Shown here one piece after another: positions 1-46,852 of a stretch of 46,852 nt of DNA. Position 1 is the stretch's first letter. Each line of letters starts with the position of its first letter. Source of the stretch: Glaciihabitans sp. (GTDB lineage Bacteria > Actinomycetota > Actinomycetes > Actinomycetales > Microbacteriaceae); the NCBI GenBank assembly GCA_025463465.1, contig JAODAO010000081.1, positions 1 through 46,852 on the forward strand. Reading direction: 5' to 3'. Position numbers and translations under genes: made by a program. The notes under the pieces are model-generated. The model ran no database searches. It saw only the letters and a list, made by a program, of their open reading frames with translations, and was not told the DNA's origin.

Positions 1-173
1 GGCAGGCCGAGGTCGAGCGGGGTGATGTTGGTGTTGGGTTCGCCGCCGAAGAAGTTCGGGGCGTCCGAGAACATCTTGGTTTTGGTGTTCAGTTCGACGT
101 GCACCTCGAAGCCGAGCACGGGCTCAAACAGCTCGAGTGCCTTGTCGAAGTCCATCAGTTCTGCTGTAGCCAT
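1..173 (-). CDS. gatB: Aspartyl/glutamyl-tRNA amidotransferase subunit B (partial, N-terminus)
   Basis: Only the first 57 residues lie in the window; the gene runs off the left edge. The N-terminus contains [15 protein letters not shown], the characteristic opening of GatB, followed by the [10 protein letters not shown] stretch. GatB is the catalytic kinase/transamidase subunit that converts Glu-tRNA(Gln) or Asp-tRNA(Asn) to the amidated form, using ammonia supplied by GatA. The ATG at 173-171 shares one base with the gatA stop codon (TGATG), so translation of the two is probably coupled. The upstream genes gatA and gatC complete the operon. The family assignment is firm; the rest of the protein cannot be inspected. 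Confidence 0.95.
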
Positions 174-1711
174 CAGACGGCTCCCTCTGTTGCTGCGAAC
201 ATTTCGGTGGCGCCGAGATCGGGTGCCTGGCTGAGCAGGGTGTGGCCCCACTTCTCCTCGAGCATCCGCTCGAGTGTTGCGCCGAGCGTGTAGAGACGCT
301 CGTCACCTCGGGCGGGGGCCATGATCTGGATTCCGACGGGCAGGCCGTCCTCCGGTGCGAGGCCGATCGGCAGGCTCATCCCGGGGATACCAGCGAGGTT
401 CGCCGGGATCGTGGTGACGTCGCCGAGGTACATCGCCATCGGGTCGTCCAGCTTCTCCCCCAGCTTGTATGCCGTCGTCGGGGCGGACGGGCTGACAAGT
501 ACGTCGACCTGCGCGAACGCAGCGTCGAAGTCGCGCTGGATGAGGGTGCGAACCTTCTGGGCGCTGCCGTAGTACTCGTCGTAGTACCCGGCACTGAGGG
601 CGTAGGTTCCGAGGATGATGCGGCGTTTGACCTCGGCACCGAATCCGGCACCGCGGGTGGCGGCCATCACGTCCTCGACGGTGCCACCGCCCTTCGGGTT
701 GACCCGCAGGCCAAAGCGCACGGAGTCGAAGCGGGCGAGGTTGCTGGATGCTTCGGCGGGCAGGATCAGGTAGTAGGCGGCGACCGCGTACTCGAAGTTC
801 GGGGCGCTCACCTCGATGATCTCGGCTCCGGCATCCGCCATCAGCTCGAGGGACTCGTGGAAACGCTGGCTGACACCGGCCTGGAAGCCGGGGGCGTCCA
901 GCTGCTTGACCACACCAACCCGCAGCCCCTTGAGGGACTCGGCCTTGGCGCCGGCGCGGGCGGCCGCGGCGAACGACGGCCAGGCGTCCTTCAGCGAGGT
1001 CGAGTCGCGGGGGTCGTGTCCGCCGATGATGTCGTGCACGAGGGCCGAGTCAAGCACGGTGCGCGAGACGGGGCCGACCTGGTCGAGCGAGGACGCCAGC
1101 GCGATGGCGCCGTAGCGCGAGACGGAGCCGTAGGTGGGCTTGACGCCGACCGAGCCGGTGAGGGCTGCAGGCTGGCGGATCGATCCACCAGTGTCGGAAC
1201 CGAGGGCGATGGGCGCCTCGAAGGCGGACACGGCAGCCGCGGAGCCACCGCCGGATCCACCGGGGATGCGGTCGAGGTCCCACGGGTTGTGGGTGGGGCC
1301 GTATGCGGAGTGTTCGGTGGAGGAACCCATCGCGAACTCATCCATGTTGGTTTTGCCGAGCAGGACCAGGTTGGCGTTGTGCAGGCGTGTGACGACGGTT
1401 GCGTCGTAGGGGGGAATCCAGCCCTCGAGCATCTTCGACCCGGAGGTGGACGGCATGCCGATGGTGCAGAGCACGTCCTTGATAGCGATCGGCACACCGG
1501 CGAGTTCATGCAGGGTTTCCCCCGCGGCGCGTTTGGCGTCGACGGCGGCCGCTGTCTCCAGCGCCGCCGCGTTGACGTGCAGGAACGCCTTGATGTCGCC
1601 GTCGACAGCGGTGATGCGGTCGAGGTGGGCCTGGGTGGCCTCGACGGAGGAGATTTCGCCGCTGGTGAGCTTGACACTCAGCTCGGCGGCGCTCAGGTGG
1701 ATCAACGACAT
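173..1711 (-). CDS. gatA: Aspartyl/glutamyl-tRNA amidotransferase subunit A
   Basis: This 512-residue amidase-signature enzyme releases ammonia from glutamine for the GatCAB complex. The Lys-cisSer-Ser triad is visible: Lys78 in AIKDVL, Ser153 in the glycine-rich GGSGGGS segment and Ser177 in [10 protein letters not shown], with spacing as in characterised GatA proteins. The length is normal for the family. The ATG start overlaps the gatC stop codon by one base (TAATG), and the gene's own stop overlaps the gatB start. Such one-base overlaps indicate a single translationally coupled gatC-gatA-gatB transcript. Carrying gatCAB implies that the organism makes Gln-tRNA(Gln) and/or Asn-tRNA(Asn) indirectly, as is usual in Actinobacteria. 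Confidence 0.97.
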
Positions 1712-2010
1712 TACTGTTCCTCTCCCAGGATCGCGCTGACGCGGAACCGGCTGCCATCGTGGTCGGGGGCCCCGGCGAGGGCCTGCTCGGTGGTGAGCGT
1801 CTCGCCCGGCACGTCAGCGCGGAACACGTTGGAGAGCGGGATGGGGTGACTGGTGGCCGGCACGTCGGGGGTGGCGACCTCGTTTACCTTGGCCACGTTC
1901 TCGAGGATGGCGCCGAGATCACCCGTGAGCTTCTCGATCTCCTCGGGTTCCAGCGCGATTCGCGACAGGCCGGCGAGGTGGCGAACCACATCGGGGGTTA
2001 TTTCAGACAT
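1711..2010 (-). CDS. gatC: Aspartyl/glutamyl-tRNA amidotransferase subunit C
   Basis: This 99-residue protein has the typical GatC opening, in which [17 protein letters not shown] forms the first helix, and it ends with a conserved FRVSAIL segment. GatC wraps around GatA and stabilises its contact with GatB. It is the first gene of the gatC-gatA-gatB operon, and its stop codon overlaps the gatA ATG. A GGAG Shine-Dalgarno sequence lies four bases before the ATG. The next upstream gene on the same strand ends elsewhere, so a promoter for the operon probably lies in the 113 bases between this gene and the membrane-protein gene at 2124-2693, but no convincing -35/-10 pair was recognised. Confidence 0.95.
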
Positions 2011-2123
2011 GCGACTCCGTGCGATTGATTGGCCGTAAAACGGCAGAACAGATCAGGCCCCAGTCTAATCCGGCGGGGCCGCGGGAGGTTCCGCCACAGG
2101 ACGAGCACCCGAGGCCGCGGCGT

Positions 2124-2693
2124 TCAGCGCAGGATCTCGACGAGGAGCACCCAGGCGTTGGCGACGGACCCGATGAACACCAGTAGCGTTCCGCCGGCGA
2201 TCCAGTACAGTCCGTGTGGATCCGATCCGAGCAGCATGATCGCCCCCAGCAGGAAGGGGAGGACCTGGATGCCAGCAAGGACGACCTTGGGGAGGGGCCG
2301 CCTGCCGCTGTCCCCGACCCCGGATGGTGTGCCGGTCGATGAGCCGCGGAGCGATGGCGACGAGTTGACCGCCCGCAGCATTCGCAAACTCGAGTCGACC
2401 TCCAACGCCGTAGCGGCGAGAGTGCCAATGAGGATCTCTGCCCCCAGCCAACGAAGGTCCTGGCCCGGGATGAGGACGGCCCCCGCGCTGACCACAATCA
2501 GCAGCAGGGTGGCGATCGTCGCCGCTGCCCGGGACGTCATCGCCGGAATACTGATGATCACCGCAACATTCACACTCATCGCGACGATGATGAGGCCGGC
2601 GAGCGCCGCCGCAGCCCCTCCCGTCATCACAAAGAAGTCGCTCCAGTCGTCGCGGGCAACCGTGTACACGGCTGCGCTGGTTAACGCAGCCAT
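2124..2693 (-). CDS. Hypothetical integral membrane protein, 189 aa
   Basis: The family is not recognised. The protein has about five hydrophobic segments: roughly residues 23-50, 56-76, 82-98, 137-157 and 162-187. Between the third and fourth is a polar Ser/Gly/Arg-rich loop (about 105-133) with several SS and GS pairs. The segment FFVMTGGAAAALAGLIIVAM resembles small actinobacterial membrane proteins of unknown function. The ATG is supported by GGAGG five bases upstream. The gene sits alone between gatC and the YceI pair on the same strand, with 113 and 213 bases on either side, so it is probably transcribed separately. No catalytic motif or signal peptide is visible, and no function is proposed. 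Confidence 0.75.
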   Translation of the reverse strand: MAALTSAAVYTVARDDWSDFFVMTGGAAAALAGLIIVAMSVNVAVIISIPAMTSRAAATIATLLLIVVSAGAVLIPGQDLRWLGAEILIGTLAATALEVDSSLRMLRAVNSSPSLRGSSTGTPSGVGDSGRRPLPKVVLAGIQVLPFLLGAIMLLGSDPHGLYWIAGGTLLVFIGSVANAWVLLVEILR

Positions 2694-2906
2694 GGTGACC
2701 TCCGGCGATCGTTGTCACCCGACGCTATCGACACCGGCGTGAACGGTCATCCTCTGGATTCCCCGGCGGCATTGTGCTGTCGGAGTACTGTGCTGTCGGT
2801 GCGGCGCGCTGTCGGTGGCGTTGTGTCGTCAGGGCGCCGCTGCGTAGCTGCGAAGCGCCCGGTTGGCGAGGTCACTCACCAGGTGCGCTCGTCGGGTGGC
2901 GAGCAT

Positions 2907-3614
2907 TCACCGATGCGGGCCGGCCAGGACGAGCCGGAAATCGAAAAACCCCGAATTGGCCACGGCGAGTTTCCCGCCGGTGGGCCGCTCAAGGCCGTAG
3001 TCGGCGAAGGTCACGGGGATGCTGCCGGTTACCTGCAGCCGCGGACTCCCGACGACCACCTCAAACTCGGCGACCACACCGCGGCTGACGCCGTGCGCGG
3101 TGAGGACGCCAGCCGCTGAGATGGCCTGACGCCGGGCCACCGCTGGTGGCGAGAACACGGCGGGCACCGACGTTCGGAAGGTAGCCGTGGGAAACAGTGG
3201 CGCTTGGAAAACCCGGTTCCGGATGTAGTCGTCCCTGGCGGGCAGCGAGCTGGTGAGGGCGGCAATGCCCACCGTGATCGTCACGGCGGTGACACTGGTG
3301 CCCCGCACCTCGATGGTCCCGGAGACGTCGCCGCTCTGTCCCGTGATCCACACGGCGTCCTGGCCGGCGACGGCCTCGACCCGGTATCCGGCGAACGAAC
3401 CGTCCCCCACACTCCAGCGGCCGTCGAGACCGGCGGCCGCGCCCGCGGAAATCGCGGGTGGAGAGCCGGGAGCGATCGCGGGGACCGGATCGGCGGTCGA
3501 GAGCATTTCGAAATCGTGCGGTGTTGGCACGGAGGACCCCAAAAACGCGAAGACAGCGCCGAGCACAAGGACAGCCGCCGCGCCCCAGGCCACCACGAGG
3601 ATGCGGGTGCGCAC
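2907..3614 (-). CDS. YceI-family protein with N-terminal membrane anchor (second of a tandem pair)
   Basis: The protein has 235 residues. Residues 4-27 form one hydrophobic segment that would anchor it with its domain outside the cell, followed by a Pro/Ala-rich linker. A YceI domain spans about 66-232 (WSVGDGSFAGYRV, then FPTATF, LTAHGVSR and a closing beta-rich stretch). YceI domains form an extended lipocalin-like barrel that binds isoprenoid or other amphipathic lipids; the ligand here is unknown. The start is GTG at 3614, one base after the TAA of the upstream paralogue (3616-4356), so the two are translationally coupled. The pair clearly arose by duplication but the copies have diverged strongly, which suggests different ligands or a heteromeric role. 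Confidence 0.88.
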   Translation of the reverse strand: MRTRILVVAWGAAAVLVLGAVFAFLGSSVPTPHDFEMLSTADPVPAIAPGSPPAISAGAAAGLDGRWSVGDGSFAGYRVEAVAGQDAVWITGQSGDVSGTIEVRGTSVTAVTITVGIAALTSSLPARDDYIRNRVFQAPLFPTATFRTSVPAVFSPPAVARRQAISAAGVLTAHGVSRGVVAEFEVVVGSPRLQVTGSIPVTFADYGLERPTGGKLAVANSGFFDFRLVLAGPHR

Positions 3615-3615
3615 G

Positions 3616-4356
3616 TTAGTGCTTGCTCAGGTTAAGTAGGAATTCTACGGACCCGGTGTCTTCCACCGCGACAAAACCGAGGTCGGGTGCTTCTACCCCG
3701 TAGTCGGAGAAGGTGATGGGGATGCTTCCGCTCACCTGCCCCCCGGCCGCGGTCAACACGGCATCGAGCTGCACCTGGACAGGATGTGTGACGCCGTGCA
3801 GGGTGAGGTCCCCGGGGGCGGTGAGCGACTGTGGTTGGCCGACGCTGGGGGCCCCGATGGTGACCGGCCCGGTCAACACGAACGTGGCGGTGGGAAATTT
3901 TCCCACTTCCAGGGCCGTGTCCCGGAAGTAGGCGTCGCGCGGCGGTTCTGTCGTCGCGATGGACGCGACGTCCAGTGTCAGCTCCGCCGCGGTGAGCGTA
4001 AACCCGTCGACGGTGAGTGTGCCCTCGATCTTGTCGGTTCGTCCCGTCACGGTGACGGGATCACCACGAAGCACTTCGTTGACGCGGTAACCGCCGTAGG
4101 AGTCGGCCGCCACGCTCCAGCTTCCGCTGAGCTCGTCGGGGGATGTGGTCCCGGTGCTCCCGTCAGTGGGCCCTGCCGGTGTGCTATTTGCCGATGTGGG
4201 ATCGGTCGGCACGGGCTCCAGCGTCGGTGCCGGCGCCACAACGCTGCGCAGGTAGCTGGCATACAGCGGGGGGCCAGCCAGGTAGGCGATCGCGCCCAGT
4301 GCGACCAGTACCCCAACGGTCCACAGGACGATCGTGCGTCTGCGTCGTCCAGCCAT
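3616..4356 (-). CDS. YceI-family protein with N-terminal membrane anchor (first of a tandem pair)
   Basis: The protein has 246 residues. A basic start (MAGRRRRT) precedes a hydrophobic helix at about 8-28, which fits a signal anchor with the domain outside the membrane. A Thr/Pro/Ser-rich linker (about 40-78) leads into a YceI domain (about 80-244) with WSVAADSYGGYRVNE, FPTATFVL, LTLHGVTHPVQV and ITFSDYGVEAP. The motifs are closer to the family consensus than those of the downstream copy. YceI proteins bind lipids in an extended barrel. The 233-base gap upstream separates this gene from the divergent oxygenase gene at 4590 and should contain promoters for both directions. No other export or redox gene adjoins the pair. 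Confidence 0.9.
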   Translation of the reverse strand: MAGRRRRTIVLWTVGVLVALGAIAYLAGPPLYASYLRSVVAPAPTLEPVPTDPTSANSTPAGPTDGSTGTTSPDELSGSWSVAADSYGGYRVNEVLRGDPVTVTGRTDKIEGTLTVDGFTLTAAELTLDVASIATTEPPRDAYFRDTALEVGKFPTATFVLTGPVTIGAPSVGQPQSLTAPGDLTLHGVTHPVQVQLDAVLTAAGGQVSGSIPITFSDYGVEAPDLGFVAVEDTGSVEFLLNLSKH

Positions 4357-4589
4357 CTCGTTACGCTCCCGGTCGCCGTTGGTTCAGGAATATATGAAAA
4401 TTGTGTCAGTCCCGGGGAGGCAGCGAAATGGTCCAGCGCTACAACCGCGGCTGTGATGTAACACGGCCGAAACAGGGCGCTGTCTAGAATCGGAAGCACA
4501 CTTAAGTGGAACGGACACCTCCGCTGGCGCCGCCAGGCCGAGTTCAACAGAAACCTCGAAGTGGTTGTAGCTAGTTAGTTGGAGCGACC

Positions 4590-5663
4590 ATGTCTATAGC
4601 TGTCCCCGTCCAGAACCCCTCCCCCTCCCCCTTCACTGTCCCGGCCGTTGATATCTCGGCATGGGTGGGCGACGGATCCACCGAGGAGCGCGCGGCCGTT
4701 ATCGCGGCCATCGATACCGCCTGCCGTGAGGTCGGGTTCATCCAAATCCTCGGCCACGGTATCCCCCGGGCCGTCCTCGATGGCCTTGCCGGGGCGATGG
4801 ACGACTTTTTCGGCCAGGACCTCGAGACCAAAAAGACCGCGATAGCCCCGAAGGGTTCCAACCGTGGGTACACCCCGCCCAAGGCGGAGTCCCTCAGCCT
4901 CAGTCTCGGGGTGGAGGCGGCATCCCGGATGAACGATTTCTTCGAGGCGTTCAACGTCGGTGCCGCCGCCTCGGATTTTCCGCAGTTGGAGCTCAGCCCA
5001 AAAACCTACGCCGAGAACCTGTGGCCGGATGTACCCGGTTACCGGGAGGCGATCGACGCCTACTTCGCCGAGGCCGGACGGGTGGCCCGCACCCTGATGC
5101 GCGTTTTCGCCGCCGCCCTCGACCTGGAGCCGGACTTCTTCGACGGCTACGCCGACCACTCGATCGATGTGCTGCGGATGAACAACTACGCCCTGCCGCC
5201 CGGGACAGTTGACCTCGACGGTGACCTCACCGGTATGGGCGAGCACACCGACTTCGGAATTGTCACCGTGCTCTGGGCCGACCAGGTCAAGGGCCTGCAG
5301 GTGCTCGGTGCTGACGGGTCCTGGAACGACGTCTCCCCCGCCGACGACGCGCTGCTGGTCAACCTGGGCGACCTCACGGCGCGCTGGACGAACGAGCGGT
5401 GGATGTCTACCCTGCACCGGGTGAAGCCCCCGATCATCAATGGCACCATCGAACGACGCCGCTCCGCCGCGTACTTCCACGACGGCAACGCCGACGCCGT
5501 GATCACCGCTATAGCGTCCTGTGTTGCAGACGGTGAGGAGCCGCTGTTCGCGCCGATCACGGTGGATGAGCACATCTCGCAGAAGCTAGCCGGATCGCGT
5601 GCCGGCAAAAGCAATACGGCAGCCACACGGGATGCCGCGCGCGTGCTGGCGGCGAAAAAGTAG
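4590..5663 (+). CDS. 2-oxoglutarate/Fe(II)-dependent oxygenase, isopenicillin N synthase-like
   Basis: The protein has 357 residues with the two-part layout of this family: an N-terminal DIOX_N region (PAVDISAW, then GFIQILGHGIP) and a C-terminal double-stranded beta-helix. The iron ligands are visible as His219 and Asp221 in GEHTDFG and His276 in STLHRV. Arg290 and Ser292 form the RxS pair that binds the 2-oxoglutarate carboxylate. All key residues are present, so it should be active. Relatives include isopenicillin N synthase, ethylene-forming enzyme and many hydroxylases; the substrate cannot be inferred. A GGAG Shine-Dalgarno sequence lies six bases before the ATG. The gene is a single transcription unit between opposite-strand genes, with no biosynthetic partners nearby. 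Confidence 0.9.
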   Translation: MSIAVPVQNPSPSPFTVPAVDISAWVGDGSTEERAAVIAAIDTACREVGFIQILGHGIPRAVLDGLAGAMDDFFGQDLETKKTAIAPKGSNRGYTPPKAESLSLSLGVEAASRMNDFFEAFNVGAAASDFPQLELSPKTYAENLWPDVPGYREAIDAYFAEAGRVARTLMRVFAAALDLEPDFFDGYADHSIDVLRMNNYALPPGTVDLDGDLTGMGEHTDFGIVTVLWADQVKGLQVLGADGSWNDVSPADDALLVNLGDLTARWTNERWMSTLHRVKPPIINGTIERRRSAAYFHDGNADAVITAIASCVADGEEPLFAPITVDEHISQKLAGSRAGKSNTAATRDAARVLAAKK

Positions 5664-5698
5664 CGGGACCGGGCGGAGCCGGGCGGGTCTGACGTCGG

Positions 5699-7150
5699 TT
5701 ATCTCACCAGCGCGAGGGTTTTTGTCTCGTCGCTGGTTGAGCCGTCGGTGACCAGCTCGGCCTGCCCGATTCCCACCAGTGCGAGGTTGCGCACGGACTC
5801 GCTGCCCACGTCGAAGTATCCGTTGTGCCCAATGGCCGCCGACAGGTCATCGTCGGTGATGGCGTCGATGCCGCCGTTGATGTCCATGGTCTTCGCGCCG
5901 AACTGGCTCGAACCGGGGTCGCTGCCGAAGTAGGCGGTGTGGGCCACCGGGTCCCAGGCCGCCTCCCCCACAAACACGTTGCCGCCCCGCACCGAGAGGT
6001 CGTCGACCGACGTCGCGGGGCTGCCGGGGGAACCGAGCACCGTGAGTGCGTCGATGTTGAGCTCGTAATCGGCGAGGGCCATCATCGCCGTTGTTGATCC
6101 GTAGGAGTGGGCGATGATCGAGATGTATGGCTCGGCCCCTGACCTCTCCGACTGGAGTCCTTGGATGACCGTGGCAAGGGCTCCCTCTCCCTTCGCGGCG
6201 AGCTCAAGGGAGCCGATGTTGGTGAGGTCGGGGGTCTCGTATCCCATCCAGGCGACAACCGCGACGGTTTTGTCGCTGAAGGTGCGGTCACGTCCTGCGA
6301 GCAATTGCAGCCACCGGGCCTGTTCGGTGTAGATGCCCTCGGCGGCTTCTGTCCAGTCGAACATCTGCCCGTCCACGGTGAAAAACATCCCGGGAACCAG
6401 GTAGGTGACAAAGTCGGCGCTGGCCAGGTCGCCGAGGACTACAGCGGCGCGACCCTGGTCAACGTCGTCGACCGATAGGAGACTTCGTTGCGGGCCGCCC
6501 TCGGTTTCGACCAGGGCGGCGGATACCTCGGCGAGCAGGTGCGCCTGATGGCGGGACTCGCTGACAACGGTGGGAGTGGTCGACGTGTTGACGGTAGCGT
6601 CGAGGGCGGCGGCGGCTGACGTCAGCCAATTGCGGTTGGCAGCGTTGCGAGTTTCCACCGGGATGCCGTCGAGGTTGCCGATCAGCTGGGCTGCACCCGT
6701 ACGCAGGGAGGAGCGTTCCGCCTGCCCGAGCGACTGCCACCACCCGGTCACCTCACGCCCGGCCGGCGGGTCAGCCAGAAGTGTGTTTATGGCATCGGGA
6801 TTGGCGATGACGAACCGGCTGAGGTCGGCGCCCCCGAGCATACCGAGCTGCTGAAGCAGGGGTGTTCCGCTCATTGACGCCAGTTCTGATCGGGAGAGCT
6901 GCGCGACGCTGGAGGTGGCCGACAGTGCGCTGGGCACCTGGGCGGCGTTGATGATCGTGGGGGCCAGGAACGAAACAGCCGCCGGCATGGTTTGCAACAT
7001 CGCCTTGCCGGGCAGCGTCGAGGAGACCTGCGTGTCCTGGCCACCGAGCGGACTCGCGACGATCGAGGCCTCGGAACCGGAGCTTGTGAACGATTCCCGA
7101 GCGGGATTCAGCGTGGTGAAGACAAGGACGGCGGTGAGGTCGAACATCAC
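5699..7150 (-). CDS. DUF1023-type alpha/beta hydrolase
   Basis: The protein has 483 residues. The region around 130-180 carries the WWQSLGQAERSSL pattern that precedes the hydrolase domain in actinobacterial DUF1023 proteins. The hydrolase domain (about 210-430) contains the nucleophile elbow AHSYGS, with Ser349 as the predicted nucleophile, and a downstream strand ending in GSPGSPAT, both typical of DUF1023 members. An Asp and a His in the C-terminal third probably complete the triad. These enzymes are widespread in Actinobacteria and their substrates are largely unknown. The start could be GTG at 7150 or the adjacent ATG at 7147; a GAGGGG sequence about nine bases upstream serves either. 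The N-terminus is only mildly hydrophobic, so export is uncertain. Confidence 0.85.
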   Translation of the reverse strand: MMFDLTAVLVFTTLNPARESFTSSGSEASIVASPLGGQDTQVSSTLPGKAMLQTMPAAVSFLAPTIINAAQVPSALSATSSVAQLSRSELASMSGTPLLQQLGMLGGADLSRFVIANPDAINTLLADPPAGREVTGWWQSLGQAERSSLRTGAAQLIGNLDGIPVETRNAANRNWLTSAAAALDATVNTSTTPTVVSESRHQAHLLAEVSAALVETEGGPQRSLLSVDDVDQGRAAVVLGDLASADFVTYLVPGMFFTVDGQMFDWTEAAEGIYTEQARWLQLLAGRDRTFSDKTVAVVAWMGYETPDLTNIGSLELAAKGEGALATVIQGLQSERSGAEPYISIIAHSYGSTTAMMALADYELNIDALTVLGSPGSPATSVDDLSVRGGNVFVGEAAWDPVAHTAYFGSDPGSSQFGAKTMDINGGIDAITDDDLSAAIGHNGYFDVGSESVRNLALVGIGQAELVTDGSTSDETKTLALVR

Positions 7151-7420
7151 GACCGGACCGTCCCCTCACACAATCTCACCATCGTATTCGCCCCGAGGAC
7201 GGATGTTGCGCATCCCGATTCTAGGGGCGCGGATAGTACGAAAACGAGAATTCCACGTTAAATTTGGGTTACAGAACGCCGTGATTCCGCCGTTTATCCC
7301 GAATATTCGGGGTACATTGTTCCCCAACCGGTGTACGTGGGATTAAAGGCACACGGTGAGATCAGCCCCGGTCTACAGATTTGTCTGTGCACCCCATGCT
7401 GGCCGGACCAATAAGACCCG
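7151..7420. other. Intergenic region between ligA and the DUF1023 hydrolase
   Basis: This is 270 bases without a gene, noticeably more AT-rich than its surroundings from about 7195 to 7345. It lies downstream of ligA and upstream of the hydrolase gene, so it should hold the ligA terminator and the hydrolase promoter. The only clear structure is the 14-base palindrome at 7298-7311. No strong terminator hairpin with a T tract was found. Confidence 0.5.
7298..7311. repeat. Perfect 14-bp palindrome
   Basis: The sequence cccgaatattcggg reads the same on both strands. It lies about 140 bases upstream of the DUF1023 hydrolase start in an AT-rich intergenic stretch. It could be an operator for a dimeric regulator, but no second copy or adjoining regulator gene is seen, so this is only a suggestion. 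Confidence 0.4.
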
Positions 7421-9868
<2,448 letters not shown>

Positions 9869-9921
9869 TTAGGAGGGACCACCGACCAGACCTCTCCCCG
9901 TTCGGGTGATCCGTGGAGAAC

Positions 9922-11058
9922 TCAGGCGGGGGTCGATGCCCCAACGGGAACGGCACTCACGGTGCGGTCGATCGTGCACTGGCCAAGCACCCGGGTTCCG
10001 ACGTAGACCACGGCGGTCTGGCCGGGGGCCACACCGTTCAGCGGCACGTTGGGCACGATAACAAGCTCGGTGTCGGTCATCCGCGCTACGGCGGGCACCG
10101 GGTCAGCGTGGGCGCGGATCTGCACCTCGCAGTCGAAGGCGTCGGACGGCGACTCGATGATGCCGGAGCGAACGGGGTCGAGTCCGGCCCAGCTCACCTT
10201 GATGCCGCCGATTTCGGCGATGTCGAGGGCCTCCTTCGGGCCAACGACCACGGTGTTGTCTTTCGGGCGCACCTCGAGCACAAAGCGCGGGCGGCCGTCG
10301 GGGGAAGGCACCCCGAGGTGCAGGCCCTTGCGCTGGCCGACGGTGAACGCGTGGGCGCCCTCGTGGGAACCGATCACGGAGCCGTCTCGCTCGAGGATCT
10401 GGCCCTTCTCAGCGCCGACCCGCTCGGCGAGCCAGCCGCGGGTGTCGCCGTCGGGGATGAAGCAGATGTCGTGGGAGTCGGGCTTGGAAGCGACGCTGAA
10501 ACCACGCTCAGCCGCTTCGGCGCGCACCTCGGCCTTGGAGGGCGTCGCACCGAGCGGGAACATGCTGTGGTTGATCTGCTCGGTGGTGAGCACACCGAGG
10601 ACGTACGACTGGTCTTTGGCCCAGGCCGCCGCGCGGTGCAGTTCTTTGTTGCCGTTGGGGTCGGTGACGATGTTGGCGTAGTGCCCGGTGGCTACGGCGT
10701 CGAAGCCGAGGGCGATGGCCTTCTCGAGCAGCGCGGCAAACTTGATGCGCTCGTTGCAGCGCATACACGGGTTGGGAGTTCGCCCGGCCGAGTACTCGGA
10801 GACGAAGTCATCCACCACGTCCTGCTTAAAACGCTCGGAGAAATCCCAGACGTAGTAGGGGATGCCGATGATGTTGGCAGCCCGCTGGGCGTCCATCGAG
10901 TCTTCGATGGTGCAGCAGCCGCGGGAGCCAGTGCGCAGGGTACCCGGCATTCGGCTGAGGGCGAGATGAACACCGACCACATCATGTCCGGCGTCGACGG
11001 CTCGAGCCGCCGCCACCGCGGAATCGACGCCACCACTCATTGCTGCAAGAACACGCAT
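9922..11058 (-). CDS. mnmA: tRNA-specific 2-thiouridylase MnmA
   Basis: The chosen ATG at 11058 gives 378 residues and puts the PP-loop motif SGGVDS at residues 8-13, its usual place. An upstream in-frame extension of 16 residues has no family support and was rejected. The catalytic cysteines are visible as Cys98 in TPNPCMRCN and Cys199 in HDICFI, which exchange the persulfide sulfur. MnmA adenylates and thiolates U34 of the Lys, Glu and Gln tRNAs, accurate reading of which requires 2-thiouridine. The gene lies 63 bases after the cysteine desulfurase gene, the natural source of its sulfur, and 62 bases before ligA; this order is common in Actinobacteria. Confidence 0.97.
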
Positions 11059-11121
11059 GGGTTCCAGTGTACGCGCCGGGCGCTCACCCGCGCCGGGAAG
11101 CGTCACCGCGAGCGGATCCGT

Positions 11122-12336
11122 TCAGCGACCGAGGGTGGTGATTTGGTCGGCGTAGCCGGCGCGGGTGGCGGAGCTGACCACGGATGGCAGCGCGGCAACA
11201 AACGCGTCGATCTCCTGCTCGGTGGTGCTGTGGCCGATCGTGATGCGCAGGGCACCCCGCGCATCGGCTTCACTCAGCCCCATCGACAGCAGCACGTGGG
11301 AGGCCTCGGGCACCCCGGCCTGGCAGGCGGAGCCGGTGGACACGGAGAACCCGGCGACGTCGAGCAGGAAGAGGAGGGAGTCGCCCTCGCAGCCGGGAAA
11401 GGTGAAGTGGGCGTTGCCCGGCAGGCGGTTGTGCCGCTCGCCGCGCAGGATGGCCGATGGCACGGCGGCGGTGACCCCGGCGATGAGCCGATCGCGCAGC
11501 ACGCGGAGGTGCTCGGCCGAGCCGTTGTCTAGCGCGGTGACGGCGGCGGTCGCTGCGACACCGAACGCCACGGCTCCGGCGGCGTCCTGGGTGCCGGAGC
11601 GTCCGCGCTGCTGGTTGCCGCCGTGGATGAGGGGGATGACGGTGGCGCTGCGGGCGAGGACCAGGGCGCCGGCGCCGACCGGCCCACCGATTTTGTGCGC
11701 GGAGATGCTGAGGGCGGCCACGCCGGCGCGGTGGAAGTCGATGGGCAGGTAGCCGTAGGCGGCGACGGCGTCAACGTGCACCGGCACTCCCCTGCTTTCC
11801 GCGAGCGCGGCCACCTCGCTGATCGGTTCTATTGTGCCGACCTCGTTGTTGGCCATAAGAATGCTGACGAGGGCGACGTCATCGGCGAGCGCGGCCTCAA
11901 GGGCCACGAGGTCGATGGTGCCGTATTCGTTGATCGGCACCTCCTCGATGATGGCGCCCTCGTAGCGGCCGAGCCATTCGGCGGCGTCGATGGTCGCGTG
12001 GTGCTCCCCAGCGGCGATCAGCACCCGCGGGCGTGGCCGGGCGGAGACATCCCCCTGCCCTACCCGTGTGGTCGTGGCACCGTTGCGAGCCCAGAACAGG
12101 CCCTTAATGGCGAGGTTGATGGCTTCGGTGCCGCCGGAGGTGAAGGTGACCTCGACGGAATCGGCCCCGACGGAACGGGCGACCGCCTCCCGGGCCTCCT
12201 CGAGCATACGTTTGGCGTTCTGGCCCTGGCTGTGGATGGAGGACGGGTTGCCGACAACCCCGAGGGCTGCGACGTACGCGTCGAGGACCTCTGCGGTCAA
12301 CGGTGTCGTCGCGGCGTGATCGAGATAGATGGCCAT
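11122..12336 (-). CDS. Cysteine desulfurase, IscS/NifS family
   Basis: The ATG at 12336 gives 404 residues starting MAIYLDHAATTP, the standard beginning of this family; it is preceded by AAGGA at normal spacing. A 92-residue upstream extension in the same frame overlaps glgX on the other strand and lacks homology signals. Lys215 in SAHKIGGP binds pyridoxal phosphate, and Cys338 in STGSACQAG carries the persulfide. The enzyme takes sulfur from cysteine and, from its position directly upstream of mnmA, probably feeds tRNA thiolation; it may also supply Fe-S cluster assembly. It is divergently transcribed from glgX with 67 bases between the starts. Confidence 0.94.
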   Translation of the reverse strand: MAIYLDHAATTPLTAEVLDAYVAALGVVGNPSSIHSQGQNAKRMLEEAREAVARSVGADSVEVTFTSGGTEAINLAIKGLFWARNGATTTRVGQGDVSARPRPRVLIAAGEHHATIDAAEWLGRYEGAIIEEVPINEYGTIDLVALEAALADDVALVSILMANNEVGTIEPISEVAALAESRGVPVHVDAVAAYGYLPIDFHRAGVAALSISAHKIGGPVGAGALVLARSATVIPLIHGGNQQRGRSGTQDAAGAVAFGVAATAAVTALDNGSAEHLRVLRDRLIAGVTAAVPSAILRGERHNRLPGNAHFTFPGCEGDSLLFLLDVAGFSVSTGSACQAGVPEASHVLLSMGLSEADARGALRITIGHSTTEQEIDAFVAALPSVVSSATRAGYADQITTLGR

Positions 12337-12390
12337 GGGAGTCCTTCGGGGGCGGCGTAGGTCCGGAACTTCGCGGACGCGTACCTTCAC

Positions 12391-12396
12391 TACTCT
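12391..12396 (+). promoter_or_regulatory. Putative -10 box of glgX, leaderless arrangement
   Basis: TACTCT lies seven bases before the glgX ATG at 12404, and no Shine-Dalgarno sequence intervenes. In Actinobacteria a TANNNT box at this distance usually means that the transcript begins at the start codon itself. No good -35 hexamer was found. Confidence 0.4.
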
Positions 12397-12403
12397 AGAT
12401 GCC

Positions 12404-14452
12404 ATGCCAGTTAGAGACCCTCTGCAGAATCTCGGATTCACCTCCACGCGTAGCGGAGGGGAACTGAGGGTCTGGTCCGAGCACGCCACCGGTATGGAGG
12501 TGTGTGTGTTTTCCGACCGCGACCCCGCCTGGGTTGGCACCATCCTGCCTATGACGCGCGAGGCGTCCGGCGTGTGGGTGTGCGAGTCGCCGCTGCTGGT
12601 ACCCGGTGTCACCTACGCGATCCGGGCATCCGGCCCCGAGGGACCCACCCACCATTTTAACCCCGCCCGCAACCTGATCGACCCGTACTCGCGCGGACTT
12701 GCCCGCACCTCCACCGGGGACTGGCGCTCCGTCATCCAGGACAACACCTTCGACTGGGGTGGGGTCGGCAAACCCAATGTGCCGCTTGATCACTCCGTCC
12801 TCTACGAGGCGCACGTGCGTGGCCTCACCAGGATGAACCCGGACGTGCCGGAAGAGTTGCGCGGCACCTACGCGGGGCTCGCGCACCCGAGCACGATCAA
12901 CTATTTGAAGGAACTCGGCGTTACAACGGTGCAGCTGCTGCCCATCCACCAGTCGGTGAGTGAGCAGCGCCTGATCAAGCAGGGCCTTGTCAACTACTGG
13001 GGCTACAACACCCTCAACTTCTTCACCCCACAATCGGGTTACGCGTCCCGCCGCGCCCAGCAGGGTGGCACCGGCGCCGTGCTGCAGGAGTTCAAAGGCA
13101 TGGTGAAGTTGCTGCACGAGGCGGGCCTCGAAGTCATACTGGACGTGGTGTACAATCACACCGCCGAGGAGGGCCCGATGGGGCCAACAACCTCGCTGCG
13201 TGGGCTCGACAACGCGTCGTACTACCGGAACATGCCAGACGGCGACTACATCGACGTCACCGGCTGCGGCAACACCATCGATTTCTCCCAGCCTGCCGCG
13301 CAGCGCCTTGTCATCGATTCGCTGCGGTACTGGGCAAACGACGTACAGATCGACGGGTTCCGTTTTGACCTCGCCGCCACTCTTGGCCGGGACCGCAACG
13401 TCGAATTCGACCCGCAGCATCCCCTGCTGCTGGCAATCCTGGAGGACCCGCAGCTGCAGGGCGTCAAGATGATCGCCGAACCCTGGGACGTGGGAATGGG
13501 AGGGTGGCAGGTCGGCAACTTTCCCACCGGGTTTATGGAATGGAACGACGGTTATCGTGACCGCGCCAGGGATTTCTGGCTCACCGACATCGCCGCCGCC
13601 CGCCACAACGGGGGCGCCAACCAGGGCATCGGCGGTTTCGCCCGTCGCCTGGCCGGCAGCGCCCACGTGTTCTCCCACGAACGTGGGCCGCTCGCCTCCG
13701 TCAACTTCATCACGGCGCACGACGGTTTTACGATGGCCGACCTCACCGCATACAACCAGAAGCACAACCTGGGCAACGGCGAGAACAACCGGGACGGCTC
13801 CGACAACAACCACTCCTTCAACCACGGTGTTGAGGGGCCAACAACCTCCGTCGCCATCCTGTCCGCGCGGCGCAAGGCGATCCGCAACATGCTGGGAACC
13901 CTGCTGTTGTCGACCGGGGTTCCGATGCTGACGGCGGGCGACGAGTACGGGCGGAGCCAACGGGGCAACAACAACGCCTACTGCCAGGACTCCGAGTTGA
14001 CGTGGCTGGCGTGGACGGAGCGTGAGCCGTGGCAGATCGAACTGTGGAAGGTTGCGCGGGAGCTGATGCGCCTGCGGCGGGAGAACCCGGCGCTGCGCCC
14101 GGTTCGTTTCGGACGCTTCGGCGAAACGACCCCGTCGGCGAACCAGATGGACTGGTACAACACCGAGGGCCTGTCGATGAGCGACGAGGACTGGAACTCC
14201 CCCACCGCGAGGACCCTGCAGTACCTGGCGGCATCCACCCCGGAGGTTGAGGACTTCAACCGCATCCTGATGCTGGTGCACGGCCTCGAGGACGACATCA
14301 CCCTGACCCTGCCGGAGCACGAGGGTGTGAAGCTCTACACGATGCTGTGGGACTCGGCCAGCGACAGCACCCCCGCCGAGAGCTCGGAGCACCTGCCCGG
14401 CACCGAGGTCACGATGTCGGGCACCTCGATGATGCTGCTCCGCGCCGACTGA
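12404..14452 (+). CDS. glgX: Glycogen debranching enzyme GlgX (isoamylase type)
   Basis: The protein has 682 residues with the ATG at 12404. An N-terminal CBM48 domain (about 10-110) is followed by a GH13 catalytic barrel with DVVYNHTAEEG, the nucleophile Asp322 in DGFRFDLAA, the acid/base Glu359 in IAEPWDVG, and TAHDGFTMADL, then a C-terminal beta domain. The isoamylase-type signature NGENNRDGSDNNHSFN follows the barrel. GlgX cleaves alpha-1,6 branches left after phosphorolysis and so works with GlgP (23357-25912). A longer frame starting at 12329 would overlap the divergent desulfurase and is not supported. The start appears leaderless. It converges with the PaaK-like gene, with 40 bases between the stops and no clear terminator. 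Confidence 0.95.
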   Translation: MPVRDPLQNLGFTSTRSGGELRVWSEHATGMEVCVFSDRDPAWVGTILPMTREASGVWVCESPLLVPGVTYAIRASGPEGPTHHFNPARNLIDPYSRGLARTSTGDWRSVIQDNTFDWGGVGKPNVPLDHSVLYEAHVRGLTRMNPDVPEELRGTYAGLAHPSTINYLKELGVTTVQLLPIHQSVSEQRLIKQGLVNYWGYNTLNFFTPQSGYASRRAQQGGTGAVLQEFKGMVKLLHEAGLEVILDVVYNHTAEEGPMGPTTSLRGLDNASYYRNMPDGDYIDVTGCGNTIDFSQPAAQRLVIDSLRYWANDVQIDGFRFDLAATLGRDRNVEFDPQHPLLLAILEDPQLQGVKMIAEPWDVGMGGWQVGNFPTGFMEWNDGYRDRARDFWLTDIAAARHNGGANQGIGGFARRLAGSAHVFSHERGPLASVNFITAHDGFTMADLTAYNQKHNLGNGENNRDGSDNNHSFNHGVEGPTTSVAILSARRKAIRNMLGTLLLSTGVPMLTAGDEYGRSQRGNNNAYCQDSELTWLAWTEREPWQIELWKVARELMRLRRENPALRPVRFGRFGETTPSANQMDWYNTEGLSMSDEDWNSPTARTLQYLAASTPEVEDFNRILMLVHGLEDDITLTLPEHEGVKLYTMLWDSASDSTPAESSEHLPGTEVTMSGTSMMLLRAD

Positions 14453-14492
14453 GGCGAGGAACACGGGAACCCCGGCTGCGAACCCGTCGCGG

Positions 14493-15917
14493 TCAGCCCG
14501 TGCTGGCGTCGGAGCGGTAGCGGCGCGGTTTGCCCTCCCCCAGGTCGGACAGGTGGGCGACCACGGTGACATCCACCTGGCGGCCGAGTAGCAGCCCGAG
14601 GCGTTCGGCCACCGTGTCCGCGCCCCCGACGACCGTTGCGGTCACCGTTCCGTCTGAGGCCTGAACGACCGACCAGCCGAAGCAGCCCTCCGCCTGCAGG
14701 TACTGGGTCAGGTCGACGCTGGGCACCGCGGTGCCATCAGCGGCGACGAAGTCCGTCGCCGCTCGCCCCTCGAGGTCGGTGATGGCCGGCCGGCCGGCTA
14801 CCTCGATGAGCCGCCCGAAGTCGCTTGTTCGGTAGCGCACCAGCGGCAGCAGCGGGTTCTCACCGGCGGTGACGACGATCTCCCCGCGCTCCCCCGGCGC
14901 GACGGTGTTGCCCGCGTCATCGAGGATCTCAACGTGGACCCGGCGGTCGAGGATCACAAACGGGCCGCCGTCGACACTCGCCGCGACGGGGCGGGTCTCC
15001 CTCAGCCCGTAGATGTCGATGACGGGGCAGCCGTAGGCGGCGACGAGGGCCTGCCGGAGGGCGTCGCTCAGTTCCATCGCGCCGCAAAACAAGGCGAGAG
15101 GGCGCAGCCCGGCGACGAGCTCGGGGGCGAGCAACTCGGCCAGGCTCGACGGGTTTCCGGTGAACACCTGCGGCTGCTGGTCGAGCAGGAACGCCGTGCG
15201 CTGCCCAGGGCGAACCCATTGGCTCGGGTGCAGGTTCAGCCGCGCCATGGTGGCCTGCCCGAACCCGCTGATCACGGAGGTGTAGGTAAACGCCTGCCGC
15301 TGGTGCACGATGTAGGCCAGCGCCATCCGGTTCGGGTCGGGTCGCCACGACACACCCTGCGCGGCAACGAGGGAGCGCAGCAGGGTAAAGGTGCGGGCGA
15401 CTTCCTCGACGTGGTCGGGAATTTGCAGGGCGTTTCCCGTAGTGCCGGAGCTCGAACCGGTGATCATGCCGGTCAGGTCGGCGTCCAGCGGCACAAACGC
15501 CGAGACGTCGTCGATGAGGTCATCCCGGCTGATGGGCGGGAAGTCCTCCAGTGTGCCCAGGTGTTCGGCGAACCGGCGGTAGGCGGGCAGCCGCCGGGCG
15601 ACCGCCAGGTGATCCTGCATCCAGCCATCCACCGGAAGCGGCACGCTGGCTCGGTGCACCGCGTCCGGCGCCAGCCGGTCTCCGGCGCGGTGGATCCACG
15701 GCGGCGCCAGCGGATGGTCGGTGAGCGCGCGCAACCGCGCCGCGCCGGAGGGCTCGAGCGATGGCCAGCGTTCCTCATCGGTCAGCGCCACCGCCGAGTT
15801 GGGTTCGTACTCCGGCAGGGCAAGCGGGTCGTGCACGTCGGGGCCGACGGGAGCCTGCATCGGAGTGTTGCTGGGCTGGTCGGCGCCCGAGTCCGGGGCT
15901 GTCGTCTGGTCACTCAT
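14493..15917 (-). CDS. PaaK-like adenylate-forming enzyme in a MoxR/VWA operon
   Basis: The 474-residue protein resembles the phenylacetate-CoA ligase (PaaK) branch of adenylating enzymes. Visible motifs: a Ser/Thr/Gly phosphate loop at 154-161 (GSSSGTTG), YGLRE at 303-307 near the adenine site, RTSDFGR at 363-369 with the ribose-binding Asp, and GKPRRYRS at 462-469 with a candidate catalytic Lys in the small C-terminal domain. All core elements are present, so it probably adenylates a carboxylate; the substrate and the acceptor are unknown. Residues 1-50 are a Pro/Ser-rich tail. The ATG overlaps the upstream gene by eight bases, making this the last gene of the operon. No carrier-protein or CoA-pathway gene is nearby, so a role in ordinary catabolism is not favoured. 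Confidence 0.75.
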   Translation of the reverse strand: MSDQTTAPDSGADQPSNTPMQAPVGPDVHDPLALPEYEPNSAVALTDEERWPSLEPSGAARLRALTDHPLAPPWIHRAGDRLAPDAVHRASVPLPVDGWMQDHLAVARRLPAYRRFAEHLGTLEDFPPISRDDLIDDVSAFVPLDADLTGMITGSSSGTTGNALQIPDHVEEVARTFTLLRSLVAAQGVSWRPDPNRMALAYIVHQRQAFTYTSVISGFGQATMARLNLHPSQWVRPGQRTAFLLDQQPQVFTGNPSSLAELLAPELVAGLRPLALFCGAMELSDALRQALVAAYGCPVIDIYGLRETRPVAASVDGGPFVILDRRVHVEILDDAGNTVAPGERGEIVVTAGENPLLPLVRYRTSDFGRLIEVAGRPAITDLEGRAATDFVAADGTAVPSVDLTQYLQAEGCFGWSVVQASDGTVTATVVGGADTVAERLGLLLGRQVDVTVVAHLSDLGEGKPRRYRSDASTG

Positions 15918-16719
15918 GGCTGTACCTGGCCGAGGCTTCGCGGGCCCTGGCGGCCTGCAGGCGCCGGTTCACGTCGAGCCGGTGCTCGTGTTCTGCGAAC
16001 GCGGCCAGCAGGGCGGCGTCCTGCTGCAGCGAATCGCGCATGGCGAGGGTTCCCCGGGCGGCGGCGACGTCCTCGCCGGCCGGCAGGTAACCGAGCCAGA
16101 GCAGGAAGGTGCGGGCTGCCTCGTCCCGCCGGTCGGCGTCCCTGATCCATTCCGCGGGCTCCACAACGGCGGCGAGCCGGAACGCCATGGCTGCGAGCGC
16201 CCGGTCGGCGAACCGGGTACCCAGGTCAACGCTAAAGGGCCCCTGCGTTTCCACACTGGCCCACAGCCAGAGGGCGATGGCGATGCCCCGTCGCGGGGCT
16301 GGCATGTCCAGTTTTCGGGCGACCTGGGTGACGGTGAGGACTCGGCCTCCGCCGGCCGAGGTGGGTGAGGCTGCGAGGACATGTCCGGCGAGCGCGCTCA
16401 CCTGCACGCGCTCGTCGAGGAACGTTGTGGGAACCTGCGACAGGCGTGTGGTGATCTCAGCCACGGATGGTCCTGGCACGCATTTGGCCCAGGCCTGTTC
16501 GACGTCGTCGGCACGTTCCAGCCAGTGCGCGAGGATCCTCTCCTTCGTTGATGGTGGCACGGTGGCGTTATCCGCGGCGCCAGGGGGATGCTGCGCGGTG
16601 CGCTGCGTTGTTGCCGGCGGAGCTGCCGCCGGCGGTGGGACTGGTGGCGCCGGCAGGGCAGGGCTCGCCGACGGCCGTGTTGTGCCGCGCCCGAAAAAAC
16701 GCCCAAGAAGGTCAACCAC
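15910..16719 (-). CDS. Unknown protein, 269 aa, in the MoxR/VWA operon
   Basis: The family is not recognised. It starts with GTG at 16719, preceded by AAGGAG at five bases, which decides the start. Residues 1-13 are basic and hydrophobic (MVDLLGRFFGRG), 14-60 form a Pro/Ala/Thr-rich linker, and 61-269 appear mainly helical with a WIRDADRRDEAARTFLLWLG stretch about two thirds along and a charged C-terminus. No transmembrane helix or catalytic motif is seen. It overlaps the VWA gene upstream and the PaaK-like gene downstream by eight bases each. The overlaps and the strong ribosome binding site suggest stoichiometric expression with its neighbours, as an adaptor or subunit. Confidence 0.75.
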   Translation of the reverse strand: MVDLLGRFFGRGTTRPSASPALPAPPVPPPAAAPPATTQRTAQHPPGAADNATVPPSTKERILAHWLERADDVEQAWAKCVPGPSVAEITTRLSQVPTTFLDERVQVSALAGHVLAASPTSAGGGRVLTVTQVARKLDMPAPRRGIAIALWLWASVETQGPFSVDLGTRFADRALAAMAFRLAAVVEPAEWIRDADRRDEAARTFLLWLGYLPAGEDVAAARGTLAMRDSLQQDAALLAAFAEHEHRLDVNRRLQAARAREASARYSHE

Positions 16720-18718
16720 GGTATCTCCTTACTCCGGTCGACGTGTGCTGCCGCAGTAGCCGTTCGGCCAGTTCTGCGCACGCGGCGGGGGCATCGGCCA
16801 TCGTGTTGATGTACTCGACGGTATACCCGGCGGCCGCTGCGGGGCCGGCAATGGAATGGCCGCGATCCTGCAGGATGAGGGTCCCGGTGTCCAACAGCCG
16901 CCTCACCCGGGCGGCGACATGCGCGAACTGGTCCTGCCCCTGCCCGAACATTGACGCGAGGCCTTCGTCGGAGAGCACAACCACGTGGCGGCGGATGACG
17001 GTTGCACCGGTGGATGCTGAGCGGTAGCGGTCGCCGTACAGGTCGAGGGGAAAAGTGGTGCCGCCGCCGAAGTACGTGGTCAGCAACCGCAGGGCCTCGA
17101 CGGCCTTGCGGGTGAAACCGTCCCCGCCCGCCACCTGTCCGGTACCCGAGAACGAGGTCACCCGCACCCGCCCGCCACCCCGAAGCACCGACAGGATCAG
17201 GATGGTGCCGGCCAGCACGGCAGGGGATTCGGCCAACGGGGAGCGCATCGACCCGGAGGAGTCGATGTACAGGTCGAGGTCGATGCTGGTGCGCCGGGTC
17301 GGCGGTGGGTCGTCGAGGCTGTCGCGGCGGCTGGTGGTCACACCGGGGATGACCACGGCACTCCTGGCGAGGGATGCCGACCAGTCGATATCGGTGAGGT
17401 CGTCGCCGAGGTCCCAGTCCCCCAGCGGCCCGGGGATCTCGTCCTCCGCGCCGGTGGCGGTGGGCGCCACCTGCTGCATGGGGCGAATCCAGCGACGGGC
17501 CTGGGTTTGGTACCACGCGGCGATCACGTCGTTCGCGTCGCTCGCCGAGTACAGCGCGATCGTCGCAGCGAGGCCGTACCCCTGCCCGAGACCGCCGCCC
17601 GCTTGCGGGATCGAGCCCGCCGGCTGTACTTCGACGGCAACCGGTTGGCCGGCCGCGCCGAGGGCCGCCAGCCGTGCCTTGGTGATGGCGGGATGTTCCG
17701 GCGCCTCGGTGAGGCGCCCATCCCCCAGCACCGCGACCATTTCGGCCGCCGTCGCCGGGGCGACATCCACCTCCCCTCCGCAGTACACGTGCCCGCGCCG
17801 CTGCGTGCGGCGCGGCTGGCTCAGGTAGGGCGCGAAGATCATCCCGAAGCGCAGCGCCCCACTCACCGGATCCTGTCCGAAGGTCTTCACCGTCTCCGCG
17901 AGCAGCGACGCGTCCAGCATCGGATTGCTCGCGCCGAGTCCGTCGAATTCGTGCTGCGCCTCCTCGACAGCCCGCGCGATGGCGGCCTTCGTTGCCTCGT
18001 TACCGCGGGCGACAACGGGGCCACGTGTTCTCCCCTGCGCGGAACCCTCTGAACCCTCGGAACCCACTGAACCCACTGAACCCACCAAAGGATCCTGTGC
18101 CACCGCGGGCGGGTCGGCGGGGCAGAGCGTACCGGGTGGCAGCCCCCAGAGGATCTCGTAGCCGCGGTAAATCACCCACCACATCGGGCCGGGGACCGAC
18201 GCGGCGGACAGCACCCGCCACAGCCGAATCATCTGCGGCTCTTGGGGGCTCGCCTGGCCGGAACCACCGTCCACTCCGTTGATGGCCCCCGCGTTCGAGG
18301 TGATAACGATCCGACGTCGCTGCTGTTCGGCGACCCGCACGTTGATCAGCATGTCCGACCACAGGTTGGACAGCGTATGCGCCGTGTTGGCCGGGTTGCC
18401 GGTGGCAGACGGATCGGTCGCCTGGATCGCCCGCGCCATCTGGTGCACGATCTTGAGGCTGGTGATGCGGGTGGATGGCGAAAGGACGTGGTGGCCGATT
18501 TCGTGGGCGAAAACGGATTCGAGGAAACGACCGACACCGCTGCGGCGAATTTCGCCGAGGTCGACGGTGACCTGGGGTGGGAAGGTGAACCAGGCGAAGG
18601 CACCCTCGTGCGAGCCGGAGGTGAGGATCGGGTCGTGAACGCTCACTCCCCAGAGGTCCTGAGCAGCGTCCCAGTCGCGGCGTTGCGCCTCGTCGAGGGG
18701 CCGCAGGCCGCGGCTCAT
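16712..18718 (-). CDS. Fusion of a zincin-like putative metallopeptidase domain and a VWA domain
   Basis: The protein has 668 residues. The N-terminal part (about 1-220) carries HEIGHH at 72-77, an HExxH zinc site, and SDMLIN at 121-126, which may supply a third ligand as in the putative metallopeptidase domain often joined to VWA-like domains (DUF2201 type). The middle has a Gly/Ser-rich segment encoded by five 9-bp tandem repeats (18041-18085). The C-terminal VWA domain (about 481-668) has an intact MIDAS: Asp486-Ser488-Ser490 in DSSGS, Thr554/555 in FGGGTTF and Asp584 in LSDEG. VWA proteins commonly pair with MoxR ATPases as substrate adaptors, and the MoxR gene lies two genes upstream. 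Whether the zincin half is an active protease is not known. Confidence 0.85.
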   Translation of the reverse strand: MSRGLRPLDEAQRRDWDAAQDLWGVSVHDPILTSGSHEGAFAWFTFPPQVTVDLGEIRRSGVGRFLESVFAHEIGHHVLSPSTRITSLKIVHQMARAIQATDPSATGNPANTAHTLSNLWSDMLINVRVAEQQRRRIVITSNAGAINGVDGGSGQASPQEPQMIRLWRVLSAASVPGPMWWVIYRGYEILWGLPPGTLCPADPPAVAQDPLVGSVGSVGSEGSEGSAQGRTRGPVVARGNEATKAAIARAVEEAQHEFDGLGASNPMLDASLLAETVKTFGQDPVSGALRFGMIFAPYLSQPRRTQRRGHVYCGGEVDVAPATAAEMVAVLGDGRLTEAPEHPAITKARLAALGAAGQPVAVEVQPAGSIPQAGGGLGQGYGLAATIALYSASDANDVIAAWYQTQARRWIRPMQQVAPTATGAEDEIPGPLGDWDLGDDLTDIDWSASLARSAVVIPGVTTSRRDSLDDPPPTRRTSIDLDLYIDSSGSMRSPLAESPAVLAGTILILSVLRGGGRVRVTSFSGTGQVAGGDGFTRKAVEALRLLTTYFGGGTTFPLDLYGDRYRSASTGATVIRRHVVVLSDEGLASMFGQGQDQFAHVAARVRRLLDTGTLILQDRGHSIAGPAAAAGYTVEYINTMADAPAACAELAERLLRQHTSTGVRRYRG
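18041..18085. repeat. Five tandem copies of a 9-bp unit inside the VWA-protein gene
   Basis: Five 9-bp units, from ggaaccctc to tgaacccac, follow one another; the last two are identical and the others differ at one to three positions. On the coding strand each unit encodes Gly-Ser-Val or Gly-Ser-Glu, giving a flexible linker between the two halves of the protein. The copy number could vary among strains without breaking the frame. Confidence 0.85.
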
Positions 18719-19473
18719 AACACGGACCCTGCCGCTGGTGGCACCGTAACGCTCAGCGTCGCGACGTAGTCAAATTCGGACGTGCTGAGGCGAGCGCGGA
18801 TACTGCCGTCCTCCACCGGCCCCAATGCCTCCATGCTGAACGTGCTGCTGGTGCTGGTGGATGCGGAATCCGGAGGGCCAGCTGGATCCGATCCGAGGGG
18901 CGTCAGTACCGACCCGAAGAGATCGCATTCCAGGCGCCAGTTTTCGGCGCCGGCGACAACGTGGAACACTCCGGGCTCGGCGTCAGCGGTGACGCCGGTC
19001 GGCGGGGCGATCCATGGCCCGTCCAGGCCGGCGAAGCCGCCGAGGGTGGCGACCGTGTTCTCCCCCTCGGCGAAAAGCGGCCAGCCGAAACGCGATCCCT
19101 GTTGCAGCGCGCAGAAGGGTGCCACCTCGTCGGGATCGAGGCCGAGTGCTGCTGCCAGAGCCGCCAGCGGCGGAACGGGCTCCGCCAGGTGAATGTCGAG
19201 GCGACGCAGGGCATCGGTGCGCAGCTCGATTGTGCCGGCCCGCCAGGCGGCGATTGCCCCGAGGCTGAGCAGCAGAGCATGCTGCACCGGCCCGGTGAGA
19301 ACTGCGCTGGTCGCCGCGCCGAAGAAGTGTCGGTACCGGGCGGCGGCGTCGGCGCCGTGCATCGTGTGCACGTTGTGGGCCGCCGCCTCGACGTTGACGC
19401 CCAGTCCCTCGGGGACTGCCGCGACGTCGAGGACGAGGTCGCGGTTCACCGTGTGCGAGGGTGGCTGTCTCAC
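18715..19473 (-). CDS. Unknown protein, 252 aa, in the MoxR/VWA operon
   Basis: The family is not recognised. The GTG start at 19473 overlaps the MoxR stop as GTGA, and the stop overlaps the ATG of the VWA gene as ATGA, so it is tightly coupled to both. The N-terminal half (about 30-125) is Ala-rich and probably helical, with a conserved-looking VEAAAHNVHTMHGADAA segment containing three His residues. The C-terminal half is rich in short beta strands and ends in VATLSVTVPPAAG. No membrane helix, signal peptide or known catalytic motif is visible. Its place between ATPase and VWA genes suggests a structural or adaptor subunit. It could be a divergent member of domains known from MoxR-VWA systems, which only profile searches could show. 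Confidence 0.72.
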   Translation of the reverse strand: MRQPPSHTVNRDLVLDVAAVPEGLGVNVEAAAHNVHTMHGADAAARYRHFFGAATSAVLTGPVQHALLLSLGAIAAWRAGTIELRTDALRRLDIHLAEPVPPLAALAAALGLDPDEVAPFCALQQGSRFGWPLFAEGENTVATLGGFAGLDGPWIAPPTGVTADAEPGVFHVVAGAENWRLECDLFGSVLTPLGSDPAGPPDSASTSTSSTFSMEALGPVEDGSIRARLSTSEFDYVATLSVTVPPAAGSVL

Positions 19474-21050
19474 CGGGCGGAGCCGAGCCAGGCGACGTAG
19501 TTCGTGTAACGCTGGTGCAGGTATTTGAGGGCGAGCAGGTCGTCGAAGTGTCGGCCGTAGAGTTTGCCCTGCCGGGAGATGAAGGCGATCTGCGATTCGA
19601 CCGCGGTGAGGCGTTGTGATGCCTGGATGCCGGTGACACCCTCGAGGCCGCGGGCGAGGAGGGCGAGTTCATCGGCGACGGGGTCGCTGCCGCCGAGGCC
19701 GAGCGCACTGAACTGGCGGCGGGATTCGGCGAACAGGTCGGCGAGCCAGCTGACCGAGTCGAAGGCCAGTTCCCGGTCCGCCCCCACATCGAAGCGCGGG
19801 TGTTGTGTGTTCGGCAGGAGTTTGCCGCGGAGGGAGAAGGGCAGCACCGCCGCCACATCATCGAGGCTGACCTCCGGCATCCCCCGAAAGAATGCCATCG
19901 CCTTGGCGTAACGGATCAGGGTTTGCAGGGAGCGCACGGAGAGGCTGTTTGTGGTTTGCGACCCGATGTCGACGTTGAGATCGGCGCCACTGTTCTCGTC
20001 GATGACCTCGGGGACCTGGCCGCCGCCGGTTGTGACGGTGTCCTTTGTGCGGTACTCGAACCGGCGACCGCCGTGCTGGACGAACTCGAAATGCCCGGCG
20101 AAGAACTCGAGCTGGCGGCGCACGTGCTGCGGCAGGGGGACTGCGCGAATGGCGGCTTCCAGCGCGCGTTGCTCGTCCGTTCCGAAAACGATCTCGGCGG
20201 GCACATGATCTTCCGGGCGTTCGCCGGCTTCCACCCGGGTGACGAGCTCGTCGAAGAACCTGTTGTTGAAGCCCTGGGCAGCGACGGTGACGTCCATCCG
20301 GTCGCGCAGGGCCTGGATGACGGGGAAGGTGCCGCCGCCGGCGTCATCGTTCGCGGTGAAGAACCAGCTTTCCACGCCGGAGGGTGGGGTGGTCGAGTGC
20401 GCCTGGTCGTGGGATTCGACGTAGCCTTCCGCCACCATCGTCAGCAACGCCGACTGCGTTTTGGTGGGGATGCGGTTGTATTCGTCAACAATTTTGACGG
20501 GCTGGGTCAGCCAGCTGCGCCAGGCGATGGTGATGTCGGCGAGGCTGGCGGCGTTGACCAGGTCGCGCGGCAGTGGCATTCCCACCAGGTCGCTGACGGT
20601 GACCTGTGGCTGGCCCTGCTGGACGTGTCGGCGCACGTCCTTCGCGGGCGACCCGGACAGCACCCCCATCAGGATTGCCAGGGTGGTTTTTCCCCGGCCG
20701 GGGCCGCCAACCAGGAGGCAGCGCCCACCAACGGCGAAGGTCAGCAGCGGCAGCAGGACGTTCGAGGAATAGGACTGGTCCGTCGGCAGCTGCAGTTCCG
20801 CGCCGGCATCCCCGAGGGCGAAGGTGATGGGGGCGCCGGTGGAGAACTCGACGTCGTAGAAGGGCGAGATGACCGCCTGGTTGACCAGCCAGTAGTAGGC
20901 CTGGCGGAGCTTCTCGTCGAGCGGCACGGTGCTGTCGGGTGCCGGAGCGTCGGAGAACAGCTCTTCCGCCGTGATCTGCCCGGTTACCGCTGCCGCCTTG
21001 GCGCGGGTGGGTGATTCGGAAACCTTCTGCCAGCGATTGCCCAGATCCAT
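19470..21050 (-). CDS. MoxR-family AAA+ ATPase
   Basis: The protein has 526 residues from the ATG at 21050; a 30-residue upstream extension in frame would overlap nadR and was rejected. An N-terminal region (1-100) precedes the AAA+ core: Walker A GGPGRGKT at 115-122, Walker B VKIVDE at 185-190, sensor 1 FFTAND at 230-235, and a following LRDRMDV stretch with a candidate arginine finger. The C-terminal 200 residues hold a helical lid and extra helices. MoxR ATPases remodel partner proteins, often inserting cofactors or activating complexes together with a VWA protein (as in CbbQ/CbbO, NorQ/NorD and the ChlI/ChlD pair). It is the first gene of the five-gene module and starts only 10 bases after the nadR stop. 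Confidence 0.9.
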   Translation of the reverse strand: MDLGNRWQKVSESPTRAKAAAVTGQITAEELFSDAPAPDSTVPLDEKLRQAYYWLVNQAVISPFYDVEFSTGAPITFALGDAGAELQLPTDQSYSSNVLLPLLTFAVGGRCLLVGGPGRGKTTLAILMGVLSGSPAKDVRRHVQQGQPQVTVSDLVGMPLPRDLVNAASLADITIAWRSWLTQPVKIVDEYNRIPTKTQSALLTMVAEGYVESHDQAHSTTPPSGVESWFFTANDDAGGGTFPVIQALRDRMDVTVAAQGFNNRFFDELVTRVEAGERPEDHVPAEIVFGTDEQRALEAAIRAVPLPQHVRRQLEFFAGHFEFVQHGGRRFEYRTKDTVTTGGGQVPEVIDENSGADLNVDIGSQTTNSLSVRSLQTLIRYAKAMAFFRGMPEVSLDDVAAVLPFSLRGKLLPNTQHPRFDVGADRELAFDSVSWLADLFAESRRQFSALGLGGSDPVADELALLARGLEGVTGIQASQRLTAVESQIAFISRQGKLYGRHFDDLLALKYLHQRYTNYVAWLGSAR

Positions 21051-21060
21051 GGTCGGCAGC

Positions 21061-22104
21061 CTATCGGGCCGTTGGAGTCTTCGTTGGCACGGTTCTGGCG
21101 ACCCGCACCACACCGTTGATCGCGGCGGAGGCCTGCGCAATTCTCTCGGCCACCAACCCGGAGACTTCGATCCAGGGCACGTCCTGGCTGGCCAACGCTA
21201 CGCGGAAGGTCGTGTGCATCTCGCCGCGGATGGCCTCGTCGATGCGGATGACGTCCTCTTCGAAGGGGATGTCATCGGCGGTGAGGATGTAGAGGGCGGG
21301 TTGGTGGGCGGCGGCCCGTTCCCACAGGGTGTTGACGCTGTCCGGCGCGTAGTGGCGCTGCCAGATTGCCGTGGTGAGGATGTCGGTGTCGCAAAACAGG
21401 AGCGGGCGGGGCACCCGGCGGGCGGCGTCCCGTTCCCACTGCAACTGGTGCTGGGCGATCAGCTCGAACTCCGGGGCGCTCCAGGTCGCGGATACCCCTC
21501 CTGCTCGCTGTTCGCTGTAGAGGCGGCCGTACTCTGGCACCCACAGCGTGTTGTATTCGGCGGCGAGCGCCGCGGCGAGCGTCGTTGTGCCGGTGGACTC
21601 GGCACCGAGCAGCACAATCCGCGGGGTCAGCCACGCCCGCGCTGCCGGGGCCAGTTCGCTCCAGTTTCGTTCAACGTCTGCCCGCACCGCGGTGCCCGAG
21701 ATGGGGTTGTCGAGTCGACCGGCGTCAACCTGAACCCATACAGCGCCGAGGCGCCTGGCAAGTTCCGCGCCGTAGCTGTCGCTGCTGAACACGGCATCGA
21801 CCGGGGAATCCAGCAGCCCGATGAACACCTCGACGTGGTCCTCCCAGGCGCTGGCCGACTCATAGTCGACGGGAGCGTCGTCAAGCGCGCTGGCGACACG
21901 GACGGTGGGATGTTCCTCGCGGACCCAGTCCGCCCGCTGCTCGAACGGGATCGACTCTCCGGTTGCGCCGAGGACTTCGACCGTCACCGACTCGCACTGG
22001 CGGACGGCCGTGCGGATGAGGTTGCTGTGGCCGCTGTGCAGCGGGTAGAACTTGCCGAGGACGAGGCCGTGGGTGAACCGGGGCCTATCGCTGGGTTTAC
22101 GCAC
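21061..22104 (-). CDS. nadR: NadR-like bifunctional NMN adenylyltransferase / nicotinamide riboside kinase
   Basis: The protein has 347 residues. The N-terminal nucleotidyltransferase half has GKFYPLHSGH at 17-26 and ISGT at 135-138, the two signature sites for ATP and NMN. The C-terminal kinase half begins with a P-loop at 167-174 (GAESTGTT), where the usual Lys of GxxxxGK[ST] is replaced by Thr. In enterobacterial NadR this position is Lys, so the kinase activity here needs checking; a similar P-loop may be common in actinobacterial relatives. There is no DNA-binding domain, unlike the E. coli protein. It overlaps pnuC by eight bases, and together they fit uptake of nicotinamide riboside and its conversion to NAD+. 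Confidence 0.88.
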   Translation of the reverse strand: MRKPSDRPRFTHGLVLGKFYPLHSGHSNLIRTAVRQCESVTVEVLGATGESIPFEQRADWVREEHPTVRVASALDDAPVDYESASAWEDHVEVFIGLLDSPVDAVFSSDSYGAELARRLGAVWVQVDAGRLDNPISGTAVRADVERNWSELAPAARAWLTPRIVLLGAESTGTTTLAAALAAEYNTLWVPEYGRLYSEQRAGGVSATWSAPEFELIAQHQLQWERDAARRVPRPLLFCDTDILTTAIWQRHYAPDSVNTLWERAAAHQPALYILTADDIPFEEDVIRIDEAIRGEMHTTFRVALASQDVPWIEVSGLVAERIAQASAAINGVVRVARTVPTKTPTAR

Positions 22105-22747
22105 CGCGGTGCCCGCTGGGGAGGAGGTCGTCGTCCGGTTGGGCCGTCGTCGGGGATTGCCCCGTGGGGACCTGCGTGTGTCGCGCCTTTTTCCATCCCA
22201 GGTAACCGATCACGCAGAACACCATAAACAGGACGTATAGCACGCCAGTGATGACAAGGCCCTTCGACAGGTACAGGCCGACGTAGGCGATGTCGACGGC
22301 GACCCAGACGAACCAGTTCTCGATCCAGCGCCGGTTCAGCATGTACTGCGCCACCAGGCTGACCGCCGTGGTGCCGGCGTCAGCGACCTCGGTGGTGGAG
22401 TCGGTGTATGAGTGCAGGGCGAAAGCGATGATGGCGGTGGCCGCAACGGCCACGAGTACCAACGGGAGGACGGCCCGGCGCGGTGTGGACACCACAAGCG
22501 CCTTGTCATCCTGCCCACGATGACGGAGCCAGCCGATCCAGCCCATCACGGCCAGCACAAGAAACACCACCTGCAGGCCAGCGTCGGCGTAGAGCGCTGC
22601 GTCGGCGAACAGGATGAAAAACACCACGTTGTTGGCGATGCCAATCGGGAAGGTCCATAGATTGCGCCGCGCCGCGAGGAGCACACACACCCCGCCCGTG
22701 ACGAACCCGAGAATTTCCGTCCAGTTCTGTACTAACCAGTCCCCCAT
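22097..22747 (-). CDS. pnuC: Nicotinamide riboside transporter PnuC
   Basis: The protein has 216 residues with about seven membrane helices. The family hallmarks are the N-terminal NWTEILGFVTGGVCVLLAAR, the central pattern WIGWLRHRG, and NWFVWVAVDIAYVGLYLSKG in the second half, where Trp and Asp residues line the substrate site. PnuC moves nicotinamide riboside by facilitated diffusion and relies on intracellular phosphorylation for trapping, which the overlapping nadR gene would provide. The C-terminal 35 residues are a polar cytoplasmic tail. It is the first gene of the seven-gene string that ends with the PaaK-like enzyme. A TAAACT box six bases before the ATG and no Shine-Dalgarno sequence suggest a leaderless transcript. 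Confidence 0.93.
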   Translation of the reverse strand: MGDWLVQNWTEILGFVTGGVCVLLAARRNLWTFPIGIANNVVFFILFADAALYADAGLQVVFLVLAVMGWIGWLRHRGQDDKALVVSTPRRAVLPLVLVAVAATAIIAFALHSYTDSTTEVADAGTTAVSLVAQYMLNRRWIENWFVWVAVDIAYVGLYLSKGLVITGVLYVLFMVFCVIGYLGWKKARHTQVPTGQSPTTAQPDDDLLPSGHRGA

Positions 22748-22753
22748 GGCATC

Positions 22754-22759
22754 AGTTTA
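22754..22759 (-). promoter_or_regulatory. Putative -10 box of the pnuC-nadR-moxR operon, leaderless
   Basis: On the minus strand TAAACT lies six bases before the pnuC ATG, with no ribosome binding site between. The position fits a transcript that starts at the start codon. No matching -35 hexamer is evident. If correct, this promoter would drive all seven genes down to 14493. Confidence 0.35.
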
Positions 22760-22812
22760 GGGATTATCGGGAGGCACCCCGCCACGGCCGCCGCCGTGAC
22801 AGACTGGCGACT

Positions 22813-23307
22813 GTGTCGAAGAAACCAGTCCACGCCGCCGGAACACCAGCCACCGCTGTGCTGCTGGCTGCGGGGATCAACTTTATGGCTCATCCCTACG
22901 ATCACGATCCCGACAACACCAACTTTGGTCACGAGGCGGCGTCCGCCCTCGGTCTCGACCCTGAGCGGGTATTCAAAACACTCCTCGCCGACATCGACGG
23001 GCACCTGGCCGTTGCGATTGTGCCGGTCACCGGCAAACTCGACCTGCGCGCCCTCGCCGCCGTCGTTGGGGGCAAAAAGGCGGTGATGGCCGACCCAGCC
23101 GTTGCGGAACGTAAAACCGGCTACGTGGTCGGTGGGATTTCCCCGATTGGGCAGAAAACGCCGCTGGTCACGGTCCTGGACGAAACGGCCGAGATGTTCG
23201 ATTCCATCTTCGTCTCGGGTGGTCGCCGCGGCCTGGACATCGAACTGGCCCCGGCGGACCTGCTGCGGGTCACAGACGGGCGCATCGCAGCGATCGCCCG
23301 CGACTGA
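22813..23307 (+). CDS. ybaK: YbaK/EbsC-family Cys-tRNA(Pro) deacylase
   Basis: The protein has 164 residues with the family opening AGTPATAVLLAAGI, then VFKTLLADIDG, VPVTGKLDLRALA, and the conserved KKAVMADP and GYVVGGISPIGQK segments, the last forming the active-site loop around Lys and Gly residues. YbaK enzymes hydrolyse Cys-tRNA(Pro) made in error by prolyl-tRNA synthetase. The length and motif order are normal. The start is GTG at 22813, with no visible Shine-Dalgarno sequence. It diverges from pnuC with 65 bases between starts and converges with glgP. It appears to be a stand-alone housekeeping gene. Confidence 0.93.
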   Translation: MSKKPVHAAGTPATAVLLAAGINFMAHPYDHDPDNTNFGHEAASALGLDPERVFKTLLADIDGHLAVAIVPVTGKLDLRALAAVVGGKKAVMADPAVAERKTGYVVGGISPIGQKTPLVTVLDETAEMFDSIFVSGGRRGLDIELAPADLLRVTDGRIAAIARD

Positions 23308-23321
23308 CCTCACGGCCGACC

Positions 23322-23347
23322 GGCCGGCGGACAATCATCCACCGGCC
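23322..23347. terminator. Possible terminator hairpin between ybaK and glgP
   Basis: A ten-base stem with one mismatch (ggccggcgga / tccaccggcc) and a six-base loop lies in the 49 bases between two converging genes. There is no T tract on either side, so it may work weakly or through Rho, or only as a structural end. Confidence 0.35.
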
Positions 23348-23356
23348 CTGCCCGAT

Positions 23357-25912
23357 TTAGCGTGCTACGGCGATCAGTCCCAGTTCCGCGGGGGTGGCCA
23401 GCAGCGGGTGGTTCGGCACAACGCGCACGTTGTAGCCAAAGCTTCCGGGCCGCTCAAGGGTGACCACACCGGTGAACACCACCGGGGCCCCGGGCTCCTG
23501 GGACGTGACAGTCAGGGCCTGCCTGGTGATCCTGTCGAGGTCGTCGCCGTCACGTGCTTGGCCGTAGACGACCTCAACCTTGACGTCCTCGGGTGTCAGC
23601 GAACCCAGCTCGACCAGCGCCCGCACCTGGAGGGAATCCCCCACCTGTGGCGTGGTGTCGACCCCGCCGGATTCGACGTGGGTGACCTGCACCTGCTGCC
23701 AGCCCGCGGTGACCCGGGCCTTCCACTCCGCCAGCTCCCGCGCCGGACCGTATGACCCCGCGCTGATCACACGCTCGGCATGGGCGGCGGGGATGTACAG
23801 GCGGGTGACGTATTCCTGAACCATCCGGTCGGCACTCAACGGCTGCGACAGGGTCGAGAGGGTGTGCCGGATCGACGCGACCCACCGGGTGGGCACATCG
23901 TCGTTGTTGCGGTCGTAGAAACGGGGCGCGATCTGGTGCTCGATCAGGTCGTACATCGCGTCGGCCTCGAGTTTGTCCCGCTCCGCGCCGTCGCCGGCGC
24001 TGTCGGCGGTGGGAATAGCCCAGCCGTTCTCCTGGTCGTAGAACTCCGCCCACCAGCCATCGAGAATGGACAGGTTGAGCGAGCCATTCAGCGCCGCCTT
24101 CATGCCGCTGGTTCCACACGCTTCCAACGGGCGCAGCGGGTTGTTCAGCCACACGTCGGTTCCGGGGTACAGCACCTGCGCCATCGCGATGTCGTAGTTG
24201 GGAAGGAAAACGATGCGGTGGCGCACATCGGCGCCGGAGGCGAACTCGATCAGCTTCTGGATGAGCCGCTTACCCTCCTCGTCGGCCGGGTGGGACTTGC
24301 CGGCGATCACGATCTGGATCGGGTTGGTGGGGTGCAGCAGCAGCGAGCGGAGCCGGTCGGGGTCGTGCAGCATGAGGGTGAGGCGCTTGTAGGTGGGAAC
24401 ACGCCGGGCGAATCCGATCGTCAGCACGCCGGGGTCGAGGATCTTGCCGATCCAGGACGGGGCGCCCACCCCGGGGTTCTCCTCTTGCCAGGCTGCTGCG
24501 GTGCGCCGGCGTGCGTCCTCGACGAGCTGCTCACGCATATCGCCGCGCACCCGCCACAGGTCGCCGTCTGAGATGGCCTCCGAGTTCCAATCCGCCGTGC
24601 TGGTGTTTGTGCTGCCGAGGCGGTCGGCGGCGAGATCCATCAGGATCGGGTCGGTCCAGGTGGGGGCGTGCACACCGTTGGTGACGGAGGTGATCGGCAC
24701 GTCATCCTGGTCAAATTCAGGCCACAGGGCCCCAAACATCCCCCGCGACACGTCCCCGTGCAGTTTGGACACACCGTTGGCGCGCTGGCCGAGGCGCAGG
24801 CCCATCACCGCCATGTTGAAGGTGTTGGCGGTGCCGCCGGAGTAATTTTCGGCGCCAAGTGACTGGACGTCGTCGAGGTCGACCCCGGGCAGCAGGTCGG
24901 TGGAGAAGTAGCGGGCGATGAGTGAGCTGTCGAAGCGGTCGATGCCCGCGGGGACCGGGGTGTGAGTGGTGAAGACGGTACCGGCGCGCACCACCTGGAG
25001 TGCTTCGGAGAAGGTCAGGCCGTTGCCGATGAGGTCGCTGATGCGTTCGAGGCCGAGGAAACCCGCGTGCCCCTCGTTGGTGTGGAACACCTCGGGTTCT
25101 GGCGCGGAGGTCAGCTCGGTGAATGCCTTGATCGCGCGCACCCCACCGATACCGAGGAGCAGTTCCTGCAGCAGCCGGTGCTCGCCGCCGCCGCCGTAGA
25201 GGCGATCGGTGACGGAACGCAGCGAGTCTTCGTTGTCGGGGATGTCGGTGTCCAGCAGCAGCAGCTTGATTCGGCCGACGGAAACCTGCCAGATGCGGGC
25301 CCGGAGCGCCTTGCCATCGGGGAGGGAGAGGGTAACGAGGGCGGCGGTGCCGTCTGGGTTGCGCAGGACACTCAGCGGCAGACCGTCGGGGTCGAGCACC
25401 GGATAGGTCTCCTGCTGCCAGCCCTCGCGCGAGATGGCCTGGCGGAAGTAGCCGGCACGGTAGAACAGGCCAACACCGATGATGGGGACACCAAGGTCTG
25501 AGGCGCTCTTCAGGTGGTCACCGGCAAGGATGCCGAGGCCGCCGGAATACTGAGGAAGCGCTGCGGCGATGCCGAACTCCGGGGAGAAGTAGGCGATGGT
25601 GGCGGGGGCATCCTCGAGCTGCTGGTACCAGCGCGGGTCGTAGAGGTAGCCGTGGAGGTCGTCCCGCAGCGCGTTGGCGCGACCGACAAACGACTCGTCG
25701 GCCGCAAGTTCCGCCAGACGAGCCGGCTCGACGGCGCCGAGAAGGCCAACGGGATCCTGCCCGATTTCGTCCCAGACCTCGGGTGCGATCGAGGCGAATA
25801 GCTGGCGGGTGGGCTGGTGCCAGGACCACCGCAGGTTGGTGGCCAGTTCCTCCAGGGACTGGAGCGCATCGGGAAGAACGGTGTGTACGGTAAATCGTCG
25901 AATAGCCTTCAC
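23357..25912 (-). CDS. glgP: Alpha-glucan (glycogen) phosphorylase GlgP
   Basis: The protein has 851 residues, the usual length for the actinobacterial form that begins with a DUF3417 region (about 1-115; LEELATNLRWSWHQPTRQLF). The catalytic part contains YFSPEFGI, PQYSGGLGILAGDH, VFHTNEGHAGF, the TNGVHAPTW segment, and the pyridoxal-phosphate Lys605 in GTSGMKAALNG. It cuts alpha-1,4 bonds with phosphate to release glucose-1-phosphate. It is transcribed divergently from glgE, with 298 bases between. The start is GTG at 25912; a TAGGGT box seven bases upstream and no Shine-Dalgarno sequence suggest leaderless initiation. GlgX at 12404 would remove the branches that stop it. Confidence 0.96.
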   Translation of the reverse strand: MKAIRRFTVHTVLPDALQSLEELATNLRWSWHQPTRQLFASIAPEVWDEIGQDPVGLLGAVEPARLAELAADESFVGRANALRDDLHGYLYDPRWYQQLEDAPATIAYFSPEFGIAAALPQYSGGLGILAGDHLKSASDLGVPIIGVGLFYRAGYFRQAISREGWQQETYPVLDPDGLPLSVLRNPDGTAALVTLSLPDGKALRARIWQVSVGRIKLLLLDTDIPDNEDSLRSVTDRLYGGGGEHRLLQELLLGIGGVRAIKAFTELTSAPEPEVFHTNEGHAGFLGLERISDLIGNGLTFSEALQVVRAGTVFTTHTPVPAGIDRFDSSLIARYFSTDLLPGVDLDDVQSLGAENYSGGTANTFNMAVMGLRLGQRANGVSKLHGDVSRGMFGALWPEFDQDDVPITSVTNGVHAPTWTDPILMDLAADRLGSTNTSTADWNSEAISDGDLWRVRGDMREQLVEDARRRTAAAWQEENPGVGAPSWIGKILDPGVLTIGFARRVPTYKRLTLMLHDPDRLRSLLLHPTNPIQIVIAGKSHPADEEGKRLIQKLIEFASGADVRHRIVFLPNYDIAMAQVLYPGTDVWLNNPLRPLEACGTSGMKAALNGSLNLSILDGWWAEFYDQENGWAIPTADSAGDGAERDKLEADAMYDLIEHQIAPRFYDRNNDDVPTRWVASIRHTLSTLSQPLSADRMVQEYVTRLYIPAAHAERVISAGSYGPARELAEWKARVTAGWQQVQVTHVESGGVDTTPQVGDSLQVRALVELGSLTPEDVKVEVVYGQARDGDDLDRITRQALTVTSQEPGAPVVFTGVVTLERPGSFGYNVRVVPNHPLLATPAELGLIAVAR

Positions 25913-25919
25913 ATTGCTT

Positions 25920-25925
25920 ACCCTA
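25920..25925 (-). promoter_or_regulatory. Putative -10 box of glgP, leaderless arrangement
   Basis: Reading the minus strand, TAGGGT is followed by seven bases and then the GTG start of glgP, with no ribosome binding site. This matches the actinobacterial leaderless pattern. The -35 position holds TCTTTC, a weak match. Confidence 0.45.
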
Positions 25926-26198
25926 GGACAGGTTCCAAGCGGGAAAGAACCCCGATCGCGTACTCGACGGCCGAGCGATCGTTATTTACACTTCCGCCAT
26001 CCCCCATCAGCCTTCGGCGCCGAGCCGTCGTGACCTGCGCAGTCGTCTCGATGGATCCGCCGTAGCCGGGTCGGCGGCGGGAAAAGTTGACACGCAACAG
26101 GGTGACAACGCGGGTCGCCGCCGGTCGATCTTGGTGGGCATTACGTGGGAAAGTCATCCGGGTTTGTACAGCGCTGTGAGCCACGGCGGTATTCGCGG

Positions 26199-26204
26199 TA
26201 ACGT
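26199..26204 (+). promoter_or_regulatory. Putative -10 box of glgE, leaderless arrangement
   Basis: TAACGT is followed by six bases and then the GTG start of glgE at 26211. No Shine-Dalgarno sequence precedes the start. The likely transcript therefore begins at or next to the start codon. Confidence 0.4.
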
Positions 26205-26210
26205 CATTTT

Positions 26211-28247
26211 GTGGCCAAACCAGATAACGGCATAGCAGCCGGTCCAACGCATCTTTTAGCTTCCGACCCCTACGAACCCCGTATTGGACGTATCCCAATA
26301 CGCGGTGTCTCACCGCAGCAGCCGGAGAACCGCTGGGCGGCCAAGGCGTACGCCGGAGAGGTGGTTCCGTTTGGTGCCACCGTCTTCCGCGAAGGTCATG
26401 ACCTCCTCGGCGTCGAACTGCTTCTCGTTGATCCGAACGGGAAGACGACAACCCACCGGATGGTTCCGGGCGCACCGGGGACCGATCGTTGGGAAACGTC
26501 CGTCCAGGTGGCGACTGCCGGCAATTACACCTTCAGCATTCACGCCTACAGCGACGACTGGGCGAGCTGGGAGCACAACGCTGCGATCAAGGTGCCCGCC
26601 GGTATCGACGTCGAGCTGATGTTCAGCGAAGGGGTAGAACTCCTTCGCCGGGCGGGCAACCGCAAGGTATTCAAGGACGCCATCAAGGCACTCAAAAATA
26701 AAGCGGTCGATCCGGTCGAACGACTGTCGAGCGCGTACGAGCCGACCCTGGTTGCCGCGATTGACGCCGCACCCATCGCCAGCCTCGACACCCACAGCGA
26801 GCCGCTTGTCCTCCGGGTGGAACGTGCCAGGGCGGGTCTCGGCAGTTGGTACGAGTTTTTCCCGCGGAGTGAAGGCGCCAAAAAGAATCCCGACGGCTCC
26901 TGGGTCTCCGGCAACTTCCAGACCGCGGCAGCACGGCTGCCCGCCATCGCCAAGATGGGCTTCGATGTTGTGTACCTTCCGCCAATCCACCCGATCGGTG
27001 TCGCCTTCCGCAAGGGACCGAACAACTCCCTGAACCCGGGACCGAACGATCCCGGTTCACCCTGGGCCATCGGCGGCAAAGACGGTGGGCATGACGCCAT
27101 CCACCCCGACCTCGGCACCATCGACGACTTCTCCGCATTCCTCGACGTTGCCGCAAACAACAAGCTGGAAATTGCGATCGACCTGGCCCTGCAGTGCTCC
27201 CCCGACCACCCGTGGGTCACCGAGCACCCGGAGTGGTTCACCACGTTGCCAGACGGCTCGATCGCTTATGCGGAAAACCCGCCGAAGAAATACCAGGACA
27301 TCTACCCGATCAACTTCGACAACGACCCGGTGGGGATTCGCGAAGAGGTCCTGCGCATCGTCGAATATTGGATCGGGGTTGGCGTCACCATCTTCCGCGT
27401 CGACAACCCGCACACCAAACCGCTGGCGTTCTGGGAATGGCTCCTTCACAAGATCAATACAGAACACCCTGAGGTTGTTTTCCTGGCCGAGGCTTTCACC
27501 CGCCCGGCCATGATGCAGTCCCTCGGGGCCGTCGGCTACCAGCAGTCGTATACCTATTTCACCTGGCGCAACACCAAGGAGGAACTGTCCGAGTTCCTCT
27601 ACGGCCTCAGCCACGAAACTTCCAACTTCATGCGGCCCAACCTGTTTGTGAACACCCCGGATATCCTCACCGCCTACCTTCAGTTCGGTGGCCCTGCGGC
27701 TTACAAGATCCGGGCAGCCATCGCGGCGACCGGCGCTCCGACCTGGGGCGTGTACTCCGGGTACGAACTGTTCGAAGACGTTGCCCGCCCCGGCAGCGAA
27801 GAGAACATCGACAACGAGAAGTACGAATACAAGCCGCGCGACTACGCAGCCGCGGAGGAGCGGGGACATTCCCTGGCCCCGTACCTGACACAGCTGAACG
27901 CCATCCGCGCCGCCCACCCCGCCCTGCAGCAGTTGCGCAACCTCGAGGTGCACTGGAGCGACGACGATTCGATGCTCGTGTACTCGAAGTACACGGCGGC
28001 TGAGCACACGGGCACGGGTATCGCCGATGGCATTATCGTTGTGGCGAACGTTGATCCGCACTCGGTGCGGGAGACCACGGTTCACCTGGATGTCTCCAAA
28101 TTCGGACTGGCGCCGGGGAGTACCTTTGAGGTGAAAGACCTGCTCACAGGACAGAATTTCACCTGGGGCAGCGACAACTACGTTCGACTGGATGCGTTCA
28201 CAGAACCGGTGCACATCCTGTCAATCGATTACACGAAGGGCAGCTAA
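26211..28247 (+). CDS. glgE: Alpha-1,4-glucan:maltose-1-phosphate maltosyltransferase GlgE
   Basis: The protein has 678 residues of the GH13_3 family. An N-terminal domain (about 25-130; IGRIPI and GRxxxxxGEVVPF-like residues) is followed by a helical insert and the catalytic barrel with LPPIHPIG, the nucleophile Asp398 in VDNPHTKP and the acid/base Glu427 in AEAFTRP, motifs specific to GlgE. It extends linear alpha-1,4-glucan with maltose from maltose-1-phosphate. The stop codon overlaps the glgB ATG (TAATG), so synthesis and branching are coupled. No gene for making maltose-1-phosphate (TreS/Pep2 or GlgM/GlgC) lies in the window. The start GTG at 26211 rests on the family N-terminus and on the leaderless promoter pattern. 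Confidence 0.95.
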
Positions 28248-30421
28248 TGGCCGAGACCCGAACTCTCCCCGAACTTCATCCTGGACTTATCGCAGCGCTG
28301 GTCGACGGTAGTCACCCCCGCCCGCACGAGACACTCGGTCAGCACGCGGTCGAGGGCGGTTTTGTGATCAGGGCCCTCCGCCCGCTTGCCTGGTCCGTCA
28401 CGGCGGTACAGGCGGATGGCACGCGCATCAAGCTCAGCCACCTGGCGAGCGGCCTGTGGCACGGTTTCGCCGCCGGCCCCGGCCAGGCGTACACGCTCGA
28501 GACCACGTACGACAACGGATCACCGTGGATTACCGACGACCCATACCGCTTTGTTCCGTCCGTCGGCGAGGTTGACCTCTACCTCTGGGGCCAGGGTCGC
28601 CACGAACAGCTGTGGAAAGTATTCGGGGCCCACTACCGCCCACACGAGGGCGTTGAGGGAACATCCTTCAGCGTCTGGGCACCGCACGCCACGGCAGCAC
28701 GCGTCGTCGGAGAGTTCAACAGCTGGACCGGTGTGCTCTACGCCATGCGTCGCCTCGACGACAACGGCGTATGGGAGCTTTTCGTCCCCGGAATCACCCC
28801 CGGCAACACCTACAAATTCGAACTCCGCACCGCCGAGGGGAACTGGGTCACCCGCGCCGACCCCATGGCCCGCCACACCGAACATCCCCCAGCCACGGCT
28901 TCCGTCGTCGGTGAAACCACGCATGTGTGGGACGACGCGGCATGGCTGACCCGCCGTGGCGCCTCCGATCCGCACAACATCCCGATGAGCATTTACGAAA
29001 TGCACCTCGGTTCGTGGCGACCGGGACTCGGTTACCGTGAGGTCGCCGACCAGCTGATCGAATACCTGCAGGCGACCGGCTTCACCCACGTTGAATTTAT
29101 GCCACTCGCTGAGCACCCGTTCGGCGGATCGTGGGGCTACCAGGTCACCGGCTACTACGCGCCAACCAGCCGATTTGGTCACGCGGACGACCTCAAATAC
29201 CTGATCGACCGCCTGCACCAGGCCGACATCGGCGTGATCATGGACTGGGTACCCGGCCACTTCCCGAAAGACGAATGGGCGCTCGCCAACTTCGACGGGC
29301 AGCCCGTGTACGAGCACTCCGACCCGCGCCGGGGAGAACAGCCCGACTGGGGAACCCTGATCTTCAACTTCGGGGACTCACAGGTGCGTAACTTCCTGGT
29401 GGCCAACGCGCTCTACTGGCTCGAGGAGTTCCACATCGACGGTCTCCGCGTCGACGCGGTCGCATCGATGCTGTACCTCGACTACTCCCGCGAGGGCGAC
29501 AACTGGTTGCCCAACAAGTACGGCGGCCGGGAGAACCTCGAAGCAATCAGTTTCCTGCAGGAGGTCAATGCGACGGCGTACAAACGAAACGCCGGCGTCA
29601 TTATGATCGCCGAAGAATCCACCTCGTGGGGCGGGGTCACCGCAGCTACCAGCGGAGGCGGGCTCGGATTCGGGCTCAAATGGAACATGGGCTGGATGCA
29701 CGACACGCTTCAGTACATGCAATTCGACCCGATGTATCGTTCACACCACCACGGCGACATCACCTTCAGCCTGCTCTACCAGTACACCGAGAACTTTTTG
29801 TTGCCGATCAGCCACGATGAGGTCGTCCACGGCAAGGGTTCACTGCTGACCAAAATGCCCGGTGACCAGTGGCAGAAGCTCGCGAACGTTCGCGCGTACC
29901 TGGCCTTCATGTGGGCCCACCCGGGCAAGCAGCTGTTGTTTATGGGCCAGGAGTTCGGGCAGCCCTCCGAGTGGAGCGAGCAGCGTGGACTCGACTGGTG
30001 GATCCTTGACCAGCCGGTTCACCAGGGGCTGCTGGCGCTGGTGAGCCAGATGAATGCGCTCTACAAGGCGGAACCTGCCCTGTGGGAACAGGACAATACC
30101 CCCGCCGGTTTCGAATGGATCGAGGGTGGCGACGCCGCAAACAACGTGGTGTCGTTCCTCCGCTGGGACACTGACGGCCAGCCAATCGCCGTGTTTATGA
30201 ACTTCAGCGGGGCCCCGGTCGGGCCCTACCGGACCGGACTGCCGTTCGCGGGCACGTGGGACGAACTGTTGAACACCGACGCTGTCGAGTACGGCGGCTC
30301 CGGTGTGGGCAATTACGGCTCGGTCACCGCGACGGACGAGCCATGGGCGGGTCGACCCGCGTCGGTTGATCTCACCCTCCCGCCGCTCGCCGGACTGTGG
30401 CTGAAGCTGCGGCGCTCCTAA
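28247..30421 (+). CDS. glgB: 1,4-alpha-glucan branching enzyme GlgB
   Basis: The protein has 724 residues, the long form with two N-terminal beta domains (about 1-105 and 120-220) before the GH13_9 barrel. Catalytic residues: nucleophile Asp403 in [10 protein letters not shown], acid/base Glu456 in MIAEEST, and the transition-state Asp in ISHDEVVHG; their spacing matches E. coli GlgB. It cuts an alpha-1,4 chain and reattaches it through an alpha-1,6 bond. Its ATG overlaps the glgE stop codon by one base, and the operon ends at a strong bidirectional hairpin 13 bases downstream. Coupling GlgE with GlgB is the standard arrangement of the actinobacterial GlgE pathway. Confidence 0.97.
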
Positions 30422-30433
30422 CCCCGGCATACA

Positions 30434-30486
30434 AAACTGCCCGGTTGGCGAGGAATCCGAAAGGACCCCGGCCAACCGGGCAGTTT
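30434..30486. terminator. Bidirectional Rho-independent terminator between glgB and the TPR-thioredoxin gene
   Basis: A perfect 16-base stem (aaactgcccggttggc at 30434-30449 with gccaaccgggcagttt at 30471-30486) encloses a 21-base loop. A-rich bases precede it and T-rich bases follow, so it can end transcription of both converging genes. Confidence 0.85.
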
Positions 30487-30517
30487 GTGGTTAAGCGATC
30501 GGTTGTGAGTACGGGAT

Positions 30518-31426
30518 TTAGTACAGCAGCCCGGTGAGACGCCGTCGGGCGGCGACAACACGACCATCGTCGGCTCCGGCGATCTCGAAGTAGTCGAGCA
30601 GCCGGGTGCGGACGGCGGTTTTACCCTCTGAGTCGAGCGTGGGGAACAGCGACAGCAGGCGGTCAAACGCATCCTCGAGGTGGCCGCCGCTGACGTCGAG
30701 GTCGGCGACGGCAAGCTGCGCCTCGACATCGCCCGGATCGGCCGCTGCCGCACTGCGGATCTCGTCGAGGCTCGCGCCGTCGAGTCGGTGCAGCAGCGAC
30801 ACCTGGGCGAGTCCGGCCACCGCGAGGGCGTCACGGGGATTCTGTGCAATCGCCGTTTTGTATTCCGCGATGGCGCCCGCGTAGTCCCCGGCGGCGATCG
30901 CGTCGAACGCTTCCTGGTGGTGCGGGGGCAGAGGCTCTTCGACGGGCGCCGTTTCTGGTCCGTCACCCGCCGGAACCGACCCGGTCACATTGTTCTGGGC
31001 GGCAAGTTCCAGGACCTGGTCGAGAACCTTCCTGGCGTCTGCATCCGGGTAGGTTCCGACATACAGCTGGACAGGGCGGCCGCCTACTACCGCAGCCACC
31101 GTTGGTAGCTGCGTTACCTGGAACGCCTGCACAAGTTGCGGGTTCGAAGTCCCGTCAACGGTTGCGAGCACAATCCGGCCGGCGTACTGCTCGACGAGCG
31201 GGCCGAGCGCCGGCTCCACGCCCTGCCCGTAGAACTCGACAACAACGGGAACGGTGTTGGACAATTCGAGAACCTGGGAGAACGAGGCGTCGTCTGCGGA
31301 CAACACCACGGTGGATGAGCTGCCGCCCGGTGCCGCGGCGGCGGTCGGAGCCGGTCGCGGGTTGACGAGCGACGACAGGTCGACCGCTCCGCGCATGCTC
31401 GCGGGAGAAAGGGGAACGTTGGTCAC
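30518..31426 (-). CDS. Thioredoxin-like protein with TPR-type tail (CnoX/YbbN-like), lacking the CxxC motif
   Basis: The protein has 302 residues. After a low-complexity Ala/Pro start, a thioredoxin fold spans about 40-150 (VPVVVEFYGQG, then TQLPTVAAVVGGRPV with the cis-Pro). The usual WCxxC is replaced by YGQGVEP, so it cannot perform dithiol redox chemistry. The C-terminal half (about 168-300) has tetratricopeptide-like helices (AFDAIAAGDYAGAIAEYKTAIAQNP). This layout matches YbbN/CnoX co-chaperones, which can pass substrates to chaperonins, and many actinobacterial versions lack cysteines. The GTG start overlaps the stop of the upstream membrane-protein gene (GTGA), with AAGGAA as ribosome binding site, so the two are coupled. 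Confidence 0.88.
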   Translation of the reverse strand: MTNVPLSPASMRGAVDLSSLVNPRPAPTAAAAPGGSSSTVVLSADDASFSQVLELSNTVPVVVEFYGQGVEPALGPLVEQYAGRIVLATVDGTSNPQLVQAFQVTQLPTVAAVVGGRPVQLYVGTYPDADARKVLDQVLELAAQNNVTGSVPAGDGPETAPVEEPLPPHHQEAFDAIAAGDYAGAIAEYKTAIAQNPRDALAVAGLAQVSLLHRLDGASLDEIRSAAAADPGDVEAQLAVADLDVSGGHLEDAFDRLLSLFPTLDSEGKTAVRTRLLDYFEIAGADDGRVVAARRRLTGLLY

Positions 31427-33228
31427 GGTAGTTCCTTCACATCTAGCAGGGAGTTGGCGAATCCGAGGAGGACAACCGGGCCGCCCGCTGTGGCGGCCGG
31501 CACGTAGAACAGCAGTTGGTCACTGTAGGTACCCACGATGCCCTTGCTGCTGGTGTCCTGGGCCAAAAGTGTTTTGAACCGATCCGGAACGTTAGCCAAC
31601 GCTCCGGATTTCACCGGGGTAACCGTGTCGGTCTCGTTCATCTGGACCGCGACGAGCGCTCCGGAATCCGAAGTCGACATGGCGATCACTTCAGCGGTTC
31701 CCGCGGCGCGGGTGAACTCCTCTTTTGCAGTTCCAGAAAGTGCCGCAAGCGCGGTCTTCTGCGCCTCAAGGCCGATAGCGGTGCGGAGTACGTCACCTTC
31801 GGCGCTGAACTGTTCGTAGAACGGGCTCTCGGTGTCCTTCATCATGATGTCGGCGTAGGCACCGGCGATGGAGGCGGGCGCCAGCTGGAGCAGCTTCTGG
31901 TCGGGAGATACGCGGGTAGCACCGACGGTCGCCGAGGAGACTTCAGGGAAGGTGATGCCCGGTATCAGCGTGACCGCGTAGTTGACCTTGTAGTTGGAGC
32001 GGGCATCCGCCTGCACCAACATCAACGCCGTGGGTGCGATGACCGGTGTGGCCGGGTCAGTAGTGGCGGCAGGGTCAGCCTCGGCCTGGACAACGGCGAA
32101 AATAACCCGAGGCCAGACATCGGTCTGCTGCGGCAGGACAACCTTAAGGACCTGCGGCGGGATGGGCGTCGCGACGTCCGCGAGCGCCGCGTTGGCCGCG
32201 GAGATCTTGTAATTGGCCAGACGCAATTCCAGCGCCGGCCCGGTCACCCGAGTCGCAACGAGTTCGGCGTCACGGTTAGCGTCTGCCTGGGCGACTACCG
32301 TTCCGATCTCGCTCATGATCTTCGTCACCTGCGTCTCGCTGACCGCGGGTTCGGGAATCTCGGTTTCTGCCGTCGATGTTGACGTGGGCGAGGGCGTCGC
32401 CAGCGGGGTATTCGTGGCTGCCGGGCTGGCAGTTACGCTGCAACCCGCAAGCGCCAGCGATCCCGCGAGCACGATCGGAACAACCCTGATCATCCGCCGG
32501 GTAGCGCGGCGCCCCTTGGAGCCGGGACGGTCGTTGCCGGTTACAGCCTTCGGCTTGCTCGGCTTGTACCGTGGCTGGCGCGGGAGTTTGGGCATCTTCG
32601 GGGGTTTCTGTTGGGTGCGGCGGGGACCACGGGAGCGACGCACGTGCGTCAGCGCCCAGATCAGGAGGGCCAGGCCGAGCAGGATCAATCCCCCACCGGC
32701 GGCGACCAGCGGTCCCGACCAGGGGGTTGAGTTGTCCAGAGGCCAGCGGATGCTTACCTCGGAGGGTGCTGGGGTGATTCCGTCCGACACCACGATCACC
32801 GACACATCGGTGGGGATGTTGGCGCGGAAACGGAGGCTGTCCGCACCGGTGTATTCGTGCAGCCACAGGTCGGAACCCGCCAGCTGCGGAACCTGGACCT
32901 CGGTCCCGGTCTCGACGGTGGAGACCAGTTTCTGGGTTGCATCGTCGTACGTGATGTAGGTGTAGGTGGCATCACCGACCCAACCGAGCACATCGTTGGT
33001 GCGACCGTAGGCCGCCGAGATTGTCGGGGTCCCCGCGATCTGCACCGTCTGGCCTTGCTCGTACGCGTTCAGCGCGCTGCCATCGATTACGACAACGGGA
33101 GATGTCGTCGTTTCTGTGGTCGACGCGACAACCTCGTCGGGTCCGGCGAAGATGGTGCGCTGGCCAATGCCCAGCCCAATCGACGCGGCCGCGAGGACAA
33201 AACAAATTATTGCGAATACAAATCGCAC
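31423..33228 (-). CDS. Membrane protein with internal lipobox-like segment, 601 aa
   Basis: The start chosen is GTG at 33228, because AAAGGAG lies six bases upstream; longer frames to 33339 are not supported. The layout: a membrane helix at about 3-22, an extracytoplasmic region to 170, a second helix at 172-194, a very basic Pro/Lys/Arg-rich loop (196-248), then a third hydrophobic stretch ending in LALAGC at 258-263, followed by about 340 extracytoplasmic residues starting with a Thr/Ser/Pro linker. Met246 to Cys263 would make a perfect lipoprotein signal, so this may be a fusion of a membrane protein and a lipoprotein, or contain an internal start. Function is unknown. Its stop overlaps the TPR-thioredoxin gene. 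Confidence 0.75.
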   Translation of the reverse strand: MRFVFAIICFVLAAASIGLGIGQRTIFAGPDEVVASTTETTTSPVVVIDGSALNAYEQGQTVQIAGTPTISAAYGRTNDVLGWVGDATYTYITYDDATQKLVSTVETGTEVQVPQLAGSDLWLHEYTGADSLRFRANIPTDVSVIVVSDGITPAPSEVSIRWPLDNSTPWSGPLVAAGGGLILLGLALLIWALTHVRRSRGPRRTQQKPPKMPKLPRQPRYKPSKPKAVTGNDRPGSKGRRATRRMIRVVPIVLAGSLALAGCSVTASPAATNTPLATPSPTSTSTAETEIPEPAVSETQVTKIMSEIGTVVAQADANRDAELVATRVTGPALELRLANYKISAANAALADVATPIPPQVLKVVLPQQTDVWPRVIFAVVQAEADPAATTDPATPVIAPTALMLVQADARSNYKVNYAVTLIPGITFPEVSSATVGATRVSPDQKLLQLAPASIAGAYADIMMKDTESPFYEQFSAEGDVLRTAIGLEAQKTALAALSGTAKEEFTRAAGTAEVIAMSTSDSGALVAVQMNETDTVTPVKSGALANVPDRFKTLLAQDTSSKGIVGTYSDQLLFYVPAATAGGPVVLLGFANSLLDVKELP

Positions 33229-33491
33229 GGGTAACTCCTTTCGTGCTGCCCTGCCCATACATAGTTTGGGCACCCTCCGCCGGGTGAAACTGGCTGCTCG
33301 CATTAGGTGCAAGTGGAGGGATCCGTCGGGTGCATTCACCCGCGGACGGCAACGTCAAAGACATCCCAGAATAACTGATAGGGGTTCAGGAGTCCTAACC
33401 CTTGGTCTGAGAATCATCTGACAGCATAATTCTGGCTTCAGGAATCCCCTCACTAAACTCGACACAGCTTCACCGACTTTAGGGAGACCTC
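33229..33491. other. Divergent promoter region between the membrane protein and the coiled-coil protein
   Basis: This gene-free stretch of 263 bases separates two genes read away from each other. It contains the plus-strand promoter at 33402-33430. For the minus-strand gene no confident promoter was recognised, only its AAAGGAG ribosome binding site at 33235-33241. Confidence 0.5.
33402..33430 (+). promoter_or_regulatory. Predicted sigma-70-type promoter of the coiled-coil protein gene
   Basis: TTGGTC (33402-33407) and CATAAT (33425-33430) are separated by 17 bases, the optimal spacing. Each hexamer is close to consensus. Transcription would start near 33437, giving a leader of about 55 bases with AGGGAG as ribosome binding site before the GTG at 33492. 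Confidence 0.6.
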
Positions 33492-35411
33492 GTGGCTGCA
33501 GACGACGCCGATTTTGGCATCGAACTTCGCGGATATCGCAAAGAAGAGGTGGACCGCGCTGTCCAAAGCCTCCGACGCGATCTCATCAAGGCCAATGCCG
33601 ACCGGGTCGAAGCGACAAAGGAGTCCAAGCGACTTGCCGCCGTCGCAGAGGACCTGCAGGCGGAACTCGACGAGGCAGGCACCCCCACATACTCGGGTCT
33701 CGGCACCAAACTCGAAAACACCCTCCGTGTCGCGGAAGAGCAGTCCACGCGCCTGATCAGCCAGGCTGACATCGACGCGGAGAAGCTTCGCAGTTCGGTG
33801 CAGGCCGAGGTCCAGAAGCTCGTCGCAGATGCGTCCAGATCGGCCGAGAGAACCCTTGCCGAGGCCGCAGCGAGTGTGGCAGCGGCCCGGGAAGCCGCCC
33901 GCATTGAAGCCGAAACGACCCTTGCCAATGCCACGAACCGCGGCACCACCCTCGTTGCCGACGCCATGAAGGAGGCCGCCGCCATCCGCGGCGCCGTCGC
34001 GACCGAGGCAGCGGAAGTTCGCGCCACCACCAAGAGGGAGTCCGCGGCCATCCGTGCTGCCGGAGAGCGTGAAGTCGCCGAGCTCTTGGCCGTCGCCGCC
34101 CGGGAAGCCGGCGAGGCCCGCGAGGGTGCCGCTGCTCTCGCTCGCGAGACCGAGCACGGTCGTGCCGAGTACGTATCGGAGAACGCTCGGTTGCGTGGCG
34201 ACCTCGCACGTGACATCGAGCAGGGGCGCACCGACCTCGCCCGCGAACTCGAAACGGGGCGCACGGCCCTGGCGCTCGAAATCACGACAGCTCGCGCCGA
34301 GCTGGAGAACAACTCCGCTGCCGCCCGTGCGGCCATCGACGCGGAAGCCGTCCGGTCGCGCGCCGCCATCGACGCCGAGATCACCCTGAAGCGCACCGAG
34401 ATCGCCAATGAGATCAGCGCACGCCGGGTTGAATTCGACAACGAGGTACTGGCTCGCCGCACCGAGCTCGACAACCACGTCGCAGGCGCCCGATCCGCCA
34501 TCGAGCACGAGACGACGGCCGCTCGCACCGAGCTCGACAACGAAATCAACACGGCACGAACGGAACTGCACAACGAGGTGGCGAGTACCCGCGCGCTCCT
34601 CGCGACCGAAGCCGTTACGGTGAGGGCCACCCTCGAGGCCGAGGCAATCGACGTGCGCACCGCCCTCGAAGCGGAGACCACCGCGGCCCAGCTGGCCATT
34701 GAGGCCCGGGCCGCCGCAGCGGCTGCGGCCATCGAGGCCAACGATGCAGAGGCGCGCGCCGCCCTGGAGGTTGAGATCCTGAACGCTCACGCCACGCTGG
34801 ATGCTGACGTCGCTGAGGCCAGGCGCGCCCTTGCCGTCGAGCTCGACAAGGACAGCGCCGACCTGGCCCGCGACATCGAACGCCAGCGCACCGAGCTTGC
34901 CGATGAGGTGACCACGACACGGGAGCGCCTCGCGTTCGACGTCGATGAGACCAGGAGCGCCCTCGCCAGGGACACCGAACAGGCGAGGATCGACCTGGAC
35001 GTCGAGTTGAAAGCTCGTCGTGATGACGCGGAGAAGGACTTCCTCGTCAAGCAGCAGGAGGCAACGCTGTACACCCAGAAGTATTTGGACGAAGCCCAGA
35101 CGCAGCTCGCGGACGCGATAGCCCGCGCCACCGAGAAGCGCATCGAAGCGGACACCGCCGAAGCGCATGCCGCCGAGGAACTGCGAACGTCCCGCCAGCG
35201 CGCCGAAGACACCGCCAACACGATCGTGAGTGACGCGGAGGCTCGGGCGAAGGCGATGCTGGACGACGCCGAGGAACGCACAACACGGATGGTCGCAGAC
35301 GCCGAGAGCCGCCTGGCCAACATCCGGGTCGAGCGCGATGCCGTCGCGGGCTATTTCGAGACGCTGCGCGGAGTATTGTCGCAGGCAGAGAAGGTATCCA
35401 GCCAGGACTAG
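33492..35411 (+). CDS. Long DivIVA/Scy/FilP-like coiled-coil protein with hendecad repeats
   Basis: The protein has 639 residues and is almost entirely coiled coil. The N-terminus (FGIELRGYRKEEVDRAVQSL) resembles a short DivIVA head, where GY..EEVD is the recurring motif. Residues 223-508 consist of 26 consecutive 11-residue repeats without a gap (pattern xR-x-x-[LI]-x-x-E-like, such as ARTELDNEINT). The flanks are Ala/Glu/Arg-rich heptad-type coil. Eleven-residue repeats favour right-handed or straight coils, as in FilP and Scy, actinobacterial intermediate-filament-like proteins. A role as a polar or cytoskeletal scaffold is inferred. The GTG start is supported by AGGGAG five bases upstream. 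The AI-2E transporter gene follows 18 bases later on the same strand. Confidence 0.82.
   Translation: MAADDADFGIELRGYRKEEVDRAVQSLRRDLIKANADRVEATKESKRLAAVAEDLQAELDEAGTPTYSGLGTKLENTLRVAEEQSTRLISQADIDAEKLRSSVQAEVQKLVADASRSAERTLAEAAASVAAAREAARIEAETTLANATNRGTTLVADAMKEAAAIRGAVATEAAEVRATTKRESAAIRAAGEREVAELLAVAAREAGEAREGAAALARETEHGRAEYVSENARLRGDLARDIEQGRTDLARELETGRTALALEITTARAELENNSAAARAAIDAEAVRSRAAIDAEITLKRTEIANEISARRVEFDNEVLARRTELDNHVAGARSAIEHETTAARTELDNEINTARTELHNEVASTRALLATEAVTVRATLEAEAIDVRTALEAETTAAQLAIEARAAAAAAAIEANDAEARAALEVEILNAHATLDADVAEARRALAVELDKDSADLARDIERQRTELADEVTTTRERLAFDVDETRSALARDTEQARIDLDVELKARRDDAEKDFLVKQQEATLYTQKYLDEAQTQLADAIARATEKRIEADTAEAHAAEELRTSRQRAEDTANTIVSDAEARAKAMLDDAEERTTRMVADAESRLANIRVERDAVAGYFETLRGVLSQAEKVSSQD
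34158..35015 (+). repeat. Twenty-six in-frame 33-bp units encoding 11-residue coiled-coil repeats
   Basis: The 858-base segment divides exactly into 26 units of 33 bases, each beginning with a codon before Arg (or a substitution) and carrying Leu or Ile at position 5. The DNA copies are degenerate, so the pattern is kept mainly at protein level. No insertion or deletion breaks the phase over the whole stretch. Confidence 0.85.
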
Positions 35412-35429
35412 GCCCTCGAGAGGCACGCG

Positions 35430-36479
35430 GTGAAAATCGATAACCCGTTCCGCCTTGGGCTCTTCGGTGGCCTTGGTGTCATCGTCGCCATCGGCATCGG
35501 GGGTGCAATCGGCAACCTCGCCACCATCCTCACCTACGTCGGGGCGGCGATCTTCATCGCGCTTGGCCTCGACCCGCTGGTTTCTTACCTCGAAAAGCAC
35601 AGGTGGCCGCGCTGGCTGGCGATCCTGACCGTGCTCGTCGGTGTGCTGGGCGCGTTCACCGGCCTCGTTTTTGCCATCATCCCGGTAGTCACCGATCAGA
35701 TCGAGAACCTGGTGGAGCAGGTGCAGGTCCTTATCCCTGTGATCACCAGCGGCTCGTTCGCCAACGATCTGAAGACAACCCTGCCCTGGTTGCCGGTCGA
35801 TGACTTAGTGGGCCAGCTGAACTCCTTCATCGAGGACCTTGATGTCGTCAGCATCGGCGGCGGTGTACTCCAGGCGGGTCTGAGCATCGCCAACGGCGTG
35901 TTCGGCGGGATCATTGTCCTGATCCTCACCCTGTACTTCGTCTCGTCCCTCGGCACGATCAAGCGGGGAATGTACCGCCTCGTGCCGGCATCGAAGCGGG
36001 CGAGTTTCGTTGACATCGCCGAGCAGATCAGCGCCTCCGTTGGCCGGTTTGTGATGGGCCAGGGGGCACTCGCGCTGATCAACGGGGTGCTATCGTTCCT
36101 GATCCTCACCCTGGTATTCCACGTGCAGTACTCGGCACTCCTCGCCTTCATCGCGCTCATCGGCTCCCTCATCCCCCTCGTTGGAACCGTCTCCGCCTCC
36201 GTCATCATCACCCTCAGCGTTCTCCTCTTCGAGGGCTGGGGCTGGCAGGTCATCGGCGTGGGCATCTGGTACCTGGTGTACATGCAGGTCGAGGCCTACC
36301 TCATCACGCCGCGAATTATGAACTCCGCCGTTGCCCTTCCCGGGGTTGTTGTGGTGATCGCGGCACTGGCCGGCGGCACCCTCCTCGGGGTCCTTGGCGC
36401 CCTGGTGGCGATCCCCGTTGCCGCTTCCGTGCTTCTCATCGTGCGGCAGGTTGTTATCCCCCGCCAGAACACCCTGTAG
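35430..36479 (+). CDS. AI-2E-family (PerM-like) transporter
   Basis: The protein has 349 residues with about eight membrane helices and the family's conserved stretches: LDPLVSYLEKHRWPRWLAIL near residue 50, LTLYFVSSLGTIKRGMYRLVP in the middle, GQGALALINGVLSFLILTLV and ITPRIMNSAVALPGVVVVIAAL toward the end. The large extracytoplasmic loop between helices 3 and 4 is typical. Family members have been linked to autoinducer-2 export or to Na+/H+ exchange, so the transported substrate is uncertain. The GTG start at 35430 lies 18 bases after the coiled-coil gene and probably shares its transcript. It converges with the hydrolase gene at 36498, with only 18 bases between them. Confidence 0.9.
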   Translation: MKIDNPFRLGLFGGLGVIVAIGIGGAIGNLATILTYVGAAIFIALGLDPLVSYLEKHRWPRWLAILTVLVGVLGAFTGLVFAIIPVVTDQIENLVEQVQVLIPVITSGSFANDLKTTLPWLPVDDLVGQLNSFIEDLDVVSIGGGVLQAGLSIANGVFGGIIVLILTLYFVSSLGTIKRGMYRLVPASKRASFVDIAEQISASVGRFVMGQGALALINGVLSFLILTLVFHVQYSALLAFIALIGSLIPLVGTVSASVIITLSVLLFEGWGWQVIGVGIWYLVYMQVEAYLITPRIMNSAVALPGVVVVIAALAGGTLLGVLGALVAIPVAASVLLIVRQVVIPRQNTL

Positions 36480-36497
36480 CCCGCAGTCGGGCGACGA

Positions 36498-37211
36498 TCA
36501 TTCCCAGGTGACGGGGAGGGGCAGGGCCGAAGGGTTGACGTGAGCGACGATCTCGGTGAGCACCCGGGTGGTCTGCGTCTCCCCCACCCAGAGGTGTTTA
36601 CCACCATCGACGGCGATGAGTTCGGAGCTGGGCACGGAGGCGAAACGTTGCCTCGCCTCCACCGGGCGCAGGTAGTCGTCGAACTCCGGGATGACGACGG
36701 CGAGGGGGATCGAGCTGTTTTCCCAGGCGGCTATTTCGGACTCGGATGTGCGATGCAACGGAGGTGAGAGCAGGATGACGCCGTCCAGGGCGTAGGAACG
36801 ACCGTACTTGAGCGCAACCTCGGTTCCGAAAGACCACCCGAGCAGCCAGGGGTGGGGCAGACCGCGTTCCGTCACGAACTTCATGGCTGCAGCAAGATCG
36901 TGTTGTTCGTGGACACCCTCCCCGAAGCTTCCCTGCGACGTTCCGCGAGGCGAAACGACGCCGCGGAAATTGAATCGGAGCACGGCGATGTTGGCGAGGG
37001 CCGGCAGCCGCGCTGCCGCTTTGCGCAGGATGTGGGAGTCCATAAAACCGCCGGCGGTCGGTAGGGGATGCAACGTGATGATGGTGGCCACGGCCGTGCC
37101 GGATACCGGCATGGCCAACTCCCCCACCAGCGTCAGGCCGTCGGCCGTGTGAAGCTCAATGTCTTCACGCAGCGCGGGCAGCTCAACGCCTCCGCGAATT
37201 TCGATGCTCAC
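36498..37211 (-). CDS. Alpha/beta hydrolase
   Basis: The protein has 237 residues from GTG at 37211, chosen because GGAGG lies eight bases upstream and because the start overlaps the preceding gene as GTGA; a TTG start six codons upstream is less likely. The fold shows LHPLPTAGGFMDS after the third strand, LRFNFRG (oxyanion region), and the nucleophile Ser127 in GWSFGT, with an Asp in PEFDDYLRP and a His in GGKHLWVGE completing the triad. The HPxPxxGG..D pattern is typical of the small dienelactone-hydrolase-like subgroup. Substrate unknown, probably cytoplasmic. It follows a small cysteine-rich protein in a two-gene unit. Confidence 0.85.
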   Translation of the reverse strand: MSIEIRGGVELPALREDIELHTADGLTLVGELAMPVSGTAVATIITLHPLPTAGGFMDSHILRKAAARLPALANIAVLRFNFRGVVSPRGTSQGSFGEGVHEQHDLAAAMKFVTERGLPHPWLLGWSFGTEVALKYGRSYALDGVILLSPPLHRTSESEIAAWENSSIPLAVVIPEFDDYLRPVEARQRFASVPSSELIAVDGGKHLWVGETQTTRVLTEIVAHVNPSALPLPVTWE

Positions 37212-37513
37212 GCTCTGATCCTCCAACAATGGGTGTGCCAGTGGCGACGGGCAGCCAGGTCCTGGGCCTCGCCCATTATTCCGTCTGCACGCCAGGCGAC
37301 GGTGTGTGCGACACCGGGTGCGATGTCCCGTGAACAGCTTGGGCAGGTGTAGTGCTTGAGGGCTGACGAGGCAGCCAGGGGTTGCACCGTCCAGAGCCCG
37401 TCACGTTTACGTTCGGTTGCCCGGCGTCCGGCGAGTGTGCGGGCGAGGTCAAAATCGTCGTCGTCGTCATCCCGTCCTGGGCGTCGTCCTCTGGGACGAT
37501 TGGAACGGGGCAT
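37208..37513 (-). CDS. Small putative zinc-binding protein, 101 aa
   Basis: No named family is recognised, but similar small proteins are widespread in Actinobacteria, often annotated without function. The N-terminus is strongly basic (PRSNRPRGRRPGR) followed by a run of acidic residues (DDDDDD). The C-terminal half has CPSC near residue 57 and a HWHTHC cluster near 91, which could together bind one zinc ion. The stop overlaps the hydrolase start as GTGA, so the two are co-translated. The antiporter gene lies just upstream on the same strand, ending nine bases away, so this may be the second of three co-transcribed genes. Confidence 0.75.
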   Translation of the reverse strand: MPRSNRPRGRRPGRDDDDDDFDLARTLAGRRATERKRDGLWTVQPLAASSALKHYTCPSCSRDIAPGVAHTVAWRADGIMGEAQDLAARRHWHTHCWRIRA

Positions 37514-37522
37514 ACCCCCAGC

Positions 37523-39259
37523 TTAGGCGCCGCTGGGGTTGTCGATCTGTTCGAGTCGTGTCTCCTCCAGGTCGAGCATCGCCTGCGCCCTGATCAGGAT
37601 CCGTGAAGGGTAGCTCCCGGCGGCCCTCGCCTCGAGAAGGGCGTCCCGCTCCGCGGTGAGGACTTCCCGCCTTAGTTCCCGGTATTGGCGCTGGGGTGAA
37701 TGGGAAAGTCCCGCCACCCCGGCGCCGTGCTCGGCCCGCTCCCACGCTGATTCAGCGCTAAGGAGGGTGTCATGCCGTACCCGTTCCACCGCCGCGGGAT
37801 CAAGCTCTTCCCCGTCGGGAAGCGTCAACTTCGGGTTGTCCAGGATCGCAATCCCCGCCTGCCCCATCTCGTCGAGCAGGGTGGCAAGCTCCCGCCGGTC
37901 CGCGACCCGATCGGTGCCGCGGATTCCCGTCAGCTTGATGAGCCAGGGCAGGGTGCCGCCCTGCAGGAGCAGGGTGACGATGGCGACGGTGAATGCGATC
38001 AGCACCAGCTGCGGCCGATAGTCGACGTTGGGGAGCGACTGGGCCGCGGCGAGGGTGACAACACCGCGCATGCCCGACCAGCTCAGGATCAGCCCGCCGC
38101 GCCAACCCAGGCCTTCTGAGCGCAATAGCTCGATATCAACCTGGCGGCGGTTGTAAATTCTCTCCCCGCGTTCCTGGCGTTTCTCGATGCCACGGGGGAG
38201 CTCTCCCGTGCGCCCGCGGAAGCGGTCGAGCATCTCGCGAAACCTCGTCTGTCGGCGCTCGGCACGCACCCCCCGCCGTTGCAACACGACGAGAAGCGGG
38301 GCCACGAAGAGGAATCGGACCACGATGACCACAACGACCATCAGCAGGCCGACGTATACCGCCTGGACGGCACTCAGCTCGTCCTTCTGCACGTTCGTGA
38401 TGAGGGTACTGATCTCGAGCCCCATCAGCAGAAAGACGCCATTCTCCAGCACGAACTGGGCGGTTCGCCAGTTGATGCGTTCCGCGATCCGTGCCTGCGC
38501 GGAAAAGTGGCGTGAACTGTTGTGACCCGAGTACAGCCCGGCAACCACCACGGCGATCACGCCACTGGCCCCGAAGTGTTCGGCGGGGATAAAAGCGATA
38601 AAAGGGACAGCGAATGAAATCGCCGTATCGAGGACGGGGTCGTGGAGTTTCGAGCGCACCAGCACCGTGATCGCCCCGATAGCAAACCCGATGGCAACGG
38701 CAACGGTCACGGCGAAGAGGAAGTCACCCACAACACCCCAGAAAGTCACCGTGGTGGCGATGGCGGCGACCGCGGAACGCAGCAGCACCAAAGCCGTTGC
38801 GTCGTTAACCAGACCCTCACCCTCGAGGATGGTGACCAGGCGCGGCGGGAGACCGAGGCGCTTGCCGAGAGCCGTTGCCGCTACGGCGTCGGTGGGACTG
38901 ATCACCGCGCCGATGGCGATACCCGCTGCCAACGACAGATCGGGGAAGATCATGTAGAGGATGAATCCGGTGACGAATGCGGTGACAAAAACAAGGACAA
39001 CGCTCAATGCGGAGATGCTGCTGAAGTTGCGCCGGAAGTCGACGACGGGAACCGTGATCGCCGCGGAATACAGGATGGGCGGTAACAGTCCCATCAGGAT
39101 GATTTCGTGCGGCACGTCGGTCGGAGCCCCGGGCACGTAGCTGAAGACAACGCCGATCACGATCAGTATCAGCGGGGCAGCTATCCCCAGCTTTTGGCTG
39201 AAAAACCCCGCCGCGACAATGGTCACAACACCAATCACGCCAAACAGGGCAAGTTCCAT
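37523..39259 (-). CDS. CPA1-family Na+/H+ antiporter
   Basis: The protein has 578 residues from the ATG at 39259; an in-frame extension of 25 residues upstream is Pro/Arg-rich and unlike a membrane-protein start, so it was rejected. About twelve membrane helices fill residues 1-430, with the CPA1 motifs GAVISPTDAVAA and GEGLVNDATAL (the Asn-Asp pair of the transport site) and SWSGMRGVVTLAAAQSLP. Residues 440-578 form a charged cytoplasmic tail. The protein probably exchanges Na+ or K+ for protons and helps pH or salt homeostasis. It is followed by the small zinc-binding protein nine bases later. Confidence 0.92.
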   Translation of the reverse strand: MELALFGVIGVVTIVAAGFFSQKLGIAAPLILIVIGVVFSYVPGAPTDVPHEIILMGLLPPILYSAAITVPVVDFRRNFSSISALSVVLVFVTAFVTGFILYMIFPDLSLAAGIAIGAVISPTDAVAATALGKRLGLPPRLVTILEGEGLVNDATALVLLRSAVAAIATTVTFWGVVGDFLFAVTVAVAIGFAIGAITVLVRSKLHDPVLDTAISFAVPFIAFIPAEHFGASGVIAVVVAGLYSGHNSSRHFSAQARIAERINWRTAQFVLENGVFLLMGLEISTLITNVQKDELSAVQAVYVGLLMVVVVIVVRFLFVAPLLVVLQRRGVRAERRQTRFREMLDRFRGRTGELPRGIEKRQERGERIYNRRQVDIELLRSEGLGWRGGLILSWSGMRGVVTLAAAQSLPNVDYRPQLVLIAFTVAIVTLLLQGGTLPWLIKLTGIRGTDRVADRRELATLLDEMGQAGIAILDNPKLTLPDGEELDPAAVERVRHDTLLSAESAWERAEHGAGVAGLSHSPQRQYRELRREVLTAERDALLEARAAGSYPSRILIRAQAMLDLEETRLEQIDNPSGA

Positions 39260-39298
39260 GCCCCATTTTAACGGGCGGTCACACCAGGGCGAACCACG

Positions 39299-39337
39299 AA
39301 AAAATGCCCGGCCCCCAGAAAGGGGGTCGGGCATTTT
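39299..39337 (-). terminator. Rho-independent terminator of the lysozyme-like gene
   Basis: A 16-bp stem (39301-39316 with 39322-39337, one G-T wobble) has a five-base loop. On the minus strand it is followed by six T residues (39299-39304 read in reverse). It lies 22 bases after the stop of the gene at 39359 and blocks read-through into the antiporter gene. Confidence 0.88.
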
Positions 39338-39358
39338 CCGATAGCTAAGCGAACGGGG

Positions 39359-40069
39359 TTAGTACCACCCGATGGCCTGCGAGTGGGTCCATGCTCCACA
39401 CGGCGTCTGGTAGCGACCGGAGATGTACCCGAGTCCCCACGAGATCTGCGTTGCGGCGTTGGTTGCCCAGTCTGCTCCAGCTGACGCCATCTTCGAGCCG
39501 GGGAGCGACTGCGGAATGCCGTACGCACCGCTGGACTTGTTCTGCGCGTACATGTTCCAGCCGGACTCCTTGTTCCACAGGGAGACCAGGCAGTTGTACT
39601 GGCTGGTGTCCCAGCCGCGCGCGGCGACCATGGCCTGAGCCGTGGCCTTGGCGGATCCGGGATCGGGGTTACCAGCAGCGGGGGCCGCAGCGGAGCCCGA
39701 GGACGCCGTCGTCGGGGCAGCGACCTGCGCGACCACCACGGGGGGCGGAGGGGGCGGCGGCTCAGTGATCGTGTACGTGTCGCGAGACACGGTCGCAGCG
39801 ACACCGTCAGCGACGACGACGCTTTGCGTGTCCTGGCTGACCTCCCACTGAGCGGGCGGAGCTGCGTTGGCGTACGTGCCGGAATACGGATCAACAACGA
39901 TCACCAGCACCATGGCGGCGGTGGCGAACGTTGCGAGAAGGGGGAGGAACATTGCCGGGCGCTTGCGCGTAACTGGACGCGCTGAAAAAGCGTTTTGGGT
40001 TCCTGAAGACACGGTCCCGGGGCCGTTTGGCGCACCTTGGGACGACAGAATTATCGAATGTTTACCCAT
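39359..40069 (-). CDS. Secreted lysozyme-like (transglycosylase-type) protein with membrane anchor
   Basis: The protein has 236 residues. A cytoplasmic N-terminus (1-38) precedes one hydrophobic helix (about 40-60), then a Pro-rich spacer (EPPPPPPPVVV) and an Ala/Ser linker. The C-terminal domain (about 150-236) resembles actinobacterial lytic transglycosylase/resuscitation-factor-like domains, with the predicted catalytic Glu168 in NKESGW, then SSGAYGIPQSLPG, WGLGYISGRY, and two Cys residues that may form a disulfide. It should act on peptidoglycan outside the membrane. The ATG at 40069 has no Shine-Dalgarno sequence; a TACGTT box ten bases upstream hints at a leaderless or near-leaderless transcript. 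Starting later, at Met40, would remove the cytoplasmic tail. Confidence 0.85.
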   Translation of the reverse strand: MGKHSIILSSQGAPNGPGTVSSGTQNAFSARPVTRKRPAMFLPLLATFATAAMVLVIVVDPYSGTYANAAPPAQWEVSQDTQSVVVADGVAATVSRDTYTITEPPPPPPPVVVAQVAAPTTASSGSAAAPAAGNPDPGSAKATAQAMVAARGWDTSQYNCLVSLWNKESGWNMYAQNKSSGAYGIPQSLPGSKMASAGADWATNAATQISWGLGYISGRYQTPCGAWTHSQAIGWY

Positions 40070-40116
40070 TAGTTATTCAAACGTACCCGAAAAACGAGAA
40101 AAAGCCGAAGTCGCGC

Positions 40117-40668
40117 TCAGCGTACTGCCAGCATCACGTCGACAACGGAGTCCAGAAGCAGGTCGACCTGGGTCTCCCGGTAGCCGCCACGGCGGGTGCG
40201 AAATGCGACACCACGCACCTCGTCGACACTCATGGGTTCGCCGTCCTGGAAGTACCCCGTCAGACGGTCTCCGAAGACATCAACGTCTTTCGGGTGGTAA
40301 CCGGTGGTCAGGAATCCAACCCGCTTGAACCGTTTCCGCGCCGGGCGATCAAGCCGGTCCAGTACCGCCTGTGCGGTCGCCCTGGCCTTGGCATACCAGG
40401 CACCTTCGCCGATGTCGGCGAACTCCCGTTCACGCTCCCGAGCGGCGAACGCATCCTCCAACCGCTCCAGAGCGGCATCGACGTGGCTGGTCGAGTAACC
40501 ACCCTTGCGCATGTCAAAGGACGCACGGCGGATCGCCTCGGCGTTCACGATGCTCGAATCACCGTTTTCCGCGGCGTATGCCCGACGCGCCTCCTCAAGG
40601 AATTCTTCGACCTGATCGACGTTGTACCCGAGTCGCGAACGGCGGGCGCGCGGAAATGTTGTGCTCAC
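40117..40668 (-). CDS. DivIVA-domain repeat protein
   Basis: The protein has 183 residues and contains four copies of the short DivIVA head motif GYxxxxVDxxL: GYNVDQVEEFL (about 14), GYSTSHVDAAL (about 57), GYHPKDVDVF (about 123) and GYRETQVDLLL (about 162). In DivIVA this motif lies at the membrane-binding, curvature-sensing head. Repeating it without a long coiled coil suggests an adaptor that binds membranes or other DivIVA proteins. No transmembrane segment is visible. It follows cdsA by 14 bases in the same direction and precedes the lysozyme-like gene, a cell-envelope context. Function is inferred. Confidence 0.85.
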   Translation of the reverse strand: MSTTFPRARRSRLGYNVDQVEEFLEEARRAYAAENGDSSIVNAEAIRRASFDMRKGGYSTSHVDAALERLEDAFAAREREREFADIGEGAWYAKARATAQAVLDRLDRPARKRFKRVGFLTTGYHPKDVDVFGDRLTGYFQDGEPMSVDEVRGVAFRTRRGGYRETQVDLLLDSVVDVMLAVR

Positions 40669-40682
40669 CGGACTATCTTGCC

Positions 40683-41630
40683 CTACGCGAATAGCAGGTA
40701 GAACGCATAAGCGACCGCGGCCGACGGCAACACCGAGTCAACCCGGTCGAGGAATCCCCCGTGCCCGGGAAGGAACGTGCTGATGTCCTTGATTCCCAGG
40801 TCCCTTTTGATCAACGACTCCGTCAGGTCGCCCATCGTGGCGGTAAGCGCCAGGGTGACGCCGAAGAGCAGGCCAACCCACACTGGCTGGTGGATCATAA
40901 ATAGGGCGACAAGCACGCTGGCCAGCGTCGCCACGATAATCGACCCGATAAAACCTTCCCAGGTCTTTTTCGGACTGATGCGGGGGGCCAGAGGGTGCTT
41001 GCCGAACAGCACACCGCTCGCGTAGGCACCGATATCGGTGGAGATCACAACGATGAGGAATCCGAGTGTCCACCACTGGCCGCCGTCCTGGCCCGCGAGC
41101 AACACGGCGAAGCTGCCGAGGAACACGATGTAGGACTGCACCAGGATGCCAGCGAAGACATCTTTCACAAGGTTGATCGCCGATGTGCGATGCGATGGCC
41201 GGATACATTCCACCAGCCGCCACAGTGTGACCAGCAACATGCCGGCCAGGCTGAACAACCAATGGCCCTGTTCCAGCCAGTAGAACGACGCCGGAGCCAC
41301 CGCGATGGCAGCGGCGACGGTGGGGATTCGCGGAACGTCGCGGCCCGCGAAGCGCAGGGCACTGGCCAATTCGTACGCCGTGAAGATGAGTAGCACCGCG
41401 GCGAACACAATGAACAGGTCCTTGATAAGGACGAGGCTGACCAGCAGTCCCCCGCCGAGACCAAGCCCGATGAGGATGGCCAACGGGAGGTTGCGCCCGG
41501 CCTTCTTCTCGATGCGTGCGTTGGTCGCACGAATCTGCGCCTCGATGTCCGCGACGGTCGCCTCAAATTCGGCGCGCGAGCGCGCCCGCTTTTTCACGCG
41601 GGGTATTCGTCGTTCCGAATCGTCCGACAT
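40683..41630 (-). CDS. cdsA: Phosphatidate cytidylyltransferase CdsA
   Basis: The protein has 315 residues: a charged N-terminal cytoplasmic stretch (1-45) followed by eight or so membrane helices. The family signature lies near the C-terminus: ESLIKRDLGIKDIS followed by FLPGHGGFLDRVDS, with the metal-binding Asp residues. CdsA makes CDP-diacylglycerol from phosphatidate and CTP, the branch point of phospholipid synthesis. Its ATG shares one base with the frr stop codon (TGATG), so it is translated together with frr. The frr-cdsA order is widely conserved in bacteria. The N-terminal extension is longer than in the E. coli enzyme but common in Actinobacteria. Confidence 0.96.
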   Translation of the reverse strand: MSDDSERRIPRVKKRARSRAEFEATVADIEAQIRATNARIEKKAGRNLPLAILIGLGLGGGLLVSLVLIKDLFIVFAAVLLIFTAYELASALRFAGRDVPRIPTVAAAIAVAPASFYWLEQGHWLFSLAGMLLVTLWRLVECIRPSHRTSAINLVKDVFAGILVQSYIVFLGSFAVLLAGQDGGQWWTLGFLIVVISTDIGAYASGVLFGKHPLAPRISPKKTWEGFIGSIIVATLASVLVALFMIHQPVWVGLLFGVTLALTATMGDLTESLIKRDLGIKDISTFLPGHGGFLDRVDSVLPSAAVAYAFYLLFA

Positions 41631-42184
41631 CAGACTTCGAGCAACTCGGTCTCTTTGCGCTTCAGTGCGTCGTCGATAGCGTCGACGTGGCTCTTGGTAA
41701 TTGCCTCGAGCTCCTTCTCCGCGCGCGACAGTTCGTCCTCGCCGACCTCGCTCTTGAGGCCATCGAGGTCGTCTTTTGCCTTACGGCGGACGTTGCGCAG
41801 GGCGACCTTGGCTTCCTCACCCTTACCGCGGACGATCTTCACAAATTCCTTGCGGCGATCCTGGGTCAGTTCCGGCAGGGTAACTCGAACCGTTTCACCA
41901 TCGTTGCCCACGTTGGCACCGAGGTTCGGCATGTTCACGAGGGCCCTCTCGATTTCCTTCAGAGCCGTCTTGTCGTAGGGCGTCACCAGCAGCGTGCGCG
42001 CCTCGGGGTTCTGCATCGAGGCGAGCTGCGCGAGTGGCGTCGGGCTGCCGTAGTAGTCCACCAGAAGCTTCTGGAACAGGGCGGGGTTGGCACGGCCGGT
42101 GCGCACGGTGCCAAAGTCTTCTTTGGCGACCTCGACGGCCTTGTTCATCTTGTCTTTGGCCTCGGTCATTACGTCGCTAATCAC
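41630..42184 (-). CDS. frr: Ribosome recycling factor
   Basis: The protein has 184 residues, the usual length. It has the helical start [25 protein letters not shown] and the family segments [30 protein letters not shown] and [18 protein letters not shown]. The factor splits post-termination ribosomes together with EF-G. The GTG start at 42184 has AAGGAG six bases upstream. Usually frr follows pyrH closely, but here 882 bases containing a degraded gene intervene, so frr-cdsA probably needs a promoter of its own inside that stretch. The stop overlaps the cdsA start. Confidence 0.97.
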
Positions 42185-43066
42185 GGCAGCTCCTTCTCGT
42201 CGGTATGAGTTTAGTTGCTAGGAAGCAGGCACAAGCGCGACACCAGCCAGTCCAACAAACGCGTCGGACATCCGCAGCTTGGCAACGGGCTCTCCGAAGG
42301 CCGAGCAATCACCAGGGGTTACCGGTACAACACTGACCTCGCCCACCGGTGCCACAACCGAAACCGGGCGAACCGAAATGCCTGGATGACGAGGGCCAGC
42401 CGCGGACCTGGGGGGACGAACGCAGCGTGACGCTGGTGCCTGCGTGACGCTGGTGCTGGCGGGCGACCGATCGGCTATCCGCACCGCGTCGATCTGATCA
42501 CATGCTGAAGGTGACCACCTGGACGCCCAGCCAGAACCTGTAGTAGCCGATCGGCGGCATCGTGTTCAGCTGGGAACGCTCACCGTCCGGCCTCCGCAGA
42601 ATGCGTCACCGGACAACCCAACGCCGGCAGCTCCGACCATGATCACACCTGCACGGATCAGACCAAGATGTCGGAGATTTACCGAAGACCACGCTGGGAC
42701 AGCTATCGGCAGCGGTGAGACGGTCCCTTGAGAGCGGACACACAATGGAGACATCCCCCGGCAAGTATGCCCGCAGCAGAACGCTGATTTCCATCAGCCC
42801 CGTAAGCCCGCTCACGGCCACCAAAAGAATCAGTCATGCCGGAGCGACCCCGGACTGGACGGGCGAAGTGACACGAAGGGTGCGTTCGCCACCACGGCCA
42901 CGATGAAAGGAACCCGCGGAGTCCAAACCGGCGGCCGCGATCGCCATGGGCACCCGGTTCGGCGCGGCATGCGCGATCGCCGCGCCCGCGAGGAGCGCCA
43001 CGATCATCATGGCGGCCTCACGGGGCGGCGAATCAGTCGGTGCTCGCGTCGGGGCACCGGAGGGTC
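42185..43066. other. 882-base gap between frr and pyrH without an intact gene
   Basis: No intact gene is supported here on either strand. The stretch holds the proposed membrane-protein remnant (42218-43020) and a short direct repeat around 42427-42455, where gtgacgctggtg occurs once and tgacgctggtgc again. It must also contain any promoter of frr. No terminator for pyrH was recognised near 43060. Confidence 0.6.
42218..43020 (-). pseudogene. Degraded remnant of a multi-pass membrane protein
   Basis: No single frame is open across this 0.8 kb, but hydrophobic, membrane-like peptides appear in order on the minus strand in shifting frames: MMIVALLAGAAIAHAAP near 43010, VPFIVAVVANAPFVSL near 42900, LILLVAVSGLTGLMEIS near 42830, LGLIRAGVIMVGAAGVGL near 42650, and GYYRFWLGVQVVTFSM near 42530. 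Several frameshifts and in-frame stops separate them. This pattern suggests a transporter-like gene that has decayed; the family cannot be named. The remnant lies between pyrH and frr, which usually adjoin. The fragments could also be chance hydrophobic runs in GC-rich DNA. Confidence 0.4.
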
Positions 43067-43780
43067 TTACGCGCTGACCAGGGTACCGATACGGTCGCCA
43101 CGAATGGCGGCGGCGAGGTTGCCCTCCGGGTACATTCCGAAGACGACCATGGGCATCTTGTTGTCCATGCAGAGACTGAACGCGGTGGAGTCCACAACCT
43201 TGAGACCCTGCACCAGGGCCTCCTGGTAAGTGATCTCGTGGATCATGGTGGCGGTGTCGTCCTTTTTCGGATCCGCCGTATACACGCCGTCGACGCCGTT
43301 CTTGGCTACCAGCACAACGTCGGCGCCGATTTCGAGGGCCCGCTGGGCGGCAACGGTATCGGTGGAGAAGTACGGGAGTCCCGCGCCAGCACCGAAGATG
43401 ACAACACGGCCCTTCTCCAGGTGTCGTTCCGCACGACGCGGGATATAGGGCTCGGCGACCTGCGTCATCGAGATGGCGGACTGCACGCGAGTGGCAGCTC
43501 CGGCCTGCTCCAGGAAGTCCTGGAGGGCGAGGGCGTTCATCACGGTGCCCAGCATTCCCATGTAGTCCGCGCGACCACGGTCCATTCCGCGCTGGCTCAG
43601 TTCGGCCCCACGGAAGAAGTTGCCACCACCGACGACGATGGCGATTTCCACGTCCTGCGCTGCCAGTGCGATTTCCTTGGCGATTGCGCTGACCACGTCG
43701 GGGTTGACTCCCAGGGATCCGGCGCCGAACGCCTCCCCCGAAAGTTTGAGCAGGACGCGGCGTTTGCGGTTTTCGGTCAT
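43067..43780 (-). CDS. pyrH: UMP kinase PyrH
   Basis: The protein has 237 residues with the bacterial UMP kinase features: [14 protein letters not shown] at the start, [12 protein letters not shown] for the nucleotide site, [17 protein letters not shown], and [18 protein letters not shown]. It phosphorylates UMP to UDP and is normally hexameric and GTP-regulated. The ATG is preceded by AGGGAG at eight bases. It lies downstream of tsf but behind a strong terminator, so it probably starts a separate transcript whose promoter lies between 43781 and 43848. Its usual partner frr is displaced by the degraded stretch downstream. Confidence 0.97.
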
Positions 43781-43843
43781 CTGTTTAGCTCCCTCAAGCT
43801 GGCTCGTTACAGGTTAGGTGACTGAGCGGGAAAAAATGGGCGT

Positions 43844-43881
43844 AAAAAAGGAGGTCCGAGACATGTTGTCCCGGACCTCCT
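43844..43881 (-). terminator. Rho-independent terminator of the rpsB-tsf operon
   Basis: The stem pairs aggaggtccg (43849-43858) with cggacctcct (43872-43881), then continues past one mismatch with gaca/tgtc around a three-base loop. On the minus strand it is followed by a run of T residues (the A tract at 43844-43849). It lies 14 bases after the tsf stop codon. Confidence 0.92.
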
Positions 43882-43894
43882 CATTTCAATATTG

Positions 43895-44722
43895 TTACGC
43901 GCCGACCTTGAAGCGGGCGAACGACGTGACGGTCAGGCCAGCGTCAGCCACAACCTTCTTCACCGACTGCTTGTTGTCGCGGGCGTAATCCTGCTCGAGC
44001 AGGGCAACCTGCTTGTAGTAGGCGCCAAGACGGCCTTCGATGATCTTCGGCAGTGCGGCTTCGGGCTTGCCCTCGCCGCGGCTGATCTCCTCAACGATGC
44101 GTCGCTCGTTCTCGACATCGGCTGCGGGGACGTCTTCCTTGTTCAAGAAGGCGGGGTTGGCGAACGAGATGTGCTGCGCAATGCTGCGAGCGGTCTCGGC
44201 GTCGTCACCGCTGTATGCGACGACCACACCAACCTGCGGAGGCAGGTCGGAGCTGGTGCGGTGCAGGTAAACGGAGAACTTGTCGCCCGTCAGCAGCTGA
44301 ACGCGACGCAGTTCGATCTTCTCGCCGAGGATTGCAGCCTCGTCGGAGATGAGCTCTCCCACGGTCTTCGATCCGGCGGCGGCCGCGGTGGCCTCGTCAA
44401 CAGTGGAGGCACCGGAAGCCGCAACGGCTTCGAGTACCTTCTCGCCGAGGGCGATGAACTTGGCGCTCTTGGCAACGAAGTCGGTCTCGCACGCGAGCTC
44501 GATCAGCGTGGTGGTCGCGCCGTTCTCCTTCGCGGCGATAAGGCCTTCGCTGGTGGAGCGGTCGGAACGCTTTGCGTTGCTCTTGGCACCACGGAGGCGA
44601 AGCAGCTCGGTGGCCTTCTCGAGGTCACCGCCCGCCTCAACGAGAGCGTTCTTGGTTTCCACCATGCCGGTGCCAAGCTGCTCGCGCAGCGCCTTGAGGT
44701 CTTCCAGTTTGAAATCTGCCAT
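43895..44722 (-). CDS. tsf: Elongation factor Ts
   Basis: The protein has 275 residues. The N-terminal domain carries LREQLGTGMVETKNALVEAGGDLEKA, and the core contains the nucleotide-exchange motif ACETDFVAKS, which touches EF-Tu. A coiled-coil and C-terminal segment end in ASFARF-like residues. EF-Ts recycles EF-Tu by promoting GDP release. AAGGAAATCACC precedes the ATG, and the gene follows rpsB after 10 bases, the near-universal rpsB-tsf operon. A strong terminator follows the stop. Confidence 0.98.
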   Translation of the reverse strand: MADFKLEDLKALREQLGTGMVETKNALVEAGGDLEKATELLRLRGAKSNAKRSDRSTSEGLIAAKENGATTTLIELACETDFVAKSAKFIALGEKVLEAVAASGASTVDEATAAAAGSKTVGELISDEAAILGEKIELRRVQLLTGDKFSVYLHRTSSDLPPQVGVVVAYSGDDAETARSIAQHISFANPAFLNKEDVPAADVENERRIVEEISRGEGKPEAALPKIIEGRLGAYYKQVALLEQDYARDNKQSVKKVVADAGLTVTSFARFKVGA

Positions 44723-44732
44723 GGTGATTTCC

Positions 44733-45665
44733 TTACTTGGTCTCGGCTGCTGCGGACTCGGCAGCAGGCTTCTTCTCGTCTTCGGTTGCCTCAGCCTCGA
44801 TAGCGGCCTCGGCGGCCTCGTCGGAGACGGGAGCGTGCTCGGGAACGAGGGTGGCGTCAGCTTCCGCTGCCTTGGCGGCTACGGCTGCGTCAGCGTCGTT
44901 CTCCTCGACGGGAGCGGCGAGGAGTTCAGCTTCCCATGCGGCGAGGGGCTCAACTTCGGCGCCCTCTTCCGGCTTCTGGTGACGCTGGATGAGGCCCTCG
45001 GCTGCGGCGTCGGCAATGATGCGGGTCAGCAGGCCGACGGAGCGGATCGCGTCGTCGTTGCCCGGGATCGGGTACTGAACGTCGTCGGGGTCGCAGTTGG
45101 TGTCCAGGATCGCGATGACGGGGATGCCCAGCTTGTGCGCCTCGTCGATTGCGAGGTGCTCCTTCTTGGTGTCGACGATCCAGACGGCGGACGGGGTCTT
45201 CGTGAGGTTACGAATACCACCGAGGCTCTTCTGCAGCTTCACCAGTTCGCGGCGCTGGATGAGCAGCTCCTTCTTGGTGTAGCCACGGCTGGTGTCGTCG
45301 AAGTCGACCTCTTCCAGCTCCTTCATACGGGCAAGACGCTTGGAAACCGTCTGGAAGTTGGTGAGGAGTCCACCGAGCCAGCGCTGGTTGACGTAGGGCT
45401 GGCCAACGCGCTGAGCCTGCTCGGCGATGGAGCCCTGAGCCTGCTTCTTGGTGCCGACGAAGAGGATGGTTCCACCGTGGGCAACCGTCTCCTTGACGTA
45501 GTCGTACGTCTTGTCGATGTGCGCAAGCGACTGCTGCAGGTCGATGATGTGGCTGCCCGCGCGCTCGGTCAGAATGAAGCGCTTCATCTTCGGGTTCCAA
45601 CGGCGGGTCTGGTGTCCGAAGTGCACGCCGCTGTCGAGCAGCTGGCGGATGGTAACGACGGCCAT
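44733..45665 (-). CDS. rpsB: Small ribosomal subunit protein S2
   Basis: The protein has 310 residues. The S2 core is plain: [24 protein letters not shown] at the N-terminus, [31 protein letters not shown], and [27 protein letters not shown]. Beyond residue 235 is an Ala/Glu-rich acidic tail of about 75 residues, a feature common in Actinobacteria and probably disordered. AGGAG precedes the ATG. The upstream 255-base leader begins at an extended -10 promoter and contains several hairpins, which would suit autogenous control by S2 as known in E. coli. tsf follows in the same operon. Confidence 0.98.
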
Positions 45666-45690
45666 GGTCGTTCTCCTATTTCTGGCGCGC

Positions 45691-45706
45691 GCTGCTTTTT
45701 TGCAGC
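45691..45706 (-). promoter_or_regulatory. Small hairpin close to the rpsB ribosome binding site
   Basis: The arms gctgc and gcagc enclose a six-base homopolymer loop. It lies about 15 bases before the AGGAG of rpsB in the presumed mRNA leader. Such a position could influence ribosome access or S2 binding; this is inferred only. Confidence 0.4.
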
Positions 45707-45898
45707 GAAAATGCGCCTACTCAGTTGTCATCGCTGCCGGTTGGCGCTATCCTGGTGCCCGGCGCGCATCCGCCCGCCTTTTCCTGAACCGGTGCCAATT
45801 TCTTGACAGCACAATTACGGGGAAACGATGGGACTGAGTGGATGCAACGGCATGTTGTTTGGAACGAGGTCCAAAACATCACAGCGGGCACGCGTAGT

Positions 45899-45918
45899 CA
45901 CCCCGAATACACGGGGTG
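45899..45918 (-). promoter_or_regulatory. Perfect 7-bp hairpin at the predicted 5' end of the rpsB leader
   Basis: caccccg and cggggtg pair around a six-base loop. If transcription starts near 45920 as predicted, this hairpin would form the very first bases of the mRNA and could protect it or act as a protein binding site. As DNA, it could alternatively be an operator. Confidence 0.4.
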
Positions 45919-45926
45919 CTTCCAGA

Positions 45927-45935
45927 ATCATAGCA
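45927..45935 (-). promoter_or_regulatory. Extended -10 promoter for rpsB-tsf
   Basis: The minus strand reads TGCTATGAT, an extended -10 element with a five-of-six match to TATAAT. Extended -10 promoters can work with a poor -35, which is the case here. Transcription would start near 45920, giving a leader of about 255 bases before rpsB. Confidence 0.5.
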
Positions 45936-46025
45936 CCGCTCCTCCCCCACCGGTGAGTTCGAACGACTCTCCCGCGTCCGAGGCCTAGAGCTTTGCCGCG
46001 GCCCATCCGGAGGAACGATTGGGGC

Positions 46026-46565
46026 ATGCCACTGCTGCCGCGTTCTGTGATCCTCACGATTGTCACCCTGATGACCGCGGTAGCTGCCGCGGCGGCACCC
46101 GTCACCGCCGCGGCAACAACCGCTCAACAGCCACCGTTTTCCAGCTCAGACCCGCAATGGCTATGGCCGACGACCAACCCACGGGTAATCCTGCGGGAAT
46201 TCGCCGCGCCGGCCACGCGCTTCGGCGCTGGCCACCGCGGCATGGACATCGAGGCCCGAATGGTAGTGGCCCCAGCCGACGGCGTTGTGCACTTCTCCGG
46301 GAACATCTTCGGGCGCGGTGTGCTCTCCATCGAGCACAACAATGGACTACTGAGCAGCTACGAGCCGGTAATCAGCTCGCTGGTGAAAGGCGAACCGGTT
46401 CACCGCGGGCAGGTCGTCGCCGAGGTTGCGCCGCCGACCACACACTGCGACGTTGGCTGCCTGCACTTCGGGGTGCGCCTCGACGGCGAATACGTGTCCC
46501 CGATGAACTTCTTCGGGCTGATCCCCCGGTCGATCCTGTTGCCATCGCGGCAGCAACCCCGATGA
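46026..46565 (+). CDS. Secreted M23-family (LytM-like) peptidase
   Basis: The start is ATG at 46026, preceded by GGAGGA at about 12 bases; a TTG start at 45993 in the same frame is less likely. The 179-residue protein opens with a signal peptide (about 1-30; hydrophobic run ILTIVTLMTAVAAAAAP). The LytM/M23 domain covers about 50-165, with the zinc ligands His70 and Asp74 in HRGMD and His147 in CLHFGV; the CLHF-type third motif is usual in actinobacterial members. VVAPADGVVHFSG and EHNNGLLSSYEPV complete the fold. It may cleave peptidoglycan cross-bridges or act as a non-enzymatic regulator of a hydrolase. It lies between rpsB and xerC, a conserved actinobacterial position. Confidence 0.9.
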   Translation: MPLLPRSVILTIVTLMTAVAAAAAPVTAAATTAQQPPFSSSDPQWLWPTTNPRVILREFAAPATRFGAGHRGMDIEARMVVAPADGVVHFSGNIFGRGVLSIEHNNGLLSSYEPVISSLVKGEPVHRGQVVAEVAPPTTHCDVGCLHFGVRLDGEYVSPMNFFGLIPRSILLPSRQQPR

Positions 46566-46586
46566 ACCGACGGCCACTTCATTGCC

Positions 46587-46852
46587 TTACGCCCGGGGAT
46601 GCGCCATCCGGTAGCTCTCCGTCAGCCGCTCGGTGGACACGTGGGTATAGAGCTGGGTCGTGCCGAGGCTCGCGTGTCCCAGCATCTCCTGCACCGATCT
46701 CAGGTCGGCTCCTCCATCGAGCAGGTGGGTCGCCGCCGTGTGCCTGAGCGTGTGCGGTCCGGCGGGACCGGAACCCGGCAGGGTCGCCAGCAGCTCGGCG
46801 ACCAACTCATACACGGCCCGGGTGCCATACCTTCCGCCGCGGGAACCGAGGA
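46587..46852 (-). CDS. xerC: Tyrosine recombinase XerC (partial, C-terminus)
   Basis: Only the last 88 residues are in the window; the gene continues past the right edge, and the visible frame stays open up to it. It begins with [17 protein letters not shown] and carries the C-terminal catalytic box: [12 protein letters not shown] with the active His and Arg, [15 protein letters not shown] with the second His and the Tyr nucleophile. These match XerC/XerD recombinases, which resolve chromosome dimers at dif. The XerC assignment rests on the neighbouring rpsB and M23 genes, a common actinobacterial order; XerD is possible but less likely. It converges with the M23 gene, 21 bases apart. Confidence 0.88.

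Follow-up and report, generated by a model that had tools for sequence, protein, structure and literature searches.

A conserved MoxR, zincin-VWA and PaaK-like gene core in Glaciihabitans sp. and its association with NAD salvage genes

Background

DUF2201-type proteins carry a zincin-like domain N-terminal to a VWA domain and are paired with MoxR. For NorQ/NorD, a mechanism model for a MoxR ATPase with a VWA adaptor has been put forward (available part of PMC9976466). The MoxR-vWA ternary conflict systems have VMAP, iSTAND, double FtsH or a beta-propeller as third component together with variable effectors, and a subset of the FtsH-type systems includes a radical-SAM effector gene (available part of PMC7159879).

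Here we describe a module on contig JAODAO010000081.1 of Glaciihabitans sp., of which a stretch of 46,852 nucleotides (the window) was analyzed. It resembles NorQ/NorD and CbbQ/CbbO in having a MoxR ATPase and a C-terminal VWA domain with a conserved MIDAS, and perhaps follows the same motor-adaptor principle, but it adds an N-terminal zincin-like domain, two proteins of no named family (X and Y), an adenylate-forming enzyme and NAD-salvage partners, and its cluster has no obvious client enzyme. With the ternary systems it shares the MoxR-vWA pair and a further conserved component. However, neither PaaK nor AMP-ligase nor DUF2201 is mentioned in the available part of PMC7159879, which stresses multicellular prokaryotes, whereas the module is also found in genera such as Microbacterium and Flavobacterium, and no variable effector was noticed beside it. 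No published description of this exact five-gene set was recognised in the open-licence literature, covered mostly at listing level, in agreement with the initial annotation.

Results and discussion

Organisation of the locus

The five core ORFs lie on the minus strand (14493-21050) with overlaps of 4, 4, 8 and 8 bases, exactly as initially annotated. While these five genes proved real, the gene string is longer than that annotation had it, as PnuC and NadR (21061-22747) had been missed. The NadR ORF lies 10 bases upstream of MoxR on the same strand and overlaps the PnuC ORF, also on this strand, by 8 bases. PnuC and NadR belong to the same gene string as the five-gene core (Table 1). The genes flanking the module in the window are housekeeping genes.

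Table 1 Genes and sequence motifs of the module in the window
Feature	Position	Strand	Evidence
PaaK-type adenylate-forming enzyme, 474 aa	14493..15917	-	Pfam AMP-binding, PDB profile, motifs
Motif A10, Lys463	14529-14531	-	PaaK-like sequence
Motif A7, RYRTSD	14820-14837	-	PaaK-like sequence
Motif A5	14994-15011	-	PaaK-like sequence
Motif A3	15435-15461	-	PaaK-like sequence
Y, helical protein of no named family, 269 aa	15910..16719	-	Family in loci, relative's model
Zincin-VWA protein, 668 aa	16712..18718	-	Conserved residues; VWA_2 in 18/48 relatives (E up to 0.5)
MIDAS Asp584	16967-16969	-	Zincin-VWA sequence
MIDAS Thr554	17057-17059	-	Zincin-VWA sequence
MIDAS DSSGS	17249-17263	-	Zincin-VWA sequence
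NLWSDMLIN	18341-18367	-	Zincin-VWA sequence
HEIGHH	18488-18505	-	Zincin-VWA sequence
X, protein of no named family, 252 aa	18715..19473	-	Seed convergence, relative's model
MoxR AAA+ ATPase, 526 aa	19470..21050	-	AAA_3, AAA_lid_2
Walker B, VDE	20481-20489	-	MoxR sequence
Walker A, GGPGRGKT	20685-20708	-	MoxR sequence
NadR-like NR kinase / NMN adenylyltransferase, 347 aa	21061..22104	-	TIGR01526, AAA_28
PnuC nicotinamide-riboside transporter, 216 aa	22097..22747	-	NMN_transporter, TIGR01528

Proteins of the core

The MoxR protein matched AAA_3 (4.6e-7; 30.2 bits, cut-off 27) and AAA_lid_2 (7.3e-7; 29.3 bits, cut-off 22.7). It shares 53-56 % identity with five relatives, and the Walker residues are invariant in all 6 rows of the alignment.

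The HEIGHH motif of the putative zincin-like domain and the intact MIDAS of the VWA domain, both proposed initially, are present in the window protein, and their residues are largely conserved in the 48 relatives compared. The zincin-like residues H72, E73, H76, H77, N118, D122 and N126 are kept in 48/48, with HExGHH in all, as are the MIDAS residues D486, S488, S490 and D584; T554 is kept in 40/48 and replaced by Tyr in the other 8. These residues mark a VWA domain with MIDAS DxSxS...T...D. A Pfam search with the window protein gave no match; at E up to 0.5, VWA_2 was matched by 18 of the 48 relatives (best 3.7e-4) and Peptidase_M48 weakly by 8 (best 0.0043). The DUF2201 type, which the initial annotation had named as a known fusion of this sort, was not matched: Pfam DUF2201 is absent from the 10 families listed for these 48 members (E 0.5). 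A two-gene MoxR/zincin-VWA pair found elsewhere in the phylum (L153-L157) is related to the module (MoxR 92-112 bits, VWA 159-194 bits), but no X, Y or PaaK profile match lies alongside and HExGHH is replaced, e.g. by YQLLHYALAP.

The last core protein matched Pfam AMP-binding (7.9e-10), and a profile of 46 relatives matched solved phenylacetate-CoA ligases (9s3l, 8.6e-24). Its motifs A3, A5, A7 and A10 are kept across these relatives (G158, E307 and D366 in 46/46, K463 in 40/46), which identifies the enzyme as adenylate-forming and of the PaaK type, as had been proposed. The module enzyme shares the four motifs with the PaaK and DVU_1553 families, but it stays far below their NCBIfam cut-offs (best match DVU_1553, 66.7 bits vs 300; PaaK, 40.1 vs 646.3) and is linked to Y and the MoxR-VWA core. 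By the latter score it does not fall within the phenylacetate-CoA ligase PaaK equivalog. The enzyme may modify a protein or a small molecule.

X and Y are, as far as the searches go, conserved families that no Pfam model matches consistently and for which the profile and Foldseek checks gave no clear relative in the PDB; the initial annotation had left both proteins unlabelled. In the case of X (252 aa in the window, about 330 aa in most relatives), four different seeds converged on the same 76 proteins. The window protein had no match in Pfam, and no Pfam family was matched by more than 1 of 58 members; CEP104-like_TOG (0.0013), TPR_MalT (0.014) and Lactamase_B (0.047) were each dropped, with at most 1/58 members. 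The best E was 0.47 for the X profile against the PDB and 0.065 in Foldseek for a relative's predicted model (pLDDT 95.7), which has a helical N part and a beta-propeller-blade-like C part. The model aligned with a WD40-type structure (Z 8.8, rmsd 2.5, 93 aligned) in the C-terminal strands only, a match that many other rows equalled and that was no better than common arrangements give, the helical half being barely covered. Set against the third components of the ternary systems, X shows no more than blade-like strands in the model of a relative and no consistent Pfam match.

The Y family (269 aa in the window, about 195 aa in most relatives) has 79 proteins in the loci. HTH_IclR (0.081, below cut-off) was rejected for the window protein. 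DUF4158 (3/53 members, below cut-off; absent in 8/10 rescanned) is a lead for the family but does not establish membership; its matches covered the same middle stretch each time (L077 4e-5, 24 bits of 27.4; L104 0.011; L087 0.021). The Y profile gave a best E of 0.52 against the PDB and a relative's predicted model (pLDDT 95.2) a best E of 0.79 in Foldseek; the best structural alignment (Z 5.6, rmsd 1.0, 41 aligned) places its long C-terminal helix (153-191) alone on a BAR domain.

The core across genomes

Related loci were found with two short VWA patterns and 80 of 106 were taken, so that they form a non-random sample; 66 of these 80 had enough contig room to score all five genes. Because the codon-based gene caller missed some X and Y genes and the VWA gene of L067, presence counts were taken from six-frame profile hits. 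All five core genes were present in 60/66 loci and a single common order was observed in 59; the remaining locus (L063) has the five genes in an odd order. This shared order makes the grouping more than a chance one. The claim of a real system, against which rare joint occurrence had been named as evidence, was thus upheld by the co-occurrence check.

The median gap between core genes is -4 bases, and pairwise distances of the five core proteins correlate with r 0.85-0.96 (73 loci). Two loci (L073 and L121) carry MoxR-X-VWA only, without Y and PaaK, and two others (L090, L091) a second Y-PaaK pair. Over the 80 of 106 loci, the core spans ten named phyla, with one Asgard MAG among its carriers, and its distribution is patchy. 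Carriers include Janthinobacterium lividum, Flavobacterium species and Cryobacterium arcticum, and the VWA marker is also present in Microbacterium. The phylum sample gave 19 matches, of which 16 represent a weaker sister family (5/16 examined), one (G482) is marginal and two (G000, G355) are the module.

Association with NadR and PnuC

The window NadR matched TIGR01526 (3.1e-47, residues 11-315) with 161.4 of 341.15 bits, below a cut-off that was likewise reached in 0/198 genomes of the order sample, and AAA_28 (3.3e-30, residues 162-321); NMNAT and NR kinase domains are both found in this one protein. PnuC matched NMN_transporter (1.8e-53) and TIGR01528 (1.5e-24, above cut-off).

Of 299 genomes from the window's family, 11 carry the zincin-VWA marker, the marker in all genome-level counts being the VWA protein and not all five genes. 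NadR was present in 11/11 marker genomes vs 3/288 marker-free ones (one of the three partial, G787, whose NadR with a stop was scored as NadR without marker). A total of 18/299 genomes passed E 1e-20, four of them with kinase-domain-only matches (~80 bits) that were not scored as NadR; with these included, the marker-free count is 7/288. The association (Fisher 1e-17, or 9e-16 with the kinase-only matches) covers 5 genera and is not corrected for kinship. Both marker and NadR are absent from the two remaining genomes sampled in the window's genus. When NadR was counted only if full-length (cut chosen here, E 2e-27 or better), the order sample gave 6/6 module genomes with NadR vs 9/192 others, a contrast that depends on full-length matches since 132/198 genomes match the model at a loose threshold. 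The tie is weak in the genus of G587 (2/3 with marker vs 7/75 without). G355 also has NadR. Background frequency was measured inside Actinomycetota, where the tie between module and NR/NAD salvage is well supported by these gene counts.

Of the 80 loci, 47 have a same-strand NadR close to the module (24 upstream, 23 downstream) and 1 has it on the opposite strand; in the other 32 genomes it is found elsewhere in 14/16 and 8/16, giving 70/80 module genomes (80 of 106 loci). The 22 genomes with NadR elsewhere include split or partial genes in MAGs G676, G683 and G691 and an internal stop in G591. NadR was not found in 10/80 module genomes (all MAGs, going by their titles), nor in G672, an assembly of 6.1 Mb with 5.9 Mb in its largest contig. 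On a tree built by a quick method, with rows of <450 aligned residues left out, well-supported branches require no fewer than 4 changes for the upstream position and no fewer than 7 for the downstream one.

Two other explanations bear on this pattern. If the module were unrelated to NAD, NadR-PnuC and the module might simply be favoured in the same niches and stand side by side by convenience. The 22/80 genomes with NadR away from the module, and the division within the family (adjacent in 5/11, elsewhere in 6/11), are in line with this. However, NadR can stand next to either flank of the core, with several changes of this placement required by the tree, and the contrast within one family is 11/11 vs 3/288, which makes this explanation improbable. 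Alternatively, NadR and/or PnuC may be clients that are matured, released or regulated by the MoxR-VWA pair, as CbbQ/CbbO act on Rubisco, while the PaaK-like arm acylates or senses. The dependence in the family is one-way, from marker to NadR and not the reverse, and NadR is joined to either side of the core, as such an activase would predict. Still, NadR and PnuC function in many bacteria without such a module, the genomes lacking NadR listed above carry the core nonetheless, and NadR distances track the core less (r 0.72, 54 loci) than the core genes track each other, so we regard the activase reading as rather unlikely.

The fixed five-gene order over ten phyla, the two unnamed families and the NAD tie are together a strong sign, on comparative grounds, of a real function. 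A MoxR-VWA system had been foreseen by the initial annotation; PnuC-NadR salvage, the strongest functional clue, had not, and neither had the radical-SAM gene of some lineages.

Neighbouring genes and mobility

A radical-SAM gene accompanies the module in some lineages, and in Planctomycetota L079 and L116 a PF05014-like gene lies between MoxR and X. We also considered a fatty acid desaturase, a fatty acid hydroxylase, GNAT, SnoaL and an esterase as partners, but each was found at a single locus, likely by chance. The 40 recurring neighbour clusters, judged by eye, comprise transport, dehydrogenase, regulator and clade-specific genes.

DVU_1553 is set beside a molybdenum enzyme, and it is the best NCBIfam match of the PaaK-like protein. 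Together with the metal that the zincin-like domain could bind, this would suit a NorQ/NorD- or Cox-like maturase that only inserts metal into a metalloenzyme encoded elsewhere, with the PaaK-like protein as that enzyme's partner. Metal insertion is the usual MoxR-VWA role in the available parts of PMC9976466 and PMC7159879. No common metalloenzyme was recognised among the neighbour clusters, however, and NadR would be left unexplained, which makes this reading decidedly unlikely.

A role in conflict had also been suggested. The MoxR-VWA pair might form a threshold machine with an effector arm that consumes NAD or modifies some target, and NR salvage would then replenish the NAD. Such MoxR-VWA ternary conflict systems have been described (PMC7159879, available part), the distribution across phyla is patchy, and L093 encodes a TCAD9/phosphatase protein upstream of the module. 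On the other hand, none of 237 pattern matches to the zincin-VWA protein in viral contigs was confirmed, and neither two queries against plasmids nor one against phages gave a match. PADLOC-DB returned only GajB (0.017) and TRIP13 (0.024) for the five window proteins, both at the MoxR P-loop. Given also the fixed gene set, in which no hypervariable effector was noticed, and the housekeeping neighbours in the window, the conflict role is unsupported so far, and we consider it unlikely.

Proposed function

Our preferred reading, held tentatively and at somewhat less than even confidence, is that the seven genes form a single unit and encode a MoxR-VWA remodelling machine that is driven by ATP, has an acyl-activating arm of its own and relies for its job on NR-NMN-NAD salvage. 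We infer its chemistry as follows. MoxR would form a ring and work with the VWA protein as adaptor, the client being held by the MIDAS as in NorQ/NorD, and X would be the scaffold for client recognition. The zincin-like domain would bind a metal, and the client may be clipped or metallated. Y would dock the PaaK-like enzyme, which would adenylate a carboxylate and hand the acyl group on. The client or the activated compound would be part of NR/NAD metabolism, which PnuC and NadR would feed, and the radical-SAM enzyme may alter it further in some lineages.

In a more specific version, which we regard as a long shot, the module would build and install an NR/NAD-derived group. PnuC and NadR would supply a pyridine nucleotide, the PaaK-like enzyme and Y (with radical-SAM in some lineages) would activate and alter it or couple it to a carrier, and MoxR, X and the zincin-VWA protein would insert it into a client protein, perhaps with a metal. 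Nickel-pincer nucleotide assembly follows a comparable logic. If true, the product would count as a novel cofactor or a novel protein modification.

Conclusions

The set combines a MoxR-VWA motor with both an adenylate-forming enzyme and the salvage of NR to NAD, a combination not found in the literature searched. Since genomes with the core mostly carry NadR, the module would be an NAD-linked machine not described so far, and the tie to NadR makes its function testable.

Gene string in the window

The five minus-strand genes of the core, overlapping by 4, 4, 8 and 8 bases, were present in the window exactly as the initial annotation had placed them. MoxR and the AMP-binding (PaaK-like) enzyme were supported by Pfam matches, and no match above threshold was found in Pfam or NCBIfam for the zincin-VWA protein or for the two unnamed proteins, here called X and Y. 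The annotation had ended the module at five genes, but the gene string goes on upstream. A NadR-like NR kinase/NMN adenylyltransferase gene ends 10 bases upstream of the MoxR gene and is overlapped by 8 bases by the gene for PnuC, the nicotinamide-riboside importer. The flanks look like housekeeping genes: by their Pfam matches, LigA, MnmA, a class V aminotransferase and a GlgX-like enzyme are encoded on one side, and a tRNA-editing protein, a glucan phosphorylase and GlgE on the other.

Positions of the core and of other features in the window and in loci of relatives (L handles)
Location	Strand	Feature	Remarks
Window 14493-21050	-	MoxR-X-VWA-Y-PaaK core
Window 22813-23307	+	tRNA-editing-domain gene	Divergent from PnuC, amid glucan/maltosyl genes
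L077:11768-12361		Y protein	Sub-threshold DUF4158 match in the middle stretch
L104:5684-6343		Y protein	Sub-threshold DUF4158 match in the middle stretch
L087:12603-13181		Y protein	Sub-threshold DUF4158 match in the middle stretch
L079:7907-8929		Protein with PF05014 (nucleoside 2-deoxyribosyltransferase) match	Planctomycetota; between MoxR and X
L116:7918-8874		Protein with PF05014 match	Planctomycetota; between MoxR and X; just below cut-off
L090:8460-9803		FAD-dependent oxidoreductase gene	Between X and VWA
L090:14495-15133		PNPOx-like gene	Between radical SAM and second Y
L093:4610-6940		776-aa protein	Encoded upstream of MoxR; matched models of TCAD9 (ternary complex associated domain 9) and dual-specificity phosphatase, and isochorismatase below threshold
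L147:12726-14554		Another radical-SAM-like gene and a PLP-enzyme-like gene	Genome G672, after the core; labels from sequence reading

Distribution and conservation of the core

When 198 genomes of the window's order were searched, the zincin-VWA protein was found in six. In the other five positives the PnuC, NadR, MoxR, zincin-VWA and PaaK-like genes all follow the order of the window, and X and Y were recovered by profiles. A six-sequence profile was then applied to a species-wide genome collection, with candidates picked by two short VWA patterns. At least 106 relatives were confirmed, 80 of which were kept as loci, from Actinomycetota, Pseudomonadota, Bacteroidota, Acidobacteriota, Chloroflexota, Planctomycetota, Verrucomicrobiota, Spirochaetota and Myxococcota, in addition to a Candidatus Ozemobacter MAG (counted apart from these phyla) and one Sigynarchaeota (Asgard) MAG.

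Sufficient contig room on both sides was available for 66 of the 80 loci. All five families were present in 60 of these, 59 of them in the order MoxR-X-VWA-Y-PaaK. Going by their titles, the six incomplete loci (L073, L084, L088, L099, L121 and L124) all come from MAGs. When truncated contigs are included, MoxR was found in 76 of the 80 loci, X in 79, VWA in 80, Y in 75 and PaaK in 70. Four seeds of the X family retrieved the same 76 proteins and two seeds of the Y family the same 79. Between core genes the median gap is -4 bases. Over 73 loci, the pairwise distances of the five proteins are correlated with one another at 0.85 to 0.96, which fits inheritance of the core as a unit. Within the core, two sub-units can be seen, MoxR-X-VWA and Y-PaaK: L073 and L121 have the former and lack Y and PaaK, and the Y-PaaK pair is duplicated in L090 and L091.

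In L063 (Mycolicibacterium houstonense) the VWA frame lies upstream of MoxR amid other genes and the usual place holds a short piece only, which is either a rearrangement or an assembly error. Four Janthinobacterium loci (L085, L103, L108 and L112) share a conserved, uncharacterised protein (cluster C30, about 157 aa) encoded between MoxR and X.

Active sites and the X and Y proteins

The zincin-like residues H72, E73, H76, H77, N118, D122 and N126 and the MIDAS residues D486, S488, S490 and D584 are invariant in 48 VWA proteins; MIDAS position 554 is Thr in 40 and Tyr in eight. All of 46 PaaK-like proteins keep the A5 Glu, the Y-R-T and Asp of A7 and one P-loop Gly; 40 of them have the A10 Lys. 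At the level of sequence, this fits working sites in both proteins. Unlike the core, a sister MoxR/zincin-VWA pair in the same phylum (L153-L157, from genomes G211, G252, G493, G348 and G274) consists of two genes and has the HExGHH motif replaced; in these five, examined out of 16 such matches, no X, Y or PaaK match was observed alongside.

Most members of the X family are longer than the 252-aa protein of the window. Confident structure models were obtained for X and Y relatives from locus L087 (pLDDT 95.7 and 95.2). In the X model, twelve helices lead into eight strands, and the strand part can be aligned with beta-propellers (Z up to 8.8, rmsd 2.5, 93 residues aligned), which may reflect no more than a common arrangement. 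The Y model is helical with a C-terminal helix of 39 residues. Neither PDB profile search nor fold comparison with Foldseek found a clear solved relative of either protein. Sub-threshold matches to DUF4158 in the same middle stretch of three of 53 Y members are a lead to possible kinship.

Association with NadR and PnuC

In 47 of the 80 loci a same-strand NadR gene is found close to the core (24 upstream, 23 downstream); in L081 it is on the opposite strand. Among the remaining 32 genomes, it was found elsewhere in 14 of the first 16, with PnuC in 13 of the 14 stretches retrieved, and in eight of the second 16 (L081 and G672 left out). Overall, 70 of 80 module genomes encode NadR, and the ten that lack it are all MAGs by title.

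Background comparisons were drawn from Actinomycetota samples only. Of 299 genomes in the window's family, 11 (five genera) carry the zincin-VWA marker, and all 11 encode NadR (adjacent to the core in five, remote in six), versus three of 288 marker-free genomes, or seven if four kinase-domain-only matches are counted. Marker and NadR are both absent from the two other genomes of the window's genus in the sample. When matches in the order sample were limited to full-length ones (E 2e-27 or better), NadR was present in 6/6 marker genomes versus 9/192 others; at the tool's own threshold the model matched 132 of 198 genomes, mostly in one domain. The tie is weaker in Mycolicibacterium, the genus of genome G587 (2/3 versus 7/75). 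Fisher values, which ignore kinship, were 1e-17 for the family (9e-16 with all matches), 6e-8 for the order and 0.03 for the genus. Well-supported branches of the VWA tree require at least four changes of the upstream and at least seven of the downstream NadR state, so NadR joined or moved more than once. The presence of NadR does not imply that of the module. This association would also be expected if the MoxR-VWA machine acted on NadR and/or PnuC as its clients, a rival activase reading that we regard as unlikely. An NrtR-type regulator is encoded upstream of MoxR in L080.

Accessory genes

A type-1 radical-SAM gene was observed in 13 loci, after VWA or before a second Y-PaaK pair. The first type-1 protein matched 58 NCBIfam models, and the 25 listed are mostly SPASM-type radical-SAM models, all far below their cut-offs. 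A type-2 gene lies downstream of PaaK in four MAG loci (L089, L116, L120 and L122), in tandem in three. NadR was found in 12 of 13 type-1 genomes (one match partial) versus none of the four type-2 genomes, which are four of the ten module genomes without NadR (Fisher 0.002, from few, mostly incomplete genomes). No NadR match was found in the genome search of G672.

Proposed function

In NorQ/NorD, a MoxR hexamer powers a VWA adaptor, with client binding proposed for the adaptor's MIDAS (PMC9976466), and the common denominator of MoxR-vWA pairs is described as client-peptide capture followed by ATP-driven remodelling (PMC7159879). ARG-centred systems, in which PMC9503650 links vWA chaperones to ADP-ribose processing, differ in make-up from the module. 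By analogy, the best explanation, which we hold tentatively, is a MoxR-VWA remodelling machine with an acyl-activating arm, tied to NR/NAD salvage. MoxR would be the motor, the zincin-VWA protein an adaptor carrying a metal-binding or clipping domain, X a scaffold and Y-PaaK the acyl-activating arm. In view of the NadR tie, NR/NAD metabolism may include the client, the activated compound or the regulator.

We did not recognise a description of this gene set in open-licence PMC papers; the module is real and conserved, and undescribed within that literature. It is a variant of the MoxR-VWA theme with a tie to NAD salvage, which the initial annotation missed.
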